The notes under the pieces are model-generated. The model made no database searches and was not told where the DNA came from. It was given only the letters and a program-made list of their open reading frames with translations. 64,000 bases of DNA from Rubrivirga marina (GTDB lineage Bacteria; Bacteroidota; Rhodothermia; Rhodothermales; Rubricoccaceae): NCBI RefSeq assembly GCF_002283365.1, contig NZ_MQWD01000001.1:3996711-4060710 (forward strand), read 5' to 3'. This document shows, piece by piece, positions 1 through 64,000 of the stretch. A program made the translations under genes and the position numbers. Numbering within the stretch: the first letter of the stretch is position 1; the number at the start of each line of letters is the position of its first letter.

Positions 1-409
1 CGGAGGGGGCCGAGGAGAAGGTGGGGGACGAACTCACGGGGGTAGGGGGGCGTCGCTGGGGCCGTCGCAAGCGCCGCGCCAGCGGCACGGGGCCCCCAAA
101 CGGCCCGTCCGGTATCGTCCTGCCCCCTGTGCCGACGTGCTTTCGACCCATCGGCGGCACGATTGGTAATCCCGGCGTGCCCCTCCCCCGCCCCATTCCG
201 TCTCAGGAAGGGACGCCGGTCCCGTTCTGAGAGCGCGCGCCTTCCGCCCCCCGGCGACGCGGCGTCTCGTTTCCAGAGCGCGGACGCATTCCGACTCCGG
301 AGGAGTCCGGCCTGGACCACATCACGCGCACGGGCCCCTACGCACGTGGGGGCGGCCGGGCGATGCCGGCCGCCCCCACGGGGTCAGGCGTCGGAGGCGG
401 GAGGCCTCG
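1..409. other. gene-free edge region
   Basis: I see no convincing gene here. The open frames in this stretch have the arginine/proline-rich composition of random high-GC translation and match no family I recognise. The only clear element is a perfect 15-bp hairpin near its right end, listed separately. A gene starting or ending just outside the window cannot be excluded. Confidence 0.5.
345..380 (-). terminator. strong hairpin terminator after the pilin-like gene cluster
   Basis: A perfect 15-bp stem (CGTGGGGGCGGCCGG pairing with its reverse complement) closes a 6-base loop GCGATG. It lies about 30 bases downstream of the stop of the leftmost minus-strand gene, where an intrinsic terminator for the whole filament gene cluster would sit. 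There is no clear U-tract, as is common in very GC-rich genomes. Confidence 0.7.
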
Positions 410-1822
410 CTAGTTCGTCCGGCACGCCAGCACGATGTCGTTGTGCTTCCGGAGGTGCGTGTTCGTAGCCGGGTCGGGCAGGCAGAGGAGTTGCTCGTTC
501 GACTCGTTGCCCGGCGGCCGGTGGAGCACGGGGTTCTTCCAGTTTTGGCGGCACTGGCAGGCGAAGTCGTTCGTCGGGTCACTCGGCGGCGGCTCGGTCG
601 GCGGTGGCTCGGTCGGCGTCGGCTGGGTAGGCGGCGGCTCGGTCGGCGGCGGCTCCGTGGGCGGGGGCGTCGTCGGCTCGTCGTCGGGGTCGTCGTCGGT
701 GGGCGGCGGCGTGACCGGCTGGTCGGGCACGTCGTCGTGCTCCTCCCCGCAGTCGTCCTGCGTGTTGTAGTACTGGTTGAGCTTGCCCTGGTAGTTCGCG
801 TCATACGGGCTGATCACGCCGACCTCGATGACTTGATCGGAGAAGTCAGGGCGGTTGCCGTAATCACGGAGGACGCGGTAGCCTTTGCCGTCGACGTCGG
901 GCCAACCGAGGCCGTCGTAGCCGTACATCTTGAGCGCCTGGAGGCTCTGCACCGGGTTGTCGGAGCCGGGCCGGTCCCACGACGTGTTGTGGATGTCCTC
1001 CCAGCCGACGCGCCAGACGTTCCGCTTGTTCGGACGCTTCTCGACGAAGGCCCAGATGTCCTCGTGGGCCTGGTCGAGGTTGCCCGCCTCGACGTCGAGC
1101 GCGCGGTGGATGTAGTCGAAGCCGGTCAGGCCGTAGGAATACTCTCGGGCGTACTCCCGGAGCTCGCACTCCGACATGCGCGACGACGGGCGCATGGAGC
1201 AGTTCTGGTCGACGGCGATGTAGAAGTTGAGCTGGGTCCCGGGCTCGGCCCACACAAGACGGGCCGGACGGGCCGTCCGACGGTCCCGGTTGTCGGGCGC
1301 GAAGAGCATGATGGGCTCGGGCACGTCGCCGTCCTCCATGTCCATGGTGTACATCTCAAGGAACACGGCCGAGCAGTAGCCCGCCATCGACTCGAGGAAC
1401 GAGACGTCGACGATCCCGCCGCGCTCGGCGATCATCACGTACACCCGGTACTCGTCGTGCATGGTGTACTCGGCGTCGCCGAATTTCCCAGTCGCCACGA
1501 TGCGGACGCTGTGCCCCGACGTCGGGTCGGCTCGGACCGTGTACTCGCCGCCGGCGAACCGGCCCGTCGAGTACGTCCCGCTCCGGCCGGCGTTGCCCGG
1601 GCCATTAAAGGCGTGAGCCCCGGCCAGGAGTTCGTCGCCATACGCCCGGAGCTCGCCCATGCCGACGTTGAACGCGGACGCGGCGATCTCGCGCGCGATG
1701 ACTTCTTCCTGGTACGCCCGCTGGTCCTTGGACGTCCGTTCTTCTGTGATCGTGGTGTTGTACAGTTGCTTGGTCAGCACGAGGCCGGAACCGAGCACCA
1801 GTACGAGAAGAGCCTTGCCCAT
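410..1822 (-). CDS. large pilin-like protein with proline-rich stalk
   Basis: This 470-residue protein has a very short polar N-terminus (MGK), one hydrophobic helix (about residues 4-17) and a long extracytoplasmic part, the architecture of a pilin or minor pilin. Near residues 370-420 there is a low-complexity stretch of PPPTE/PPPTQ units that looks like a flexible stalk, followed by a Cys-containing tail (CQC, later single Cys residues). It is the last gene of a minus-strand run with two other single-helix proteins, a PilB-type ATPase and a PilC-type protein, so a role as a tip or minor subunit of a surface filament is inferred from context. I recognise no named domain in the globular part. 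The ATG follows a 34-bp gap after the preceding gene. Confidence 0.75.
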   Translation of the reverse strand: MGKALLVLVLGSGLVLTKQLYNTTITEERTSKDQRAYQEEVIAREIAASAFNVGMGELRAYGDELLAGAHAFNGPGNAGRSGTYSTGRFAGGEYTVRADPTSGHSVRIVATGKFGDAEYTMHDEYRVYVMIAERGGIVDVSFLESMAGYCSAVFLEMYTMDMEDGDVPEPIMLFAPDNRDRRTARPARLVWAEPGTQLNFYIAVDQNCSMRPSSRMSECELREYAREYSYGLTGFDYIHRALDVEAGNLDQAHEDIWAFVEKRPNKRNVWRVGWEDIHNTSWDRPGSDNPVQSLQALKMYGYDGLGWPDVDGKGYRVLRDYGNRPDFSDQVIEVGVISPYDANYQGKLNQYYNTQDDCGEEHDDVPDQPVTPPPTDDDPDDEPTTPPPTEPPPTEPPPTQPTPTEPPPTEPPPSDPTNDFACQCRQNWKNPVLHRPPGNESNEQLLCLPDPATNTHLRKHNDIVLACRTN

Positions 1823-1856
1823 GGTGGGGATGGTCTATGAGGAAAGGGAAGCGCGC

Positions 1857-2564
1857 TCAGTTCTCGAGCGATGGCGGCGGCGTCCAGTACGGACGCACTT
1901 TGAGGGTTTTCACCCAGTACAGTTCGCGCAGGTAGTTGTCCGGCTTCAGCACGTACTCGGGGACGACCCCGAACCGGACCCGGATGTAGTCGACCTTGTA
2001 GACGTCGATGTCGTTGGCCGGGTCGTCGTCGATCCGGGGGGTCTCTCCCATCCGATCCAGCAGGTCGATCTGGAAGAAGGAGAGGGTCCCGATGCTCCAC
2101 GTGTTGTGGACCCAGTCGTCGTCGGCGATGCTCGCCAGCGGGGGCGGGACGTCGTGCGCCGGGAAGTCCACGACGACGGAGTCGCGGTGGACCTGGTACA
2201 TCTGGTACGTCGTGTCGCGGAACGTGGCGAACTCCGTCTCGACCAACCGGTACCGCTTAAAGATTCGGGACTGGTCGCCGTTCGTCGCGGTGGTGTCGCT
2301 GTAGAACACCCACTCGGTGGCGTTGCCCGTCTCCGGGTCGACCGTCGGCTCCTCGAAGCGGTACATGTTGGTACCGAAGTTGGCCCCGATGTCCATGATA
2401 TCGCGCTCGACCCACTGGCCGAACACGAGCGTCTTGGCCTTGACCGAGTGCGAGGCGACCTGCTCGATGCTCGCGTGCTGAGACCGGACCTGCGTGACCT
2501 GGAGGCCCAGCAGGAGGACGCATGCGACGACGATCGCGACGAGGTTGTCGAGGATGAACTGCAT
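1857..2564 (-). CDS. pilin-like single-helix protein
   Basis: This 235-residue protein starts MQFILDNLVAIVVACVLLLG, so one hydrophobic helix begins almost at the first residue, followed by a hydrophilic extracytoplasmic domain. There is no conventional signal peptide. It sits 34 bp upstream of the 470-residue pilin-like gene and 27 bp downstream of a third such gene on the same strand, indicating one transcription unit. By position and architecture it resembles minor pseudopilins that prime filament assembly, but I see no prepilin-peptidase site of the G/FxxxE kind and no recognisable family motif. Confidence 0.7.
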   Translation of the reverse strand: MQFILDNLVAIVVACVLLLGLQVTQVRSQHASIEQVASHSVKAKTLVFGQWVERDIMDIGANFGTNMYRFEEPTVDPETGNATEWVFYSDTTATNGDQSRIFKRYRLVETEFATFRDTTYQMYQVHRDSVVVDFPAHDVPPPLASIADDDWVHNTWSIGTLSFFQIDLLDRMGETPRIDDDPANDIDVYKVDYIRVRFGVVPEYVLKPDNYLRELYWVKTLKVRPYWTPPPSLEN

Positions 2565-2591
2565 GGGGGTGGGGGCTCGGGGAGCGAGCGC

Positions 2592-3281
2592 CTAGGGGTT
2601 CGGCGTCTGGTCGTGCGGCCCGCCGCCGCCACCGCCGCCGCCACCCTCTCCGTAGGTCGGGTCGTAGTACGGCGAGTTCTCGTAGTCCATCTCGGCCTTG
2701 ATCGGGTCGTAGGACACGACGCGGGTGGCCCGGTAGACGCCGTTCTCGTCGCCCGCGAACGGCGAGCGGATGTCGATGAGGATCCGCTTGTGGCGGGTCG
2801 GGGCAGACGCCTCGGCCATGCTCTCGGGGTTGTCGACGTAGTAGACCTGCATCCGGACCTCGAACGGGAGCTTCCGGTCGTGCGAGAGGGCGATCTCGAC
2901 GTCCCGCCATCCGTCATCGTCGATGTCGTTCGGGTCCCAGGCCACGTCGTCGACGTCGTCGCAGTCGGGGGTATTCGCCGGCTTGAGCAAGTCGCACCCG
3001 TCGGTCCCGCGGTCCGTCGCGCCGAACGTCGTCCCCTCCGTGAACTCGTCGGGGTCCTCCGGCACGTTCCCGTTCTCGTCGCTGATGGCCGACGGCGTTG
3101 ACTCCTCGTCGAACGACCGGCCGTCGACGAACGCGAGGACCTCCGAGGCGAGGCCCGCGGCCGCCAGTTCGACCTCGTCCGACACGAGGTTGTTGTGCGA
3201 CCGGAGCGTGAGCCGCTGCTGGTTGAACGTCAGGAACGACGCGAGGACGAGCGCGAGGAGGGCGAGGAGGGTTTGTGGCAT
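2592..3281 (-). CDS. pilin-like single-helix protein with polyglycine tail
   Basis: This 229-residue protein has an N-terminal hydrophobic helix (about residues 4-18), an acidic Asp-rich middle region (around residues 70-125, possibly metal-binding by composition) and a C-terminal run of about nine glycines before the end. It is the first of three consecutive single-helix proteins on the minus strand downstream of the PilB-like ATPase gene, and is inferred to be a minor subunit of the same filament. No specific family is recognised. The Asp-rich segment has DxDDD-like spacing reminiscent of calcium-binding loops, but this is only suggestive. Confidence 0.7.
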   Translation of the reverse strand: MPQTLLALLALVLASFLTFNQQRLTLRSHNNLVSDEVELAAAGLASEVLAFVDGRSFDEESTPSAISDENGNVPEDPDEFTEGTTFGATDRGTDGCDLLKPANTPDCDDVDDVAWDPNDIDDDGWRDVEIALSHDRKLPFEVRMQVYYVDNPESMAEASAPTRHKRILIDIRSPFAGDENGVYRATRVVSYDPIKAEMDYENSPYYDPTYGEGGGGGGGGGPHDQTPNP

Positions 3282-3330
3282 GAGCCTGCCGAGTGAGCCG
3301 GCACGAAGGTGACTCGGGGTGTCGGCAGGG

Positions 3331-3359
3331 CGCTAACCCTTTTGAACCTAACGGGTCAA
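3331..3359 (-). promoter_or_regulatory. possible promoter for the three pilin-like genes
   Basis: On the minus strand TTGACC is followed 17 bases later by TTAGCG, about 50 bases upstream of the ATG at 3281, inside a 160-bp gap that is locally AT-richer than its surroundings. This is a weak match to a housekeeping promoter; it is offered only because the gap separates the ATPase gene from the pilin-like trio. Confidence 0.25.
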
Positions 3360-3441
3360 TTTGACGCGCCCGGGTTCCATCTGAGGGCCGGGCAGCGTCT
3401 CCCGTTCCTCAGGGAACGCTCCACGGGGCCGAACCGGCGGG

Positions 3442-5406
3442 CTAGTGCTCGCCCGCCGTGACCCGCATCATCTCCTCCAGCGAGACCTCCCCGCGGAGCA
3501 CGAGGACGCGAGCCGACGCCTGGAGCGTGAGCATCCCCTCGCTCTCCCCGATCCGCCGGATCTCCTCCTCGTTGATCTCGCCGCCCGCCGACACGATCGA
3601 GGCCTGGATGGCCGGCGAGAAGTACAGGGCCTCGGCGCACGCGCGGCGGCCCTTGTAGCCCTTCCCCTTGCACGTCGAGCAGGACGAGCCCGTGTTGGCC
3701 TCGTAGATCTGAGCCTCGGCGATCTCCTCGGGCGTGAACCCGAGCTCGGCCATCATGAGTTCGTCGCGCTCGGCCATCGGCTTGCGGCAGTCCGGGCAGA
3801 GCGTCCGGATGAGCCGCTGGGCCACGACGAGGTTGATGGCGTAGGCGATGAGGAACGGCTCGAGGCCCATCTTGTAGAGCCGCGACACGGCGCTCGGCGC
3901 GTCGTTCGTGTGGAGCGTCGAGAACGTGAGGTGGCCCGTGTTGGCCAGCTTGATCGCGAGCTCGGCCGTGTCCTTATCGCGCATCTCGCCGACCATGACC
4001 ACGTCGGGGTCGTGCCGGAGGATCGCGCGGAGCGCCTGCTCCAGCGACAGCTTGTGGCTCAGCTTGATCTGGCGGACGCCCGGGATGATGTACTCGACCG
4101 GGTCCTCGACCGTGAGCACGTTGACCTCCGGCGTCACGACGTTCGAGAGCGCGGCGACGAGCGTCGTCGACTTGCCCGAGCCCGTCGGGCCGGTCAGGAT
4201 GACCATCCCGTGCGGCCTCCGGATGGCCTGGTTGAACTTCTCCAGCGCGCCCTCCAGCAGCCCCAGCTTGCCTAGGTCCGTGATGACCTTCCGGTCGTCG
4301 AGGATCCGGATGACGATGGACTCGGCGCGGACCTCCGGGTTCGCGTTGGCGATCGGGAGGATCGAGACGCGGTAGCGGATGAGGGTCCCGTCGATCTTGC
4401 GCTGGATGAACCCGTCCTGGGCCATGTCGCGCTCGAACCGGTCGACGTTGAGTGAGGCGTCCTTGAACACGGCTAGGAGCGCCTCGGGGTGCCCGCGCGT
4501 CTCGGTGTGCCAGTGCGCCAGGCGGCCGTCGACGCGGAAGTGGACCTCCGTCTGGCGCTTCGCGTTCGGCCAGATGTGGATGTCCGAGGCCCCCATCCGG
4601 ACGCCCTCGACCAGGATGGCCTCCGTCAGGTTGAGGAGCGCCGACTGCGAGATCTCGGCCTCTAGGGCGTCCTCGTCGACGAGCCCCTTCTCCCCGCTCT
4701 CGAACGACACGCCGAAGTCGACGTCGGGCGCGTCGGACTCGGACAGCCGCTCGAGGTACTCGTTCTTGCGCGGGAACGCCTCGACCAGCACGCGGTCGAC
4801 GACGTCGCCGGGCGCGTAGCACAGCTCGAACCGCTCGAGCTCGAGGCTGTTGATGACCTTCTGCAGCTCCGGCCGCATCGGGTCCTCCGTGATGAAGACG
4901 AGCTTGAGGATCCCCGACGGCTGGTCCTGCGCGTAGGCGTACGGGACCGCCTTGAGCTCGATGAGCTTGTCGCCGAGCCCCTCGTCGAACGACTCGATGA
5001 CGGTCTTGGCGAACTCGGCCTCGGGCTCGCGGTCCTTGACCGGCGCCAGCCGGAAGGCGTACGTCGCCGCCGCCTGCTCGAACACGTGGTTCCGGTCGAC
5101 CCCCTTGACCGTCGTGAGGCTCCGCCAGAGCGGCGTCCGCCCGCCGGCCTGCTTCCGCTCGGCCTCGGCGGCCGTGACCTGCTCGGCCGTGACCAGCCCG
5201 CGCCGGAGCAACGCCTGCACGACGCGGTCCTGGACGTGGGAGTAGGCCTGGTCCTGGGCGACCGGAGCGGCCGGCCCACCGACCGTCCGGGCGACCGCTG
5301 CGTGGGGCGAGCCCGCGGCGGGGGGGGCACCGGCCACGCGGGCCGCGTCCGGGCGGGGCCCGGGGACGACGGCCGAGGGGCGCGGGGGAGGAGAGAGCGG
5401 TGGCAT
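3442..5406 (-). CDS. PilB/GspE-type filament assembly ATPase
   Basis: Cytoplasmic hexameric ATPase that powers extension of type IV pili or type II pseudopili. In this 654-residue protein a Pro/Ala-rich tail (residues 1-50) precedes an N-terminal MshEN-like region (about 55-210). The ATPase core has Walker A GPTGSGKST (406-414), a Walker B-like MVGEMRD (about 471-477) and the His box around TGHLTFSTLHT (491-500). The CPDC and CSTC pairs (Cys 537/540 and 576/579) form the zinc-binding motif typical of assembly rather than retraction ATPases. It lies 51 bp downstream of the platform gene on the same strand. The family is certain; whether the machine is a pilus or a secretion system is not decided by this gene alone. 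Confidence 0.93.
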   Translation of the reverse strand: MPPLSPPPRPSAVVPGPRPDAARVAGAPPAAGSPHAAVARTVGGPAAPVAQDQAYSHVQDRVVQALLRRGLVTAEQVTAAEAERKQAGGRTPLWRSLTTVKGVDRNHVFEQAAATYAFRLAPVKDREPEAEFAKTVIESFDEGLGDKLIELKAVPYAYAQDQPSGILKLVFITEDPMRPELQKVINSLELERFELCYAPGDVVDRVLVEAFPRKNEYLERLSESDAPDVDFGVSFESGEKGLVDEDALEAEISQSALLNLTEAILVEGVRMGASDIHIWPNAKRQTEVHFRVDGRLAHWHTETRGHPEALLAVFKDASLNVDRFERDMAQDGFIQRKIDGTLIRYRVSILPIANANPEVRAESIVIRILDDRKVITDLGKLGLLEGALEKFNQAIRRPHGMVILTGPTGSGKSTTLVAALSNVVTPEVNVLTVEDPVEYIIPGVRQIKLSHKLSLEQALRAILRHDPDVVMVGEMRDKDTAELAIKLANTGHLTFSTLHTNDAPSAVSRLYKMGLEPFLIAYAINLVVAQRLIRTLCPDCRKPMAERDELMMAELGFTPEEIAEAQIYEANTGSSCSTCKGKGYKGRRACAEALYFSPAIQASIVSAGGEINEEEIRRIGESEGMLTLQASARVLVLRGEVSLEEMMRVTAGEH

Positions 5407-5457
5407 GGGGAGCGTGAGTCGGTCCGGGGGACGGATGGTGGATGGGCGGCTCTGGGG

Positions 5458-6816
5458 CTAGCCGCCCATGCCCATCATCTCGTTCGAGGACGGGCGGATG
5501 AGGGCGGTCTCGGCCGAGAGGACCGTCAGGAACCCGACCATGAGCCCGATGAACAGGCCCACGAACGTCTGGATCGTCTCGACGGCGGTCTTCAGCTTGA
5601 GCGACGTCTCGCGCTCGTAGTAGTCGGCCATCTGCTGGGCGCTCTTCCGGACGGCGCCCGTCTCGGCGCCCGTCTTGAAGCGCGACAGCGTCATCGGCGT
5701 GAACACGCCGGCGGCCTCCATCGACTCGACGAGGCCGGCGCCCTTGCCCATCATCGCCGGGATCGTGATCGTCTTGATCCGGTGCTCCATGTACGGGTTG
5801 CCGGCCGCCTCGGCGGCCACGCGGATGACCTCGAGGTTCTCGCCCGAGCCCGAGTACAGGATGGCGAAGACCCGGCAGAACACCTCGATGTTCAGCTTGT
5901 GGAGGAGCTGCCCGATCACGGGGATCTTGATCATGTACTTCGCGATGAGGTACTGGCCCTTCGGCGTCCGCGCCCACGCCACGAAGGCCACGATGGCGAC
6001 GAGCGTGATCACGCCCATGAGCCCCATCCACTTGTCGAGAAACGCGCTCATTGCCAGCGAGAACGTCGTCAGCGGCGGGAGCTCGATGCCCTCGAACGAG
6101 GCGAAGAGCCCGGCCGTCTCCGGGACGATGTACCAGACGTACCAGATGAACACGCCGATCGTGGCGAGGATGGTCACGGCCGGCATGATGAGCGCGCTCT
6201 TGACGCTCTTCTTGAACTCGTCGCGGCGCTCGAGGAAGCGGGCCGTGGCCTCGTAGATCTCGGCCATGTTGCCCGACTGGCTCGCCACGCCGAGCATGTA
6301 CGCCGTGAACTTGCCCAGGCTGTCCTGGTGTTTCATGAAGGCCTGCTTGGCCTCCATCCCGCCCTTCAGGTCGGAGGCGATGTCGCGGAGGATCTGCTTC
6401 AGCGACTTCGAGGAGATGTCCGTCATGAGGAGGTTCATGACCTCCGTGAACGCCATCTTCTCCATGAGCAGGTTCGCCGCGAGGCGGACGAACATGATCA
6501 CGTCGCCCGTCGGCGGCTTCGGGCTGTAGTTGATGAGGTTCTTCTGGATCGAGACGACCTCCATCCCCATCCGCTCGAGCGCGCTCCGGATCTCGTCCTC
6601 GGCGTACGCCTTCTGCTCGCCCGTCACGACCTTCCCCGACGGGTGCTTGATCTTGTACTTGAAGATCATCCGCTGCTCGAGGTCCCGGAGCGTAAACGTG
6701 TGGCGCTCCGAGAGCGCCTTGACCTTCTTCTGGGCCGCCTTCTTGTTCGGGGCGTAGACCGTCCCCTGGACGGTCTGGCCACCTTGGGCGACGCCGTTGA
6801 AACGGAACTCGGGCAT
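5458..6816 (-). CDS. PilC/GspF-type inner-membrane platform protein
   Basis: Polytopic inner-membrane protein on which type IV filaments are built, partner of the PilB/GspE ATPase encoded next downstream. The 452-residue protein carries two T2SSF-type domains with hydrophobic segments around residues 215-240, 270-290 and at the C-terminus (about 415-440), the usual length and layout. The N-terminal region contains two successive similar beta-type repeats (F-R-F-N-G with GTVYAPNKKAAQ, then F-K-Y-K-I with GEQKAYAEDEI) before the first T2SSF domain. I chose the ATG opening MPEFRF because the upstream in-frame extension is low-complexity and overlaps a transposase remnant on the other strand. Confidence 0.92.
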   Translation of the reverse strand: MPEFRFNGVAQGGQTVQGTVYAPNKKAAQKKVKALSERHTFTLRDLEQRMIFKYKIKHPSGKVVTGEQKAYAEDEIRSALERMGMEVVSIQKNLINYSPKPPTGDVIMFVRLAANLLMEKMAFTEVMNLLMTDISSKSLKQILRDIASDLKGGMEAKQAFMKHQDSLGKFTAYMLGVASQSGNMAEIYEATARFLERRDEFKKSVKSALIMPAVTILATIGVFIWYVWYIVPETAGLFASFEGIELPPLTTFSLAMSAFLDKWMGLMGVITLVAIVAFVAWARTPKGQYLIAKYMIKIPVIGQLLHKLNIEVFCRVFAILYSGSGENLEVIRVAAEAAGNPYMEHRIKTITIPAMMGKGAGLVESMEAAGVFTPMTLSRFKTGAETGAVRKSAQQMADYYERETSLKLKTAVETIQTFVGLFIGLMVGFLTVLSAETALIRPSSNEMMGMGG

Positions 6817-7038
6817 GAGGGCTCGGAGGGGGGCCGGTGGTATCGACGGACGACCGCGCCGGCTTAACGGCCCGATGCGGGTCGTCTGGAGGACATCCCC
6901 GGCCGGTGAGCCGTCCCGCTCTGAGACGCGGCATCGGTCCCCTCCCCTACTCGTCCGACTCCGGCCCGGGCGCCCCCGAGGCGGGCCAGGGTAGACCGCA
7001 CGCGCTCGTGGGCCTAGAGCCGGCCGAGACGTCTCGCC

Positions 7039-7125
7039 ATGCGCCACCGCCGTCGCTCCGTCCGCCTCGCGCGCCACGACTACGCCCACCCGGGCGCTTG
7101 CTTCGTGACGATCTGCACCCACGGT
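7039..7125 (+). pseudogene. truncated REP-associated (RAYT, Y1) transposase start
   Basis: The first 29 codons read RRSVRL...HDYAHPGACFVTICTHG. This is the characteristic N-terminus of REP-associated tyrosine transposases (IS200/IS605-like Y1 family, usually R-x-S-[IL]-R-L...DY...PGAYFVTICT). The similarity ends abruptly after THG. The HUH metal-binding motif and catalytic tyrosine expected further on are absent from all frames, so this is a 5' fragment. Full-length RAYTs are about 150-250 residues and mobilise palindromic REP sequences; palindromes of that kind are scattered through this window, one of them 100 bp downstream. Confidence 0.65.
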
Positions 7126-7226
7126 GGCGCCACCTCTCCCGCCGCGGCGGATGCTTCGCCCCTACCGGGCGCCGCGCGATCGCCGCGCGGCCGTCGGGCA
7201 CCGGGGTCATCCGCGACCGGGCCGGT

Positions 7227-7252
7227 CCGCCTCGGACGCCCGCCGAGGCGGG
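7227..7252. repeat. dispersed GC palindrome, copy near transposase remnant
   Basis: Arms CCGCCTCGG and CCGAGGCGG are separated by seven bases. It belongs to the same family as the copies at 19523, 21187, 23191, 30497, 36952, 40048, 43241, 48078, 53455, 59880, 61798 and 62339. It lies 13 bp from the stop of the small pilin-like gene that ends at 7266 and could also act as its transcript end. Confidence 0.7.
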
Positions 7253-7265
7253 CCGGGCCAGGCGG

Positions 7266-7697
7266 CTACGCGTCGGTGCCGGGCTCGTCGTCCAAGCCGA
7301 TCTCGCCGTCGAACGAGATGTCGCTGCCGACCACGTCGTACTGGTCGATGAACATGCGGACGGCGACGCCCTCGTAGCGGTCACTCACGCCGGTAACCTC
7401 GAGCCGTGTCGGCGTGGCCTCGGTGATCCGGAAGCGCCCGCGGACTGTGGTCGAGTCGAGCCCGAGCGTCTGTAGCCCGCCCTCCGCCAGCCGTTCGTAC
7501 GACATGTTGCCGCCGTTGTACGGGTCCTGTGTGATCTTCCACTGGACGGCCGACCCGGTGATGGCAAGGCCCCGGTCGAGGAGCGCGTCCGCCTCGTCCT
7601 GCCGGAAGCCTTTGTCGAGCATCGGGAAGGCCGCGGAGATGGAGAGGGCGACGAGGACGACGCCAATGACGAGGAGGAGGAGCTGTTGCTGTCCCAT
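7266..7697 (-). CDS. small pilin-like protein (paralogue of the next gene)
   Basis: This 143-residue protein opens MGQQQLLLLVIGVVLVAL, a two-residue leader followed directly by a hydrophobic helix, and continues as a small extracytoplasmic domain. The same opening, MGQQQLLLLV, starts the neighbouring gene at 8260, so the two are tandem paralogues. Both end the way pilins do, with a short beta-rich region and no further membrane segment. A filament subunit role is inferred from architecture, duplication and the adjacent ATPase and platform genes. The glutamate at position +5 of mature type IV pilins is missing. The ATG at 7697 is chosen because upstream sequence has no similarity to the paralogue. 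Confidence 0.78.
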   Translation of the reverse strand: MGQQQLLLLVIGVVLVALSISAAFPMLDKGFRQDEADALLDRGLAITGSAVQWKITQDPYNGGNMSYERLAEGGLQTLGLDSTTVRGRFRITEATPTRLEVTGVSDRYEGVAVRMFIDQYDVVGSDISFDGEIGLDDEPGTDA

Positions 7698-7813
7698 GGG
7701 AGTGGGGTCGGGAGAATCGAACGAGACGACGACCTCAGAACCAGTTCGCCCCCGCCAGAACGAGTCTGACGGGGGCGAAGCGAGCCTGGACCCGGGAGGG
7801 CTCAGGGGCTGGA

Positions 7814-8260
7814 CTACGCCTCGTTGGCGCAGGTGTCCGAGTTGGTGACCGTGGTCGTGATGTCGCTCGGGCCGGTGCCATCGACGACAGCCTGGACTGT
7901 GTTCTTGGTCTCGCTGTTGCAACCGATGATCGTAACCGTAGCGGCATCGCCGGTCCCAGTCACCGTCAAGCCGTAGGAGCCGTTGAGGTTACCGTACGCG
8001 CCGGTGGCCGCGTCATTCTGGCCAAGCGTGTAGCCGAGGCTCGTAAGCGTGACGCCCTCGAAGGAGCCATTGCCACCGCCGAACGCCGTCGGCTTGAGGT
8101 TCCAGGCCTGCGCGTCGGAAGCGATGCGGATGACGTCGTTCGTGATCGCGTCGGAGTTGGCCTTCTTCTGGTTCTCACCGAAGGCCTGGATGCCCACGAC
8201 GACGGCGAGGCCGACGATGACGATGCCGAGGACGAGGAGGAGGAGCTGCTGCTGTCCCAT
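7814..8260 (-). CDS. small pilin-like protein, probable major subunit
   Basis: This 148-residue protein opens MGQQQLLLLVLGIVIVGL, then FGENQKKANSDAITNDVIRIA, which matches the way major pilins pass from the hydrophobic alpha-1 helix into an amphipathic helix. The C-terminal half is Gly/Thr/Asn-rich with a few Cys (one in GCNSET, one near the C-terminus) that could make the C-terminal disulfide loop seen in many pilins. It is the first gene of the minus-strand filament cluster and codes for the shorter-side-chain composition expected of an abundant subunit. No classical G|FTLxE prepilin site is present; cleavage after Gly-2 is possible but inferred. Confidence 0.78.
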   Translation of the reverse strand: MGQQQLLLLVLGIVIVGLAVVVGIQAFGENQKKANSDAITNDVIRIASDAQAWNLKPTAFGGGNGSFEGVTLTSLGYTLGQNDAATGAYGNLNGSYGLTVTGTGDAATVTIIGCNSETKNTVQAVVDGTGPSDITTTVTNSDTCANEA

Positions 8261-8634
8261 GGGAGTGTGGTGTGGTGTTGAGGCGGGGGCGCCCCGGGTG
8301 GTTGAGTGCCCCCCTGCGAGAGCGTCGGGGCGGTTGAAGCGGCGGCCTTACAGGACCGCCAGGGGTTCGGTCGGCTCTTCAGCCAGGGCCGTGCCCGTTT
8401 GTCGATGGACGCCGGCCCCACCGCTTCACCGTCTGCGTAGCGTCCGCTTTTCTACGGTTTTCGGCCGATTAACCGCCCTCAAGGCCCACTCCGCCCGCCT
8501 CGGGGGCGTCGGCGACGCCCGGCCGGCGGTGGTTCGATTCGAAACGGACCGGGAGGAATCCCCTCCCCGAGGGTCCGTTTCGGAACCGTCGGGCCCCGCC
8601 AGCCGTGGGCACGCCGCACCCTCTCCACCTGTCC
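8261..8634. other. divergent regulatory region between pilin-like gene and DUF4342 gene
   Basis: This 374-bp gap separates a minus-strand pilin-like gene from a plus-strand DUF4342 gene, so promoters for both must lie here. I see a locally AT-richer patch around 8435-8475 (CTTTTCTACGGTTTTCGG) and a long hairpin at 8541-8581, listed separately. No reading frame is convincing. One arm of the dispersed GC palindrome (CCCGCCTCGG) occurs near 8500. Confidence 0.5.
8541..8581. repeat. long hairpin upstream of DUF4342 gene
   Basis: GAAACGGACC and its reverse complement GGTCCGTTTC form 10-bp outer arms, and a nested GGGAGG/CCTCCC pair extends the structure to about 16 paired bases. It lies about 55 bp before the ATG at 8635, within the likely 5' untranslated region or promoter, and could be an operator or an RNA control element. 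Function is not established. Confidence 0.45.
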
Positions 8635-9090
8635 ATGCCCGACTCGACCGACCCCCAATCCACCGTCCCCCAGTCCAGCGACGAGCCGACCCTCCAGTCC
8701 GAGGCCCAGCGCCTCGCCGACGCCGCCCGCCACCGGGCCACCGAGGCCGTCGAGGAACTGAAGGTGGCGTCCAACCAAGTCGTCGACAAGGTCCGCGAGT
8801 ACATCGAGGACGCCAACGTCAAGCGCGTCACGATCAAGCGCCAGGGGAAGGTCCTCCTCGAGATCCCCCTGACCGTCGGCGTCGGGGCGGGCGCGGCGGC
8901 GCTCCTGCTCAACCCGGTCCTCTCGGCCGTCGGCGCCCTCGCGGCGCTCGTCTCCGACGTCACGCTCGTCGTCGAGCGCGTCGACGGCGCGGCGGCCGAC
9001 GAGCACGTCGCGAACGTCAACGCGCCCGAGGCGAACGACAACGCCGGCGACGACGCGGCCGACAAGACCGTCGGCAAGCCGAACGAGTAG
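8635..9090 (+). CDS. DUF4342 membrane-associated protein
   Basis: This 151-residue protein has a long charged N-terminal helix rich in Ala/Glu (about residues 20-65). A DUF4342-type module follows: RVTIKRQGKVLLEIPLTVGV, then a hydrophobic hairpin (about residues 85-115) ending SDVTLVVER. A disordered acidic tail closes it. DUF4342 proteins are small and of unknown function; they occur in several bacterial phyla. I chose ATG 8635 over the upstream in-frame ATG at 8605 because the added ten residues are not conserved-looking. A perfect hairpin follows the stop. Confidence 0.75.
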   Translation: MPDSTDPQSTVPQSSDEPTLQSEAQRLADAARHRATEAVEELKVASNQVVDKVREYIEDANVKRVTIKRQGKVLLEIPLTVGVGAGAAALLLNPVLSAVGALAALVSDVTLVVERVDGAAADEHVANVNAPEANDNAGDDAADKTVGKPNE

Positions 9091-9112
9091 GCCCTCCCCC
9101 GCCCCGTCTCGC

Positions 9113-9143
9113 CGCGCGGGCCGTTCGTCGGACGGCCCGCGCG
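9113..9143 (+). terminator. hairpin terminator after DUF4342 gene
   Basis: An 11-bp perfect stem (CGCGCGGGCCG with its complement) closes a nine-base loop and is followed by TGTTCTGT. It begins 22 bp after the DUF4342 stop. It overlaps a GTG at 9143 that could otherwise start the next gene, which favours the ATG at 9152 as the real start there. Confidence 0.65.
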
Positions 9144-9151
9144 TGTTCTGT

Positions 9152-9925
9152 ATGGACCTCGACGACGCCCGCGCCCTCCTCGACCCGCTCGTCGAGCGCT
9201 ACGAGCGGACGGCCTTCATCGACGACGACCCCGTCTCGGTGGTCCACGCCTTCGACGACCCGGCCGACCGCGAGGTGATCGGGCTGTACGCGGCGATCCT
9301 CGCGTGGGGCCGCCGGTCCGTGATCCTCTCGAAGCTGGCCGAGCTCGTCGACCGGATGGACGCGCGGCCGGCCCAGTTCGTCCGCACGTTCACGCCGTCG
9401 AAGGCCGACCGCCTCGACGGGTTCAAGCACCGGACGTTCTCCTCCGCCGACGCCGTCGCCCTCACGCGCTCGCTCCGCGCCGCGATCGACCGCTACGGCT
9501 CGCTCGGTGATCTCTTCGCAAGCGGCCTCGACCCTGACGACGACGTCGGACCGGCGATCCAGCGCTTTTCCGACACCCTCCTCACCATCGTCCCCGAGGC
9601 AGGCATGCGGACGAAGCACCTCGCGCGGCCGTCGACCGGGAGCGCGTGCAAGCGGCTCGCGATGTACGCCCGGTGGATGACGCGGCCCGGCCCCGTCGAC
9701 CTCAGCGTGTGGGCGGGCGTCCGGCCCGACCAACTCGTCATCCCGCTCGACATCCACACCGGCACGCAGGCGCGGAGGCTCGGTCTGCTGGAGCGACGCT
9801 ACGACGACTGGCGGGCCGTCCAGGAGCTCACCGACGTCTGCCGGGCGCTCTGCCCTGAGGACCCCGCGCGCTACGACTTCGCTCTGTTCGGATTGGGCGC
9901 GTACGGGGGAGAGCCCATCGGGTAA
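9152..9925 (+). CDS. TIGR02757 (DUF2400) family protein
   Basis: A 257-residue soluble protein of the TIGR02757 family, recognisable by GLYAAILAWGRRSVIL near residue 50, FKHRTFSSAD, the segment KRLAMYARWMTRP, and LVIPLDIHTGTQARRLG near residue 205. The family is widespread in Bacteroidota and relatives; its biochemical role is unknown, though the helical fold hints at a distant relation to HhH DNA glycosylases. The start ATG is three codons inside a longer GTG-initiated frame that overlaps the preceding terminator. The stop codon lies within the left end of a 171-bp repeat element, so the last residues may be element-derived. Confidence 0.88.
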   Translation: MDLDDARALLDPLVERYERTAFIDDDPVSVVHAFDDPADREVIGLYAAILAWGRRSVILSKLAELVDRMDARPAQFVRTFTPSKADRLDGFKHRTFSSADAVALTRSLRAAIDRYGSLGDLFASGLDPDDDVGPAIQRFSDTLLTIVPEAGMRTKHLARPSTGSACKRLAMYARWMTRPGPVDLSVWAGVRPDQLVIPLDIHTGTQARRLGLLERRYDDWRAVQELTDVCRALCPEDPARYDFALFGLGAYGGEPIG

Positions 9926-10086
9926 TTGGGTGAGGACAGATCGGGTGATTGGAGTGCCATCCGGTCTGCCTCGGCGTCGAGGTGAGCGGTACGGCCGCCC
10001 AGTGCGCATTCTGCCAGAGATGACTCGCGACTACCAACAGAGTCCGCAGGCGCCCCGATCACCAATCACCCGATCGCAACTCGCCC
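9916..10086. repeat. 171-bp element with inverted ends, copy 1
   Basis: The left end (9916-9952) matches the left end of a second element at 16510-16546 in 33 of 37 positions. The right end (10049-10086) matches 16653-16690 in 33 of 38. Within this copy GATCGGGTGATTGG at 9939-9952 has its perfect reverse complement at 10062-10075, so the element has inverted termini like a MITE. The interior contains an imperfect palindrome of the CCTCGG...CGAGG type near 9966. It fills the gap between two convergent genes and covers the stop of the left one. Confidence 0.7.
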
Positions 10087-10088
10087 AT

Positions 10089-10634
10089 TCAGACCTCGCC
10101 GCCGACGCCTCGGTACGTCTGCTGGTAGTAGAGGAGCGGCTCGCGGCCGGCGCCCTCGATCACGTGGGTGACCTCGCCGACATAGACGGTATGGTCGCCA
10201 GCCTCGAACCGCGCGTGGGGCTGGCAGAGGAGGACGCCGAGTGAGCCGCGCAGAAGCGGCGGCCCCGCCCCGCGGAGGTGTCCGAACGGGGCCAGCTGGT
10301 CCTCCCCGTCGAGGTCGGGCACGGCGAAGTGGGCCGCGACGTCGGCCTGGTCGGCGGCGAGGAGGTGGACGGCCCAGTCCTCGGCCGCGGCGAGCGCGAC
10401 GTGGAGTTGCGTCCCGTGCGTGACGTTGATCGAGACGAGCGGCGGGTCGAGCGAGACGCTCGTGAACGAGCCGATCGTCGCCCCGCGGGGGCCGTCGTCG
10501 GTCTCCGTCGTCACGACGACGACCGGCGAGGGGAGGTCGCGGAGCGCGTGCCGGAGCGCCTCGCCCGTCGCGGGCACGGTCTCCGGGCACTCGGACGCGC
10601 GGTCGGCGGGGGGCGGGGTCGTCGCGGTGGCCAT
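10089..10634 (-). CDS. flavin reductase-like FMN-binding protein
   Basis: A 181-residue protein of the flavin reductase-like (FMN-binding split barrel) family. The typical parts are visible: ALRDLPSPVVVVTT near the start, GATIGSFTSVSLDPPLVSINV (about residues 50-70, the family hallmark), and GDHTVYVGEVTHV followed by PLLYYQQTYR at the C-terminus. Such enzymes reduce FMN/FAD with NAD(P)H, often for a partner monooxygenase, but no monooxygenase is nearby. It lies 95 bp after dnaJ on the same strand and may be read with the heat-shock genes. The ATG opening MATATT is the first good start; upstream sequence is low-complexity. Confidence 0.86.
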   Translation of the reverse strand: MATATTPPPADRASECPETVPATGEALRHALRDLPSPVVVVTTETDDGPRGATIGSFTSVSLDPPLVSINVTHGTQLHVALAAAEDWAVHLLAADQADVAAHFAVPDLDGEDQLAPFGHLRGAGPPLLRGSLGVLLCQPHARFEAGDHTVYVGEVTHVIEGAGREPLLYYQQTYRGVGGEV

Positions 10635-10729
10635 GTCGGTGGGACGACCGACCGCGGGCGGGGGTCCCACCCTCCTCCCCTCGACGGCTCCCTGAGCGGA
10701 GCCGATGGGCCGAGGCGGCCGGAGGGACG

Positions 10730-11905
10730 CTAGCCCGCAAAGGCGTCCTTGACCCGACCGAAAAAGCCCTTCTTGTCGCGCGTGCCCGGCGCCGGCTTGA
10801 GGTCGGGCTCGAGGCGGAGCTGCTCGAGCGTCTCGCGGAGCGGGCCGGAGACCTGCTCCGGCGTCCAGACGTGGACGCGGACCAGTTGGTCGCCGCGGCG
10901 GCCGCCGCCGACCTCGGGGAGCCCGCGGCCCCGCATCCGCAGGACGCGGCCCGACTGGATGCCGGGGTCGATCTGGAGCTTGGCGCGGCCCCGGAGCGTC
11001 GGGACCGTGGCCTCCGTGCCGAGCGCGGCGTCGGGGAACGAGAGGTAGAGGTCGTAGACCACGTCGAGCCCCTCGCGCTGGAAGTGCTCGTGCGGCTGCT
11101 CGTCGATCTCGACGCGGAGCGCGCCGGCCGCGCCGCCGCGGACGCCCGCGTTGCCGGCGCCCCGGATCTGGAGGTAGTGCCCGCCGGAGACGCCGGCCGG
11201 CACCTCGACGGTCACGCTCTCCTCGCCCTTGACGCGGCCCTCGCCCTCGCAGACGTGGCACTTCTCGTCGATCGTCCGCCCCTCGCCCTCGCACGTCGGG
11301 CACGGCTGGACGTTGACGAACTGGCCGAAGAACGACGTCGACACCTGGCGGACCTCGCCGGAGCCCTGGCACGTCGGGCACGTCGAGTACCCGCTCTGCT
11401 TGTCCTCGGCGCCGGTCCCGTCGCAGTGGTCGCACCCGACGAACTTCCGGAGCTTGAGCTGCCGCTCGACGCCCTCAGCGACCTCCTCCAGCGTCAGCGC
11501 GAGGCGGACGCGGAGGTCGGTGCCGGGGCGGCCCTGGCCGCGGCGCTGGCCCGGCCGCCGGCCGAACACGTCCTCGAACCGCCCCTCCCCACCGAAGATG
11601 TCGGAGAAGGCCGAGAAGATGTCCGAGATGTCGGTGAACCCGGTGGGGCCCTGGCCGCCCGCGCCCCCGTTCAGGCCGGCCCGGCCGAACCGGTCGTAGC
11701 GCGCGCGCTTGTCGGGGTTCGAGAGGATCTCGTAGGCCTCGGCGGCCTCCTTGAAGTTGGCCTCGGCCTCGGCGTCGCCGGGGTTCCGGTCTGGGTGGTA
11801 CTGGAGCGCCTTCTTCCGGTAGGCCTTCTTGATCTCGTCGGCCGTCGCCGTGCGGGCGACGCCCAGGACGTCGTAGAAGTCTCGCTCGGCGGTGTTGGCG
11901 GGCAT
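10730..11905 (-). CDS. dnaJ: chaperone DnaJ
   Basis: Hsp40 co-chaperone that delivers substrates to DnaK and stimulates its ATPase. At 391 residues it is a full-length type I DnaJ: J-domain (about residues 7-72) with HPD in YHPDRNPGD, a Gly/Phe-rich region with [12 protein letters not shown], and a zinc-binding domain with four CxxCxGxG repeats ([32 protein letters not shown]). Two beta-barrel substrate-binding domains and a dimerisation tail follow. It is third in the order hrcA-grpE-dnaJ on the minus strand, 50 bp after grpE. dnaK is not in this window. Confidence 0.97.
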
Positions 11906-11955
11906 GGACGGATCGGGGGGACGAAACGGAACGCTACGAGGCGGACACGCGGCGG

Positions 11956-12522
11956 TTACTCCGCGACGATGACGCGCGCGTGACGGAGGACGCGGTCGCC
12001 GAGGCGGTAGCCGGGCTGGATCTCGGCCAAGACCGTGCCGGACTCGGTGCCCTCCGGCGCCGGCTGCTGCATCATCGCCTCGTGCTCGTGCTCGTCGAAC
12101 GGCTTGCCGACCGCCTCGATGGGCGTCACGCCGACCCGCTGGAGGGCGTCGGAGAACTTCTGGAACACGAGCTCGATGCCCTGGCTGAGGGCGTCGAACG
12201 ACGGCGACCCGGAGTCCTGCTGCGCCGCGCGCTGGGCCGCGTCGAGCGAGCGCGTGAGGTCGTCGTAGACGTCGAGAATGGGAATCAGGACGGCCCGGCG
12301 GCCCTGTCGGACGGCCTCCTCGCGGTCGGTGAGGGACCGGCGGCGGTAGTTGTCGTACTCGGCCGTAAGACGGAGGAGCCGGTCCTGGAGGCGGTCGATC
12401 TCTTCGGCGGCACCATCGGAAGCCTCGGGCGCATCGCCGGCGTCGGCGACGTGCGCGTCCGGCTCGGCGACGGCCTCGTCGTCGAAGTGGGCGTCGGAGG
12501 GGGAGAAATCGCGGTCGGCCAT
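11956..12522 (-). CDS. grpE: nucleotide exchange factor GrpE
   Basis: GrpE releases ADP from DnaK. The 188-residue protein has an acidic, disordered N-terminus (about 45 residues), a long coiled-coil ([27 protein letters not shown]) and the C-terminal beta-wing with [24 protein letters not shown] and [23 protein letters not shown], the GrpE signature. I use the ATG opening MADRDF; an in-frame ATG 33 bp upstream adds no conserved residues. It lies between hrcA and dnaJ. I looked for a CIRCE operator (TTAGCACTC-N9-GAGTGCTAA) in the gaps and did not find one. Confidence 0.96.
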
Positions 12523-12637
12523 GCGGGGGGGAGAGTGGACCGTCGCCGGCAACATCGGAAGGTCCGGCGGCGGGGTCGAACGAAACAGGTGGGAAATGGG
12601 GGCGAACGCCGGAAGGACGGACCCGCCCGGCGGCGCG

Positions 12638-13702
12638 CTAGTCCGGGGGCGAGTCGCCGAGGAGCCGGGCCACGTACTCGACGAGGCCGACGGCTCTGGA
12701 GTAGTCCATCCGCGTCGGGCCGAGCACGGCCACGGCGCCGACGCTCTCGCCGACGCGGTACGGTGCCGTGACGACGGAGTACGCCGGGCCGTCCTCGACG
12801 TCGGGACGCCCCCGCTCGACCTCGCGGCCGATCAGGACGACGGCCCGGTCCGCCTCGGTGGGGTCGACGAGGCGCGGGCGCTCGAGGAGGTGGACCACGA
12901 CGTCCTCGCTCTCGACGAGCTCGATCACGTCGCGGACCCACTCGGGGCGCGCGAACTCGGGCTGGGCCACGAGGTGCTGCGCCCCACCGATGGCCGCCCG
13001 CCGCGCCGGCGTGGACTCGCGAAAGAGCGTCTTCCCATCCCGGAGGACGACGCGAACGATCCCCGTCCGGTCCTCGTCTTCGAGGTCGCGGACGCGCTCG
13101 CGGCCGGTCCGCCGGATCTCCTCCAGCGAGTGGCCCGCCAGGCGCTCGTTGAGCCGCCGGACGATGCCGTCGACCGCCTCGGGGCGGACGTCGACGTCGA
13201 CCTCGGCGGCGACGGTCCGGGCGAGCCCGCCGCGGAGGGCGAGGACGAACAGGACGCGCGCGCCGCCGAGGGGCACGACCTCGATCCGCTCCAGCACGCC
13301 CGTCGACAGGCTCGGGGTGAGGACGACGCCGAGGAGCTGGCTCAGGCGCCCGAGCACGCGGCTCGTCTCTCGGGCCACGGCCTCGAGGTCGCCGAGGCGG
13401 CGGCGGACGCTCTCGCGCAGGAGGCCCGCCTCGCGCTCCGAGAGCCCCGTCACGTCCATCAACCCGTCGACGTAGAGCCGGTAGCCGAGCTCGGTCGGGA
13501 CGCGACCGGCCGACGTGTGGGGGTGGCCGAGGTAGCCGGCCTCCTCGAGGTCGCGCATCGTGGCGCGGACCGACGCGCTCGACAGTTCGACCTCGTCGGC
13601 CAGCGTCTTCGACCCGACCGGGGAGGCCGTGTCGATAAAGTGCTGGACGACGCGCCGGAGCACGTCTTCCTGGCGGGTGGTGAGCGGGGCGGGGTCGGTC
13701 AT
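12638..13702 (-). CDS. hrcA: heat-inducible transcription repressor HrcA
   Basis: HrcA represses heat-shock operons by binding CIRCE elements. The 354-residue protein begins with a winged-helix DNA-binding domain (TTRQEDVLRRVVQHFIDTASPVGSKTL, then SSASVRATMRDLEEAGYLGHPHTSAGRVPT, residues about 5-70), followed by the GAF-like HrcA domain ending in VVTAPYRVGESVGAVAVLGPTRMDYSRAVGLVEYVA. It is first in hrcA-grpE-dnaJ, with a 115-bp gap before grpE. No CIRCE-like inverted repeat is visible upstream, so its operator must be divergent or located at another locus such as groESL. Confidence 0.96.
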   Translation of the reverse strand: MTDPAPLTTRQEDVLRRVVQHFIDTASPVGSKTLADEVELSSASVRATMRDLEEAGYLGHPHTSAGRVPTELGYRLYVDGLMDVTGLSEREAGLLRESVRRRLGDLEAVARETSRVLGRLSQLLGVVLTPSLSTGVLERIEVVPLGGARVLFVLALRGGLARTVAAEVDVDVRPEAVDGIVRRLNERLAGHSLEEIRRTGRERVRDLEDEDRTGIVRVVLRDGKTLFRESTPARRAAIGGAQHLVAQPEFARPEWVRDVIELVESEDVVVHLLERPRLVDPTEADRAVVLIGREVERGRPDVEDGPAYSVVTAPYRVGESVGAVAVLGPTRMDYSRAVGLVEYVARLLGDSPPD

Positions 13703-13778
13703 GGCGGCAGAGAGAACGAATCTAGCCGCTCGCTCGTCCCCTGGAGGTCCGGCCTCCCCGGACGTTTTCACCGACGCC

Positions 13779-14273
13779 TTACCGAGGCACGCCCCAGACC
13801 ATGATCCCGCCGAGGTGGGCCGTCCAGGCGACGAGCGCGGCGGCCAGGACCGCGGGCAGGACGACGAGCAGCCGGCCCCACAGCGGCTCCCGCTTCCGGG
13901 GCGGCGGGGCCTCCTCCCCGTCCTCGACAGGTTTCGGGCGGCGGAGCCGGGCCGCCGAAACGACGCCGAAGGCGACGGCCGCGAGCGCGCTCGTCCAGAT
14001 CGTCCACTCCGCCCCCGCCTCGTGCCGCTCGACGACCTCCTCGACGATGGGGTCGCCTTCGACGGCGTTCTCGAGGGCGTGTCCGGTCTCCTGTGCCACC
14101 CACGCGCTGACCGTCCCGAGCACGAACAGGATCAGCCCGGCCTGCCGCCATCCCGCCCGCCCGAGCACTAGGTACAGCCCGGCCGCGCCGGCCCCCAGCA
14201 GAATCAGCACGAGCGGAAAGTGGACCGCCAGCGGGTGGAGGAACGGGATCTCGTACTGGGCGATGAGGTCCAT
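13779..14273 (-). CDS. DUF2231 membrane protein
   Basis: A 164-residue integral membrane protein with about four hydrophobic helices and the DUF2231 opening FLHPLAVHFPLVLILLG near residue 11. The family is small and found beside heme or cytochrome-related genes in many Bacteroidota; its function is not established. A conserved histidine pair (HPLAVH) near the first helix could bind heme or metal, which is inference. It is on the minus strand 94 bp downstream of gpmI and 76 bp upstream of hrcA. Confidence 0.78.
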   Translation of the reverse strand: MDLIAQYEIPFLHPLAVHFPLVLILLGAGAAGLYLVLGRAGWRQAGLILFVLGTVSAWVAQETGHALENAVEGDPIVEEVVERHEAGAEWTIWTSALAAVAFGVVSAARLRRPKPVEDGEEAPPPRKREPLWGRLLVVLPAVLAAALVAWTAHLGGIMVWGVPR

Positions 14274-14367
14274 GGCGCGGGGGGTCTCGATTCCTGCGTC
14301 TCGCTCGACGGCCCAGCGTGTGTCGTGTTGCGGAACTGGGCCGCAGGGTCACACAACGCGGACCGTG

Positions 14368-15888
14368 CTACACGTCGACGAGGGGCGTGCCGGTCATGGC
14401 GTCGGGAGCCTCGAGGCCCATCAGCGCGAGGATCGTCGGGGCCACGTCGCCCAGCTTGCCGGGACGGACGGGGCCGTCGAACCCGGGCGCCTCGATGTGG
14501 TGCGGGACCGGGACCGTCGTGTGGGCCGTGTGCGGCGTCCCGTCCGGGTTCCGCATCCGGTCGGCGTTGCCGTGGTCGGCGATGACCTCGATGGAGTAGC
14601 CCTTCTCCCGGGCCGCCTCGATCACGACGCGGGCCGCCTCGTCGACGGCTTCGACGGCCTGTACGGCCGCCTCGAACACGCCCGTGTGCCCGACCATGTC
14701 GGGGTTGGCGAAGTTGAGCACGACGAGGTTCGGCGCCTCCTCGCGGATCGCCGCCGCCACGCGCTGGGCCAGCTCGGGCGCGCTCATCTCGGGCTGGAGG
14801 TCGTAGGTCGCCACCTTCGGGCTCGGGACGAGCACGCGCGACTCCCCGTCGTACTGGACCTCCCGGCCGCCGTTGAAGAAGAACGTGACGTGCGGGTACT
14901 TCTCGGTCTCGGCCGCGCGGAGTTGCGTGAGCCCGGCGCGCGCGACGACCTCGCCCAGCGTGTCGTCGAGGTTGGCCTTCTCGAACACGACGGGCACGTC
15001 GAACGCCGCGCTGTACGGCGTCATCGTGACGTAGTGGAGGTCGAGACGCGGGCCGCGCTCGAAGCCGTCGAAGTCCGCGTCGGTGAACGCGTGCGTGAGC
15101 TGGCGGCCGCGGTCGGAGCGGAAGTTGAAGAACACGACGGCGTCGCCGTCGCCGACCCGCGTGCCCACCCCGTCGCCGAGGACGCCGGGCTCGACGAACT
15201 CGTCGGTCGTGCCGTCGGCGTAGCTCTGCTGCAGGTAGGCGGCCGGATCGTCGTAGCTCGTCCCCTCCCCTTCCGTGAGGAGCCGGTACGCCTTCTCGGT
15301 CCGCTCCCAGCGGTGGTCGCGGTCCATCGCCCAGTACCGCCCGACGACCGACCCGACCACGCCGACCCCGGCCGCCTCGATGGCCGCCTGGACGTCGCGG
15401 ACGTAGCCGGCCCCCGCCTCGGGCCCCGTGTCGCGCCCGTCGGTGAACGCGTGGACGACGACGCGGTCCAGGCCCTCCTTGGCGGCCAGGTCGAGCAGCG
15501 CCGCGAGGTGGGCGAGGTGGGAATGGACGCCGCCCGTCGAGACGAGGCCCATGAGGTGGAGCGTCGACTCGTTCGCCTGGGCGTGCTGGACGGCCGCCCG
15601 GAGCACGGCGTTCTCGGCGAGCGCCCCCTCCTCGATGGCCTTGTCGATCCGCGTGATGTCCTGGTACACCACGCGCCCGGCGCCGAGGTTGAGGTGGCCG
15701 ACCTCGGAGTTCCCCATCTGCCCCGCCGGCAGCCCGACGGCCCGGCCGGACGCCTCCAACGTGGAGCCCGGCGTCGCGGCGAAGAACGCGTCGAGGAACG
15801 GCTTCTCAGCGGCGTCGATGGCGGAGACCGACGGGTCCTCGGCGATGCCGTAGCCGTCGAGGATGATCAGGATGTGGTTCTGAGGCAC
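14368..15888 (-). CDS. gpmI: 2,3-bisphosphoglycerate-independent phosphoglycerate mutase
   Basis: Glycolytic enzyme interconverting 3- and 2-phosphoglycerate using two Mn ions and a phosphoserine intermediate. The 506-residue length is typical. Metal-site Asp lies in LIILDGYG (about residue 11), the nucleophile Ser in PAGQMGNSEVGHLNLGAGR (about residue 61), GGVHSHLAHLAALL and HAFTDGRDTGP follow, and the C-terminal metal ligands appear in NFANPDMVGHTG and ADHGNADRM. It is a single gene on the minus strand with its own short flanks. Confidence 0.97.
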   Translation of the reverse strand: MPQNHILIILDGYGIAEDPSVSAIDAAEKPFLDAFFAATPGSTLEASGRAVGLPAGQMGNSEVGHLNLGAGRVVYQDITRIDKAIEEGALAENAVLRAAVQHAQANESTLHLMGLVSTGGVHSHLAHLAALLDLAAKEGLDRVVVHAFTDGRDTGPEAGAGYVRDVQAAIEAAGVGVVGSVVGRYWAMDRDHRWERTEKAYRLLTEGEGTSYDDPAAYLQQSYADGTTDEFVEPGVLGDGVGTRVGDGDAVVFFNFRSDRGRQLTHAFTDADFDGFERGPRLDLHYVTMTPYSAAFDVPVVFEKANLDDTLGEVVARAGLTQLRAAETEKYPHVTFFFNGGREVQYDGESRVLVPSPKVATYDLQPEMSAPELAQRVAAAIREEAPNLVVLNFANPDMVGHTGVFEAAVQAVEAVDEAARVVIEAAREKGYSIEVIADHGNADRMRNPDGTPHTAHTTVPVPHHIEAPGFDGPVRPGKLGDVAPTILALMGLEAPDAMTGTPLVDV

Positions 15889-15948
15889 GGGGCGGGGCGG
15901 GGATGAGGCGGGCGGAACGCCGAGCGCGCGGACGGGCTCCGTCGGACG

Positions 15949-16485
15949 CTACGCCGAGGCCGGCGTCCCCGGTGTGAGGGCCGCGTCAGGATTCAGCGGG
16001 CCGCCGTCGGTGCCGAGGAACGACGTGCAGTGCGCGCACCGGCTGGCGGCGTACGGGACCGTCTCGCGACAGTAGGCACACTTCTTCGTGGCCGGCTGGT
16101 CGGGCGCGTCGGCCTGCCCGAACTCGTCGCGGATCTCCTCCGACGCCCGCCGGACCGCCCGGACCAGGACGAACACGGCGACGGCCACGACGAGGAACGT
16201 CAGGAGGTGCGTCAGGAACGCGCCGTAGTTGAGCGTGACCGCGCCCGCCTCGGTCGCCGCCTCAAGCGTGGCGTACGGCCCGGCCGCCGCGTCGCCCTCG
16301 CGCAGCAGGAGGTAGTAGTCCGAAAAGTCCGTGTCGCCGAGGACGAGCCCGATCGGCGGCATCAGGAGGTCGTTGACGAGCGACTGGGCGACGGTCGTGA
16401 ACGCCGCGCCGACGGTGAACCCGATGGCGAGGTCGACGAGGTTGCCGCGGAGCGCGAACGTCTTGAAGTCGGAGAGCAGGGCCAT
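15949..16485 (-). CDS. mscL: large-conductance mechanosensitive channel with zinc-ribbon tail
   Basis: Inner-membrane safety valve opened by membrane tension. The 178-residue protein has the MscL start (FKTFALRGNLVDLAIGFTVGAAFTTVAQSLVNDLLMPPIGLVLG), a periplasmic loop, and TM2 (LTHLLTFLVVAVAVFVLVRAV, about residues 92-112). The unusual part is the C-terminus: instead of only the helical bundle there is a CAYCRETV...RCAHC motif (two CxxC pairs, about residues 135-155), a probable zinc ribbon. I chose the ATG opening MALLSDF; the longer frame upstream runs through a repeat element. Confidence 0.93.
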   Translation of the reverse strand: MALLSDFKTFALRGNLVDLAIGFTVGAAFTTVAQSLVNDLLMPPIGLVLGDTDFSDYYLLLREGDAAAGPYATLEAATEAGAVTLNYGAFLTHLLTFLVVAVAVFVLVRAVRRASEEIRDEFGQADAPDQPATKKCAYCRETVPYAASRCAHCTSFLGTDGGPLNPDAALTPGTPASA

Positions 16486-16509
16486 CGGGGGGTCGGGCGA
16501 GGCCCGGTG

Positions 16510-16690
16510 CATCGGGTGATCGGGCGAGGGCAGATCGGGTGATTGGGATGGCGGTCCCTCACCGCGGCTCATCGCAGGACGGACGCCACCAGCCGAGCGC
16601 GAGCGCTCACAAGGTGCCTCTGCCGAGGGGGTGGCGCCACCCCGTACCGACGGGCGCCCCAATCATCCATCACCCGATCGCACCTCACCC
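16510..16690. repeat. element with inverted ends, copy 2
   Basis: Second copy of the element at 9916-10086, with left and right ends 33/37 and 33/38 identical to copy 1. The right end continues with CCCGATCCGG and almost reaches the stop of nth at 16685. The interior differs in length and contains GTGGCGCCAC-type symmetry. Together with copy 1 it defines a family of small non-coding elements, each placed in a short gap flanking stop or start codons. Confidence 0.68.
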
Positions 16691-17527
16691 GATCCGGTAA
16701 TCTTTGACCTTCCTGGTCGTCCGGCCGGTCCGGGCGTCGAACACGTTCATGGAGCCCGTCCAGGGGTCGGCGATCTGCTCCGTCCCGTAGCGGTCGGTCT
16801 TCGTGGCCGGCTCGTCGAAGTAGCGGCCCGCGGTCTTGGAATAGTAGCGGCCCCGCTTCGGGTCGAGGCCGGAGAGCGGGTCGGGCAGCTTCTGGAGGGC
16901 GGCGTAGTAGTCGCAGAGGTCCGTGAGCGGGCACCGCTCGCACTTCGGGGCGCGGGCCTCGCAGGTGTAGCGACCGTGGAGGATGAGGAGGTGGTGGGCC
17001 TCGCCCCAGTCCTCGCGCGGGATCACGCGGCGGAGGCCCTTCTCGACCGCCAGCGGCGTCGGCTGGTCCTTGACCAGCCCGATCCGGTTCGCCACTCGGA
17101 ACACGTGCGTGTCGACGGCGATCGCGGCCTCGCCAAAGGCCACCGCGACGACCACGTTGGCCGTCTTCCGCCCGACCCCGGCCAGCGTCGTCAGCTCCTT
17201 GTGCTCGCGCGGGACCTCGCCGCCGTACTCGTCGCGGAGCATCCGGGCCGTCTTGGCGAGCGCCTTCGCCTTGTTGTTGGGGTACGAGACCGAGCGGATG
17301 TACTCGAAGATCTCGTCGGCCTCGGCCTCGGCCATCGCGGCGGCATCGGGGTAGGCCTCGAACAGGGCCGGCGTCACCAGGTTGACCCGCTTGTCGGTGC
17401 ACTGGGCCGAGAGGATGACGGCGACGAGGAGTTCGAACTCGCTCCGGAACTGGAGTTCGGTCTCGGGCGCGGGGATCGCCTCGCGGAGACGGTCGAGGAC
17501 GCGGGCGGTCTTTTCGGTTCGGGTCAC
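16685..17527 (-). CDS. nth: endonuclease III with C-terminal extension
   Basis: Base-excision repair glycosylase/AP lyase for oxidised pyrimidines. The HhH and catalytic residues are in LTTLAGVGRKTANVVVAVAFG (catalytic Lys) and AIAVDTHVFRVANRIG (catalytic Asp), and the [4Fe-4S] ligands in CEARAPKCERCPLTDLC (C-x6-C-x2-C-x5-C). About 65 residues follow the cluster, a tail (YYSKTAGRYFDEPATKTDRYG...) not seen in the roughly 215-residue family norm. A GTG start at 17527 (VTRTEK) gives 280 residues; an ATG at 17557 in the same frame lies inside a repeat element and is less likely. Confidence 0.93.
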   Translation of the reverse strand: MTRTEKTARVLDRLREAIPAPETELQFRSEFELLVAVILSAQCTDKRVNLVTPALFEAYPDAAAMAEAEADEIFEYIRSVSYPNNKAKALAKTARMLRDEYGGEVPREHKELTTLAGVGRKTANVVVAVAFGEAAIAVDTHVFRVANRIGLVKDQPTPLAVEKGLRRVIPREDWGEAHHLLILHGRYTCEARAPKCERCPLTDLCDYYAALQKLPDPLSGLDPKRGRYYSKTAGRYFDEPATKTDRYGTEQIADPWTGSMNVFDARTGRTTRKVKDYRIG

Positions 17528-17555
17528 GGGCGGATCGAGGGCGCCTCGTCTCCCC

Positions 17556-17684
17556 ATGTCATCCTGAGCGGAGCCGCGCAGCGGCGGCGCAGAGGGATCT
17601 CCGCCGAGCACGTCGCCCGGCAGGGCTCCACTGGCCGTGCGCGACGGAGATCCTTCGACTCGCTCCGCTCGCTCAGGATGACAT
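17556..17684. repeat. 129-bp element with 15-bp terminal inverted repeats
   Basis: ATGTCATCCTGAGCG at the left end has its exact reverse complement CGCTCAGGATGACAT at the right end. Inside, further paired segments are GGATCT-type near the left (AGAGGGATCTCCG) and GAGATCCTTCGACTCGCTCCG near the right. Elements with the consensus TCATCCTGAGCG...GGATCCTTCG...CGCTCAGGATGACA occur in many unrelated bacterial genomes as intergenic repeats (from memory). It sits in the divergent region between nth and a DUF4105 gene and overlaps an alternative nth start. Confidence 0.8.
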
Positions 17685-17797
17685 TCGGAGTGGGCGAAGA
17701 GCGAAAGGGCTGAGGGTCTGAAGATCCTACCGCAGGGGGTGTTCCGCCGAGGTCCCCGAGGGGACGCCCGCCCCAGCGTCGCCCGGTAGCTTCCGGC

Positions 17798-19012
17798 ATG
17801 CGCCTCCTCCCCGTCCTCCTGCTGACCGCCGCACTGGCGTTCACCGTCCGCGCCCAGCCCGCCGACTTCCCCGGCCTCGGCGCCGAGGTGGGCGCGGTCG
17901 GGCTGTCGGACTCCGCCCGCGTCTCGCTCCTCACGATGCTGCCGGGCGACGAGGTGTACAGCCTCTGGGGCCACAACGCCATCCGCATCGCCGACCCGGC
18001 CTCGGGCATCGACCGGGCCTACAACTACGGGACGTTCGACGCGAGCCAGCCCCACTTCGTCCTCCGGTTCCTGTCGGGCCGACTGAACTACCTCCTCGAC
18101 ACGGCCCCGTTCGACTACGAGCTCCGGCGCTACGCGGCACAGGGGCGGCCCATCGTCGAGCAGACGCTCGACCTCCGCCCCGAGACCGTCCGCGCGCTTT
18201 ACGACCTCCTCGAGACGAACGCGCTGCCCCAGAACCGGGACTACCGCTACGACTTCCTCCGCGACAACTGCTCGACGCGGCTCCTCGACGTCCTCGACGC
18301 CGCGCTCGCCGAGACGGGACGGCCCGTCGTCGCCCTGCCCCCCACCGACACGGCCTCGACCTTCCGCGACGACGTCCGCCGGTACATGGTGGGCGACCCG
18401 CTCGTCGACGTCGGCACGGCGCTCGGCCTCGGGCTCCCGATGGACCGGGTGCCGACGCGGCGCGAGGCCGTCTTCCTCCCGCTCGCCCTCGCCGAGGCGC
18501 TCGACGGCGCGACCGTCGCCGGACGTCCGCTCGTGACCGAGCGCGACACGCTGTTCTGGATTGAGGGCGCCGGGCTTCCCGAACCCGCCTTCCCCTGGCC
18601 AGCCGTCGTCACCTGGGGCCTGCTCGTCGTCGGGCTGGCCGGCGCCGTGTTCGGGTCGCGGCTGCCCACCGGCCTCCGCCGCCTCGGCCGCCTCGCCGAC
18701 GCCCTCCTGTTCGCCGCGGCCGGATTCGCCGGGACGGTCCTCCTCCTGCTCTGGACGGCGACCGACCACTACGTCACCGAGGCCAACGTCGAGCTCCTCT
18801 GGCTCTGGCCGACGCACCTCGCGTTCGCGATCCCGCTCCTCCGCGTCGACCTCCCCCCCGTCTGGCGGCGCTACGCGCTCGCCGCGGCTGTCGTCGCCGC
18901 CCTCTCCGTCGTCGTGTGGATCGCGGCGCCGGAGCCCGTCCACCCGGCCACGCTCCCCCTCGCGCTGCTGGTGGCGGTCCGCGCCGGGGATCGGTCACGG
19001 GGGAAAGCCTGA
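17798..19012 (+). CDS. DUF4105 envelope protein
   Basis: This 404-residue protein has a signal peptide (MRLLPVLLLTAALAFTVRAQ), a DUF4105-type domain (about residues 35-230; key pieces LLTMLPGDEVYSLWGHNAIRI, YNYGTFD, and RYDFLRDNCSTRLLD) and five or more C-terminal membrane helices (about 265-395). The conserved His of WGHNAIRI and the Cys of RDNCSTR resemble a papain-like (NlpC/P60-type) catalytic pair; that is inference from the motif. The family is common in Bacteroidota and of unproven function. Confidence 0.85.
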   Translation: MRLLPVLLLTAALAFTVRAQPADFPGLGAEVGAVGLSDSARVSLLTMLPGDEVYSLWGHNAIRIADPASGIDRAYNYGTFDASQPHFVLRFLSGRLNYLLDTAPFDYELRRYAAQGRPIVEQTLDLRPETVRALYDLLETNALPQNRDYRYDFLRDNCSTRLLDVLDAALAETGRPVVALPPTDTASTFRDDVRRYMVGDPLVDVGTALGLGLPMDRVPTRREAVFLPLALAEALDGATVAGRPLVTERDTLFWIEGAGLPEPAFPWPAVVTWGLLVVGLAGAVFGSRLPTGLRRLGRLADALLFAAAGFAGTVLLLLWTATDHYVTEANVELLWLWPTHLAFAIPLLRVDLPPVWRRYALAAAVVAALSVVVWIAAPEPVHPATLPLALLVAVRAGDRSRGKA

Positions 19013-19060
19013 AACGGCCTGCAGGACGGACTTCCCAGCCTTCCCGCCCGTTGGCCACAC

Positions 19061-19486
19061 ATGTACGCTCTCCTCTACCGCTCCCGCGCCCGCCCTGGCC
19101 TTCTGGCGTCGGATCTGAACCACATCATCGAGACGGCGGAGGCCCGCAACTCCGACCTCGACGTGACGGGCCTGCTCCTCTACGGCCAACTCGCGGTCGT
19201 GCCCGGCGCCCCTGGCGAGTTCGTCCAGTGGATCGAGGGGACGGAAGAGGCCGTCGAAGGCCTGTACGCCGAGATCGCGACCGACAAGCGCCACTTCGAC
19301 CCCGAGGTTCTGGCTCGCGGCCCCATCCGAGAGCTCCAGGGCGCGAACGGCGCGTTCGTGCCGTCGGGGCGGCTGTTCCCGACTTGGTCGATGGGACTCG
19401 TCCGTCTCTCCGAGTTGCCGGCGACGCTCTCGGGCTTCCTCGAGTTCGCTCGCGACTGGGACCGGCAGGTCGCGACGATGGCGTAG
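19061..19486 (+). CDS. stand-alone BLUF blue-light sensor
   Basis: A 141-residue FAD-binding BLUF photoreceptor with no effector domain. Key flavin-contact residues are present: Tyr6 (LLYRSRA), Asn30 (AEARNSDLDVTGLLLY), Gln56 in FVQWIEG, and Trp109/Met111 in FPTWSMGL. These correspond to Tyr21, Asn45, Gln63, Trp104 and Met106 of AppA. Short insertions after residue 45 and around residue 95 distinguish it from AppA. Short BLUF proteins act by binding a partner, but no obvious partner is adjacent. It starts 48 bp after the DUF4105 gene. Confidence 0.93.
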   Translation: MYALLYRSRARPGLLASDLNHIIETAEARNSDLDVTGLLLYGQLAVVPGAPGEFVQWIEGTEEAVEGLYAEIATDKRHFDPEVLARGPIRELQGANGAFVPSGRLFPTWSMGLVRLSELPATLSGFLEFARDWDRQVATMA

Positions 19487-19522
19487 CGGCGGGCTCGTCC
19501 GGGGCTCCACGCGGGCCGGCAT

Positions 19523-19542
19523 CCTCCTCGGCGCCGAGGAGG
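19523..19542. repeat. dispersed GC palindrome, variant copy
   Basis: A perfect 20-bp palindrome, CCTCCTCGGCGCCGAGGAGG, 36 bp after the BLUF stop and before the two minus-strand tRNA genes. It shares the core CTCGGCGCCGAG with the other copies. It may end transcription from both directions. Confidence 0.7.
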
Positions 19543-19584
19543 GCTCACAACAAACGCCCGCCGCCAAGGAGGCGCCGGGCGGGG

Positions 19585-19657
19585 TACCGCGTACGGGATT
19601 TGAACCCGTGTTACCGCCGTGAAAGGGCGGCGTCCTAAACCCCTAGACGAACGCGGC
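19585..19657 (-). tRNA. tRNA-Glu (TTC)
   Basis: On the minus strand the acceptor arms GCCGCGT/ACGCGGT (one G-U at the end) enclose a D arm with TCGTCTAGGGG, an anticodon arm CCGCC-CTTTCAC-GGCGG with anticodon TTC, and a T arm ACGGG-TTCAAAT-CCCGT. Length is 73 nt with discriminator A and no encoded CCA. It is 33 bp downstream of tRNA-His and probably shares its transcript. Confidence 0.93.
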
Positions 19658-19690
19658 AGGGGCCGCTCGCACCCGAAGGCGGAGCGGCGG

Positions 19691-19765
19691 GGAGACTAGT
19701 GGGAATTGAACCCACGACCTCCAGGGCCACAACCTGGCGCTCTAACCAACTGAGCTATAGCCTCC
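19691..19765 (-). tRNA. tRNA-His (GTG)
   Basis: The minus strand gives an encoded G(-1), acceptor GAGGCTA/TAGTCTC with one G-U, D arm TAGCTCAGTTGGTTAGAGC, anticodon arm CCAGG-TTGTGGC-CCTGG (anticodon GTG), and T arm GTGGG-TTCAATT-CCCAC, with C73. The G(-1):C73 pair is the identity element for histidyl-tRNA. CCA is not encoded. Upstream at 19789-19796 the minus strand reads TACCTTTT, similar to the Bacteroidota -7 element TAnnTTTG. Confidence 0.95.
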
Positions 19766-19853
19766 GTGTCCCGTTAAGGAACGGACCGAAAAGGTACGCG
19801 CGGCGTCGGCGTCCGCTTTGGGAGCCCGATTGAAAATCCGCGAAGCACGCTCG

Positions 19854-21125
19854 TCACGACTCCGGGAGCGTACCGGCGATCGTCTCGTGGAGGTCAGCCG
19901 GACGGAGGTGGCGGCGGACGGCGGCCGTGACCTCGTCGGTCGTGAGCGCCTGGACGAGGTCCGGGTAGCGGTCGAGGTAGCCGACGTCGAACCCGCGCTC
20001 GGCGTTGACGAGGAGCCGCGCAGCGACGCCCGCCGTCGTCGCGAGGGCCACGACGTGCTGGCCGGCGAGCGTCGTCCGCGTGGCGGCGAGGGCCTCCTCC
20101 CCCACCCCCTCGTCCACGAAAGCCTCCACCTCGGCGCGCGTCGCGGCGATGCCGCGGTCGAGGTTCTCCTGGCTCAGCGTGACGTTGACACGGAGGTGCC
20201 CGTCGTGGCGGACGCTCGGCCCGCCCAGCGACGCGCCGATCCCGTACGTCAGCCCCTGCTCGTCGCGGACCGTCTGCATGAGCCGGCCCGAGAAGTTGCC
20301 GCCGAGGGCGAACACGCCGGCGAACGCCGCGAGGAAGTCGTCGCTGTCGCGGCGGAGGTCGACGGCGTGCCCGAGGCGGACGTCGAGGTTGCGGCGGTCG
20401 GCCATCTCGACGACCGTCCGGCCCGGCGGCTCAGGGGCCGCCTCGGCGTCGAAGACGGGGGACCGCCCGTGCGGCGGCCAGTCGCCGAGCGACGCCGCGA
20501 CGGCGGCCTCGACGGCCTCGGGGTCCACGTCGCCCACGAACGCGATCGTCAGCCCGTCGGACCCGACGTGGTCGGCGTGGTACTGGCGGACGGCCTCGGG
20601 CGTGACGGCCTCGACGGCCTGGAGCTCGGCCTCCGGCGCGAGCGCGTAGTTGGGGTGGGCCGGACCGTAGAGCCGCCGTGCGAGCGCGCCCGACGCCTGC
20701 GACCCCGTCGACTCGAGCGACCGCCGGACGCCCGCGATGGCGCGGACGACGGCCTTCTGGACCTCGTCGGCGTCGAGGGCCGGCGTCCGGAGCTGCTCGG
20801 CGAGAATGGCGATGACGTCAGCGAGGTCGTCGCGGAGGGCGCGGCCGGCGAAGCCCATCCGGAGGCCGTCGGAGTAGAACGAGACCTGGGCCCCGCGGCC
20901 TTCGAGGGCCTCCGCGATCTCGAACCGGTCGCGGGTCCGGGTCCCCTTGTCGAGGAGGTTCGCCACGAGCGACTGGACCACGTCGTCGGCCGCGCCGAGG
21001 TCGGGCGCCGCCTCGAACGAGCCCCGGAAGCTGACCACGTCGCGGACGCCGGTGTGGAGGAGGAGCAGCCGGGCTGAGCCGGCGGTGGCGTCGTGAACGC
21101 GGGGGGCGAGGTGGACGTCGGACAA
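19854..21125 (-). CDS. M16 peptidase-family protein lacking the zinc motif
   Basis: This 423-residue protein has the M16 fold layout (two homologous halves, with RRLYGPAHPNYALAPEAELQAVEAVTPEAVRQYHADHVG near residue 150 and the C-terminal LGGNFSGRLMQTVRDEQGLTYGIGASL) but no HxxEH or inverted motif in the N-terminal half. It follows a catalytically complete M16 gene on the same strand by 93 bp. Pairs of active and inactive M16 subunits often form heterodimers (as in mitochondrial processing peptidase and bacterial homologues), and that is the likely arrangement. Confidence 0.9.
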   Translation of the reverse strand: MSDVHLAPRVHDATAGSARLLLLHTGVRDVVSFRGSFEAAPDLGAADDVVQSLVANLLDKGTRTRDRFEIAEALEGRGAQVSFYSDGLRMGFAGRALRDDLADVIAILAEQLRTPALDADEVQKAVVRAIAGVRRSLESTGSQASGALARRLYGPAHPNYALAPEAELQAVEAVTPEAVRQYHADHVGSDGLTIAFVGDVDPEAVEAAVAASLGDWPPHGRSPVFDAEAAPEPPGRTVVEMADRRNLDVRLGHAVDLRRDSDDFLAAFAGVFALGGNFSGRLMQTVRDEQGLTYGIGASLGGPSVRHDGHLRVNVTLSQENLDRGIAATRAEVEAFVDEGVGEEALAATRTTLAGQHVVALATTAGVAARLLVNAERGFDVGYLDRYPDLVQALTTDEVTAAVRRHLRPADLHETIAGTLPES

Positions 21126-21186
21126 ATCAGAGGGGAAAGCAGGAGGGCTACACGCGGCGGGCCGGGCGGTGATCCGGCCGGGACTG

Positions 21187-21217
21187 CCCGCCTCGGGGGA
21201 GCGCGGGCCGAGGCGGG
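21187..21217. repeat. dispersed GC palindrome between the two M16 genes
   Basis: Arms CCCGCCTCGG and CCGAGGCGGG are separated by 11 bases. The copy lies immediately after the stop of the active M16 gene (stop at 21219 on the minus strand), so it may partly terminate or stabilise the upstream message before the second M16 gene. Confidence 0.7.
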
Positions 21218-21218
21218 G

Positions 21219-22577
21219 CTACGCCTCGTCCGGCACGTACCACGCCACCGTCAAGCGGTCGTTGTCGAGGACCGACGCGGCGGCGGCCTGGACGTCGGCG
21301 GCGGAGACGGCCTCGATCCGGTCGCGGTAGTCTGCGAAGAGCGTCCAGTCGCCGACGGCGACCGCCTCGTTGATCTGCGAGACGACGGCGTACGGTCCGT
21401 CGCGACCGAAGGCCTCGTCGGCGACGACTTGGCGGCGGGCGCGGGCGAGCTCGGCGTCGGTGACCCCGTCGTCGGCGACGGCCTGGAGCGCGGCCTGGAG
21501 GGCCGCCTCGGCGGCGTCGTGGGCCACGTCGGGCGCGAGCGTGGCGTAGGCGATGAACAGGCCGGGGTCGCGGAGCCGCGGGAAGTACGCGCTGGCCGAC
21601 GTCGACAGCCCCGCGTCCGTGAGCGCGCGGTAGAGCCGGCCGCTCTTGCCGGCGGCCAGGACCTGGACGAGCACGTCGAGGGCGTCGGCGGTGTCGTCGA
21701 GGCCGGCGGGGGCCTTGTAGGCGAGGAGCACGGCGCCGAGCTCGCCGGCCTGGCGGACCACGACCCGCCGCTCGCCGCGCTGTTCGGGCTCGCGGGTCAC
21801 GGCCGCGTCGAACGGGCGGTGGACGAGCGGCTCGGGCGCGTCCGGGGCCGCCTCGGGGCCGGCGGCGAGCGGCCCGAAGTGCCGGTCGAGCAGGTCGAGG
21901 GCCTCGGCCCGGTCGAACTGGCCGGCGACGGTCGCCGTCGCGTTCTGCGGCCAGTAGTAGGTGTCGTAGAAGTGGCGGAGGCCCTCGGCCGTGACGGTCT
22001 CGACGTCGCTCCGCCAGCCGATGACGGGGTGACCGTAGGGGTGGGCGTGGAAGGCCGTCGCGTAGGTCGCGTGGAGCAGCTTCCGGAGCGGCTCGTTCTC
22101 GCCCCGGTCGAGCTCGTTGAGCACGACGGTCCGCTCGCTCGCGAGGTCCTCGTCGCGGACGCGCGCGCCGCGCATCCGGTCGGCCTCGATCTCGACGGCC
22201 TTCTCGAGGTGCTCGCTCGGGAGGAGCGCGTAGTAGTTCGTCCGGTCGTACCACGTCGTCGCGTTGATCTGGCCGCCGAGCGACTGGAGCACCTGGAACA
22301 CGCTCGTGCCGAGGTCGCGGTTGAACCGCTCCGAGCCCTTGAACATGAGGTGCTCCAAGAGATGCGTCGCGCCCGTCAGCCCGGCCCCCTCGTTCCGGCT
22401 CCCGACGCGGTACGTCACCTGGAAGGCGACGACGGGCACGGCGGCCTCGGGGGCCAGCAGGACCGTCAGCCCGTTCCGGTGGCGGTACTCCTCGACGCCG
22501 CCGGCGGCCCGGACGAACTCGAAGGCGGCGTGATCGACGGGGGCGTCGGTCTCGAGGTCTACTTCTGCGGACGGCAT
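21219..22577 (-). CDS. M16 family zinc metallopeptidase
   Basis: A 452-residue M16B-type peptidase. The zinc-binding inverted motif HLLEH is at residues 72-76 in GATHLLEHLMFKGSERF, with the distal glutamate in ERTVVLNELDRGENEP about 75 residues later. The second half has the R/Y pair region in LGAVLLAYKAPAG and GKSGRLYRALTDAGLSTSASAY. No signal peptide is seen from the ATG chosen (MPSAEVDL), so the enzyme appears cytoplasmic, or exported by a start further upstream that I do not favour. It pairs with the inactive M16 protein encoded downstream. Confidence 0.92.
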   Translation of the reverse strand: MPSAEVDLETDAPVDHAAFEFVRAAGGVEEYRHRNGLTVLLAPEAAVPVVAFQVTYRVGSRNEGAGLTGATHLLEHLMFKGSERFNRDLGTSVFQVLQSLGGQINATTWYDRTNYYALLPSEHLEKAVEIEADRMRGARVRDEDLASERTVVLNELDRGENEPLRKLLHATYATAFHAHPYGHPVIGWRSDVETVTAEGLRHFYDTYYWPQNATATVAGQFDRAEALDLLDRHFGPLAAGPEAAPDAPEPLVHRPFDAAVTREPEQRGERRVVVRQAGELGAVLLAYKAPAGLDDTADALDVLVQVLAAGKSGRLYRALTDAGLSTSASAYFPRLRDPGLFIAYATLAPDVAHDAAEAALQAALQAVADDGVTDAELARARRQVVADEAFGRDGPYAVVSQINEAVAVGDWTLFADYRDRIEAVSAADVQAAAASVLDNDRLTVAWYVPDEA

Positions 22578-22737
22578 GCAGTCGGGGACTGGGGCCGCGT
22601 ACGACGGTCCGCCTCCGCCGCGGATCCCGGCCCCCCGCCCGACTCGGGTGCGAACGCACGGGGCTGCGTCGTCATATGAGGAGACAAGCCGGGCGGCCTC
22701 CCCGCCGATACCTTCTCTCCGACGACCTCCCCCCACC

Positions 22738-23181
22738 ATGCGCGCCCCCCTCCTCTTCGTCCTCGCCCTCGCGGTGCTGGCCGGCTGCAAGCTGGAGCCG
22801 AGACAGCCCGTCGGCGCCGCCGAGCCCACGGCCGAGGGCGTCGCCCCGGCCCCGATGCCGGACCGGCCTCCGCCGCCGGGCACCCAGCCCGCGCCTCCCC
22901 CCGACGCCCTCGTCAATACGACGACGGCCGACGGGAAGGCCGCCGTCGTCCTCTACGTCACGGAGTGGTGCCCGTACTGCCGCGCCGCGCGTGAGTACAT
23001 GGCGGCCGAGGACATCCCGCACGAGGTCGTCGACATCGAGAAGGACGAGGCCGGGGCGCGCGAGTACCAGGCCCGCGGGGGCACCGGCGGCATCCCGCTC
23101 GTGGCCGTCGGGACGAGCGTGATGGAGGGCTGGAACGAGGACATCGCCCGCGACATGCTCGACAAGGGCGGCTACGACTGA
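22738..23181 (+). CDS. lipoprotein glutaredoxin
   Basis: This 147-residue protein begins with a lipoprotein signal (MRAPLLFVLALAVLAGC, lipobox LAGC), has a Pro-rich linker (about residues 30-60) and ends with a glutaredoxin domain. The redox motif is CPYC in VTEWCPYCRAAREYM, and the cis-proline region is GGIPLVAVG. A glutaredoxin anchored outside the inner membrane is unusual because glutathione systems are mostly cytoplasmic; a periplasmic disulfide reductase or bacillithiol-type role is possible. It is divergent from the M16 genes and convergent with the RmlC-like gene. Confidence 0.86.
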   Translation: MRAPLLFVLALAVLAGCKLEPRQPVGAAEPTAEGVAPAPMPDRPPPPGTQPAPPPDALVNTTTADGKAAVVLYVTEWCPYCRAAREYMAAEDIPHEVVDIEKDEAGAREYQARGGTGGIPLVAVGTSVMEGWNEDIARDMLDKGGYD

Positions 23182-23190
23182 TGGGCCGGC

Positions 23191-23221
23191 CCCGCCCGCC
23201 TCGGCACCGAGGCGGGCGGGG
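23191..23221. repeat. dispersed GC palindrome, bidirectional terminator position
   Basis: CCCGCCCGCCTCGG and CCGAGGCGGGCGGG form 14-bp arms around a two- to four-base centre. The copy fills the short gap between the convergent glutaredoxin and RmlC-like genes, ending one base before the latter's stop codon. Its long stem makes it a good bidirectional terminator. Confidence 0.8.
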
Positions 23222-23746
23222 TCAGACCCACGGGTAGCCGGCGTCGCGCGGGTGGATCACGCGGACCTCGGCGGGCCACTCGATCCCGAACGCCGGGTCG
23301 TCCCACCGCACGCCGCGGCCGGCGTCGGGCGCGTACGGCGCCGAGATCATGTAGAACACCTCCGTCGCGTCCTCCAGCGTGAGGAAGCCGTGGGCGCAGC
23401 CCTCGGGCACGTACAGCGCGACGCCGTTCTCGGCCGTCAGCGTCTCGCCGTGCCACTGGCGGAACGTCGGCGAGCCCGGCCGAAGATCCAGGCACACGTC
23501 GTAGAGCGCCCCGCGCGTGCAGCGGACGAGCTTCGCCTCTTCGTACGGCGCCGCCTGGTAGTGCATCCCGCGCAGCGTGCCAGCGGCGGCGTTGTACGAG
23601 ACCGAGCACTGCGCGACCACCCCGTTCAGCCCGGCCTCCGCCAGCACCGCGCCGTCCCACGTCCGCGCAAAGTGCCCTCGGTCGTCCGCGTGCCGCTCCG
23701 GACGGACGACGACGCAGCCGGGGATCTTCGTTGGCTCCAGGTTCAT
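23222..23746 (-). CDS. dTDP-4-dehydrorhamnose 3,5-epimerase family protein
   Basis: A 174-residue cupin of the RmlC family, which epimerises 4-keto-6-deoxy sugar nucleotides. Recognisable parts are PTKIPGCVVVRPERHADDRGHFARTW, the catalytic His region GTLRGMHYQ (about residue 62), VCLDLRPGSPTF, and YVPEGCAHGFLTLED near residue 115. The product sugar is unknown. It is the last of three sugar genes on the minus strand (epimerase, C-methyltransferase, this), 40 bp after the methyltransferase. An alternative ATG six codons upstream (23764) exists; MNLEPTK aligns better with family starts. Confidence 0.9.
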   Translation of the reverse strand: MNLEPTKIPGCVVVRPERHADDRGHFARTWDGAVLAEAGLNGVVAQCSVSYNAAAGTLRGMHYQAAPYEEAKLVRCTRGALYDVCLDLRPGSPTFRQWHGETLTAENGVALYVPEGCAHGFLTLEDATEVFYMISAPYAPDAGRGVRWDDPAFGIEWPAEVRVIHPRDAGYPWV

Positions 23747-23786
23747 GTCTCGGGGGTCGATCATCCGGTGCCCCAGCCCCAGACGA

Positions 23787-25067
23787 TCAAAAGACCTCGA
23801 TCTCCGGAATCGGCACGACGAACTGGCCGCCCCACTCCCGGATGCCGGCCATCTGGGCCGAGATCTCGTCGCGGAGGTTCCACGGCAGGATGAGCACGTA
23901 GTCCGGGCGGGTCTCAAAAATCCGCTCCGGCGCGTGGACGGGGATGCGGGCGCCGGGCGTGTAGGTCCCCTGCTTGTACGGGTTCCGGTCGACGGTGTAG
24001 TCCAAGAGATCGGTCCGGATGCCGCAGTAGTTGAGGAGCGTGTTGCCCTTGCCGGGCGCGCCGTAGCCGACGACCGTCTTGCCGTCGCGGCGGGCCCGGA
24101 TCAGGAAGTCGAGGAGGCCGCGCTTCGTCTCGCGCACCTGCTCCGCGAACCGGGCGTACGTCGCGAGGTCGTCGACGCCCCAGGCCTGCTCGCGGGCTCT
24201 GAGTTCGATCGCGCGGGCGGTCAGCGGCTTCGAGGCGTCGGCCGCGTGGCGGGCGTAGATGCGGAGCGACCCACCGTGCGTCGGCAGTTCCTCCACGTCG
24301 AACAGGACGAGTCCGTGCCGCTCGAACACGCGCTCAACGGCCGTGAACGACAGGTACGAAAAGTGCTCGTGGTAGATCGTGTCGAACTGGTTGTGGTCGA
24401 CCAGTCGCACGAGGTGGGGGAACTCGGCCGTGACGACGCCCGCGTCAGCCAGGAGCACCGCGAGGCCGGCGACGAAGCTGTTGAGGTGGGGCGTGTGCGC
24501 GAGCACGTTGTTGGCCGCGATGACGTCGGCGCGGAGCCCCTCGGCGCGCATGGCCCGGGCCTCGTCCTCCCCGAAGAAGGCCACGCGGGTGGGCACGCCC
24601 TTGGCCCGGGCCGCCTCGGCGACGTTGGCGGCCGGCTCGACGCCGAGGCACGGGATGCCCCGCGCCACGGCGTGCTGGAGGAGGTACCCGTCGTTCGACG
24701 CGACCTCGACCATCAGCGAGTCCGTCCCTAGCCCGAACCGCTCGGCGACGGCCGCGACGTAGCGCTCGGCGTGGGCGACCCACGAGTCGGAGTACGACGA
24801 GAAGTAGGCGTACTCCCCCTCGAAGATGGCCTCTGGCGGAACGACCTCGTCGATCTGCACGAGCGAGCACTCGTGGCAAACGAAGGCGTGGAGCGGGTAG
24901 TACGTCTCGCCCTGCATCAGCTCCTCGGGCCGCACCACATTCTGGCACGGCGGGCTCGACCCGAGGTCGACCATCGAATAGCGGAGCGGCGTCCCGCACG
25001 AGCGGCACGGGAAGCCCTGGTCGGGGACGTCGGCGGGGAGCGCACGGACGGAGTCGAGGACTTGCAT
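23787..25067 (-). CDS. sugar-nucleotide C-methyltransferase
   Basis: A 426-residue, three-domain SAM-dependent methyltransferase of the NDP-4-keto-deoxyhexose C-methyltransferase family (NovU/TylC3-like). The N-terminal zinc domain has Cys21/Cys24 (CRSC) and Cys64/Cys67 (CHEC). The Rossmann core has VEVASNDGYLLQ (SAM motif I, about residue 120) and HEHFSYLSF (about 222-230, catalytic His region). The C-terminal domain has VVGYGAPGKGNTLLNYCGI near residue 335. Branched deoxysugars of surface glycans are the usual product. It is sandwiched between an SDR epimerase and an RmlC-like gene. Confidence 0.93.
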   Translation of the reverse strand: MQVLDSVRALPADVPDQGFPCRSCGTPLRYSMVDLGSSPPCQNVVRPEELMQGETYYPLHAFVCHECSLVQIDEVVPPEAIFEGEYAYFSSYSDSWVAHAERYVAAVAERFGLGTDSLMVEVASNDGYLLQHAVARGIPCLGVEPAANVAEAARAKGVPTRVAFFGEDEARAMRAEGLRADVIAANNVLAHTPHLNSFVAGLAVLLADAGVVTAEFPHLVRLVDHNQFDTIYHEHFSYLSFTAVERVFERHGLVLFDVEELPTHGGSLRIYARHAADASKPLTARAIELRAREQAWGVDDLATYARFAEQVRETKRGLLDFLIRARRDGKTVVGYGAPGKGNTLLNYCGIRTDLLDYTVDRNPYKQGTYTPGARIPVHAPERIFETRPDYVLILPWNLRDEISAQMAGIREWGGQFVVPIPEIEVF

Positions 25068-25107
25068 GGGACCGGGAGGAAGCGACGCGGGGCGAGGGCG
25101 GACCGGG

Positions 25108-26187
25108 CTAGGCGTTGGCGAGGGCGGGCGCCGGGGTGGCCGCGCCGTCGCCCGAGGCGGGCCAGGTCGTCCGGCGGAGGTCGGGCGCGAGCGCGCCGGA
25201 GGCCAACAGGCTCTCGAGATGGGCGATCCGCGAGTAGCGCGGCCCCTCGAAGACCTCCGGCGGGAGGTCGAGCCCTTCCAGGGCGTCGCGCACCTGGCGC
25301 ACGCCGTCGCGGACGGTCCACGTCGGGCGCCAGTCGGGCAGGCGCTCGGCGATCTTGGCGAAGCTCACGCGGTACGAGCGCGTGTCCGGCGAGGCGCCGT
25401 CGGCGAACGTGACCTCGCAGCCGGGGACCTCGTCTCCCACGATCGTCGCCACGTCGCGGATCTGGTAGTTCTCGCCCTCGCGCCCCACGTTGAACGCCTC
25501 GTCGTGGACGGCCTCGCGGGGCGCCTCCAGCGCCGCGAGCACGGCCCGGCTCACGTCCTCGACATGGACGAGCGGCCGCCAGGGCGTCCCGTCACTTTTC
25601 ATCCGGATGGCGCCGGTCGACACCGCCCAGGCCGTGAGGTTGTTCACGACGAGGTCGAACCGGAGCCGCGGGCTCACGCCGTAGACCGTCGCGTTGCGGA
25701 GGTAGACCGGCGAGAAGCCGTCGCTCGCGAGCGGCCGGATGCCCGCCTCGGCGTCGACCTTGGCCTGGCCGTAGGGCGTGACGGGGCGGAAGGCCGCCGT
25801 CTCGGTCACGGCGTCCTGGCCGGCCGCGCCGTAGAGGCTGCAGGAGGAGGCGAACACGAACCGCGACACGCCGGCCTCCCGTGCGAGGGTCGCGAGGCGG
25901 ACGCTGGCGTCGGCGTTGATGGCCTCCGTGAGGCCGGGCCGGAGGTTCCCGAGCGGGTCGTTCGAGAGGTTCGCGAGGTGCACGACGGCGTCGAACCCGT
26001 CGAGGTCGGCGGGGATCGCATCGCGGACGTCGCGACGGACGCCGGGGACGGGATCGGGCTGGAGGCCGAAGGCGCACGCCGAGAACAGACCGGCGTCGAG
26101 GCCGCGGACCTCGTGTCCGGCGTCGCGGAGGATCGGAGCGAGGACGGTGCCGATGTAGCCGTCGTGGCCCGTGAGGAGGATGCGCAT
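25108..26187 (-). CDS. NAD-dependent epimerase/dehydratase (extended SDR)
   Basis: A 359-residue extended SDR enzyme. The Rossmann motif GHDGYIG (residues 7-13) and the catalytic region (FASSCSLYG, then YGQAK with the Tyr-xxx-Lys pair near residue 150) are clear, as are LRNATVYGVSPRLRFD and the substrate-domain RPLVHVEDVSRAVLAAL. Family members modify sugar nucleotides; the exact substrate cannot be read from sequence. It is first of the three-gene sugar operon, with 40-bp gaps. The ATG opening MRILLTG is chosen over a longer frame. Confidence 0.91.
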   Translation of the reverse strand: MRILLTGHDGYIGTVLAPILRDAGHEVRGLDAGLFSACAFGLQPDPVPGVRRDVRDAIPADLDGFDAVVHLANLSNDPLGNLRPGLTEAINADASVRLATLAREAGVSRFVFASSCSLYGAAGQDAVTETAAFRPVTPYGQAKVDAEAGIRPLASDGFSPVYLRNATVYGVSPRLRFDLVVNNLTAWAVSTGAIRMKSDGTPWRPLVHVEDVSRAVLAALEAPREAVHDEAFNVGREGENYQIRDVATIVGDEVPGCEVTFADGASPDTRSYRVSFAKIAERLPDWRPTWTVRDGVRQVRDALEGLDLPPEVFEGPRYSRIAHLESLLASGALAPDLRRTTWPASGDGAATPAPALANA

Positions 26188-26307
26188 GAGAACCAGAGGG
26201 GACGGCGGGCGCTCGGGCCAAGACCGTTCCACCTGCGGCGCGCGCCCTCTAGTCGCCCCAGACCGAACGCGACCGTTCCCGGACGTCCCACCCGATCCGA
26301 AACGAAA

Positions 26308-26338
26308 CGGGGCCGCCCGGATCGTCCGGACGGCCCCG
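26308..26338 (-). terminator. hairpin terminator after small basic protein gene
   Basis: CGGGGCCGCCCGGA and TCCGGACGGCCCCG pair over 14 positions with one mismatch around a TCG loop. On the minus strand it lies 20 bp after the stop at 26359 and is followed by CGTTTCGTTTCGG, a modest T-rich tail. It also separates this gene from the sugar operon promoter. Confidence 0.7.
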
Positions 26339-26358
26339 AGGGCTGGGGTCGATCGCGG

Positions 26359-26649
26359 TCAGGCCCGCGAGATGTGGACCTCGTACTTGTCGTCGTCGAC
26401 GCGGCGGCTGTTGACCTTGTGCTTGCCCTCGAAGTTGCGCCGCATGTAGTTGCGGACGCCCTGGACCTCGTTCTTGCTCGCCTGGAACGCGAGGACCTTG
26501 TCCTCCCCAAGCTCCTTGAACTGGTCGCCGATGGGCGAATACTTGCTACGGCGGGTCCCCCGTGCGCTGCGACGCTCGACGGCCTCCTTCGAGGAGAGGG
26601 TCTCGAACTCGAACGGGGTGCTCTTGCGGGATGTGCGGGCTTTCGCCAT
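26359..26649 (-). CDS. small basic protein of unknown function
   Basis: A 96-residue, Lys/Arg-rich soluble protein (MAKARTSRKSTPFEFETLSS...). Its middle part, YSPIGDQFKELGEDKVLAFQASK, and the C-terminal NYMRRNFEGKHKVNSRRVDDDKYEVHI look like an ordered small domain, with a final beta strand typical of a nucleic-acid-binding fold. I do not recognise the family. A strong hairpin follows the gene, and the upstream 200 bp is AT-richer than the region, as expected for a well-expressed single gene. Nucleoid or ribosome association is a guess from its charge. Confidence 0.6.
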   Translation of the reverse strand: MAKARTSRKSTPFEFETLSSKEAVERRSARGTRRSKYSPIGDQFKELGEDKVLAFQASKNEVQGVRNYMRRNFEGKHKVNSRRVDDDKYEVHISRA

Positions 26650-26860
26650 GGTGATAGGTGGTGTGGAGTGCGGAAGTCCGTGTCGCTTCCGTATTCCATG
26701 ATACCCCTTCTCTAGCATGTGTTCCCAACGTGCCACGTATCCCGTCCCTACTCTCTCGCTCGACTTCCACTATACCCAGTAGATCCTGGGGCCCTCTCCG
26801 ACCGTGACAGGAGCACTATTCAAGGGCAAATGAGAGACCGTCCTCCACGGGGCGAGCGTC

Positions 26861-27619
26861 TCACGTGAGCGACGGAGACGGCTGGAGGACTCGCTCTCGG
26901 GCGGTCGAGAGGACGAACCGCGGGACGACGCGGCTGTAGCGGCGCCAGAGCCTCCGGGGCTCCATCGCCAGCCGGAACGCCCATTCGAGCCCCGCCTGCT
27001 GGAGGACGGCCGGCGCCTGCCGAAGCAGCCCCGCGTGAAAGTCGAAGGCGGCCCCCACACCGAGGCACACCGCGCCGATGCGGTCGGCGTGGTCGGCGCA
27101 CCACCGCTCCTGACGCGGACACCCGAGTCCGACGAACACGATCCGGGCGCCGGAGTCGCGGAGCCTCTGGACGTCGGCCTCGTCTTCCTCAGGGCTGAGG
27201 GGACGGAAGGGCGGCGAGATGGCCTCGACGATCCGGAGGCCCGGCGCGCGCAGCGGGAGCCGCCGCCGGAGCCGATCGATGACCTCCGGCGACGAGCCGT
27301 AGAGCGCGACCGGTACGGCGTCCCCGGCCGCGCGCCGCGCGACTTCCAGCATCGTGTCCGGACCGTAGACGCGGTCCGGTTGGTCCCCGCCGCGCGCGCG
27401 CATCTCGCGCACGATGCTCATCCCGTCGGGCAGGTTGAGGTCCGCGCGGTTGAGCGCGTCGGCGAACGAGGGGTCGTCAAGGGCCTCGACGACGCTGTGA
27501 GCGTTGGAGAAGCAGGCGTAGCGGGCCTCGCCGGCGCGGGCCCAGTCGAGGATCTGGTCGGCGGACTGGCCGGTCGAGCGCGCGTCGAAGCGGACGCCGA
27601 GGATCGAGATGGCGGACAT
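26861..27619 (-). CDS. WecG/TagA/CpsF family glycosyltransferase
   Basis: A 252-residue GT26-type enzyme that transfers N-acetylmannosaminuronic acid, ManNAc or a related sugar to a lipid-linked intermediate. Family motifs are FSNAHSVVEALDDPSFADALNRADLNLPDGMSIV (about residues 40-70), YGPDTMLEVARRA, and the hallmark FVGLGCPRQERW (about 165-180), ending with EWAFRLAMEPRRLWRRY. It is divergent from a glycosyltransferase gene on the plus strand, with 170 bp between the starts. The surrounding genes indicate a glycan assembly role. Confidence 0.93.
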   Translation of the reverse strand: MSAISILGVRFDARSTGQSADQILDWARAGEARYACFSNAHSVVEALDDPSFADALNRADLNLPDGMSIVREMRARGGDQPDRVYGPDTMLEVARRAAGDAVPVALYGSSPEVIDRLRRRLPLRAPGLRIVEAISPPFRPLSPEEDEADVQRLRDSGARIVFVGLGCPRQERWCADHADRIGAVCLGVGAAFDFHAGLLRQAPAVLQQAGLEWAFRLAMEPRRLWRRYSRVVPRFVLSTARERVLQPSPSLT

Positions 27620-27790
27620 GGGAATCTGTGGGGACGACCCGACACGGGCGAATCCCGGTCCGCAGGCGCCCTGCCCCCCTCCCGAGCCCCCCTGCGTCAC
27701 GGAGCCTGCCCACCTCGGGGAAGTGAACGACCGGGGCGGGAGATCCCGGAGTTCGATCGCGCCGCCGGAACGGCCCCTCCCGGCGGCGGG

Positions 27791-28918
27791 TTGATTGACT
27801 CCCCTTCTCGCTGCCCCTCTTCCCCGCTGGCCCACGTCGTCTACGCGCTCTGCGGCCACGGCCGCGGGCATTCGTCACGCGCGCGCGCCGTCGCCGAGGC
27901 CCTCCGCCCGCGCGGCCACCGCGTCTCGTTCGCCGCCGACACGCCGGCCGCCGACCGGCTGTCGGAGGCGGGCGCCGTCTACCGCGTGCCCGGCCTCCGA
28001 CAGGTCCTCCGCCGCAACCGCGTTCGGATGCTGGCCACGGCCCGCGCCAACCTCGACCTCACGTGGCGGAGCCCCGAGATCATCGCCGAGGCGGCCCGCT
28101 GGCTGGAGCGCGTCGGCGCCGACGTGGTCGTGGCGGACCACGAGCCGTTCGTCGGGCGAGCCGCCGCGTCGGTCGGCGTGCCGGTCGTCGCCCTCAGCCA
28201 CCAGCTCGTGCTGACCGAGGCCCGGCCGCGCGCACCGCTCCGCCACCTCCCGGCCGCGCTCGGGACGGCCCTCGGCATCGGCATCCTCGCCCCGCCCGGA
28301 CCGGCCGCACAGGTCGTCCCGTCGTTCTTCTTCCCGCCACCGCGGGCCGGGAGCGACGCCGTGTTCGTCCCGCCGATCCTCCGCAACGACGTGCTGGCGG
28401 CCCGGTCGCGCGCCGGCGGCCGGCTCCTCGTCTACGTCAACGAGGGCGACGGCATGACCCCCCTCCTCGACGCGCTCGCCGAGGTCCGCGTGCCCGCCGA
28501 CGTGTACGGGCTCGACCCCGACATGGAGGCCCCGGAGGGCGTCCGCCTTCGCGCGCCGTCGCGCGCCGGCTTCCTGGCCGACCTCGCCGCGTGCCGCGCC
28601 GTCGTCGCCACGGCCGGCTTCACGCTGCTGTCCGAGGCGCTCCACCTCGGCAAGCCCGTGCTCGCCCTGCCCAACGCCGGGTTCTTCGAACAGACCGTCA
28701 ACGCGCTGGCGCTCCGTGACCAGGGGCGTGGCGAGGCCGTGTTCGGCGACCTCACGGCCAAGGCCCTCCGAGGCTTCTTGGACCGCGCCGAGGCATACCG
28801 GCGGGGCGCAACTTCGGATGGGGCCGTCGGCCGTGAGCAGGCCGCCGACGCGATCGAGCGGGTCCTCGGCATCGCCCCCCGCTGCGCCGTTCCCGAACCG
28901 CTCGCCGAGGCGGCCTAG
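27791..28918 (+). CDS. MJ1255-type glycosyltransferase (GT-B fold)
   Basis: A GT28-like protein of about 375 residues. It opens VVYALCGHGRGHSSRARAVAEALRPRGHRVSFAA, the nucleotide-sugar glycosyltransferase start typical of the MJ1255/VC2487 family. The second Rossmann half has ACRAVVATAGFTLLSEALHLGKPVLALP and FEQTVNALAL. No ATG precedes the conserved start closely; a TTG at 27791 or a start near 27827 is needed, so the N-terminus is uncertain. It is divergent from the WecG-type gene and probably belongs to the same glycan pathway. Confidence 0.85.
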   Translation: MIDSPSRCPSSPLAHVVYALCGHGRGHSSRARAVAEALRPRGHRVSFAADTPAADRLSEAGAVYRVPGLRQVLRRNRVRMLATARANLDLTWRSPEIIAEAARWLERVGADVVVADHEPFVGRAAASVGVPVVALSHQLVLTEARPRAPLRHLPAALGTALGIGILAPPGPAAQVVPSFFFPPPRAGSDAVFVPPILRNDVLAARSRAGGRLLVYVNEGDGMTPLLDALAEVRVPADVYGLDPDMEAPEGVRLRAPSRAGFLADLAACRAVVATAGFTLLSEALHLGKPVLALPNAGFFEQTVNALALRDQGRGEAVFGDLTAKALRGFLDRAEAYRRGATSDGAVGREQAADAIERVLGIAPRCAVPEPLAEAA

Positions 28919-29174
28919 CTCGTTCCGCTGGCGGGGATGTGGGCGAGGGAGATGGGACCGTGGCCGAGCAGGCCCGAGTCGTCAGGAAGCTCCCGACTCT
29001 GGTCCTGTAGTCAGTTCGTGAGCGCCTCGAGAACCACTCAGGGGCACGGGTACGCGTCTCTGCCCGTTCCCATCTCCCGACCCCACACGCCCCGCCCGGC
29101 CCCTTCACCGGGTATTGCGGCGGCCCGGCGGAGGCCGCGGGTATCTTCAGCGGTTGCCGCCCCGGCCCTCGCCC

Positions 29175-30491
29175 ATGACCCTCCCCGACTTCCACGGCCA
29201 GCAGCCGACCGGCCCCACGCCCGACCCCGCGTCGCGGCCCAAGGCCTCGGTCTTCGACAAGGCCACCCGCTTCTTCGACCCGGAGGGCGACTACGTCAAG
29301 GTCACGGAGGCCGGGCTCTACCCCTACTTCCGGGCCATCGAGGTCAACGAGGGGAGCCGGGCGGTGATGGACGGCCGGGAGACCATCATGGCCGGGTCGA
29401 ACAACTACCTCGGCCTGACGAGCGACCCGCGCGTGGTGCAGGCGGCGAAGGACGCCGTCGACCGGTACGGGACGGGGTGCACGGGGAGCCGCTTCCTGAA
29501 CGGCACGCTCGACCTCCACCTCGAGCTCGAGGAGCGCCTCGCGGCGTTCATGCGGAAGGAGGCCTGCGTCCTGTTCTCGACCGGCTACATGACGAACCAG
29601 GGCCTGCTGCAGTCGGTGGCCCAGCGCGGCGACGTCATCTTCTCCGACAAGGACAACCACGCCTGCATCCTGGCCGGCCAGCAGGTCTCGGCCGCCGAGA
29701 CCGTCCGCTACCGGCACAACGACCTCGACCACCTCCGGACGTTCCTCCAGCGGACCTCCGAGGAGCGGCCCGAGGCGGGCAAGCTCATCGTCACCGACGG
29801 CGTGTTCTCGATGTCGGGGACGCTCGCGAAGGTGCCGGAGCTCGTGGCCCTCGCCGAGGAGTTCGGAGCGGCGCTGATGCTCGACGACGCCCACGCCGTC
29901 GGCGTCGTCGGCGACGGCGGGCGCGGCTCGGCGAGCGTGTTCGGGCTGGAGGACCGGGTCGACCTCACGACGGGGACGTTCTCGAAGAGCTTCTCGTCGC
30001 TCGGCGGGTTCGCCGTGGGCGACGAGACCGTGATCGAGTACGTCCGCCACACGGCCTCGACCCACATCTTCTCGGCCTCGATGCCGCCCTCGGCCGTGGC
30101 GACGGTCCTGGCCTGCCTCGACATCCTCGAGACGGAGCCCGAGCGGCTCGACCGGCTCCAGGAGATCTCGGACTTCATGCGCGACGGGTTCCGGGCGCTG
30201 GGCTTCGACGTGTGGGCCTCGCAGACGCCGATCATCCCGGTCGTCATCGGCGAGATGTACCGGTGCTTCGAGTTCTGGAAGGACCTCCTCGACGCGGGCG
30301 TGTTCGCCAACGCCGTGATCCCGCCGGCCGTCCCCAAGGGCCAGTCGCTCATGCGGACGAGCTACATGGCGACGCACACCGACGCCGAGCTCCAGACGGT
30401 CCTCGACGCGTTCGAGCAGGTCGGGCTGAAGCACGGGATCATCGCGCCCGGCGGCAAGCCCGGGCCGGCGATGACGAACGGGCGGGCCTAG
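29175..30491 (+). CDS. spt: serine palmitoyltransferase-like alpha-oxoamine synthase
   Basis: PLP enzyme of the alpha-oxoamine synthase family (438 residues) that condenses an amino acid with an acyl-CoA. It resembles Bacteroides serine palmitoyltransferase: VTEAGLYPYFRAIE (residues 43-56), SNNYLGLTSDPRVVQAA, GTGCTGSRFLNGTLDLHLELEERLAAF, His162 in NHACIL (stacks on PLP), DDAH (237-240), and the Schiff-base Lys271 in TGTFSKSFSSLGG. Spt starts sphingolipid synthesis by making 3-ketosphinganine from serine and palmitoyl-CoA. A paralogous KBL or biotin F enzyme is less likely given these motifs. A GNAT protein that may N-acylate the base is next downstream. Confidence 0.9.
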   Translation: MTLPDFHGQQPTGPTPDPASRPKASVFDKATRFFDPEGDYVKVTEAGLYPYFRAIEVNEGSRAVMDGRETIMAGSNNYLGLTSDPRVVQAAKDAVDRYGTGCTGSRFLNGTLDLHLELEERLAAFMRKEACVLFSTGYMTNQGLLQSVAQRGDVIFSDKDNHACILAGQQVSAAETVRYRHNDLDHLRTFLQRTSEERPEAGKLIVTDGVFSMSGTLAKVPELVALAEEFGAALMLDDAHAVGVVGDGGRGSASVFGLEDRVDLTTGTFSKSFSSLGGFAVGDETVIEYVRHTASTHIFSASMPPSAVATVLACLDILETEPERLDRLQEISDFMRDGFRALGFDVWASQTPIIPVVIGEMYRCFEFWKDLLDAGVFANAVIPPAVPKGQSLMRTSYMATHTDAELQTVLDAFEQVGLKHGIIAPGGKPGPAMTNGRA

Positions 30492-30496
30492 CTCTG

Positions 30497-30521
30497 CCCG
30501 CCTCGGCCCCGAGGCGGCGGG
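30497..30521. repeat. dispersed GC palindrome after spt
   Basis: CCCGCCTCGG and CCGAGGCGGCGGG around a short centre, five bases after the spt stop and 50 bp before the GNAT gene. Sitting between two genes probably read together, it may stabilise or attenuate the transcript rather than end it. Confidence 0.75.
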
Positions 30522-30569
30522 GGCCGATGGGCGGCGGGCGCTAGCTTCGGGCCGGCTCCCCTCTGCCCC

Positions 30570-31700
30570 ATGCCCGACGTCACCGTCCGCCCCGTCCGCT
30601 CTGCCGCCGACCGAAAGGCGTTCCTCGACTTCCCGTACGGCCTCTACGCGGGCGAACGGCACTTCGTCCCGCCGCTGCGGATGGACCAGAAGAACGTGCT
30701 GGACCCGACGAAGAACCCCTTCTTCGAGCACGGGGCCGTCGAGCGGTTCCTGGCTGAGCGCGGCGGCGAGGTCGTCGGGCGGATCGCGGCCATCGAGAAC
30801 GGGCAGCACCTCACGAAGTACGCCGACGGGAACGGCTTCTTCGGCTTCTTCGACGTGGTCGAGGACTACGCCGTGGCCGAGGCGCTCCTCGACGCCGCGG
30901 CCGGGTGGCTCCGCGAGCGCGGCCTCACGGGCGTCCGGGGGCCGACGAACCCGACCATGAACGACGTGGCCGGGCTCCTCGTGGGCGGCTTCGACCGGCC
31001 CCCGTCGATCCTCCTCCCGTACAACTTCCCGTATTACGAGGGCTTCCTCGAGCGGTGGGGCTTCGCGCGGGCCATGACGATGTGGGCGTTCTACGTCCAC
31101 GAGGCGTACATCAACAAGGACCGGATGGAGCGGGGGGCGCAGATCGTCCAGCGCCGGAATCCGGGGATCACGGTCCGCTCGCTCGATCCGAAGCAGTTCG
31201 ACGAAGATGTCGCGGCGGCGATGCGGATCTACAACCGGGCGTGGGCCGAGAACTGGGGCCACGTGCCGTACACCGAGCCCGAGGCCCTCCACCTCGCCAA
31301 GGAGATGAAGCCGGTGATCGAAGAGGACCTGTTCCTGTTCGCCGAGCTCGACGGGGAGCCCATCGCGTTCGCCGCCTCGCTGCCGAACCTGAACCAGGCG
31401 CTGAAGCACCTGCCGCGCGGCCGGCTCGCCTCGCTGGGTCTGCCGAAGGTGCTGGGCACGTGGAAGCTCGGCGGCGTCTACGAGATCCGGATGGCGCTGA
31501 TGGGCGTCCTCCCGGAGCACCGGAACCTCGGCCTCGACGCGCTCCTCATCCACCACACGATCGTGAACGGCCAGCGCGACGGGTACCAGGCGGCCGAGCT
31601 GTCGTGGGTCCTCGACGTCAACAAGCCGCTCATCAACGCGCTCGAGAAGCTGGGCTGCACGCGGGACAAGGAGTACGCGATGTTCGAGGCGAGCCTGTGA
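30570..31700 (+). CDS. GNAT acyltransferase, candidate ceramide synthase
   Basis: A 376-residue protein of the GNAT fold, twice the length of a simple acetyltransferase. The GNAT core is in the second half (IRMALMGVLPEHRNLGLDALLIHHTIVNG, with the pyrophosphate-binding loop near residue 315). The first half has conserved FPYGLYAGERHFVPPLRMDQKNVLDPTKNPFFEHG and RGPTNPTMNDVAGLLVGGFDRPP. Bacterial ceramide synthase in Caulobacter is a GNAT-family protein in the sphingolipid gene set, and GNAT genes of this type sit beside spt in Bacteroidota. Being 78 bp downstream of an Spt-like gene, this one is a good candidate; direct identity is inferred. Confidence 0.75.
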   Translation: MPDVTVRPVRSAADRKAFLDFPYGLYAGERHFVPPLRMDQKNVLDPTKNPFFEHGAVERFLAERGGEVVGRIAAIENGQHLTKYADGNGFFGFFDVVEDYAVAEALLDAAAGWLRERGLTGVRGPTNPTMNDVAGLLVGGFDRPPSILLPYNFPYYEGFLERWGFARAMTMWAFYVHEAYINKDRMERGAQIVQRRNPGITVRSLDPKQFDEDVAAAMRIYNRAWAENWGHVPYTEPEALHLAKEMKPVIEEDLFLFAELDGEPIAFAASLPNLNQALKHLPRGRLASLGLPKVLGTWKLGGVYEIRMALMGVLPEHRNLGLDALLIHHTIVNGQRDGYQAAELSWVLDVNKPLINALEKLGCTRDKEYAMFEASL

Positions 31701-31752
31701 GGGACCGGGGACGCGGGACGCGGGATAGGAGCCCCCTCCCCTCTCTCTCCTG

Positions 31753-32928
31753 ATGCCGACGTTGCTGATCGTCGGCGGCGGCCACGCGAGCCTGCCGCTC
31801 CTCGCCCACGCCCGAAAGCTCGCCGAAGCGGCCGGGGCCGAGGTCGTCCTCGTCTCCGACCGGCCGGAGCTGTGGTACTCGGGGATGACGCCCGAGTGGC
31901 TCGGCGGCGTCTATACTCGCGCCGACGTGACGGTCCCGCTCGGGCCGATCTGCGAACGCGAGGGCGTCCGGTTCGAGGTCGGCCGCGCCGTCGCCATCGA
32001 CCGCGACGCCCGAGAGGTCGAACTCGCCGACGGGCGTCGCGAGCGCTACGACGTGTTGGCGATCGACATCGGCGCGGTCAACCCGGGGCGGGACGAGGGA
32101 GACGGGACCGTTCGGACGAAGCCGCTGTGGCGGATCGAGGACCTCGGCCGGTTCCTGGAGGAGGACGCCTCGGACGGCGCCGACCGCCGGCTCGTGATCG
32201 TCGGCGGAGGCGCGGCGGGCGTCGAGGTGGCGCTCAATGTGACCGCCCGGCCCGGCCTCGGCACACTGGGGGTCATGGTCGTCGAACCGGCCGACCGGCT
32301 GTGCTCCGGCCTCCCCGCCCGGTTCGGCGCCTGGGCCGCCGACGCGCTCCGCCAACGCCGCGCCACCCTCCGCCTCGGGAGCCAGGTCGAGACGGCCGAC
32401 ACTGACGGCGTCCGGCTCCGGTCCGGCGAGACGCTGCCGGCCGACGCCGTGCTCTGGGCCACGGGGTCGGTCGGTAGCCCGCTGCTCGGCGAGGCCGGAC
32501 TGGCCGTCACCGAACGGGGCTTCGCGCGGGTCGACCGCGGCCTCCGGTCCGTGTCGGACGGGCGGATCTTCGTGGCCGGCGACGCCGCAGCGGTGGAGGG
32601 CCACGAAGACTTGGCGCGGATCGGCGTCCACGCCGTGAAGCAGGGGCCGGTGCTCCGCGAGAACGTGGCCCGCGCGCTCGCGGCGCTCGCCGACCGGCGC
32701 GATCCGGCGGGCGCCGGGCTCCAGCCGTTCCGCCCCTACCCCGTCGCCCCCCTCCTCGTCTCGACGGGCGAGCCGACCGCGTGGTGGCTGGCGGGGCCCG
32801 TCGCGCTCCACAACGGGCCCGTCCTCCGCCTCAAGCACGCGGTCGACCGCCGCTGGATCGACCGGTATCGCGGCGGGGCCTCGTACGACGGCCACTGGGA
32901 CGCCCGGAGCGCGTCCGGCCGGGGCTAG
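31753..32928 (+). CDS. NDH-2-like pyridine nucleotide-disulfide oxidoreductase
   Basis: A 391-residue FAD protein of the two-dinucleotide-binding superfamily, close to the SelD-associated/NDH-2-type group. FAD-binding GGGHASLPLLAHA is at residues 8-20, MTPEWLGGVY follows, NAD-binding IVGGGAAGVEVAL lies near residue 155, and the second FAD motif SDGRIFVAGDAAAVEG near residue 275. A redox-active CxxC is absent, so it is not a disulfide reductase; NADH:quinone-type activity is plausible. It follows the GNAT gene by 53 bp and precedes a lipoprotein gene by 9 bp on the same strand. Confidence 0.88.
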   Translation: MPTLLIVGGGHASLPLLAHARKLAEAAGAEVVLVSDRPELWYSGMTPEWLGGVYTRADVTVPLGPICEREGVRFEVGRAVAIDRDAREVELADGRRERYDVLAIDIGAVNPGRDEGDGTVRTKPLWRIEDLGRFLEEDASDGADRRLVIVGGGAAGVEVALNVTARPGLGTLGVMVVEPADRLCSGLPARFGAWAADALRQRRATLRLGSQVETADTDGVRLRSGETLPADAVLWATGSVGSPLLGEAGLAVTERGFARVDRGLRSVSDGRIFVAGDAAAVEGHEDLARIGVHAVKQGPVLRENVARALAALADRRDPAGAGLQPFRPYPVAPLLVSTGEPTAWWLAGPVALHNGPVLRLKHAVDRRWIDRYRGGASYDGHWDARSASGRG

Positions 32929-32937
32929 ACTTCGGGC

Positions 32938-33489
32938 ATGCCCCCCCGGCTCTCCCTCTTCCTGCTCCTCGCCGTCGCAGCTTGCCAGTCGGGGGACCGT
33001 TCGCCCCCCCCGACTGAGGCGGCCGCCCCCGCCTCGGCAGAGGTCCGGACCGACACCCCCCGGGTCGCGACGCCGCCGACGCCGTTCGACGCGGCCGAGG
33101 CCGTGTTCGACACGACGGAGCCGCCGGAGACCGTCGTCGAGATTCCTCCGACGCCGCCGTCGAGGCGGCCGGACCCGGCCCCGCGCCCCTCCCCTCCGAC
33201 GCCCGTGCCGCAGGGCCCCGCCGGAAACTGCGACGTCCGCCGGACCGAGAGCTTCTGCTTCACCTACACCGGCGACGGCTGGACGCCCGAGACCGCCCGC
33301 GCCCAGTGCGCGAGCGCGCCCGACGCGTCGTTCTCCGCCGGCGCCTGCCCGACGACCGCGCGCATCGCCACGTGCACGTTCACGCGCGACTCGGCGCCGG
33401 GCCGCGAGATCGTCTACACATACTACAGCCCGTACGACCCGACGCTGGCGGCGCTCGCGTGCCCCGGCACGTTCGAGCGGATCGAATAG
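32938..33489 (+). CDS. Pro-rich lipoprotein
   Basis: A 183-residue predicted lipoprotein (LLLAVAACQSGD, lipobox VAAC at residues 13-16) with a Pro/Ala/Thr-rich disordered middle (about 25-95). A Cys-containing C-terminal domain (CDVRRTESFCFTYTGDGWT...AQCAS...GACPTTARIATCTF) has six or so cysteines that could form disulfides. No family is recognised. It lies 9 bp after the flavoprotein gene, likely translationally coupled. Its last 67 bp overlap, tail to tail, the 3' end of a response regulator gene on the minus strand. Confidence 0.72.
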   Translation: MPPRLSLFLLLAVAACQSGDRSPPPTEAAAPASAEVRTDTPRVATPPTPFDAAEAVFDTTEPPETVVEIPPTPPSRRPDPAPRPSPPTPVPQGPAGNCDVRRTESFCFTYTGDGWTPETARAQCASAPDASFSAGACPTTARIATCTFTRDSAPGREIVYTYYSPYDPTLAALACPGTFERIE

Positions 33490-34118
33490 GCGTGGCCCCG
33501 GTCCTCGCTCACGCGGCTGGAGCGGATGAGCCCGAGGCCCCAGCCGTGCGCGAGCGCCTCGTACCACGAGCTGGCGCCGAGCTTGACGTAGAGTCCCGAG
33601 AGAACCTCCATGGCTGACTCCGCGCTCGTCCCGAGGGAGAGCGCGAGCGTTTCGGGCCGACCGCCCGTCGCGAAGTGCCGGAGCGCCTCCGACTCGTCGG
33701 CCGTCAGGAGCGCAGGCGTGTCGAGGGCAGCGGCGAACCACCGGCTCTCGCCTGCAGCGACTGCCCAAATTGCCTCAGCGATCTCCGAAACGGGCGCCTC
33801 CTTCGAGAGGTACCCGGCGGCGCCGGCCCGGAGGAGGTGGGCCACGTGGACGGGGTCGTTGTGGGACGAGAACGCGAGGACGCGACAGGACCCGGCGGCG
33901 ACCCGCGCGGCCACCTCGACGCCGTCGATCCCGCCGGCCAGTTCGACGTCGAGGACGAGGACGTCGGGCTGGACGGACCGGACGAGGCGGACGGCCTCGG
34001 TGCCCGTGGCCGCCTCCCCGACGACCTCGATGCCCGGGGAGGCCCCGAGGGTGGACCGGAGCAGGGCCCGGAGGAGCGTGTGATCCTCGGCGAGGACGAC
34101 ACGGAGTGGGGTGTTCAT
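33423..34118 (-). CDS. response regulator with degenerate LuxR-type domain
   Basis: A 231-residue response regulator. The receiver domain is intact: acidic pair in VVLAEDHTLL, phospho-acceptor Asp57 in PDVLVLDVELAGGIDG, and Lys in AGYLSKEAP. The C-terminal helix-turn-helix region aligns with that of the neighbouring NarL-like regulator through KLGASSWYEALAHGWGLGLI. The recognition segment is SLGTSAESAMEVLSGLY, lacking the S-P-x-T-V-x-x-H pattern of LuxR/NarL domains, and about 30 extra residues follow. It may be a phosphate sink or protein-binding regulator. It is divergent from the histidine kinase gene. Confidence 0.82.
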   Translation of the reverse strand: MNTPLRVVLAEDHTLLRALLRSTLGASPGIEVVGEAATGTEAVRLVRSVQPDVLVLDVELAGGIDGVEVAARVAAGSCRVLAFSSHNDPVHVAHLLRAGAAGYLSKEAPVSEIAEAIWAVAAGESRWFAAALDTPALLTADESEALRHFATGGRPETLALSLGTSAESAMEVLSGLYVKLGASSWYEALAHGWGLGLIRSSRVSEDRGHAYSIRSNVPGHASAASVGSYGL

Positions 34119-34289
34119 CGATTCGTGGGCCGATTCGTGCGAGTGCCACAGTGTATCCCGCTGCCCTGGGTGTGCCATGGGCGTGGCCCGGGATCGCGGC
34201 TGTGCTTCCTGCACTAGTGCCCTAGCCCCCGGAACAGACGCCCGGGAGGGCGCCGGTCCGACTACCTTCCTCCCCCGACCCCACCCACT

Positions 34290-35504
34290 GTGCCCCGCCC
34301 GGCCCCTCGTCTCCCATCAGTTCGCTGCCTCGCTGCGCTCAGCTTGCTCTTCGCCGCGTGGATCATGAGTCTGCCCGCTCTGGCTCAATCGAGTTCGGGC
34401 GGTGTGGTTGTGGCCGGATCCGGTCTCGATGGACAGACAAACACCCTGTTCCGGTTTGAGGTGATCGAGAACGGGGTCGTCCGCATCGAGGATATGGGAA
34501 AGGCCACCGGACCGATCGATCCCAGGGACGGGCCGCCTGTGATGCCGGATTCTGCGCGCTCTGAGATGAGCCTATCCGAAGCGACGATGTCGTTGATCCT
34601 CGAGCGGATGCAGGAGGCGAACAGCGACGGACCACCTTCACGCCAGTTTGGTTTTCATCTCGAACGTGAGCGTTTGCGGCTCCAATTCGACCAGGGCCTC
34701 CCCATCTGGTTGGCAGTCCTAGGGACAATCGCTCTTCTGGGGACTGGCGGCACGGTTGTCGGCATTGCCCTGACGCGGAAGGAACGGAGGCGCTTGGCGG
34801 AGGAGGCAGCTTCCCGACAGCGCGCCCTGCATGCTCGTGAAGCCGAGCGGACGCGGATCGCACGCGAGCTCCACGACGGCCCACTCCAAGATGTCCACGC
34901 GCTGCGGCTTCTCTCCGGTACACAGAACGATGTGCTCGGGGAGGAGGCAGGCCGCATCGCACGCGAGCTCCGCGCGATCGCTGAGGGGCTACGACCGCCG
35001 GCTCTCGGCCGGTTTGGGCTCGCGGCAGCCCTCTCCGCCCACGCGAACCGGGTGAAGGAGCGGCACAAGGACGTGGCGGTCGCCCTCGATCTGGACGAGG
35101 ACGACACGGGGCCGAACGCGATCCCCGACGTCGCACGCTCGGCCCTCTTCCGCATCGCCCAAGAGTCGATCACGAACGCGATCGAACATGGCAACGCCTC
35201 CCGAATCTTAGTCCGCCTCGATCTACCGGAAGCCGGGGGCCCCATCGTGCTCGACATCCAGGACAACGGCGAAGGCTTCCCCTGGGCGACCACTCTGCCG
35301 GACTTCGCTGCGCTCGCCGATGACGGCCACTTCGGCCTCGTCGGCATGCACGAACGCGTCGCGGCCATCGGCGGCACCCTCGTCATGGACTCCAACGGAC
35401 TCGACGGCCGAGGCGCCCACGTTCGCGTCACTCTTCCCGACCTCCGCCGTATGGGCCTCTCGGACCCGCCGGTCCATCGCCCGCGCCACTTCGTCCCCGC
35501 CTAG
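34290..35504 (+). CDS. NarX/DesK-type sensor histidine kinase
   Basis: A 404-residue membrane sensor kinase with a signal peptide or first helix (residues 14-33), a periplasmic domain of about 100 residues, a second helix (about 137-162) and a HisKA_3 dimerisation domain with His195 in ARELHDGPLQ. The HATPase domain has SITNAIEHGNASRI (N box), DIQDNGEGFP (G1) and GHFGLVGMHERVAAIGG (G2). The start is GTG at 34290. The first 600 bases are less GC-rich than the neighbours and use more A/T-ending codons, hinting at different ancestry for the sensor part. A response regulator follows 13 bp downstream. Confidence 0.92.
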   Translation: MPRPAPRLPSVRCLAALSLLFAAWIMSLPALAQSSSGGVVVAGSGLDGQTNTLFRFEVIENGVVRIEDMGKATGPIDPRDGPPVMPDSARSEMSLSEATMSLILERMQEANSDGPPSRQFGFHLERERLRLQFDQGLPIWLAVLGTIALLGTGGTVVGIALTRKERRRLAEEAASRQRALHAREAERTRIARELHDGPLQDVHALRLLSGTQNDVLGEEAGRIARELRAIAEGLRPPALGRFGLAAALSAHANRVKERHKDVAVALDLDEDDTGPNAIPDVARSALFRIAQESITNAIEHGNASRILVRLDLPEAGGPIVLDIQDNGEGFPWATTLPDFAALADDGHFGLVGMHERVAAIGGTLVMDSNGLDGRGAHVRVTLPDLRRMGLSDPPVHRPRHFVPA

Positions 35505-35517
35505 CCCGGTCTGGATC

Positions 35518-36132
35518 ATGTCTGCCGTCCCGCCAGTCCGCACCGTCCTGATCGACGATCACCCCGCCCTCCGCGCCGGCGTCCGCGCCGTCCTCGAGCA
35601 GACCGGCCGCATCGAGGTCGTCGCGGAGGCGTCGGATGGGGAGCGCGGCGTGGAGATCTGCCAGCGGCTGGAGCCGAACGTGGTGCTTCTCGACATGGAG
35701 ATGCCGGGGATGGACGGGATCGCCGTGGCCGAGCGCCTCCGCGAACTCGCCGTCCCGACCCGTGTCCTGGCCTACTCCGCTTACGACGACGCGGCTTACG
35801 TCACGGCCATGCTCCAGGCGGGCGCGGCCGGGTACGTCACGAAGGACAAGCCCATGTCGCTCGTGGCCGAGGCCGTCGAGGCCGTCGCCCGCGGCGAGGG
35901 CCGGTGGTTCGTGAGCATCACGCCGCCGAACCCCGTCGACATCCCCATCTCGGACCGGGAACTCGACGTCGTCCGGCTGATGGCCCGGGGACGCGACAAC
36001 AACGAGATCGCCGACGAACTCGGGATCTCCCCCAACACCGTTCGGAACCATGTGTCCGCGGCGTACGAGAAGCTCGGCGTATCCTCTTGGAGGCAGGCCG
36101 TCGCCTGGGCGTGGGAGCACGGGCTCGTGTAA
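35518..36132 (+). CDS. NarL/FixJ-type response regulator
   Basis: A 204-residue regulator with an N-terminal receiver domain (IDDHPALRAGV, phospho-acceptor Asp59 in NVVLLDMEMPGMDG, Lys109 in AGYVTKDKP). A C-terminal LuxR-type DNA-binding domain follows (ISDRELDVVRLMARGRDNNEIADELGISPNTVRNHVSAAYEKLGVSSW, about residues 142-190), with intact recognition helix. It starts 13 bp after the kinase stop, so it is the cognate regulator. Target genes are unknown. Confidence 0.94.
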   Translation: MSAVPPVRTVLIDDHPALRAGVRAVLEQTGRIEVVAEASDGERGVEICQRLEPNVVLLDMEMPGMDGIAVAERLRELAVPTRVLAYSAYDDAAYVTAMLQAGAAGYVTKDKPMSLVAEAVEAVARGEGRWFVSITPPNPVDIPISDRELDVVRLMARGRDNNEIADELGISPNTVRNHVSAAYEKLGVSSWRQAVAWAWEHGLV

Positions 36133-36258
36133 CCAACCGCCCTGAGCGGGTCTCGTCTCGAGCTTGGTGCGTGGGTACTACGGAAATCACGAGTCGCGCG
36201 CCATTGTGTCGGTGCTAGAAGGGGGTAGGCTCTAGTGCCTCACGCTCACGCCCCCACC

Positions 36259-36870
36259 ATGCGCCCACGCTATAGCCTCCTCGCCCTTGCCGCCTTCGGC
36301 GTCCTCTTCGCCGGGTGTGACACGGCCCCCACCGCTTCGGACACGGCTGAGACCGTCCGCCTCGACGTCCAGGCCGCGCCCACGGGCGACGTCCTGTACG
36401 ACCTCACGCCCCTCCGCCAGGGGGAGTCGTTCGACGTCGCGCTCGACGTCGGCGTCGACGACCTGACGCTCCGATCGACTCGCACGAGCGCCGGCTATGA
36501 GCTCGCATACGTCCCCGGCGAGATCAAGCCCGAAACCGTCGTGGTCTCCTACTTCGCCCACGGCGTCATGGTCGCCCAGTCGACGACCGACGGTGGCGAG
36601 CCAGTCGTCGCTGGCGCGGCCGCGGAGGGCCCCGATTCGTGGCACTACGTCTGGCGCGACGGGTCTTGGATCATCGCCAAGGACTACAACAACGACCTCA
36701 CCAACGGCGACACCACCCCGTTCACGCTTCCCTCGGGCGAGGTCATCGAGGTCTCCGACGTGACGTTCACGCTGGTCGGCCTCGACACGCCGGCCCCGCA
36801 GGGCGTCCGGTTCGACGCGCCGCAACCGGTCGACGTCACCGCCCAGGCCTTCGGGCGCCCGCTCCGGTAA
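36259..36870 (+). CDS. lipoprotein of unknown function
   Basis: A 203-residue predicted lipoprotein (lipobox FAGC in AAFGVLFAGCDTAPT) with one globular domain containing YELAYVPGEIKPETVVVSYFAHGVMVAQSTTDGGEP and SWHYVWRDGSWIIAKDYNND. No family is recognised. ATG at 36259 is preferred to one eight codons upstream because it gives a normal lipoprotein signal. A perfect stem-loop lies 30 bp after the stop. Confidence 0.72.
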   Translation: MRPRYSLLALAAFGVLFAGCDTAPTASDTAETVRLDVQAAPTGDVLYDLTPLRQGESFDVALDVGVDDLTLRSTRTSAGYELAYVPGEIKPETVVVSYFAHGVMVAQSTTDGGEPVVAGAAAEGPDSWHYVWRDGSWIIAKDYNNDLTNGDTTPFTLPSGEVIEVSDVTFTLVGLDTPAPQGVRFDAPQPVDVTAQAFGRPLR

Positions 36871-36900
36871 CGGCCCCGACGGGCCCACCGCACGGTCTCG

Positions 36901-36931
36901 CGAGGCCCCGCTGCTCGGCAGCGGGGCCTCG
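36901..36931 (+). terminator. perfect hairpin terminator after lipoprotein gene
   Basis: CGAGGCCCCGCTGC pairs exactly with GCAGCGGGGCCTCG around a TCG loop, 14 bp of stem, starting 30 bp after the stop at 36870. It also faces the convergent minus-strand gene ending at 36972, so it may act in both directions. Confidence 0.8.
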
Positions 36932-36951
36932 CTCCGTTCTGTCGAGGTCGT

Positions 36952-36971
36952 CCGCCTCGGCGCCAAGGCGG
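36952..36971. repeat. dispersed GC palindrome between convergent genes
   Basis: CCGCCTCGG CGCC AAGGCGG, one mismatch from the family consensus. It directly abuts the stop of the minus-strand gene at 36972. Confidence 0.65.
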
Positions 36972-37601
36972 TCAGAGCGGGAGGACCAGAACGATGCCCG
37001 ACCCGGACACGGCGAGGTCCACCCGGCTGGCGACCTCGGTCAGCGCGCCGAGGCGGTCGCGGGTGCCGAGATACGCGACGCCGTCGAGGACGAACAGCCC
37101 GGCGCCCTGGAGCACGAGTGCGGCGCCGTGCCCACGCCACGCCGCCGGGTTCGCGACGCCACGGCCGGCGACGGCCAACAGCGTGCCGCCGACCGCCGCG
37201 TACCCCACGTTGAGACCGAGGTTGAGGAGGAGCACGTCCGCGTAGCCGTTCTCGGTGGCGAACGCCTGCGCCCAGTCTGCCGAGACATCCCCGAGGCCGG
37301 ACATGAGCCCGACCGTGGCGATGCCTACGTTCACGACGCCCCACGCGCCCGACTGGAGCCCAAACGCCCACCGTCCCGGCTGGTCACCCCGATCCGACGC
37401 CAAGACCAGCGTCGCGCCACCGACGGCGTTCGCCAGCCCCCACGCGCCGACGCGCCACAGGTGGGCCTGCTGGTCCGTGCGGAGCGCCTGGGAGAGCGCC
37501 TCGACGTCGGGCCCCGAGAGGCCGGACTGGCCGGCGGCGACCGGGACGAACGTCAGAAGAGCGGCCGCAACGAGAAATGGGCGGACCCGGGACGGAGGCA
37601 C
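36972..37601 (-). CDS. exported or membrane protein of unknown function
   Basis: A 209-residue protein with an N-terminal signal-like helix (PFLVAAALLTFVPVAAGQSG) and four further hydrophobic segments (about residues 45-65, 80-100, 120-150, 160-200), so probably a small polytopic membrane protein. The motif LWRVGAWGLANAVGGATLVLAS and WAFGLQSGAWGVVNVGIATVGL look like repeated helices, which suggests an internal duplication. No function is recognised. The start is a GTG at 37601; the frame continues upstream without an ATG nearby. It is divergent from fxsA. Confidence 0.65.
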   Translation of the reverse strand: MPPSRVRPFLVAAALLTFVPVAAGQSGLSGPDVEALSQALRTDQQAHLWRVGAWGLANAVGGATLVLASDRGDQPGRWAFGLQSGAWGVVNVGIATVGLMSGLGDVSADWAQAFATENGYADVLLLNLGLNVGYAAVGGTLLAVAGRGVANPAAWRGHGAALVLQGAGLFVLDGVAYLGTRDRLGALTEVASRVDLAVSGSGIVLVLPL

Positions 37602-37647
37602 GGAGGTTCGGGGAGGGCGCGTTCGCTCCAACCCCACCTGCCCGCCC

Positions 37648-38157
37648 GTGTTCGGCCGCCTCCTCCTGCTGTTCCTCATCGTCCCGCTCGTGGACCTCGC
37701 CCTGCTCGTCACGGTCGGCGAGCGGATCGGGCTGCTCCCGACCGTCGGCATCGTGGTGCTGACGGCCGTGGTCGGGTCGTGGCTCGCGCGGCGGGAGGGG
37801 ACGGCGGCGTGGCGGCGCGTCCAGCAGAAGCTGGCGACGGGCGGTGTCCCGGGGCCCGAGCTCATCGACGGGGTCGTGATTCTGGTGGCCGGCACGCTCC
37901 TCCTCACGCCGGGATTCCTGACGGACGTCGCCGGCCTCCTCGGCCTGTTCCCGCCGACGCGGGCGATCGCCCGTCGCAGCATCAAGAAACGGTTTGAGCG
38001 CGCCGTCCGAAGCGGGAGCGTCCGCGTGGTCGCAGGCGGGCCAACGGGCACGCCGTTCGGGCCGTTCGGCGCGGCCCGTCCGCCCGTGGTCGAAGACGCC
38101 GAGGTGATCGACGACGGCTCCGGCACGCCCACCGAGGCCGACTCTCCCACGCGGTAG
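37648..38157 (+). CDS. fxsA: FxsA family membrane protein
   Basis: A 169-residue inner-membrane protein of the FxsA family, named after a protein that relieves exclusion of phage T7 by the F plasmid when overproduced. Family features are FLIVPLVDLALLVTVGERIGLLPTVGIVVLTAVVGSWLARREG (two helices) and GVPGPELIDGVVILVAGTLLLTPGFLTDVAGLLGLFPPTRAIAR. A Pro/Gly-rich cytoplasmic tail ends the protein. The start is GTG at 37648. It is divergent from the preceding membrane protein gene (46 bp). Confidence 0.9.
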   Translation: MFGRLLLLFLIVPLVDLALLVTVGERIGLLPTVGIVVLTAVVGSWLARREGTAAWRRVQQKLATGGVPGPELIDGVVILVAGTLLLTPGFLTDVAGLLGLFPPTRAIARRSIKKRFERAVRSGSVRVVAGGPTGTPFGPFGAARPPVVEDAEVIDDGSGTPTEADSPTR

Positions 38158-38259
38158 CGCCCGCCTCGGCGAGGGGATGGGGACGGTCGTCGGCGCGTGA
38201 GGGTCGCGTCAATCGCGCGGCCGCACCGAACGGGAGCCGCGCCGCGCCGTTGCCGCCGC

Positions 38260-39177
38260 ATGCCGCCCTCCCCGCCGGCCGCCGACGCGGCCCTGTCCGA
38301 CGCCGACCTCCGCCGCGAGCGGACGTGGGGGGTCGCCAACATGCTCGGCGCCGCGCTCGGGTTCAGCCTCATGGGGCTGGGCGTCAAGCTGGCCTCGGCG
38401 ACGTTCCCGGCCATGCAGATCGTGTTCGTCCGGTCGGCCTTCATGACGGCCGTCACGGTCGCCGCTCTCCGCCACGCGGGCGTCTCCCCGCTGGGCGTCG
38501 ACCACCGAACGCTGGCGCTCCGCGGCGTCTTCGGCGCCGTGGCGCTGAGCTTGTTCTACATCGGCATCAGCCGGCTGCCCCTCGGCGACGCCGTCACGAT
38601 CCAGTACACCGCCCCCGTGTGGACCGGGCTCGTCGCGGCACTCCTTCTCGGCGAGCGCCTCCGCCCGATCGTGCTCCTCGGGACGTTCCTGTCGCTGGCC
38701 GGCGTCGTGCTCGTGGCCAAGCCGAGCGCGCTGTTCGGCGCCGACGCCGCGCTCGACGGGTGGGGCGTCGCGGCCGTGGGGAGCGCGGCGGTCCTCTCCG
38801 GGTTCGCGTACACGTTCGTCCGGAAGCTCCGCCAGACCGACCGGCCGATGACCATCATCTTCTACCTCTCGTGGATCGGGCTCGCGGGGGCGGCGCCGTT
38901 CGCGCTCGGCGGCACGTGGGTCTGGCCGACGGGCTGGGACTGGCCGCTCCTCCTCGGCATCGGCCTCGCGACCCACGCCGGGCAGGTCGGGCTGACGAAG
39001 GGGATGGCCCGGCTCGAGGCCGGGACGGCGTCGTCGATCGGCTACCTCCAGGTCGTGCTGGCGTTCGTGTGGGGCGCCCTCGTCCTCCACGACCCGATCG
39101 ACGGCCTGAGCCTGCTGGGCGCCACGCTCGTCGTGTCGAGCGTGCTCCTCGTGGTCCGCCGCGCGCGCTCAGGCTGA
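38260..39177 (+). CDS. DMT-family (EamA) exporter
   Basis: A 305-residue transporter with two EamA repeats and about ten membrane helices: the first repeat from GVANMLGAALGFSLMGLGVKLAS, with the conserved IGISRLPLGDAVTIQYTAPVWTGLVAALLLGERL, and the second with GTASSIGYLQVVLAFVWGALVLHDPIDGLSLLGATLVV. Members export amino acids or other small metabolites or act as nucleotide-sugar carriers; substrate unknown. The ATG 63 bp inside a longer GTG-started frame is preferred since the extension is Arg-rich. Confidence 0.9.
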   Translation: MPPSPPAADAALSDADLRRERTWGVANMLGAALGFSLMGLGVKLASATFPAMQIVFVRSAFMTAVTVAALRHAGVSPLGVDHRTLALRGVFGAVALSLFYIGISRLPLGDAVTIQYTAPVWTGLVAALLLGERLRPIVLLGTFLSLAGVVLVAKPSALFGADAALDGWGVAAVGSAAVLSGFAYTFVRKLRQTDRPMTIIFYLSWIGLAGAAPFALGGTWVWPTGWDWPLLLGIGLATHAGQVGLTKGMARLEAGTASSIGYLQVVLAFVWGALVLHDPIDGLSLLGATLVVSSVLLVVRRARSG

Positions 39178-39233
39178 GGCGGTCCGACTCCCCGACGACG
39201 CCGACACGGAGGCCCGGCCGGCGTGGGCTCTCG

Positions 39234-39833
39234 CTACGCTTCGGGCGAGGGCTCCGTGGCCGGCTCCGGATCGGGCACCGTGGCCGTCGCCTCGCGCGCC
39301 TGCATGGCCTCGTGGAAACGGCCCTGAGTGAGCAAGATCAGCACCACCCCGGCGATGATCGCAACGTCGGCGATGTTGCCGATGGGGAACAGGGCCACGT
39401 TCCGCCCGAATATCTGGCCCTGGTACACGTCGAAGTGGATGAAGTCGACGACGCAGCCGTAGAACAGGCGGTACGAGTCGGGCGGCGACGGCGGGCATTC
39501 GCCGAACGCGACGCCGTAGAACACCCGGTCGATGACGTTCCCGAGCGCGCCGCCGAGCACGAGCGCGAGGGCCATCCGGTACCCGAACGGCGCCCACCGC
39601 ACGCGCCGGAGGTACACGAAGATGAGGACCGTCGCCGCGATCGAGAACAGCGTCAGGAACAGCTTGCTCCCGACCGTCAGCCCGAACGCCATGCCCGGGT
39701 TCTCGGTGAACGTGAACCGGAAGAGCTGCCCGACGACGGGGATCGACTCCCCGAGCTCCATGTTGTACTTGACGACCAGCTTGGTGATCTGGTCGACGAC
39801 GACGAGGGCGAACGTGGCCCAGAGGACGCGCAT
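39234..39833 (-). CDS. lspA: signal peptidase II (prolipoprotein)
   Basis: Inner-membrane aspartic protease that removes lipoprotein signal peptides, needed for the many lipoproteins in this window. The 199-residue protein has four membrane helices. Catalytic Asp residues lie in GGALGNVIDRVFYG (about residue 100) and FPIGNIADVAIIAG (about 155). The start FTENPGMAFGL segment is also typical. A short acidic C-terminal tail is added. It follows ileS on the same strand by 50 bp. Confidence 0.96.
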   Translation of the reverse strand: MRVLWATFALVVVDQITKLVVKYNMELGESIPVVGQLFRFTFTENPGMAFGLTVGSKLFLTLFSIAATVLIFVYLRRVRWAPFGYRMALALVLGGALGNVIDRVFYGVAFGECPPSPPDSYRLFYGCVVDFIHFDVYQGQIFGRNVALFPIGNIADVAIIAGVVLILLTQGRFHEAMQAREATATVPDPEPATEPSPEA

Positions 39834-39883
39834 GGATTCGGTCGGGTGAGGGCGCCCAACGGGCGGAAAGGGACGGGCGGGTC

Positions 39884-42800
39884 CTAGAGCTTGCGGACGG
39901 CGACGGGGAACGACTCGCCGCCGATCTCAACGTCGCGGACGAGGTCGCCAGCGGGCGTCTCTGAGACGACGAGCGACTCGGCCAGGGTTTCGGCGCGGAC
40001 CGGATCGGCGAAGGCCGGAGCCAGCCCCCCGGTCGCTCCGGCTCCCCCCGCCTCGGCGCCGAGGCCGACGTAGCGGGCCAGGGCCGGCGTCGGGGCGAAC
40101 TCGACGGCGATCCGGTCGGCCACGTCGAAGCCGGCCTCCTTGCGGAGCTGCTGGACGCGGTTGACGAACTCGCGCATGACGCCCTCGGCCCGGAGCGCGT
40201 CGTCGAGCGTCGTGTCGAGCGCGACGGTCACGACCAGCGTCGCGCCGCTCGGATCGATGAGCGTCTCCTGCCGCACGACGCGCCCCTCTACGCCCTCGGA
40301 CACGACCTCGAGGTCGCCAGGCTCGAGAACGACGGACCCGCTCGGGAGCAGCAGCTCGAGCGTCCCCTCCGTCTCGTAGCGCGTGACCGAGTCCGTCTCG
40401 AGCAGGCGGATGGCGGCGTTCGCCTCCTTCATCTGCGGACCGAGCCGTCGGCCGAGCGCCTTGAAGTTCGGCTTCGCGCTCTTGACCACGACGCCCGAGT
40501 CGCCCGATGCCGTCTGGAGCGCCTTGACGTTGACCTCGTCGAGGACCACGTCCTCCACGCTCCGGAGCACGGCCTCGTCGACGCCCCCGACGCCGGTCAC
40601 GACGAGCAGCGACGCGAGCGGCTGGCGGACGTTGATCGCGGCCTCGTTGCGCAGGGCGAGCGTCGCCGTCGTGACCGCGCGGGCGAGCGCCATCCGGCCC
40701 TCCAACTCGGCGTCGTGAGCCATCACGTCGGGCACCGGGTACTCCTGGAGGTGGACCGAGGCGGGCCCACCCAGCACCTCGTAGAGCCACTCGGCCACGA
40801 ACGGCGCGACCGGCGCCATCATCCGGGACACGGCCTCCAGGCTCTCCCAGAGCGTGTCGTAGGCCGCGCGCTTGTCGGCGTCGTCGGCGCCCTTCCAGAA
40901 GCGGCGGCGGGAACGGCGGAGCCACCAGTTCGAGAGGTCGTCGACGAAGCCCTCGACGGCGCGGGTCGCGCGCGTCGGGTGGTACGCGTCGAGGGCCTCG
41001 ACGGCCTCCGAGAGCGTCGACTGGAGCCGGCTCACGATCCAGCGGTCGAGCTCGGTCCGCTGGTCGAGCGGGACCGCCTCGGCGGCGTCGCGGACGTAGC
41101 CGTCGAGGCCGGCGTAGGTCGCGAAAAAGCGGTAGGTGTTGACGAGCGTCCCGAAAAACTTCCGCGTCGTCTCCTCGACGGCCGCGTCCGAGTAGCGGAG
41201 GTCCTCCCACGGCGGGGACGCGGACATCATCGTCCACCGGATCGGGTCGACGCCGTGGCGCTCGATGGCGCCGAAGGGCTCGACGGCGTTGCCCTTCGAC
41301 TTCGACATCTTCTCGCCGTTGGCGTCGAGGACGAGCCCGTTGACGACGACGTTCTTGTACGCCAGCCGGTCGTCGACGAGCGCGGCGATGGCGTGGAGCG
41401 TGTAGAACCACCCGCGCGTCTGGTCGACGCCCTCGGCGATGAAGTCGGCCGGGACGTTGGCCTCGAACCGCTCGACGTTCTCGAACGGGTAGTGCCACTG
41501 GGCGAACGGCATGGCGCCCGAGTCGAACCACACGTCGAGGAGGTCGGGCACGCGGCGCATGGTGCCGCCCTGGCCGTCGGGCCACGTGATCTCGTCGACG
41601 TACGGCCGGTGGAGGTCGAGCCCGTCGTCGCCGAGGCGGGGGTTGAGGGCCTCGCGCGGGAAGTGCCCGCCAGCCTTCTCGCGGAGCTCGGCGATCGATC
41701 CGATCACCTCGATGAGTTCGGGGTCGCGGTCGCTCACCCAGATCGGGAGCGGCGTCCCCCAGTACCGCATTCGAGAAATCGCCCAGTCGACGTTGTTTTC
41801 GAGCCACTGCCCGAACCGGCCCGTCCCAATGCCCTCCGGCTGCCAGTTGACCTGTTGGTTGAGCTCGACGAGGCGGTCCTTGATCTCGGTCGTCCGGATG
41901 AACCAGCTCTCGACCGGGTACTGCATCAGCGGCGTCCCCTTCCGCCAGTCGTGCGGGTAGTTGTGGACGTAGCTGTCCTCGCGGTAGAGGAGGCCGCGCG
42001 CGGCGAGGTCGCGGATGATGGCGCGGTCGGCGTCCTTGAACCACATCCCGCCGATACCGCGGAAGTCGTCGGCGAAGCGGCCCTCGGCCGTGACCGGGTT
42101 GAGCGTCGGGAAGCCGTGCTTCTGGCCCGTCGCGAAGTCGTCCATGCCGAAGGCCGGCGCGGTGTGGACGATGCCCGTGCCGTCCTCTGTCGTGACGTAG
42201 TCGGCCGAGACGACGCGCCAGCCGTCGACGTCCGTGAGGTCCTCGCTGAGGTCCCACATCGGCTCGTAGCGGAGCCCGACGAGGTCGGCGCCCGTCATCT
42301 CCTGGACGACCTCGTAGTCGCCCTTGAGGATGGACGACGCCTGGCTCTTGGCCACGATCAGGAACTCCTCGTCCTTGGAGCCATCTTCCTGCTCCACCAT
42401 CTGGCGGGCCTTGACGTAGTGGATCCGCTCGCCGACGACCATCGCCACGTTCGACGGGACGGTCCACGGCGTGGTCGTCCACGCGAGCAGCGACGTCCGC
42501 GGCTCCTCGACGAGGTGGGCGCGGACCACGATCGACACGTCCTGGACCTCCTTGTAGCCGAGCGACACCTCGTGCGACGACAGGACGGTCCCATTCGCCG
42601 GGCTGTACCACTGGATCTTGTGGCCCTTCGAGAGGAGGCCCTTGTCCCAGATCCGCTTGAGGAGATTCCAGACCGACTCGATGTAGTCGTTCTCGAACGT
42701 GACGTAGGGGTCGTCGAGGTCGACCCAGTAGCCCATCCGCTTGGTCAGGTCGTCCCAGAGGTCCTTGTAGCGGAGGACGGACTCGCGGCAGGCCGCGTTG

Positions 42801-43150
42801 TACTCGGCCACGCCGTACTCCTCGACCTGGTGCCGGCCCTCCAGCCCGAGCTCCTTCTCGACCTCGATCTCGACCGGGAGCCCGTGCGTGTCCCACCCCG
42901 CCTTCCGATCGACGCGGAAGCCCCGCATCGTCTTGTAGCGGCAGAACAGGTCCTTGATGGTCCGGGCCATCACGTGGTGGATGCCCGGCTTGCCGTTGGC
43001 CGTGGGCGGCCCCTCGTAGAACACGAAGTGGGGCGCGCCCTCGCGGATGTCGAGGGACTGGCGGAACGTGTCCTCGGCCTCCCAGCGGGCCAGGACCTCC
43101 TCCTCGACGGCGACGGGGTCGAAGCGGTCGACCTCGGGATAGCGGGGCAT
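39884..43150 (-). CDS. ileS: isoleucyl-tRNA synthetase, eukaryote-like type with GIHH motif
   Basis: Class I synthetase attaching isoleucine to tRNA-Ile, 1088 residues, the length of the type-2 (eukaryote-like) enzymes rather than the roughly 940-residue type 1. The ATP signature normally HxGH reads GIHH at residues 56-59 in PPTANGKPGIHHVMART, with Gly and His exchanged. RKAGWDTHGLPVEIEVEKELGL and the second signature GEKMSKSKGN near residue 605 are normal, and an editing (CP1) domain is present. The C-terminal part includes an Ala/Gly-rich segment (about residues 1028-1042) encoded by a dispersed palindrome. Downstream is lspA. Confidence 0.97.
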   Translation of the reverse strand: MPRYPEVDRFDPVAVEEEVLARWEAEDTFRQSLDIREGAPHFVFYEGPPTANGKPGIHHVMARTIKDLFCRYKTMRGFRVDRKAGWDTHGLPVEIEVEKELGLEGRHQVEEYGVAEYNAACRESVLRYKDLWDDLTKRMGYWVDLDDPYVTFENDYIESVWNLLKRIWDKGLLSKGHKIQWYSPANGTVLSSHEVSLGYKEVQDVSIVVRAHLVEEPRTSLLAWTTTPWTVPSNVAMVVGERIHYVKARQMVEQEDGSKDEEFLIVAKSQASSILKGDYEVVQEMTGADLVGLRYEPMWDLSEDLTDVDGWRVVSADYVTTEDGTGIVHTAPAFGMDDFATGQKHGFPTLNPVTAEGRFADDFRGIGGMWFKDADRAIIRDLAARGLLYREDSYVHNYPHDWRKGTPLMQYPVESWFIRTTEIKDRLVELNQQVNWQPEGIGTGRFGQWLENNVDWAISRMRYWGTPLPIWVSDRDPELIEVIGSIAELREKAGGHFPREALNPRLGDDGLDLHRPYVDEITWPDGQGGTMRRVPDLLDVWFDSGAMPFAQWHYPFENVERFEANVPADFIAEGVDQTRGWFYTLHAIAALVDDRLAYKNVVVNGLVLDANGEKMSKSKGNAVEPFGAIERHGVDPIRWTMMSASPPWEDLRYSDAAVEETTRKFFGTLVNTYRFFATYAGLDGYVRDAAEAVPLDQRTELDRWIVSRLQSTLSEAVEALDAYHPTRATRAVEGFVDDLSNWWLRRSRRRFWKGADDADKRAAYDTLWESLEAVSRMMAPVAPFVAEWLYEVLGGPASVHLQEYPVPDVMAHDAELEGRMALARAVTTATLALRNEAAINVRQPLASLLVVTGVGGVDEAVLRSVEDVVLDEVNVKALQTASGDSGVVVKSAKPNFKALGRRLGPQMKEANAAIRLLETDSVTRYETEGTLELLLPSGSVVLEPGDLEVVSEGVEGRVVRQETLIDPSGATLVVTVALDTTLDDALRAEGVMREFVNRVQQLRKEAGFDVADRIAVEFAPTPALARYVGLGAEAGGAGATGGLAPAFADPVRAETLAESLVVSETPAGDLVRDVEIGGESFPVAVRKL
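40048..40067. repeat. dispersed GC palindrome inside ileS
   Basis: CCGCCTCGGCGCCGAGGCCG, one mismatch from the perfect family palindrome, lies in frame in the 3' part of ileS. There it encodes part of the Gly/Ala-rich segment LGAEAGGAG. It is the only clear copy inside a coding region here and looks like an insertion into a linker of the anticodon-binding region. Confidence 0.6.
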
Positions 43151-43240
43151 GTCGGACGTGCGGATCTCGGGGCCGGGAAGCTACCCCGCTCGCCCACCGG
43201 CCGACATGAAGCCCGGCCCGATTCCCCGACGCCCGACAGG

Positions 43241-43264
43241 GCCCGCCTCGACGCCGAGGCGGGC
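43241..43264. repeat. dispersed GC palindrome between pnp-type gene and ileS
   Basis: GCCCGCCTCG-ACGC-CGAGGCGGGC, a 10-bp perfect stem with a four-base loop. It lies eight bases after the stop of the purine nucleoside phosphorylase gene and 90 bp before the ileS start (all minus strand), so terminating the former is likely. Confidence 0.75.
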
Positions 43265-43271
43265 GGAGTCG

Positions 43272-44108
43272 CTACGCCAGCGACGCGACCACGTCGCCCA
43301 TCAGCGTCGTCAGCTTCGGCTCGGCCTCGGCGGCCGCGGCGAGGACGTCCTCGATGGAGACCGGCTCGAGGGCGTCGGGGAAGCACTCGTCGGTGACGAC
43401 GGAGATCGCGAGGCACCGGAGCCCCTGGTGCCGGGCGACGATGACCTCGGGGACCGTGCTCATCCCAACCACGTCGGCGCCGATGCCTCGCAGGAACCGG
43501 TACTCGGCGCGGGTCTCGAGGTTGGGCCCGACGACAGCGACGTAGACGCCCTGCTGCAGCCGGATGCCGCGCTCCAGCGCCGCCGCCTCGGCCGTGTCCC
43601 GGAGCTCGCGGTCGTACGGCGCCGACATGTCGGGGAACCGCGGGCCCCACTCGTCGATGTTTGGCCCGGTGAGTGGGTTGGCGCCCTGGAGGTTGATGTG
43701 GTCCGTCGTCAGCATGAGGTCGCCGCGGCGGTACAGCGGGTTCATGCCGCCGGCCGCGTTCGAGATCAGGAGCGCCTCGACGCCCAGCGCGGCCATCACG
43801 CGGACAGGCAGCGTGATCTGCCACGCGCTGTAGCCCTCGTACAGGTGGAACCGGCCCTGCATCGCCAGCACCTCGACGCCGCGGAGCGTCCCGGCGATGA
43901 GCCGGCCGTCGTGGCTCTCGACGGTCGAGAGCGGGAAGTGCGGGATCTCGTCGTACGAGAGGGTCTCGCGGGCGTCGATCTCCTCGGCCAGCTTGCCCAG
44001 CCCGGTCCCCAGGATGATCCCGACGCGGGCCGAGTCGCCCACGCGCTGGCGGAGGGCGTCGGCGGCCTCCTGGACCTGAGCGCGGGCGGTGTCGATGTCG
44101 GGCGTCAT
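43272..44108 (-). CDS. purine nucleoside phosphorylase, inosine/guanosine type
   Basis: A 278-residue trimeric-type (low molecular mass, PNP-I) purine nucleoside phosphorylase. Motifs are GIILGTGLGKLAEEI (phosphate-binding Ser/Gly region), HFPLSTVESHDGRLIAGTLRGVEVLAMQGRFHLYEGY, LLISNAAGGMNP (the family hallmark), and GADVVGMSTVPEVIVARHQGL with VVTDECFPD (Asn/Asp base-recognition area; Asp here rather than the Asn of strictly 6-oxopurine enzymes). It cleaves purine nucleosides to base plus ribose-1-phosphate for salvage. The ATG opening MTPDID is chosen. Confidence 0.92.
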   Translation of the reverse strand: MTPDIDTARAQVQEAADALRQRVGDSARVGIILGTGLGKLAEEIDARETLSYDEIPHFPLSTVESHDGRLIAGTLRGVEVLAMQGRFHLYEGYSAWQITLPVRVMAALGVEALLISNAAGGMNPLYRRGDLMLTTDHINLQGANPLTGPNIDEWGPRFPDMSAPYDRELRDTAEAAALERGIRLQQGVYVAVVGPNLETRAEYRFLRGIGADVVGMSTVPEVIVARHQGLRCLAISVVTDECFPDALEPVSIEDVLAAAAEAEPKLTTLMGDVVASLA

Positions 44109-44176
44109 AAGGGCGTCAGTCGTAGATCGTGGGGACGAGGGGTCGCGCCAAGATCCTACGCCCGACGCTCCGCGCC

Positions 44177-45184
44177 CTAGTCGAGATCGTCGAGAATGCG
44201 GCGGATGCGCTCGCGCTCCTCGTCCGAGGCGGCCACGCTCCGCTCCTCGCCCGTCACGAGCGAGCGGAGGTCCCACCCGCCGGTGACGGCGGGGCGCGAC
44301 GGCGGCGCGGCGGGCTCGTCCTCGTCGGGCTGCTCAGGGGCGGCGGCGTACGCGCCGGGGAGCGGCGCCTCGGGCGCGGCCGGCTCCACGTCGGCATCGT
44401 CCTCGATCGGGTCGATCGGCGCATTGAGCGGCGTTTCCGCAGCCGGAGACTCGGCCTCGACGGACGTGTCGGGGTACTCGGGCGTCGTGAACGGCGGGGG
44501 GGCGACGGGCTCGGGCTCGGCGGGCTCCGGGGGCGTCGGCGGGCGGACCTCGGCGACCGGCTCCGGCGCGTCGTCGAGGTCGGCAGAGGGGAGGCTCGCG
44601 TCAGCGGCCTCCGACTCGTCGTCGTCCGAGTCGTCGAGGTCGTCGGGCGGGTCGATCGGGGCCTCGAGGCGCGACTGTGCGGGCGGGAGCTGCCCGCTGA
44701 CGCCGGCCGCCTGCAGCTTGATGAAGCCGACGGGGTCGTCGCCCTGGAACTGGGCCAGCACCTCGAGCTCCGAGAGGAGGAACCCGCGGAGCCGGGCGGC
44801 CACCTCGGCCTGCCGCGACGAGAGGCGGACGAGGTCCTGCCGGAGCCCGTGCCGCTCGCGCTCGGCGTCGCGGAGGATCACCTCGGCGCGGAGCTCGGCG
44901 TCCTGGATCATCAGGCGGGCCTTCTCCTGGGCCGCCGCCTCGGCCCGCTTCGCCGACTCGCGCGCCGACTCCAGCGCCTCTTGGAGCGCCAGTTCGACCT
45001 TCTCGTAGTGGACCAGCTTGGCTTCCGTGTCGCGGGCGCGCTCCTCGGCGCGGCGCGCCTCCTCCTGGACCTCCTCCAAGCGGTCGGCCACCTGCTTGAG
45101 GAAGAGGTCGACCTCGGTGGGGTCGTAGCCGCGGAAGCCCTTGTCGAACGCTTTCCGTCGGACGTCGAGAGGCGTGAGGTTCAT
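44177..45184 (-). CDS. divIVA: DivIVA-domain protein
   Basis: A 335-residue protein beginning with the DivIVA membrane-targeting segment (LTPLDVRRKAFDKGFRGYDPTEVDLFLKQVADRLEEV), then a coiled-coil (about residues 40-140) and a long acidic, Pro-rich disordered tail (about 170-335). DivIVA/Wag31/GpsB proteins bind negatively curved membranes and organise poles, septa or growth zones. They are best known in Gram-positives, and presence in a Gram-negative-type lineage is noteworthy. Its ATG overlaps the stop of the preceding gene (ATGA), indicating translational coupling. Confidence 0.9.
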   Translation of the reverse strand: MNLTPLDVRRKAFDKGFRGYDPTEVDLFLKQVADRLEEVQEEARRAEERARDTEAKLVHYEKVELALQEALESARESAKRAEAAAQEKARLMIQDAELRAEVILRDAERERHGLRQDLVRLSSRQAEVAARLRGFLLSELEVLAQFQGDDPVGFIKLQAAGVSGQLPPAQSRLEAPIDPPDDLDDSDDDESEAADASLPSADLDDAPEPVAEVRPPTPPEPAEPEPVAPPPFTTPEYPDTSVEAESPAAETPLNAPIDPIEDDADVEPAAPEAPLPGAYAAAPEQPDEDEPAAPPSRPAVTGGWDLRSLVTGEERSVAASDEERERIRRILDDLD

Positions 45185-45474
45185 GGCCGGTCGGGGGTGG
45201 CGGGCGGGGCGACGCGGCGGACGCGGCGGCGCGGGCGCCGGTCGGTCGGCGCGTCGGGCCGGCCGTCGGCGGGCACGGGGGCCTCCAGCGAGTCGGCGAG
45301 GGCGTCCGCCCGGCGGACCGCGTCGAGGGCCTGTCCGACCCGGGCCTCGACCTCACTCAGACGAGCGGCGGCGCCGGCCGCGCGTCCGCGGACCCGGGAC
45401 CACCGGATCAGCAGCACGACGAGGGCCGCCGCGAGGAGCCCGTTGAGGACGAGGAGGGGGACGAACATGATCAC
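45181..45474 (-). CDS. single-helix membrane protein coupled to divIVA
   Basis: A 97-residue protein with an N-terminal membrane helix (MFVPLLVLNGLLAAALVVLLIRW, about residues 3-25), a short coiled-coil (AARLSEVEARVGQALDAVRRADALADSLEA) and a basic tail ending RRRVRRVAPPATPDRP. Its stop overlaps the divIVA start by four bases. By position it could be a membrane anchor or partner for DivIVA. No family is recognised. Confidence 0.7.
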   Translation of the reverse strand: MIMFVPLLVLNGLLAAALVVLLIRWSRVRGRAAGAAARLSEVEARVGQALDAVRRADALADSLEAPVPADGRPDAPTDRRPRRRVRRVAPPATPDRP

Positions 45475-45512
45475 GAAAGGTACGCCACCGTACGCACGCC
45501 CCCCCGAAACGT

Positions 45513-46238
45513 TCAGCGCGGCCCGAACAGCGCCGAGCCCACCCGGACGTGCGTCGCGCCCTCTTCGACGGCCACCTCGTAGTCCCCGCTCATCCCCATC
45601 GAGAGGACCGACAGCGGGATCGGTGAGCCCTCGTAGAGCTGGCGCAACGTGCGGAATGCGGGACGGACGACGCGCTCGAGGTCGTCATCGTCCTCGGCGA
45701 TCGCCGCCATCCCCATCAGACCGACCGGGCGGAGGTGGCCGCGCTCGGCGGCCGTCTGGAGGAGGTCGTACGCGTCCTCCGGCTCGACGCCGTGTTTGGC
45801 GTCCTCGCCCGAGATGTTGACCTGGACGAGGACGGGGAGCACGCGCCCGGCGTCGGCGGCCTTCTTCTCCAACGCCTTCGCGAGGCGGACCGAGTCGAGC
45901 GCGTGGAACAGGTCGGCGCGGGCGGCGGCGTCGCGGGCCTTGTTCCGCTGGAGCGACCCGATGAGGTGCCACCGAACGTCGCCCCCGTCGGCTTCGCCAG
46001 GGATCGCGTCGGACTTGTCGACGAGCTCCTGGACGCGGTTCTCGCCGAGGTCGCGGAGGCCGGCGGCGATCGCGGCGCGGACCGTCTCGAGCGGGTGCGT
46101 CTTGGTGACGGCCACGAGCGTGACGGCCTCGGCGTCCCGCCCGGCCCGGTCGGCCGCCTCCGCGATCCGTCGGCGGACGTCGGTGGCGCGCTCGGTGATC
46201 TGGTCGACGAGGTCGGGGGGGGCAGTCTCGGTCGTCAT
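45513..46238 (-). CDS. YggS-type PLP homeostasis protein
   Basis: A 241-residue PLP-binding protein of the YggS/PROSC family, an alanine-racemase-fold protein that controls free PLP and affects amino-acid pools. Motifs: VTLVAVTKTHPLETVRAAIAAGLRDLGENRVQEL (PLP Lys in AVTKTH near residue 43), WHLIGSLQRNKA, VLVQVNISGEDAKHGVEPED, and LSMGMSGDYEVAVEEGATHVRVGSALFG at the C-terminus. In many genomes yggS lies near divIVA and cell-division genes, as here. ATG opening MTTETA is used. Confidence 0.96.
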   Translation of the reverse strand: MTTETAPPDLVDQITERATDVRRRIAEAADRAGRDAEAVTLVAVTKTHPLETVRAAIAAGLRDLGENRVQELVDKSDAIPGEADGGDVRWHLIGSLQRNKARDAAARADLFHALDSVRLAKALEKKAADAGRVLPVLVQVNISGEDAKHGVEPEDAYDLLQTAAERGHLRPVGLMGMAAIAEDDDDLERVVRPAFRTLRQLYEGSPIPLSVLSMGMSGDYEVAVEEGATHVRVGSALFGPR

Positions 46239-46387
46239 GCGGTGCGTACCCGGCCGTAGCCTCGGGGATCCAGTCTCGATCTGGGACGGACCCGTTCCGT
46301 TTCTACCTGCCTGCATCGACTGAACCGACCTGAGCGGCACTGCGGCCGGATGGCCCGATTGTTGGGATTCCACGAACCGCACCGCCG

Positions 46388-46579
46388 ATGGCCGCCATGC
46401 CCGCTCCGACCCAGACCGCGCCGACTCTCCGCTGCGCCCTCGACCGGGCCCGCGCCGCCTGGCTGGCGGGCCACGCCGGGGCCTGGGAGCGCTACTGCGC
46501 GTGCCTTCGCCAGCTAGAGCAGAAGACCGCCCGGCCCCGCGGCTCTCGCCGATCCCTCCGCCCCGGCGCCCGCGCCTAG
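46388..46579 (+). CDS. small hypothetical protein
   Basis: A 63-codon frame (MAAMPAPTQTAP...) with an Ala/Arg-rich helix (ALDRARAAWLAGHAGAWERYCACLRQLEQ) fills a gap between a minus-strand yggS-like gene and a minus-strand lipoprotein gene. Its stop shares a CTAG with the stop of the convergent lipoprotein gene. There is no recognised family; it is listed because length, position and a plausible helix make it possible, not because it is proven. Confidence 0.35.
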   Translation: MAAMPAPTQTAPTLRCALDRARAAWLAGHAGAWERYCACLRQLEQKTARPRGSRRSLRPGARA

Positions 46580-47172
46580 CGAGCTGGGTGCCGCAGGTCG
46601 ACGGCGACGCGCGGCGGCCCGTCGAGCGTCGTCACGCGGACCGGCTCGGGGGACGACGCGGCGACGACCCACGACACCTCGCCCTCGAAGTCGCACGTCC
46701 GCGCCAGCGCGAGCGCCGTCGGCAACCCGAGGTCGCGCGTGGCCGGATCGACCGTGGCCTCGCCCGCCGCGGTGTGCGCGCGGGCCCCCCTGAACCGGAC
46801 GAGCAGCCACCCGTCACCTGGAAGCTCCACCACCTCGCCCGAGCCGCACGCCCGCACCGGCCGGTCGACGTACTCGACGTGGACGGCGGGCCGGACGGAC
46901 TCGAACTCGAAGGCGACCCGATCGTAGCCGTCGTGCGTGGCGACGCGGACGTCCGTCAGCACGGCCTGCCCCTCGCCAGAGGCACCGAGGTCGACGATGC
47001 CGGAGGTCCAGTCGGAGGCGTCACGCGGCGCGCGAGTGGGGCCCTCCGGCGCGTCGGTGCCGTCCGCCTCCGGGGTCGGAACGGAGACGTCAGCCTCCGG
47101 CGCTGCGGGCACCTCGGCGGGCTCGCTGGCGCAGGCGGCGAGGAGGAGGGCGAGAAGGAGGAAGCGAGGCAT
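46576..47172 (-). CDS. AMIN-like lipoprotein
   Basis: A 198-residue predicted lipoprotein (FLLLALLLAACASE, lipobox LAAC) with an acidic Pro-rich linker (about 20-60) and a C-terminal AMIN-like domain: VLTDVRVATHDGYDRVAFEFESVRPAVHVEYVDRPVRACGSGEVVELPGDGWLLVRF and PPRVAVDLRHP. AMIN-like domains often bind cell-wall components and localise periplasmic proteins. It is divergent from the AIM24 gene. Confidence 0.78.
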   Translation of the reverse strand: MPRFLLLALLLAACASEPAEVPAAPEADVSVPTPEADGTDAPEGPTRAPRDASDWTSGIVDLGASGEGQAVLTDVRVATHDGYDRVAFEFESVRPAVHVEYVDRPVRACGSGEVVELPGDGWLLVRFRGARAHTAAGEATVDPATRDLGLPTALALARTCDFEGEVSWVVAASSPEPVRVTTLDGPPRVAVDLRHPAR

Positions 47173-47266
47173 CGGACCGTGGGATGTCGTCGCCAATGTC
47201 GGGCCGCACGACGGGCCTAGGGCCGTTTTGCCGTAGAGTGGGGCGAACCCCCTCCCCTACCGCGCC

Positions 47267-48064
47267 ATGCCTGTCCACGACATCGACTACCGCCTCATCG
47301 GCGACGACCTCCAGATCGTCGAAATCGAGCTCGACCCCGGCGAAGCCGTCCGCGCCGAGGCCGGGGCCATGCTCTACATGGACGGCGACATCACGATGGA
47401 CACGGGCACCGGCGGCGGGTTCATGAAGGGGCTCAAGCGCCGGATCGCCGGCGAGAGCTTCTTCATCACGTCGTTCACCAACGACGGGCGGTCGAAGGCC
47501 CGCGCCGCGTTCAGCGCGCCGTACCCGGGCAAGGTCATCCCCATCGACCTCGGCGACTACGGCGGGCGGTTCTTGTGCCAGAAGGACACGTTCCTCTGCG
47601 CGGCCTCCGGCATCGAGATCGAGGTGGCCTTCACGAAGAAGATCGGGGCCGGTCTGTTCGGCGGCGAGGGCTTCATCCTCCAGAAGCTGACCGGCGACGG
47701 CCTCGCGTTCTGCCACGCTGGCGGGACGATCATCGAGCGCGACCTCGCGGCCGGCGAGACGCTCCGCGTCGACACCGGCTGCCTCGTCGCGTTCTCCGAG
47801 TCGGTCGACTACGACATCCAGTTCCAGGGCGGCTTCAAGAACGCGCTGTTCGGCGGCGAGGGCCTGTTCCTGGCGCGCGTCGAGGGCCCGGGCAAGGTGT
47901 TCCTCCAGAGCCTCCCGTTCTCGCGCCTCGCGGACCGGATCGTGGCGGCGAGCCGGATGTACGGACGGAAGGGCGAGTCGTCGGGCGGCAGCAACGCGCT
48001 CGGGGCCCTAGGCGGGCTCGCCGCCGGCGGCCTGCTGGGTGGCCTCCTCGGCGAAGACAACTAG
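47267..48064 (+). CDS. TIGR00266/AIM24 family protein
   Basis: A 265-residue all-beta protein of the TIGR00266 (AIM24) family. Landmarks: QIVEIELDPGEAVRAEAGAMLYMDGDITMDT near the start, GESFFITSFTNDG, AAFSAPYPGKVIPIDL, and repeated GLFGGEGFILQKLTGDG / ALFGGEGLFLARVEGPG in the second half. A Gly-rich C-terminus (GGLAAGGLLGGLLG) ends it. Mitochondrial AIM24 supports inner-membrane organisation; the bacterial role is not established. Confidence 0.92.
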   Translation: MPVHDIDYRLIGDDLQIVEIELDPGEAVRAEAGAMLYMDGDITMDTGTGGGFMKGLKRRIAGESFFITSFTNDGRSKARAAFSAPYPGKVIPIDLGDYGGRFLCQKDTFLCAASGIEIEVAFTKKIGAGLFGGEGFILQKLTGDGLAFCHAGGTIIERDLAAGETLRVDTGCLVAFSESVDYDIQFQGGFKNALFGGEGLFLARVEGPGKVFLQSLPFSRLADRIVAASRMYGRKGESSGGSNALGALGGLAAGGLLGGLLGEDN

Positions 48065-48077
48065 CGCCCGGCTCCGT

Positions 48078-48111
48078 CCGCCTCGGTGGGCTCACGGGCC
48101 GACCGAGGCGG
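48078..48111. repeat. dispersed GC palindrome between convergent genes
   Basis: CCGCCTCGGT and ACCGAGGCGG form 10-bp arms separated by 14 bases that include GGGCTCACGGGCCG. It fills the 27-bp gap between the convergent AIM24 and glycosyltransferase genes and runs into the end of the latter. Confidence 0.7.
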
Positions 48112-49243
48112 GCGATGCCACGCTCTCGAAGAGGGCGTCGAAGCGGGGCGCCATGAGCGGCCACGCGAGGTCGGCGGGGACCTCGCGGAGGACGTCGCCC
48201 GGAAGCGGGTGGGCGTCGCCGCGGAGGATGGCGCGGAGCGTCTCGAAGAGGGCGTCCTCCGAGTCGTAGAGGACCGGCGCGTGGAGGAGCGGGCGGTGGA
48301 GCCGCTCCGGGATCAGCTCGGGGTAGGTCAGCCGGTTGGGCAGGAGCGGGTGGCAGCCGCAGTGGATGGCCTCCAGCATCGAGATGCCGAAGAACTCGTG
48401 GACCGACGTCGAGACGACGACGTCGGAGCGCCAGAGGAGCGCGGCGTAGTCGGCGAACGACTCGGCGTAGCCGTAGTGGAGCACGCGCTCGGCGTAGCGC
48501 CGGAAGCCGGCCTCGAACGCCGGCGGCTGCTCGGCGAACGTCTTGCCGGCGAGGATCAGGCGGAACCGCTCGCCGGCGTCGTCGAGCCGGTTCATCACCC
48601 GGAAGAAGGCCTCGGGGTTCTTGTCGTACTCCCAGCGGTGGTTCCACAGGACGACCGGAGGGCCGGGCTCGCGCTGGCGTCGCGCCTCGGCGGCCGGCCG
48701 GGCCGCGTCGAGGCCGGCGAGGTCGAGCCCGAGCCGGAGCACCCGGCTCTTCTCGCGCAGCGCCGGGAGCTCTCCGACGTGGGCGTAGTCGGGGAACCGC
48801 CGGAGGAGGTCGGGGAGCGCGCCGAAGAACTCGTCGCGGTGGAACCGGCTGTTGAACACGACGCGGTCCGCCGTGAGGGCCGAGAGGTAGTTGATCCAGG
48901 CGTACGTGTAGTCCCGCTCGCGCCCCTCCTTGAGCGGGTACGTCAGCTGGTTCTCGTGGAAGTAGAGGACGACCGGGACGTCGGCCAGCACGTCGCGCGT
49001 GAGCGCGAGGAACGCCGGCACGTTGACCATGTCGGTCGCGAACACGAGGTCGGGCCGCCAACCGTCGGCGAGCAACGCGCGCGTCTTGTCGGCGAGCGTG
49101 ACCGCCCCGCCCTGCATCCGCCACTTCCAGTACCGCGCGGCCATCTCGACCACGCGGACGTCGTGCGCGCTGTGTGCGATGAGCCCTGTGAGGAACCGCT
49201 TGTGGGACCCTCCGAACCAGGGCTCGAGCGCGAGGACGTTCAT
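48092..49243 (-). CDS. QTMAN (GTDC1)-like glycosyltransferase
   Basis: A 383-residue GT-B glycosyltransferase whose N-terminal half is a DUF3524/tRNA-queuosine mannosyltransferase-type domain: LALEPWFGGSHKRFLTGL (residues 4-21), RYWKWRMQGGA, FATDMVNVPAFLAL, and LYFHENQLTYPLKEGRERDYTYAWINYLSAL. The C-terminal GT4 half has LWNHRWEYDKNPEAFF and VVVSTSVHEFFGISMLEAIHCGCHPLLPN. The animal homologue (GTDC1) mannosylates queuosine in tRNA-Asp. Whether the bacterial protein modifies tRNA or another acceptor is not known. The 5' end of this gene faces a short gene at 49294. Confidence 0.9.
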   Translation of the reverse strand: MNVLALEPWFGGSHKRFLTGLIAHSAHDVRVVEMAARYWKWRMQGGAVTLADKTRALLADGWRPDLVFATDMVNVPAFLALTRDVLADVPVVLYFHENQLTYPLKEGRERDYTYAWINYLSALTADRVVFNSRFHRDEFFGALPDLLRRFPDYAHVGELPALREKSRVLRLGLDLAGLDAARPAAEARRQREPGPPVVLWNHRWEYDKNPEAFFRVMNRLDDAGERFRLILAGKTFAEQPPAFEAGFRRYAERVLHYGYAESFADYAALLWRSDVVVSTSVHEFFGISMLEAIHCGCHPLLPNRLTYPELIPERLHRPLLHAPVLYDSEDALFETLRAILRGDAHPLPGDVLREVPADLAWPLMAPRFDALFESVASPASVGP

Positions 49244-49293
49244 GAGTGAAGGGCAAAGGGAGATGGGCGACGAGTCCCTTTACTCATCACGGG

Positions 49294-49527
49294 TCATCCA
49301 CCCCCCGCCAACTCGGCGTCGAGCGCCGTGGCTTCATCGTCGGTCGTCGGACGGACGATGGCGATCTCGCGGACCTGGAGCGCCTGCCGGAGCCGTGCGT
49401 CCTTGACCTCGGGCGCCGTGACGGGGCGCTCCTCGCCCGCGGTCATGTGGAGGGTCCGCGTATCGAGGCGGAGGTCGAGCGCGTCCTCGGACACGTTCTT
49501 GATGATCATCCCTCGGCGTTCGGGCAT
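49294..49527 (-). CDS. small protein of unknown function
   Basis: A 77-residue frame (MPERRGMIIKNVSEDALDLRLDTRTLHMTAGEERPVTAPEVKDARLRQALQVREIAIVRPT...) with the look of a small beta-sandwich or tail-fibre-like module. An internal ATG at 49509 opens MIIKNVSED and may be the real start (71 residues). No family is recognised. It is divergent from comF, with 63 bp between starts. Confidence 0.5.
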   Translation of the reverse strand: MPERRGMIIKNVSEDALDLRLDTRTLHMTAGEERPVTAPEVKDARLRQALQVREIAIVRPTTDDEATALDAELAGGG

Positions 49528-49590
49528 AGGAGGCGGGCTTGGACGGGAAAGGGGTGGCCAAGATATTGCGTGGCGCCCGCCCGAATCCGT

Positions 49591-50307
49591 GTGACTTCGC
49601 CCCGCCCCCTCCGGTCCACCGCCCACCGCCTCGGCAGACTCGCCCGCGGGCTCGTGGACGGCCTCGCGGGCCTGGCCTACCCGGCGCTCTGCCTCGGCTG
49701 CGAGGCCCGCCTTCCCGACCCCGTCGACGCGCTCTGCGCCACGTGCCTCCGTGGCCTCCCCCGCGCCGACGCCGAGGCGGTCACCCGACTGCTTGCCCAC
49801 GACCCGGCCGTCGGGGCCGCCGTCGCGCTGTGGGCCTTCGACCCGGGCGGGACCGTCCGCCGCGTCCAGCACGCGCTGAAGTACGGGGGCCGGCCGGCGC
49901 TCGGCGTCCCACTTGGCCGTGTGCTCGGGCTGGCGGCCCGCGACGCCGGCGTGTCGGTCGAGATCGTCGCCCCGGTCCCGCTGGCGCGGCTCCGGTCCCT
50001 CGACCGCGGCTACAACCAGTCGGCCGCGCTCGCCGAGGGCGTGGCCGCAGCGCTGGACGTGCCCGTCGCCGACCTCCTCGTCCGCACCCGACCCACGCGG
50101 TCGCAGGCGGCGCTCTCGGCGAGCGCCCGCCGCGAGAACGTGGCCGGCGCCTTCGCCCTCGCCCCCGGTGCCGATGTCTCGGGCCGCCGTGTCCTTCTGA
50201 TCGACGACGTCCTCACGACCGGCGCCACGCTCGCCGCCGCCGCCCGCCCGCTCGCCGAGGCCGGCGCTCGCGTCGACGTCGCCGCCCTCGCGCTCGCCGG
50301 GGCGTGA
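49591..50307 (+). CDS. comF: ComF-family phosphoribosyltransferase-like protein
   Basis: A 238-residue ComF/GntX family protein: N-terminal zinc finger CLGCEARLPDPVDALCATC (about residues 34-53), then LKYGGRPALGVPLGRVL, IVAPVPLARLRSLDRGYNQSAALAEGVA, TRSQAALSASARRENVAGAFAL and the PRPP-binding loop RRVLLIDDVLTTGATLAAAA (about 205-220). In naturally competent bacteria ComF is required for DNA uptake into the cytoplasm; in others its role is unclear. No other competence gene is in this window, but a type IV filament locus lies at 0.4-8.3 kb. The start is GTG at 49591. Confidence 0.94.
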   Translation: MTSPRPLRSTAHRLGRLARGLVDGLAGLAYPALCLGCEARLPDPVDALCATCLRGLPRADAEAVTRLLAHDPAVGAAVALWAFDPGGTVRRVQHALKYGGRPALGVPLGRVLGLAARDAGVSVEIVAPVPLARLRSLDRGYNQSAALAEGVAAALDVPVADLLVRTRPTRSQAALSASARRENVAGAFALAPGADVSGRRVLLIDDVLTTGATLAAAARPLAEAGARVDVAALALAGA

Positions 50308-50334
50308 GGCGAGGGGCCACCGGCCACGGGCGAG

Positions 50335-50946
50335 CTACCCCAGCTCCACCCGCCTCGGGCACAGCGCGGCCTCAGCCGGGTCGTTCGTAGCGAGGACCAC
50401 GACACGTGAGCCGTCGGCGACGAGAGAGGCCGTGAGGTCGCGGCCGGCCGCGTCGAGCGTGGCGCCGGGCTCGTCCAGCAGGAGGACCGGCGGGTCGTGG
50501 ACGAGCGCGGTCGCGAGGCGGAGCCGCTGGCGCATCCCGGTCGAGAACGCCGCGACGGGGTCGTCCATCCGCCCCCAGAGGCCGACGCGGTCGAGCGTCG
50601 CTTCGACGCGGGCCGCGGCGTCGGGGAGCGCGCGGGCGCGGGTGAGGAAGGCGAGCGTCTCACGCGCCGTGAGCGCGTCGTAGAGGTCGAGGGCGGGGGC
50701 CACGTAGCCGACGCGGAGCGGCACGTCGCGGGCCGGAATCGTGGCGCCGTTGATCTCGAGGCGAGCCTCGCCGCCGGTCGGGGCCAGGAGCCCGGCGAAC
50801 AGGAGGAGGAGCGTCGACTTGCCCGAGCCGTTGGCGCCGAGCACGGCCAACGGGGCGCCGGGCTCGACCGCCACCGTCAGACCATCGAAGAGCCGCCGAC
50901 GGCCGAAGCGCATCGAGAGCTGGTCGGCGGCGAGACGGGCGGGCAC
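50335..50946 (-). CDS. ABC transporter ATPase, short form
   Basis: A 203-residue ABC ATPase subunit: Walker A GANGSGKSTLLLLFAGLL (about residues 37-46), signature FSTGMRQRLRLATALVHDP (about 137), Walker B VLLLDEPGATLD. The length and the ALYD/LDLYDALTARETLAFLTRA segment place it near the ABC-2/CcmA-type exporters, but no permease gene is adjacent in this window, so its partner is elsewhere. The start is uncertain; a GTG at 50946 is used because upstream frame is low-complexity. It is convergent with comF (28 bp). Confidence 0.85.
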   Translation of the reverse strand: MPARLAADQLSMRFGRRRLFDGLTVAVEPGAPLAVLGANGSGKSTLLLLFAGLLAPTGGEARLEINGATIPARDVPLRVGYVAPALDLYDALTARETLAFLTRARALPDAAARVEATLDRVGLWGRMDDPVAAFSTGMRQRLRLATALVHDPPVLLLDEPGATLDAAGRDLTASLVADGSRVVVLATNDPAEAALCPRRVELG

Positions 50947-51018
50947 GGGGCGGTCGGGGGGGACCGGAGAAGCTACCGACGGGCAGAACAGACCCGGCGG
51001 CCCGTCCGTACCGCCCTC

Positions 51019-51612
51019 ATGCGCCCCGCTCACCCGCTCTCTCTCGCGGTGGCCCTGGCCCTCGCCGCGACGGCGTGCGAGCCGGCCCCGCCCGCGCCCG
51101 CCCCCGTCGTCGCGGCCGACTCGATGGGCATGGCCTCCCCCCTGCCGCCAGACACGGTCGACGTGCAGGGGGTGACCGAGGCGCGGGCAGTGATCGCCCC
51201 GGTCGGCGACGGTGAGGTGGAAGGCGCGGTGACGTTCACGCGAGTGGCCGGCGGCGTCCGCGTCCACGCGTCATTGGAGGGGCTGAGCGCGAGCGACTTC
51301 CACGCCCTCCAGGTCCTGCGCGGCCGAGACTGCGACGCGGACCCGACGGTCCACCTCGGGGCCGAGGCGGGCGCCCCGCACGGGGGGCCGTATTCGCCTC
51401 CCGGCCTCCGCCACGCCGGCGACCTCGGCAACGTCCGCGGCGACGACGGCGACGGGCGCTACGACCGGATCGACCCCGAGCTCTCGCTCGATGGCACGGC
51501 GTCGCTCGTCGGGCGCGCCGTCGTCCTCCGCGCCGGGCGCGACGACGCGGCCTCGCCCGACGGCGCCGCGGGCGACGTCATCGGGTGCGGCATCGCCGAG
51601 AGGGTCCGATGA
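51019..51612 (+). CDS. SodC-like lipoprotein with damaged copper site
   Basis: A 197-residue lipoprotein (lipobox ATAC, Cys20) with a Cu/Zn superoxide dismutase fold. The zinc ligands seem kept: His112, His121 (HGG), His132 and Asp135 in RHAGDLGN. Of the copper ligands, only one remains: FHALQ (residues 94-98) replaces FHxH, and VVLRAGRDD (Arg171) replaces VVHA. The disulfide pair is probably Cys105/Cys180. A SOD activity is therefore unlikely; a structural or copper/zinc-handling role is possible. Its stop overlaps the ATG of the next gene (ATGA). Confidence 0.85.
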   Translation: MRPAHPLSLAVALALAATACEPAPPAPAPVVAADSMGMASPLPPDTVDVQGVTEARAVIAPVGDGEVEGAVTFTRVAGGVRVHASLEGLSASDFHALQVLRGRDCDADPTVHLGAEAGAPHGGPYSPPGLRHAGDLGNVRGDDGDGRYDRIDPELSLDGTASLVGRAVVLRAGRDDAASPDGAAGDVIGCGIAERVR

Positions 51613-52439
51613 GGCAGGCCGCGCTTCCCCTCGCCGCTCTCGTGCTGGGCCTCGGACTCGGCTGGGTCCTCCACACCCAGACCACGCCGCCCGCCCCCCC
51701 GCCGCCGCCCGCCGCCGGCACCGCCCCCGCCGTCGACTCGCTCGAGACGTTCGTGGCGCGGCTCCGCGGCCGGTTCGAGCAGCTCCGCGAGCCGACGTCG
51801 TTCGAGGAGAACCGCCTCCGCCGGCCGAGCACGCCGTCGTACACCGAGCACCTCGACATGGCCGACTCGCTCGGCGTGCCGCCGCTCGAGAGCGAGGCCG
51901 ACCTCGACCGCCACCTCCGCACGGGCGAGCTCGTCCCGCTCGTCGACAACGAGTACTACGTCCTCCGCGTTCTGGAGCACTCGAAGCCGTTCGTCCGCCC
52001 CCTCATGATCGAGCGGCTGGAGGAGATCGGCGAACGGTTCCAGGCGGAGCTCGCGGAGGCCGGGCTCCCGCCGTACCGGTTCGCGATCTCGTCGGCCCTC
52101 CGGACGGCCGACCTCCAGGACGACCTCCAGCAGTCGAACCGGAACGCCGCGACGGGCCGCTCCAGCCATGAGTACGGCGCCTCCGTCGACCTCGTCTACA
52201 CGCGCTACGCGCTCTGGCCGACGGCCGCCGACACGCTCACGGTCCCGTTTTCCGACGCCGCCACGCCGACCGCCCAGCGCCTCGCCATCCGCTGGGCCGA
52301 CGACCTCGCGGGGACCTACGACGACCGCCTGTTCGGCGCGCTGGCGCGTGTGCTCGGGAGGATGCAGGACGAAGGCGAGCTGCTGGTGCTGCTGGAGGAC
52401 GAGCAGCCCGTCTTCCACATCACGATCGACGGCGAGTAA
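51609..52439 (+). CDS. DUF5715 protein, peptidase M15-like, copy 1
   Basis: A 276-residue exported or anchored protein (N-terminal helix LPLAALVLGLGLGWVLHTQ) of the DUF5715 type. The C-terminal half has FAISSALRTADLQDDLQQ and the M15 peptidase-like motif SSHEYGASVDLVY (SxHxxGxxxD, about residues 187-200), ending with PVFHITIDGE, which would supply the second metal-binding His. D-Ala-D-Ala or L,D carboxypeptidase activity on peptidoglycan is a reasonable guess. It overlaps the SodC-like gene by four bases, so the two are co-translated. A paralogue follows 77 bp downstream. Confidence 0.85.
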   Translation: MRQAALPLAALVLGLGLGWVLHTQTTPPAPPPPPAAGTAPAVDSLETFVARLRGRFEQLREPTSFEENRLRRPSTPSYTEHLDMADSLGVPPLESEADLDRHLRTGELVPLVDNEYYVLRVLEHSKPFVRPLMIERLEEIGERFQAELAEAGLPPYRFAISSALRTADLQDDLQQSNRNAATGRSSHEYGASVDLVYTRYALWPTAADTLTVPFSDAATPTAQRLAIRWADDLAGTYDDRLFGALARVLGRMQDEGELLVLLEDEQPVFHITIDGE

Positions 52440-52516
52440 CGCGCTCGCGAAGAGCCGACGCCGCGGGAACGATCCGGCCGGACGTCCTTTTCCTCGACTC
52501 GTCCCTCCGCCGCTCC

Positions 52517-53452
52517 GTGTCCGCCTCCCCGCCCGACGTCCAGCCTCTCATCGAGCCCCGGCCGGATTCGGAGCCGATGGCGCCGCTGCCCCCACGCCCG
52601 CGCTACCGCAAGAAGCGGTGGTGGGCGGTCGGCCTGGGGCTCGCTCTCGTCGGGGCCGCAATCGTGTTCGGGGTCCGGACGAACCGGGGGATCGAGGCCA
52701 CCTTCGCGGTCCAGGAGCGGTACGTCGCCGAGGTCGAGCGCGCGTTCGAGTCGATCCCGATGCTCTCGGACGAGGAGATCGCCCTCCTCCGCCGCTCGCG
52801 GAACGCCCGACACGTCGAACTGGCCGAGACGTTCGGCGTCGGCCCGCCCGACACGCGCGCCGAGGCCGACAGCCTCGGCGACCGCTACGCCTTCGTCACG
52901 ATCGAGACGGACTCGCTCTACACGGTCCTCCCCGGTGAGTACTCGGTCCCCCGCCTCACGCCGAGCGCGGCGGCCTCGCTCGACAGCATCGCCGTCCGGT
53001 TCCGAGAGAAGCTGGACCAGCGGGGCCTCCCGCCGTTCCGGTTCGCCGTCTCCTCGGTCTGGCGGACGGGCGCCGACCAAGCGGCCCTCCGCGGCGGCAA
53101 CGTCAACGCCGCCGCCGGCCGCTCCAGCCACGAGTACGGGACGACGTACGACATCACGTACAACCCGACGCGCTACTCGCCGGCCCCCGACGCGCTCCCG
53201 CCGCCGCCGCGCGTCGACGACCGCGTGCCCGGCTTCCTGCACGAGGTCGTCCGCGAGCGGCTCGTGGCGGAGCAGCGGGCCGACCTCGATCGGCTCGCCG
53301 CCGACTACCCGTCGCGGCTGACGGCGGCGCTCGGCCGCGCGCTCATCGAGTTGGAGGACGAGGGCGTGCTGGCGGTCGTCCGCGAGCGGCGCCAGCCGGT
53401 GTACCACGTGACGGTCGCCCGGCGGCTCGTGCCGCGCCCCGCCGCCGAGTAG
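52517..53452 (+). CDS. DUF5715 protein, peptidase M15-like, copy 2
   Basis: A 311-residue paralogue of the preceding protein, with a cytoplasmic Pro-rich N-terminus, one membrane helix (VGLGLALVGAAIVFGV, about residues 39-55) and the same distal motifs: FAVSSVWRTGADQ, SSHEYGTTYDITY (about 205-217) and PVYHVTVARR near the end. The middle of the catalytic region differs from copy 1, suggesting different substrates. The start is a GTG at 52517; an in-frame ATG 60 bp later would drop the first 20 residues. Confidence 0.84.
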   Translation: MSASPPDVQPLIEPRPDSEPMAPLPPRPRYRKKRWWAVGLGLALVGAAIVFGVRTNRGIEATFAVQERYVAEVERAFESIPMLSDEEIALLRRSRNARHVELAETFGVGPPDTRAEADSLGDRYAFVTIETDSLYTVLPGEYSVPRLTPSAAASLDSIAVRFREKLDQRGLPPFRFAVSSVWRTGADQAALRGGNVNAAAGRSSHEYGTTYDITYNPTRYSPAPDALPPPPRVDDRVPGFLHEVVRERLVAEQRADLDRLAADYPSRLTAALGRALIELEDEGVLAVVRERRQPVYHVTVARRLVPRPAAE

Positions 53453-53454
53453 CC

Positions 53455-53474
53455 CCGCCTCGGCGCCGAGGCGG
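53455..53474. repeat. dispersed GC palindrome, perfect copy
   Basis: The exact 20-bp palindrome CCGCCTCGGCGCCGAGGCGG starts two bases after the DUF5715 copy 2 stop and 47 bp before the polymerase gene. The same 20 bases occur at 62339-62358. Confidence 0.85.
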
Positions 53475-53521
53475 AGGGAGCCGGGGCGGGTGACGGAGCG
53501 TCGTCGTCGCTGCGGGGTAGG

Positions 53522-55873
53522 ATGGCCGAGATGCCCGCCCTCGACGCCCCCGACGACGACGCCCTCCTCTACGGCCACGACCCGGCCGAGCGGATCGTCG
53601 CGCTCCACCCGGTCGGGCCGGCCGCGATGCGGCTCTACCGCCGCCGCTCGCCCACGGAGGTCACGACCGAGGACGTCCGCGTCCACCCGTTCTTTTTCCT
53701 GTCGGATGTCGACCTGCTCCGCGGCTTCCCGCGCGACCGGTTCCAGTTCCAGGAGCTCGACGGCGCCGGCTTCTTCCGGTACGTGGTCGCCTTCCCCGAC
53801 CGGAACAGCTACTTCGACGCGCTCCGCCACGTCGAGCGGACGACGGAGACCGAGAAGAGCCGTCCCGACGAGGTCTACCTCCCCGGCTCGCCCGAGCAGC
53901 AGTACCTCATGCAGACCGGGCGGACGCTGTTCAAGGGGATGGACTTTTCCGACCTCGTCCGCCTCCAGCTCGACATCGAGGTTTACAGCCCCGAGGGGTT
54001 CCCGCAGGCGACGACGCCGGAGCACCGCGTGATCCTCGTCGCGCTCAGCGACTCGACCGGGTGGAATCGGCTCGTCGGCGCCCCGGGCATGACGGAGGAG
54101 GAGGTCCTGCGCGAGACCCTGAGCCTCGTCAAGGAGCGCGACCCCGACGTCATCGAGGGCCACAACATCTTCGGGTTCGACCTGCCGTACGTGTTCGAGC
54201 GGTGCCGTCGGCACGGCATCCCGGTCGACCTCGGGCGCGACGGGAGCCTCCCCCGCTCCTACCCGACCTCGATGCGGTTCGCCGAGCGGTCGGTCGAGTT
54301 CGAGGCCGTCGAGATCGCCGGGCGGCACGTCATCGACACGCTCCACCAGGTGATGGCGTTCGACGTGTTCAAGCGGGACCTCCCGAACTACACGCTCAAG
54401 GGCGCGGCGAAGTACTTCGGCTTCGCCCCGGAGGGCCGGACGTACGTGCCGGGCGACGAGATCGCGCACGTGTGGGACACCGACCCGCACCGGCTCATGG
54501 AGTACGCCATCGACGACGCGACGGAGACGGAGCGGCTGGCGCGGCACCTCAGCGGGAGCACGTTCTACCTCACGCAGATGGTGCCGATGCCGTACGCCCA
54601 GGCCGCCCGCACCGGCCCGGCGGCGAAGGTCGAGGCCCTCTTCGTCCGCGGCTACCTCCACGCCCGCCACAGCCTCCCGCGCGCCGACTTCGGCTCGCAG
54701 GTCGTCGGCGGCTACACCGACGTGTTCGTGACCGGCGTCGTCGGGCCCGTCGTCTACGCCGACGTCGAGAGCCTGTACCCGTCGATCATGCTCCACTACG
54801 ACGTCCAGCCGAAGGGCGACGCGCTGGGTCTGTTCCCGCGCCTCCTCCGGCGCCTGACGGACCTCCGGTTCGAGACGAAGGACGCCATGCGCGAGGCCGA
54901 CGACGCCCACGACCGCGGCGAGCTCGACGCCCGCCAGTCGGCGTTCAAGATCGTCATCAACAGCTTCTACGGGAACATGGGCTTCGGCTACGCCCTGTTC
55001 AACGACTTCGCCGAGGCGGACCGGGTCGCGCGGACGGGGCAGGAGCTCCTCCGCCAGATCATCCGGCTGGCGCGAGACGCTGGGGCGAAGGTCGTCGAGG
55101 TCGACACCGACGGCGTCTTGTTCATCCCGCCGGACGGCGTGGAGGGCGAAGCCGCCGAGCGCGCGTTCGTCCGCGACCTCAGCGAGCAGATGCCGGAGGG
55201 GATCCGGATCGGGTTCGACGGCCGCTTCCGGCGGATGCTCTCGTACAAGAAGAAGAACTACGCGCTCCTCGACTACGACGGGCACCTGAAGTTCAAGGGG
55301 TCGAGCCTCGTGTCGCGCTCGTCGGAGCGGTTCGGACGGCGGTTCGTGCGCGAGGCGATCCGGCTGCTCCTCGAGGAGGACGTCCGAGCGCTCCACGACC
55401 TCTACCTCCGACACCGGCGCCAGATCGAGGCCCACGACTGGTTGGGCGTCGAGAGTTTCCAGCGCGTCGAGACGCTGAAGGCGTCGATCGAGCAGTACGA
55501 GCGGGCGGTCGCCGCCGGCGAGCGGACCCGGAGCGCGGCCTACGAGGTCGCCCGGCAGGAAGCCGAGCGGACCGGACGCCGGCCTCGCATCGGCGACCGG
55601 GTGGCGTACTACATCGCCGAGGGGGGCGGGCGCGTGTTCGAGGCGGCCAAGCCGGCCGAGGCCTGGGACCCCGAGGCTCCCGACGAGTCGACGGCGTTCT
55701 ACCTCGACCGCCTCGACCAGCTCGCGGGCCGGTTCGAGCCGTTCTTCGAGACCGCGGCCCAGTTCCAGCTCGTGTTCTCGGAGGAGGACCTGTTCGGGTT
55801 CGACCCCGCCTCCGTCCGCCTCGTCGTCCGCGAGCGCGACCCCGACGAGGTCGAAGACGACGTCCCGTTTTGA
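53522..55873 (+). CDS. family-B DNA polymerase
   Basis: A 783-residue B-family polymerase with 3'-5' exonuclease. Exo motifs: LDIEVY (about residue 149), EGHNIFGFDLPYV, and YAIDDATET. Polymerase motifs: DVESLYPSI (about 414), KIVINSFYGNMG (about 476) and VDTDGVLF (DTDG at 528). All catalytic residues are present. Domain lengths are close to E. coli Pol II (polB), and roles in repair or damage bypass are expected. Codon usage matches its neighbours. It follows the DUF5715 pair by 69 bp and may be independent of them. Confidence 0.95.
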   Translation: MAEMPALDAPDDDALLYGHDPAERIVALHPVGPAAMRLYRRRSPTEVTTEDVRVHPFFFLSDVDLLRGFPRDRFQFQELDGAGFFRYVVAFPDRNSYFDALRHVERTTETEKSRPDEVYLPGSPEQQYLMQTGRTLFKGMDFSDLVRLQLDIEVYSPEGFPQATTPEHRVILVALSDSTGWNRLVGAPGMTEEEVLRETLSLVKERDPDVIEGHNIFGFDLPYVFERCRRHGIPVDLGRDGSLPRSYPTSMRFAERSVEFEAVEIAGRHVIDTLHQVMAFDVFKRDLPNYTLKGAAKYFGFAPEGRTYVPGDEIAHVWDTDPHRLMEYAIDDATETERLARHLSGSTFYLTQMVPMPYAQAARTGPAAKVEALFVRGYLHARHSLPRADFGSQVVGGYTDVFVTGVVGPVVYADVESLYPSIMLHYDVQPKGDALGLFPRLLRRLTDLRFETKDAMREADDAHDRGELDARQSAFKIVINSFYGNMGFGYALFNDFAEADRVARTGQELLRQIIRLARDAGAKVVEVDTDGVLFIPPDGVEGEAAERAFVRDLSEQMPEGIRIGFDGRFRRMLSYKKKNYALLDYDGHLKFKGSSLVSRSSERFGRRFVREAIRLLLEEDVRALHDLYLRHRRQIEAHDWLGVESFQRVETLKASIEQYERAVAAGERTRSAAYEVARQEAERTGRRPRIGDRVAYYIAEGGGRVFEAAKPAEAWDPEAPDESTAFYLDRLDQLAGRFEPFFETAAQFQLVFSEEDLFGFDPASVRLVVRERDPDEVEDDVPF

Positions 55874-56207
55874 CGCCATGGGGATTCCCCCGGTGCGTCT
55901 TGTAAGACAAACTCCGACAAGCCCGTAAAGGGAGTTCGAAGCGCTGACAGCGGAAGAACTGCACGGAGCACACGTCCGTGCGCATCGGTGGCTCCACCCG
56001 ACAGCCCCATCATGAACCGATTCCTGACCCTGCTCACGCTCTGCCTTGTGCTGATCGTCGTCTTCATCGCGGCGACCTGAGGTCCTGACGCGGCCCTGTA
56101 GGTGAAGCGCTGACGGCGGCGTCGGCGCAGGACACGTCGGTGGCTAGGGGGCGAACCCGGGAGGTCTCGGGCTCATGCAACGAGTCCATTCCACAACGCC
56201 CTCCCTG
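55874..56207. other. 334-bp region with a possible 22-residue peptide gene
   Basis: Between the polymerase gene and the first FAS1 gene I find one possible tiny gene at 56012-56080. A patch around 55900-55935 with TTGTAAGACAAACTCCGACAAGCCCGTAAAGG is locally AT-rich and may hold a promoter. No other frame is credible. Confidence 0.5.
56012..56080 (+). CDS. possible 22-residue single-helix peptide
   Basis: ATG at 56012 opens MNRFLTLLTLCLVLIVVFIA and ends AT at a TGA (56078-56080), a 22-residue peptide that is one hydrophobic helix with a basic N-terminus. Such peptides are often real in bacteria (membrane regulators). It lies in a 334-bp gene-free gap with an AT-richer stretch upstream. No homologue is claimed. 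Confidence 0.35.
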   Translation: MNRFLTLLTLCLVLIVVFIAAT

Positions 56208-56771
56208 ATGTCTCGCACTCTCTCCCTCGGCGCCCTCGCGCTGGCTCTCGCCGTTGCCCCCGGCTGCATGTCCTCCGCCTCGATGAACGGGTCGGCGGAC
56301 GCCGGCGGCGCCTCGGCCGGCGTGATGGTCGGCGGCGCCATGATGCTGCCCTCGCAGACGCTCGTCGAGAACGCCTCCGGCGCCTCGAACCTCACGACGC
56401 TCGTCTCGGCCGTCCAGGCCGCCGAGCTCGTCGAGACGCTCAGCGGCGACGGGCCCTTCACGGTGTTCGCCCCCACCAACACCGCCTTCGGCAAGGTGCC
56501 GGAGTCCGCGCTCAACACGCTGCTGATGCCGGAGAATCAGGCCCAGCTCCAGGGCGTCCTGACCTTCCACGTCGTCCCGGGCCGCCTCTCCGCTGCCGAC
56601 CTCCGCGACGGCCAGACGCTCACGACCGTCAACGGCGAGACGCTCACCGTCACGAAGGCGAACGGCCAGGTGATGATCGGCAACGCCAACGGCATGGCGA
56701 CGGTCACGCAGGCCGACGTGTACGCCTCGAACGGCGTCGCCCACGTCATCGACTCGGTCTTGATGCCGTAG
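56208..56771 (+). CDS. FAS1 (fasciclin) domain lipoprotein, copy 1
   Basis: A 187-residue lipoprotein (lipobox APGC) with one FAS1 domain: TTLVSAVQAAELVETLSGDGPFTVFAPTNTAFGKVP, LLMPENQAQLQGVLTFHVVPGRLSAADL, and a final VTQADVYASNGVAHVIDSVLMP. FAS1 domains mediate adhesion or matrix binding at the surface. A Gly/Met-rich linker (about residues 20-45) precedes the domain. A second FAS1 lipoprotein lies 0.9 kb downstream. The ATG at 56208 gives a proper lipoprotein signal; one 33 bp upstream does not. Confidence 0.93.
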   Translation: MSRTLSLGALALALAVAPGCMSSASMNGSADAGGASAGVMVGGAMMLPSQTLVENASGASNLTTLVSAVQAAELVETLSGDGPFTVFAPTNTAFGKVPESALNTLLMPENQAQLQGVLTFHVVPGRLSAADLRDGQTLTTVNGETLTVTKANGQVMIGNANGMATVTQADVYASNGVAHVIDSVLMP

Positions 56772-56826
56772 GGCCGGGACCATCGGGTCGCGCGGCGGAG
56801 CCTCCTGACCGCCGCGGCGTTCCGAG

Positions 56827-56852
56827 CGGGGACGGCCTCCGGGCCGTCCCCG
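56827..56852 (+). terminator. hairpin terminator after FAS1 copy 1
   Basis: CGGGGACGGCC and GGCCGTCCCCG pair perfectly around a TCCG loop and are followed by TGTTTCGTTT, the most T-rich tail of any hairpin in this window. It begins about 55 bp after the stop and ends 22 bp before the next gene. Confidence 0.8.
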
Positions 56853-56873
56853 TGTTTCGTTTCCCCCGCTTCC

Positions 56874-57554
56874 ATGGCCGACCGCACCGTCCTGATCCTC
56901 GGCGCCACCGGACTCGTCGGTCACCACGCGCTCCGGCGGTTCGCCGCCGACCGCCGGTGGGCCCGCGTCGTCACGCTCGGCCGTCGCCCCCTCGAGACCG
57001 CCGGCCCGACGCACGAGGACCACGTCGTCGACTTCGACCGCCTCGACGAGCAGGCCGAGCTGTTCGCCTGCGACGACCTCGTCTGTGCGCTGGGCACGAC
57101 GATGCGGCAGGCAGGCTCCGAGGAGGCCTTTCGACGGGTCGACCTGGAGATCCCGTTCGAAGCCGCGCAGCTGGCCCACTCGGCTGGCGCCGCGCAGATG
57201 CTCCTCGTGAGCGCGCTCGGCGCCGATTCCGAGTCCCGGATCTTCTACAACCGGACGAAGGGCGAGGCCGAGCGGGCCGTGGAGCGCGTCGGGTTTGGGG
57301 CCCTCCAACTCCTCCGGCCGTCGCTCCTCGCGGGCGACCGCGCGGAGGCCCGCTGGGGCGAGCGGCTGGGGCTCGCGGTGCTCTCGCCGCTCGTGCCGGT
57401 CCTCCGGGGCCCCCTCGCCGCCCTCCGGCCCACCGAGGCGGACGATGTCGCCGCGGCGCTCGTCGCGATCGCCGGCGCCCGCCCGACGGGCCGCCACGTC
57501 TACCGCCCCGGCGCGATCCGCCAGTGGGCCGGCGACCGGGGGGCGGACTCCTAG
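56874..57554 (+). CDS. atypical SDR (TIP30/NAD(P)H-binding) protein
   Basis: A 226-residue single-Rossmann protein: VLILGATGLVGHHALRRFAA (GxxGxxG, residues 7-19), VVTLGRRPL, LVCALGTTMRQAGSEEAFRRVDLEIP, MLLVSALGADSESRIFYNRTKGEAERAV (about 130-145). It belongs to the HTATIP2/TIP30-like SDR a5 group; members bind NADPH, and most bacterial ones are of unknown function. It lies between the two FAS1 genes but is not obviously related to them. Confidence 0.88.
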   Translation: MADRTVLILGATGLVGHHALRRFAADRRWARVVTLGRRPLETAGPTHEDHVVDFDRLDEQAELFACDDLVCALGTTMRQAGSEEAFRRVDLEIPFEAAQLAHSAGAAQMLLVSALGADSESRIFYNRTKGEAERAVERVGFGALQLLRPSLLAGDRAEARWGERLGLAVLSPLVPVLRGPLAALRPTEADDVAAALVAIAGARPTGRHVYRPGAIRQWAGDRGADS

Positions 57555-57679
57555 CGGGGCATCGGGGAGGGCACCAGAGTCCCCAGGATCGTGTGAGGAC
57601 GGCCTCCAGAGGCGCTGTGGGTGGACCACGCCCGGACGAAGCCCCGTTGGCCTCTTCCTCTCCCAACCCCTCCCCTCTC

Positions 57680-58213
57680 ATGCGACGCCTCTCTTTCCTC
57701 CTCCTCGCCCTCGCCGTCGCCGGTTGCTCGACCGGCCAGATGAACACCGACAACGACCTCCAGGGCGACCTCCGACTGAACGCCGGTGCGCTCTCGGCCG
57801 ATCAAACGATCGTCGAGAACGCGATGACACAGCCCGAGCTCTCGACGCTCGTCGCCGCCGTCCAGCGGGCCGACCTCGTGAGCGCGCTCAACGGCCCCGG
57901 CCCCTACACCGTCTTCGCCCCGATCGACCCGGCCTGGACGATGGACCTCGGCGAGATCGACGACGACCAGCTCGCCGACGTCCTCACGTATCACGTCGTG
58001 GAGGGTGACTACCGATCCACGGAGCTGACCGACGGCATGACGCTCGAGACGCTCAACGGCGAGGAGCTCACCATCCAGACGCTCCAGAACCGCGACCCGA
58101 TGATGAAGGTCGACGACGCCGACATCGTCTACGCCGACATCGAGTCGAGCAACGGGCGGGTCCACCTCATCAACCTCGTCCTCGACCCGACGCGCGGCAG
58201 CGGCGCTCAGTAG
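57680..58213 (+). CDS. FAS1 (fasciclin) domain lipoprotein, copy 2
   Basis: A 177-residue lipoprotein (lipobox VAGC in LLLALAVAGCSTGQ) with one FAS1 domain: STLVAAVQRADLVSALNGPGPYTVFAPIDPAWTMDLGEIDDDQLADVLTYHVVEGDY, and VYADIESSNGRVHLINLVLDP. It shares the FAS1 core with the copy at 56208 but is divergent at both ends, so the pair is an old duplication. It is followed by a nested stem-loop. Confidence 0.93.
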   Translation: MRRLSFLLLALAVAGCSTGQMNTDNDLQGDLRLNAGALSADQTIVENAMTQPELSTLVAAVQRADLVSALNGPGPYTVFAPIDPAWTMDLGEIDDDQLADVLTYHVVEGDYRSTELTDGMTLETLNGEELTIQTLQNRDPMMKVDDADIVYADIESSNGRVHLINLVLDPTRGSGAQ

Positions 58214-58223
58214 CCCCCGCCTC

Positions 58224-58281
58224 GGGTTTCGCTTCGCGGGCCGTCCTTCGGTGCGGCCCGCGGTCCGTTTGTGCGAAGCCC
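58224..58281 (+). terminator. nested stem-loop after FAS1 copy 2
   Basis: An inner perfect 9-bp stem (CGCGGGCCG with CGGCCCGCG, 58235-58262) is enclosed by outer arms GGGTTTCGC and GCGAAGCCC with one mismatch. It starts 11 bp after the stop and is followed by GTCCGTTTG. The beginning also carries one arm (CCGCCTCGG) of the dispersed palindrome. Confidence 0.65.
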
Positions 58282-58408
58282 GGGAGGGGACGTCCGCGTG
58301 CCCTGGCATCTAACGTGGGATGCCGTAGTTTCGGCGTGGACCTTGCCCCGCCGCATCTGACTCGTTGAGACGCTCCTCCGCTCTCCCGCCCCGGCCCGTC
58401 CGGGTCCG

Positions 58409-59848
58409 ATGCTCCGCGAACGCAGCCTCCTCCTCCAGCGCCTCCTCTTCGGCGCCGACCTCGCGCTGATCGCCCTGGCCTGGGTGATCGCCTGGGTCGT
58501 CCGGTTCGAAGTGCTCACGCCGCCCCAGTGGGTGCCGCTGAGCCAGTACCTCGGCTTCCTCCCGTTCGTGCTCGCGGTGTGGGCCGGCGTGCTCCTTGTG
58601 TCCGGGTTGTACCGGACGCGCCGCGCGCAGCGGCTGACGTTGGTGGCCTACGCCGTGGCCCGAGCGGTCGCGCTCGGACTCGTGGTCTCGCTCGGCGCGC
58701 TGTTCTTCTACCGCGAGTTCTCGTTCTCGCGCCTCCACGTGGGGCTGTTCGCCCTGATCGCGTCGGTCCTGCTCGTGGGCCTCCGGTTCGGGATCTACAC
58801 GGTCCTGCGGCGGGGCCGGCAATCGGGCAAGAACGTTCGCCGCGTGCTGATCGTAGGGGCCGGGAAGGCCGGCCAGCGGCTGGCCCGCGCGTTCCGGCAC
58901 TACCCGTGGATGGGCTTCGAGGTCATCGGCTTCCTCGACGACCGCGAGGGGGCCGTCGAGGCCGAGCCGCCGGACCCGCTCTACCCCGAGGTCGTCGAGC
59001 GGCCCGACGTGCTCGGCCCGGTCTCGGCCGTCGCCTCGCTCCTCGACCGGCACGCGCCGGAGGGCGGCGGCGGGATCGACATGGTGTACGCCGCGCTCCC
59101 GCTCTCGGCGGCCGACAAGATCCAGGAGGTCGCCGATGCCTGCGCCCGGCACACGGCGCACCTCTGCCTCGTGCCCGACCTGTTCGGCCTCGACCTCCTC
59201 AACAGCCGGATCTCCGACGTCGACGGGCTGCCGGTCATTCACCTCATGGACGAGGCGCCGCTCGACATCCGCCAGGTGATCAAGCGGACGGGCGACGTGG
59301 CGTTCTCGCTGGCGGCGCTCGTGCTCCTGGCGCCGGTGCTGGCCGTGATCGCCGTGGCCGTCAAGCTGTCGTCGCCGGGACCGGTCCTCTACCGCCAGAC
59401 GCGGATGGGGCTGAACGGGCAGAACTTCGAGATCCTCAAGTTCCGCTCGATGCCGGTCGACGCCGAGGCCAAGACGGGCGCCGTGTGGTCGACGAAGGGC
59501 GAGACGCGGGCGACGCGGGTCGGGAGCTTCCTGCGGCGGACGAGCCTCGACGAGCTCCCGCAGTTCTGGAACGTGCTCATGGGCGACATGTCGGTCGTCG
59601 GACCGCGGCCCGAGCGGCCGGCGCTCATCGAGGACTTCCGGCACCAGATCCCGGGCTACATGCTCCGCCACAAGACGAAGGCCGGCATCACAGGCTGGGC
59701 CCAGGTCCACGGGTGGCGGGGGGACACGAGCCTGACGAAGCGGATCGAGTACGACCTGTACTACATCCAGAACTGGAGCCTCTGGCTCGACCTCAAGATC
59801 GTGGTGATGACCGTGTTCAAGGGGTTCGTCCACGAGAACGCCCATTGA
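58409..59848 (+). CDS. WcaJ-type undecaprenyl-phosphate sugar phosphotransferase
   Basis: A 479-residue polyisoprenyl-phosphate hexose-1-phosphate transferase, the first enzyme of many exopolysaccharide and O-antigen pathways. The N-terminal half has four membrane helices and a Rossmann-like domain (RRVLIVGAGKAGQRLARAFR, about residues 143-165). The C-terminal catalytic part has RTGDVAFSLAALVLLAPVLAVIAVAVKLSSPGPVLYRQTRMGLNG, LKFRSMPVDAEA, RTSLDELPQFWNVLMGDMSVVGPRPERP, and KAGITGWAQVHGWRGDT. The neighbouring SGNH-like protein could modify the product. Confidence 0.95.
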   Translation: MLRERSLLLQRLLFGADLALIALAWVIAWVVRFEVLTPPQWVPLSQYLGFLPFVLAVWAGVLLVSGLYRTRRAQRLTLVAYAVARAVALGLVVSLGALFFYREFSFSRLHVGLFALIASVLLVGLRFGIYTVLRRGRQSGKNVRRVLIVGAGKAGQRLARAFRHYPWMGFEVIGFLDDREGAVEAEPPDPLYPEVVERPDVLGPVSAVASLLDRHAPEGGGGIDMVYAALPLSAADKIQEVADACARHTAHLCLVPDLFGLDLLNSRISDVDGLPVIHLMDEAPLDIRQVIKRTGDVAFSLAALVLLAPVLAVIAVAVKLSSPGPVLYRQTRMGLNGQNFEILKFRSMPVDAEAKTGAVWSTKGETRATRVGSFLRRTSLDELPQFWNVLMGDMSVVGPRPERPALIEDFRHQIPGYMLRHKTKAGITGWAQVHGWRGDTSLTKRIEYDLYYIQNWSLWLDLKIVVMTVFKGFVHENAH

Positions 59849-59879
59849 CGGAGACGTTCAAGGCGGCAGCCGGGTGCGC

Positions 59880-59899
59880 CCGCCTCGGGACCGAGGTGG
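59880..59899. repeat. dispersed GC palindrome copy
   Basis: CCGCCTCGG-GA-CCGAGGTGG, one mismatch from the family, 31 bp after the WcaJ-type gene and 13 bp before the next start. The following GGAGGGGGG looks like a purine-rich ribosome-binding region for the SGNH-like gene. Confidence 0.7.
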
Positions 59900-59912
59900 A
59901 GGGGGGCGGGGC

Positions 59913-60923
59913 GTGAGTCTCGGGCGGCTCGCCCGGGTGGTGGCGATCAACGCGGTGGGCGTAGCGTCCCTGCTGCTGATCCTCGAGGGCGCCGTGCGGT
60001 GGCTCCGCCCCGACATCCAGCCGGCGGGGACGGAGGCGAGCGTCCTCCTCGACGACGCGTTCCTCGACGCCGAAGGCGCGACGGTCGGATTGAGACCCGG
60101 TGCCGAGGGCGTCGCCAACGGGGCGCCGGTCCGCGTCGACGCCGAGGGGTTCCACGTCTACGCCGGCAACCGCGCCGTTCCGGACTCGGCCGGCACGTGG
60201 CTGTGGCTGGGCGACTCGGTCCTGTTCGGCGTCGGCGTTCCGGCCGACTCGACGCTAGCGGGGCGGCTCGCGCTCCGGCAGGACACGGCGCGCGTCCTCA
60301 ACCCGGGCGTCATCGGGTGGGGCCCCGCCGACTACCGCCGCCGCCTGGACGCCGCCCTCGCCGAAGGCCTCCGGCCCGCCCGCGTCACGGTGCTCTGGTG
60401 CCTCAACGACGCGCTCCCGCCCCGCCCCCTCGTCGCCGAAGACGCGCCCGCCTCCGTGGCGGTGTGGAGCCGAGCGAAGGCGTGGCTCAACGTCCACTCG
60501 CGGCTGTACCGGCTGGCGAAGGACGCCGCGCTCGACCGGCCGGCGCTCTACTTCGAGCACGACCGCCGGCTCTACGAGCCGCTGGCGGACGCGTCCTCGG
60601 GCCGGCCCGAAGCGCCGGTCGACCGGGCGCTCGGCCAGCTCTGGGCGATGCGGGACACCCTCGACGCTTGGGGCATCCCGTTCGACGTGGTCGTGGCGCC
60701 GTACGAGCCCCAGCTCCGACCCGGCAGTCGGGCGCCGCAGCTCGCGCTCGTCCCGGTCCTCGACTCGCGCGGCGTCCCGACGCTCGACCTCCTCGACGCC
60801 TTCGCCGAGGCAGCCGAGGACGACCCATCGGCGCTGTACCTGTGGTCCGACGGGATCCACTTCTCGAGCCGCGGCCACGCCGTCGCCGCGCGCGCCGTCG
60901 CCGAGTGGGACCCACGGCCCTAA
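59913..60923 (+). CDS. SGNH/GDSL-like esterase domain protein
   Basis: A 336-residue protein with an N-terminal membrane helix (about residues 9-26) and an SGNH-type hydrolase domain: block I LWLGDSVLFGVGVP (Ser near residue 94), the Gly-block LNPGVIGWGPADYRR, the Asn-block VLWCLNDALPPRP, and a final DGIHFSSRGHAVAARAVAEW (Asp/His pair near residue 315). Such anchored proteins O-acetylate or de-acetylate polysaccharides; the nearby WcaJ-type gene supports a glycan-modifying role. The start is a GTG preceded by a purine-rich stretch. Confidence 0.85.
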   Translation: MSLGRLARVVAINAVGVASLLLILEGAVRWLRPDIQPAGTEASVLLDDAFLDAEGATVGLRPGAEGVANGAPVRVDAEGFHVYAGNRAVPDSAGTWLWLGDSVLFGVGVPADSTLAGRLALRQDTARVLNPGVIGWGPADYRRRLDAALAEGLRPARVTVLWCLNDALPPRPLVAEDAPASVAVWSRAKAWLNVHSRLYRLAKDAALDRPALYFEHDRRLYEPLADASSGRPEAPVDRALGQLWAMRDTLDAWGIPFDVVVAPYEPQLRPGSRAPQLALVPVLDSRGVPTLDLLDAFAEAAEDDPSALYLWSDGIHFSSRGHAVAARAVAEWDPRP

Positions 60924-60968
60924 CGGAGGGCGGTCGTTGTAGGTTGGCTCCGTTTCGTCCGTCGATCC

Positions 60969-61796
60969 ATGCGCATCGCTGCCCTGGTCCTGTTCGCCCT
61001 CGCGGCGCTCCCGGCCGCTGGCCAGAGCTACTTCCCGCTCGGCGACGACGACCAGTGGGAGTACGGCTACGTCCTCGACCCACCGTTCTCGGACCCCGAC
61101 ACGATCCGCTACGAGCGCCGGGTGGCGGAGCGCGTGGTGGTCTCGGACACCGCGTACGCTGTGATCGACCTCCCCGCCCTCCCGACGGACACCTTCCGCG
61201 TCGACCCTGAGGGCCGCGTGTGGGGGCGGTGGTATGGCCGCGACGCCCTCTTCCTCGACGTTTCCCGCTCCGACGGCGAGAGGTACGAGTTGCCCGAGTC
61301 CGACGGCTTCGCGTACGTCGTGACGGTCCGCCGCCCCGTGTCCGTCACAGTCCCGGCCGGGTCTTTCGAGGACGCGGTCGAGTTCTCGTTCGACATCCCG
61401 GACGTGTTCGACGACGAGTTCACTGTGCTGCTGGCGCCTGGCGTCGGTGTGGTCTCCGGATTCTCGCTCTACAACAACATGGGGGACCTGTTCGCCGCGA
61501 CGGTCGACGGCCAGAGGGTCACGTCGTCCGAGCTCGGCCCATCGGAGACCGACGTCAGGGCCTTTCCCAACCCGTTCCGCCGGTCGCTGACGGTGACGCT
61601 GCCGGCGGGAATGTGGCACCACACGGTGGTCCTCGACGCGCGGGGCCGGGCGGTCGCGACGCTCGACGCGAGCCGCTGCGGGCCGGGGAGCTGCGCGCTC
61701 CGGTGGGACGGGGCGGGCCACCCGCCCGGGATGTACGTCGTCCACGCCGAGGGCGCGGCGCGGACGGTGGCCGTGCCCGTCGTCCTCACCCGCTAG
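60969..61796 (+). CDS. secreted protein with type IX (Por) sorting domain
   Basis: A 275-residue protein with a signal peptide (residues 1-18, AAGQ end) and an N-terminal beta-rich domain of unknown fold. The C-terminal type A sorting domain of type IX cargo is clear: RAFPNPFRRSLTVTLPAG, then VVLDARGRAVATLDAS, CALRWDGAGHPPGMYVVHAEG and a final VAVPVVLTR. Such domains direct proteins through the outer membrane for surface attachment or release. No gene for the type IX machinery is in this window, but the domain implies it exists in the genome. Confidence 0.88.
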   Translation: MRIAALVLFALAALPAAGQSYFPLGDDDQWEYGYVLDPPFSDPDTIRYERRVAERVVVSDTAYAVIDLPALPTDTFRVDPEGRVWGRWYGRDALFLDVSRSDGERYELPESDGFAYVVTVRRPVSVTVPAGSFEDAVEFSFDIPDVFDDEFTVLLAPGVGVVSGFSLYNNMGDLFAATVDGQRVTSSELGPSETDVRAFPNPFRRSLTVTLPAGMWHHTVVLDARGRAVATLDASRCGPGSCALRWDGAGHPPGMYVVHAEGAARTVAVPVVLTR

Positions 61797-61797
61797 C

Positions 61798-61819
61798 CCC
61801 GCCTCGACGCCGAGGTGGG
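61798..61819. repeat. dispersed GC palindrome copy
   Basis: CCCGCCTCG-ACGC-CGAGGTGGG, two bases after the type IX cargo stop and convergent with the frameshifted lipoprotein gene ending at 61839. Confidence 0.7.
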
Positions 61820-61838
61820 CCCCGTAGGCGCTTGGGCT

Positions 61839-62233
61839 CTACTCCACCCGCGTCAGTGTGTCGATGCCGGTGGCCCCCTCCTGGTTCTCCCAGCGGACCT
61901 CGATCCGGTCCGGGCTGATGCTCGTCGTCCGGTGGGTGACGGTGTAGCCCGTGCTCGGGACGTCATAGGCCGGGTGAGCGCCGCGCCGTCGTAGCCGACC
62001 GACGTGACGTCGAAGACTTCCCCGTCGGAGTCGACGACGCCGACCGCGTAGCCGTCGGCGCCGGGCGAGATCGTGTGGGTGGCCCCGCCCTCGTCCACCC
62101 AGACGCCGAGCAGCCGCTCGTCGAGGTCGGCGCCCGTCGGGCCGGAGGAGGCGCACGCGGGGAGGACGACGGCGGCCAGGACGACGAGAAGGAATTGGAT
62201 CGAGGTCGGCGCGGGGACGGACGCGAGGGGCAT
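61839..62233 (-). pseudogene. frameshifted small lipoprotein
   Basis: From the ATG at 62233 the frame gives a lipoprotein start (QFLLVVLAAVVLPACASSG, lipobox LPAC) and a compact domain through GVVDSDGEVFDVTSVGYDGAALT. At a run of three C's (61972-61974, minus strand) the protein-like signal moves to another frame and continues PAYDVPSTGYTVTHRTTSISPDRIEVRWENQEGATGIDTLTRVE to a stop at 61839. One added base in the C run would join both parts into a protein of about 131 residues. In the present frame the second part is Arg-rich nonsense. Either a recent mutation or a sequencing error in the C run. Confidence 0.75.
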
Positions 62234-62338
62234 GGCGAAATGCGGGGGATGGATCGGGGCCGCGCGAGGCGAACGGCGTCCGAGGGTACGCCCCTGCCAA
62301 AGCCGTCGCCCTCCCCTCTACCGGGGAGCCGACCCGGT

Positions 62339-62358
62339 CCGCCTCGGCGCCGAGGCGG
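62339..62358. repeat. dispersed GC palindrome, perfect copy
   Basis: CCGCCTCGGCGCCGAGGCGG again, identical to 53455-53474, in the gap between the frameshifted lipoprotein gene start and the ABC-F gene, about 97 bp before the latter. Confidence 0.85.
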
Positions 62359-62454
62359 AGGAGGCCAGGGCAGTCCACGGGCCCCCGTTCCGCGCGGTCT
62401 TCGCCCGTCGGGCCCCGATGGCGGGCTAGCTTTCGGCCGACTTCCCCCCGGCCC

Positions 62455-64000
62455 ATGCTCGTCCTCCGCGACCTCCACCTCGCCTTCGGCGGGCGCGTCC
62501 TCTTCGACGGCCTGAGCTGGACGGTCACGGCCGGCCAGCGCGCGGGGCTCGTGGGGCCGAACGGGGCCGGCAAGTCGACGCTCCTCCGCGTGATCGCGGG
62601 CGAGCAGTCCGTCGACCAGGGCGAGGCCGTCTACGAGGGCGGCGCGAGCGTCGGCTTCCTCCGCCAGGACACGCAGGAAGAGGACCTCTCGATCTCCCCC
62701 CTCGAGGAAGCGCTCCACGCCTTCGACGACGTGCTCCGGCTCGAGGCCGAGGCCGAGCAGCTCACGACGCAGATGGAGGAGCATCCGGACCACACGACGG
62801 ACGCCTACTTCACCCTCGTCGAGCGCTTCTCGAAGATCCAGGACCGCCTCGTGACGCGCGAGTCGCACACGGCGGAGGCCCGCGCCGCGACGATCCTCTC
62901 CGGCCTCGGGTTCTCCGAGGAGGAGATGCGCCGGCCGCTCTCGACGTTCTCCGGCGGCTGGCGGATGCGCGTGGCCCTCGCCCGCCTCCTCCTCGGCCAG
63001 CCCGAGGTCCTCCTCCTCGACGAGCCAACGAACCACCTCGACATCGAGTCGATCGACTGGCTCGAGAGCTACCTCACGACGTACCCCGGCGCCGTCGTCC
63101 TCGTGTCGCACGACCGGTACTTCCTCGACCGGATGACGACGTCGACGGCCGACCTCATCCGCGGCCAGATCGACACGTACGCCGGCAACTACTCCTTCTA
63201 TCTCGAAGCGCGACAGGAGCGTCGGATCCACTGGCAGGCGCGCTACGACAACCAGCAAAAGGAGATCGCCGAGGCCGAGCGCTTTATCGCCCGGTTCCGC
63301 GCCAAGGCCACGAAGGCCAAGCAGGCCCAGAGCCGGATCAAGATGCTCGAGCGGATGGAGCGGATCCCGCCGCCGCCGCCCGAGGCCACCTCGATGCACT
63401 TCCGGTTCCCGGAGCCGCCGCCCTCGGGCCGCCAGGTCATCGAGCTCACGGAGTTCTCGAAGACGTACCCCGCGCCGGAGGGCGGCGTGACGAAGGTGTT
63501 CGACCGAGCCGGGCCCCTCGCCCTCGAGCGCGGCGACAAGGTGGCGCTCGTCGGCAAGAACGGCGCCGGCAAGTCGACGCTGGCGCGGATGCTGCTCGGG
63601 ACCGAGCCGTTCGAGGGCGAGCGGACGCAGGACCGCCGCGCCGAGATGGCCCACTTCGCGCAGCACCAGGCCGAGGCCCTCGAGCCGAGCCACACCGTCC
63701 TCGGGTCGCTCCGCGAGAAGTCGCGCGGCCACTCCGAGACCGAGCTCCGGTCGCTCCTGGGCGCGTTCCTGTTCACGGGCGACGACGCCGAGAAGTCGGT
63801 CTCGGTCCTCTCGGGCGGCGAGCGCTCCCGGCTGGCGTTGGCGCGGACGCTGCTCAGCCCGGCCAACGTCCTCGTCCTCGACGAGCCGACGAACCACCTC
63901 GACATCGTCTCGAAGCAGGTCCTCGCCGAGGCGCTCCGCCAGTACACCGGCACGTTCGTCCTCGTCAGCCACGACCGCGCGTTCATCGACGACGTGGCCG
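62455..64000 (+). CDS. ABC-F family ATPase (partial, runs off the window)
   Basis: The first 515 codons of an ABC-F protein, two ABC ATPase domains in one chain with no membrane part; family members act on the ribosome (EttA, Uup, YbiT, antibiotic-resistance types). Domain 1: Walker A GPNGAGKST (about residue 36), signature TFSGGWRMRVALARLLL, Walker B VLLLDEPTNHLD. The charged linker (IHWQARYDNQQKEIAEAERFIARFRAKATKAKQAQSRI) contains the P-site tRNA-contacting motif. Domain 2: GKNGAGKST and LSGGERSRLALARTLL, then VLVLDEPTNHLD. The C-terminus lies beyond the window. It resembles YdiF/YbiT rather than Uup by linker length, tentatively. Confidence 0.95.
   Translation, partial: MLVLRDLHLAFGGRVLFDGLSWTVTAGQRAGLVGPNGAGKSTLLRVIAGEQSVDQGEAVYEGGASVGFLRQDTQEEDLSISPLEEALHAFDDVLRLEAEAEQLTTQMEEHPDHTTDAYFTLVERFSKIQDRLVTRESHTAEARAATILSGLGFSEEEMRRPLSTFSGGWRMRVALARLLLGQPEVLLLDEPTNHLDIESIDWLESYLTTYPGAVVLVSHDRYFLDRMTTSTADLIRGQIDTYAGNYSFYLEARQERRIHWQARYDNQQKEIAEAERFIARFRAKATKAKQAQSRIKMLERMERIPPPPPEATSMHFRFPEPPPSGRQVIELTEFSKTYPAPEGGVTKVFDRAGPLALERGDKVALVGKNGAGKSTLARMLLGTEPFEGERTQDRRAEMAHFAQHQAEALEPSHTVLGSLREKSRGHSETELRSLLGAFLFTGDDAEKSVSVLSGGERSRLALARTLLSPANVLVLDEPTNHLDIVSKQVLAEALRQYTGTFVLVSHDRAFIDDVA

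Follow-up and report, generated by a model that had tools for sequence, protein, structure and literature searches.

The question raised by this locus of Rubrivirga marina is how a type IV filament could be assembled from subunits that carry no leader peptide, in a genome without a recognisable prepilin peptidase. A class III signal peptide is a leader that ends in Gly and is followed by a hydrophobic helix. Such a signal and the prepilin peptidase are described in reviews as defining and conserved in type IV filaments, with the Nanoarchaeota as the noted case lacking a detectable peptidase (PMC4471445, PMC10191384); in a survey of the superfamily, MSH loci are without a peptidase gene, the genomes having one elsewhere (PMC6668835). 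The open-licence literature that we searched contained no description of leaderless pilins or of PilD-less pili. The window, by which we mean the whole 64-kb stretch of DNA analysed (G000:C1:3996711-4060710), carries at 410-8260 seven genes that are genuine by open reading frame listing and profile searches, all on the minus strand and transcribed from 8260 towards 410 (Table 1). As the first-pass annotation had read them, two tandem paralogues precede a PilC-type platform protein, a PilB-type ATPase with tetra-Cys motif, and three larger single-helix proteins; the domain matches listed in Table 1 confirm the ATPase and the platform. The tetra-Cys motif of the ATPase reads CPDC...CSTC and its Asp box (VEDPVE) is intact, and the helix of the three larger proteins is N-terminal and hydrophobic. 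The paralogues P1 and P2 share 23% identity, including the invariant M1 G2 Q3 Q4 Q5 L6 L8, and P1 has two Cys in its C-terminal part.

Table 1. Genes of the locus (window coordinates) and of the operon beyond the left window edge (L004 coordinates).
Feature	Coordinates	Strand	Basis and remarks
P1, major pilin candidate, 148 aa	7814..8260	(-)	ORF; start MGQQQLLLLVLG..., without leader peptide
P2, second MGQQQ pilin paralogue, 143 aa	7266..7697	(-)	Alignment to P1
PilC/GspF (T2SSF) platform protein	about 5458..6816	(-)	PF00482, E 2.6e-26; start MPEFRFNGVAQ...
PilB/GspE (T2SSE) extension ATPase	3442..5406	(-)	PF00437, E 7e-96; TIGR02538, E 1.2e-112
mA, minor pilin candidate, PilV/GspI position	2592..3281	(-)	Leaderless, MPQTLLALLALVL...; function from position alone
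mB, GspJ/PilW-type minor pilin, MQFILD...	1857..2564	(-)	Leaderless; predicted structure and conserved Asp
mC, large minor pilin candidate, GspK/PilX position, MGKALLVLVLG...	410..1822	(-)	Leaderless; function from position alone
PilT-family ATPase	L004:18424-19785	same as locus	TIGR01420, 323.5 bits (cut-off 319.1)
PilM+PilN-like fusion, 750 aa	L004:16109-18361	same as locus	PilN homology; PilM part by position only
PilO+PilP-like fusion, 355 aa	L004:14998-16065	same as locus	PilO homology; PilP part by position only
PilQ-like secretin	L004:13577-14932	same as locus	PF00263, E 1.9e-28

None of PilD, PilM-P, a secretin or PilT is encoded within the 64-kb window, and the locus had at first been taken for a reduced system on that account. 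This reading is rejected. The first letter of the window lies about 130 bp past the start of the operon's next gene, and PilMNOP, secretin and PilT are absent from the locus because the window edge splits the operon, which runs on in the same strand, at and past the left edge, with PilT-like, PilMN-like, PilOP-like and secretin genes (L004:19785-13577). The family profile of the 750-aa protein matches Myxococcus PilN (E 1.3e-11) and that of the 355-aa protein matches PilO (E 4.2e-5); for the secretin the PilQ model is the best-scoring one, above GspD, yet under the PilQ curated cut-off. By its gene content, we take the locus to be the first half of an operon that is complete and T4aP-like. Elsewhere the genome offers no second set of components: it has one secretin, one PilC and only the pilus ATPases of the operon, the third PF00437 match being a VirB11-like gene on contig C5. 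The genome-wide search called for by the first-pass annotation is answered differently for its parts, with PilD missing throughout and the PilMN-, PilOP-, PilQ- and PilT-like genes found adjacent.

The recurring order of MGQQQ pilins, PilC, PilB, usually three minor pilins, PilT, PilMN, PilOP and PilQ is found in Rhodothermales, in further families of the same class, and in Ignavibacteria, Kryptonia, Calditrichota, KSB1, LCP-89 and Marinimicrobia, with minor-pilin content varying somewhat among the loci. The operon layout is not due to chance, for it is met with repeatedly within the class. The idea of an undescribed filament variant of Rhodothermota is upheld as regards the variant and fails in its restriction to Rhodothermota, given the occurrence in other phyla.

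The order mA-mB-mC is that of GspI-J-K or PilV-W-X. The place of mA and of mC is conserved among relatives, in mA along with the N-terminus, and both are assigned as candidate minor pilins by operon place and N-terminal helix. For the AF2 model of mB (pLDDT 83), the top ten structural rows are all GspJ, XcpW, EpsJ or TTHA1219 (Z 9.8-11.4, the highest value with GspJ/XcpW), followed by an unrelated row at 4.5. Three minor subunits in a row, one of them with the fold of GspJ and acidic at position 5, resemble the minor pseudopilins of the T2SS (GspI/J/K, XcpVWX), and it might be argued that the operon encodes a secretion device with a T2SS-like pseudopilus rather than a surface pilus, the subunits still being leaderless. 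We regard this as unlikely. It would accommodate the GspJ-type pseudopilins as best fit for mB and the about equal profile scores of PilB with GspE, but the type IV-like pilin TTHA1219 fits mB as well as the GspJ-type structures do, and the operon features a PilT-family ATPase throughout, homology to PilN and PilO, and a secretin closer in score to PilQ than to GspD. No match to the GspC, GspL or GspM families was found, and a PilT-like gene is present; the T2SS platform (GspC/L/M, without PilT) is not what the operon displays. A T2SS of Bacteroidetes is indeed known from Cytophaga (PMC5553014), and the Cytophaga hutchinsonii system, the nearest one studied in that group, shares with the present locus PilMNOP-like proteins, divergent pseudopilins and the same broad bacterial group; it retains, however, an A24 peptidase, CHU_3197 (PMC5553014). 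The absence of leader peptides is a further difference from the T2SS minor pseudopilins.

All five subunits start at the N-terminus of a mature pilin, with no leader peptide. Reading back from the initiator Met, the in-frame stop is reached after 29 codons in P1, 17 in mA, 9 in mB and 4 in mC without encounter of an ATG, GTG or TTG, and P2 has a single upstream TTG located inside the P1 gene, within an open stretch of 97 codons. The same holds for the homologues: among 84 distinct MGQQ-type pilins gathered from all loci in Rhodothermota, Ignavibacteria, Kryptonia, Calditrichota and other phyla, an ATG, GTG or TTG is lacking between Met and upstream in-frame stop in 79 (median distance over the 84, 5 codons). 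In 33 of 33 aligned pilins from several phyla, M1 G2 Q3 Q4 Q5 L6 L8 is invariant and position 5 never holds an acidic residue; in mB, D6 (position 5 without Met) is shared by at least 90% of the 20 homologues compared. Conventional prepilins of the same class, by contrast, have leaders of 6 to 41 residues ahead of GFSLTELL-type motifs, and the class III signal model PF07963 (N_methyl) has no match in the Rubrivirga marina genome. While PilD had originally been listed as one among several absences, the real oddity of the locus lies in the missing leader peptides of the subunits.

The profile search for Peptidase_A24 returned nothing over cut-off in the whole Rubrivirga marina genome; the best candidate (E 2.57) is below cut-off, a CPBP-like membrane protein by eye, and was rejected as a PilD encoded elsewhere. 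Class-wide (245 genomes), A24 is over cut-off in 18 genomes and a locus-type PilC in 163, and 103 of the 116 good class genomes with locus-type PilC are devoid of A24. The 13 good genomes having both each show at least two PilC-type matches. Seven of the eight A24 loci that were read gene by gene place the peptidase beside conventional prepilins belonging to another system, either of GF(S/T)LxEL type or truncated (e.g., the adjoining pilin gene product GFSLTELLIVLAIIG), and in the eighth (L151; from a genome without locus-type PilC) it adjoins other conventional prepilins. The conventional A24-linked systems of some Rhodothermia are a separate second system, parts of which also occur without A24 in two genomes (G006, G033). 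N_methyl matches in five A24-negative class genomes (G174, G095, G053, G158, G082) were set aside, being on small contigs, of foreign-type pilins and probably due to contamination. Of 395 genomes sampled from the phylum, 129 have an MGQQQ pilin and 114 of those lack A24 (12 of the 114 being single-contig), and there is no association between this pilin and A24 (Fisher P 0.87). Comparison of 24 further genomes from several phyla gave PF07963 over cut-off in seven, all with A24, and in none of the 14 without A24 over cut-off. To judge from these distributions, peptidase and leader co-occur, and the MGQQQ pilus goes with neither. Genomes of Calditrichota, KSB1 and Marinimicrobia keep A24, usually with conventional prepilins, and their pilus may make use of PilD. 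A non-homologous peptidase may also be at work, although the subunits offer no leader to be cut.

An ordinary T4aP, whose pilins would have leaders from an upstream or unusual start and be processed by a diverged or unassembled prepilin peptidase, is very improbable in light of these results. Latitude for it is found in the 28 of 84 pilins with an upstream near-cognate codon or, in five, a GTG, TTG or ATG, in the TTG upstream of P2, and in the assembly being only 97% complete; but the near-cognate codons too (CTG, ATT, ATC, ATA) are absent before the stop in the other 56, the aligned pilins all share MGQQQ whereas the few codons upstream vary, A24 is missing from 12 single-contig genomes, and the identical search detects it in relatives with conventional prepilins.

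Evidence for the pilin fold comes from structural realignment of Foldseek candidates, made with predicted models. The AF2 model of P1 (pLDDT 90.9) is a lollipop composed of one helix (residues 2-55) and a four-stranded sheet. Its best structural match in VIA-align realignment is the Thermus filament pilin PilA4 (Z 8.9, 118 residues), and model residues 2..148 align with mature residues 1..123 of PilA4 so that model residue 2 corresponds to mature residue 1. This register of P1 agrees with that of the mB Asp, and the proteins thus begin where a processed pilin begins. The least credible alternative makes the MGQQQ proteins membrane-anchored accessory proteins of the operon instead of filament subunits, in keeping with their scores below the cut-off of every Pfam and NCBIfam pilin model, the absent Glu5 and the lack of a significant match for P1 or mB in plain Foldseek against the PDB, but at odds with the confident lollipop model, with type IV pilins in 8 of the 9 best realigned rows, with the expected major-pilin place of the MGQQQ genes, and with operons that contain no other pilin-like gene of P1/P2 size. 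The subunit role originally proposed for the small proteins from architecture and position is thereby strengthened, and from position together with the folds predicted for P1 and mB we understand them to be type IV pilins.

The collective evidence makes it highly probable, in our judgement, that the operon encodes a T4aP-like pilus made from pilins that are born mature and independent of PilD. Gene order, the absence of leader and peptidase family, the pilin folds and conservation come from sequence or models; the steps outlined in the following are our proposal. The subunit genes would begin at, or one residue ahead of, the would-be +1 residue of a cleaved prepilin, and the hydrophobic helix would serve as membrane anchor directly, inserting the subunit. 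The initiator Met is probably cut off by the general methionine aminopeptidase, Gly often being the next residue. The subunit would then be taken up by PilB/PilC and assembled through the secretin into a filament, with mA-mB-mC, including the GspJ/PilW-type mB, possibly at the tip. No prepilin peptidase would be required, consistent with most lineages of the system having none. An N-in membrane orientation is assumed here for a major pilin that lacks both Glu5 and the usual leader; residues 1-6 carry no charge, and the mean charge past the helix is slightly negative (-0.86), a pattern that fits weakly with N-in, C-out orientation. The pilus might be used in adhesion, and DNA uptake is a plausible use besides because a ComEC homologue is present.

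Set against known systems, the operon is like a T4aP in PilB, PilC, the PilT family, PilN/PilO homology, the PilQ-type secretin and, in the predicted model, the pilin fold of the major subunit. It is unlike a T4aP in that a class III signal peptide is absent from all five subunits and a dedicated prepilin peptidase from the genome, that the major pilin lacks Glu5, that PilM-N and PilO-P are apparently fused, and that the Asp box of PilT is without its E-D pair. Because two defining features were tested and found missing, we place the system among type IV filaments as a variant rather than as an ordinary T4aP. Subunits of archaeal type IV pili often lack Glu5 as well (PMC4471445), but archaeal pilins have leaders and prepilin peptidases of their own, and the machinery of the locus is bacterial, with PilT and secretin. 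We further think it likely that the MGQQQ pili represent, within the FCB group, a widespread class of type IV pili whose pilins are translated mature and assembled without leader cleavage or N-methylation by PilD, which would mean that PilD is not obligate for the assembly of type IV filaments.

A leaderless, peptidase-free pilus would break a rule thought universal for type IV filaments. A natural system of this sort would reveal the purpose of the leader, the way in which pilins become oriented in its absence, and whether its cleavage is a control step or historical. Since its subunits stay below the cut-off of every Pfam and NCBIfam pilin model, the pilus escapes annotation, and the number of pili in these phyla is probably underestimated.

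The PilT-like ATPase merits separate comment. Walker A and the His box are retained, as are the Walker B Glu and one Glu of the Asp box; the Asp-box E-D pair is altered (AK, AS, GA and similar; few retain D only) in 48 of 48 aligned PilT-like sequences. A dead PilT due to loss of this pair was considered and rejected: when aligned to the PilT structure of P. aeruginosa, the enzyme is seen to keep Glu163, the other Glu of the Asp box, and the Walker B Glu204, and for that reason its inactivity is not claimed. The equivalent of Glu163 is invariant among the 48 relatives.

The Asp-box Glu-Asp pair (Glu159-Asp160 in the numbering of P. aeruginosa PilT) is replaced, among others by AK, AS or GA, in all 48 aligned PilT-like ATPases, comprising the enzyme encoded in the leaderless pilus operon of Rubrivirga marina and its homologs from relatives. 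PilB of the same system, unlike the PilT-like ATPase, retains VEDP.

Genes reading as hrcA, grpE, dnaJ and a flavin reductase adjoin the pilus locus both in the window and in several relatives (loci L053, L054, L162 and L163), an arrangement of conserved synteny. A profile of the MGQQQ pilins gives six matches in the whole R. marina genome, and about four further paralogues would therefore lie outside the operon.

Between the PilB and PilT ATPase genes, some loci of the same class (L152, L154 and L156) encode a protein of ∼167 amino acids that, by eye, resembles a cyclic-nucleotide-binding domain. Several Ignavibacteria loci (L075, L085, L087 and L101) are without the three minor pilin genes in that interval. 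Response-regulator genes occur inside the pilus operon at loci from other phyla. The single-contig genome G166 harbours two diverged leaderless pilus operons (L163 and L164) and no prepilin peptidase of the A24 family over the cut-off. Elsewhere in R. marina, the gene content of contig C5 suggests a conjugative element or plasmid.

Coordinates of the features considered
Feature	Location
hrcA, grpE, dnaJ, flavin reductase genes (as read), adjoining the pilus locus	window 10089-13771
PilT-like ATPase gene of the R. marina operon	L004:18424-19785
VirB4-like, VirB11-like, ParA-like genes	L006 (R. marina genome, G000:C5:92000-110000)
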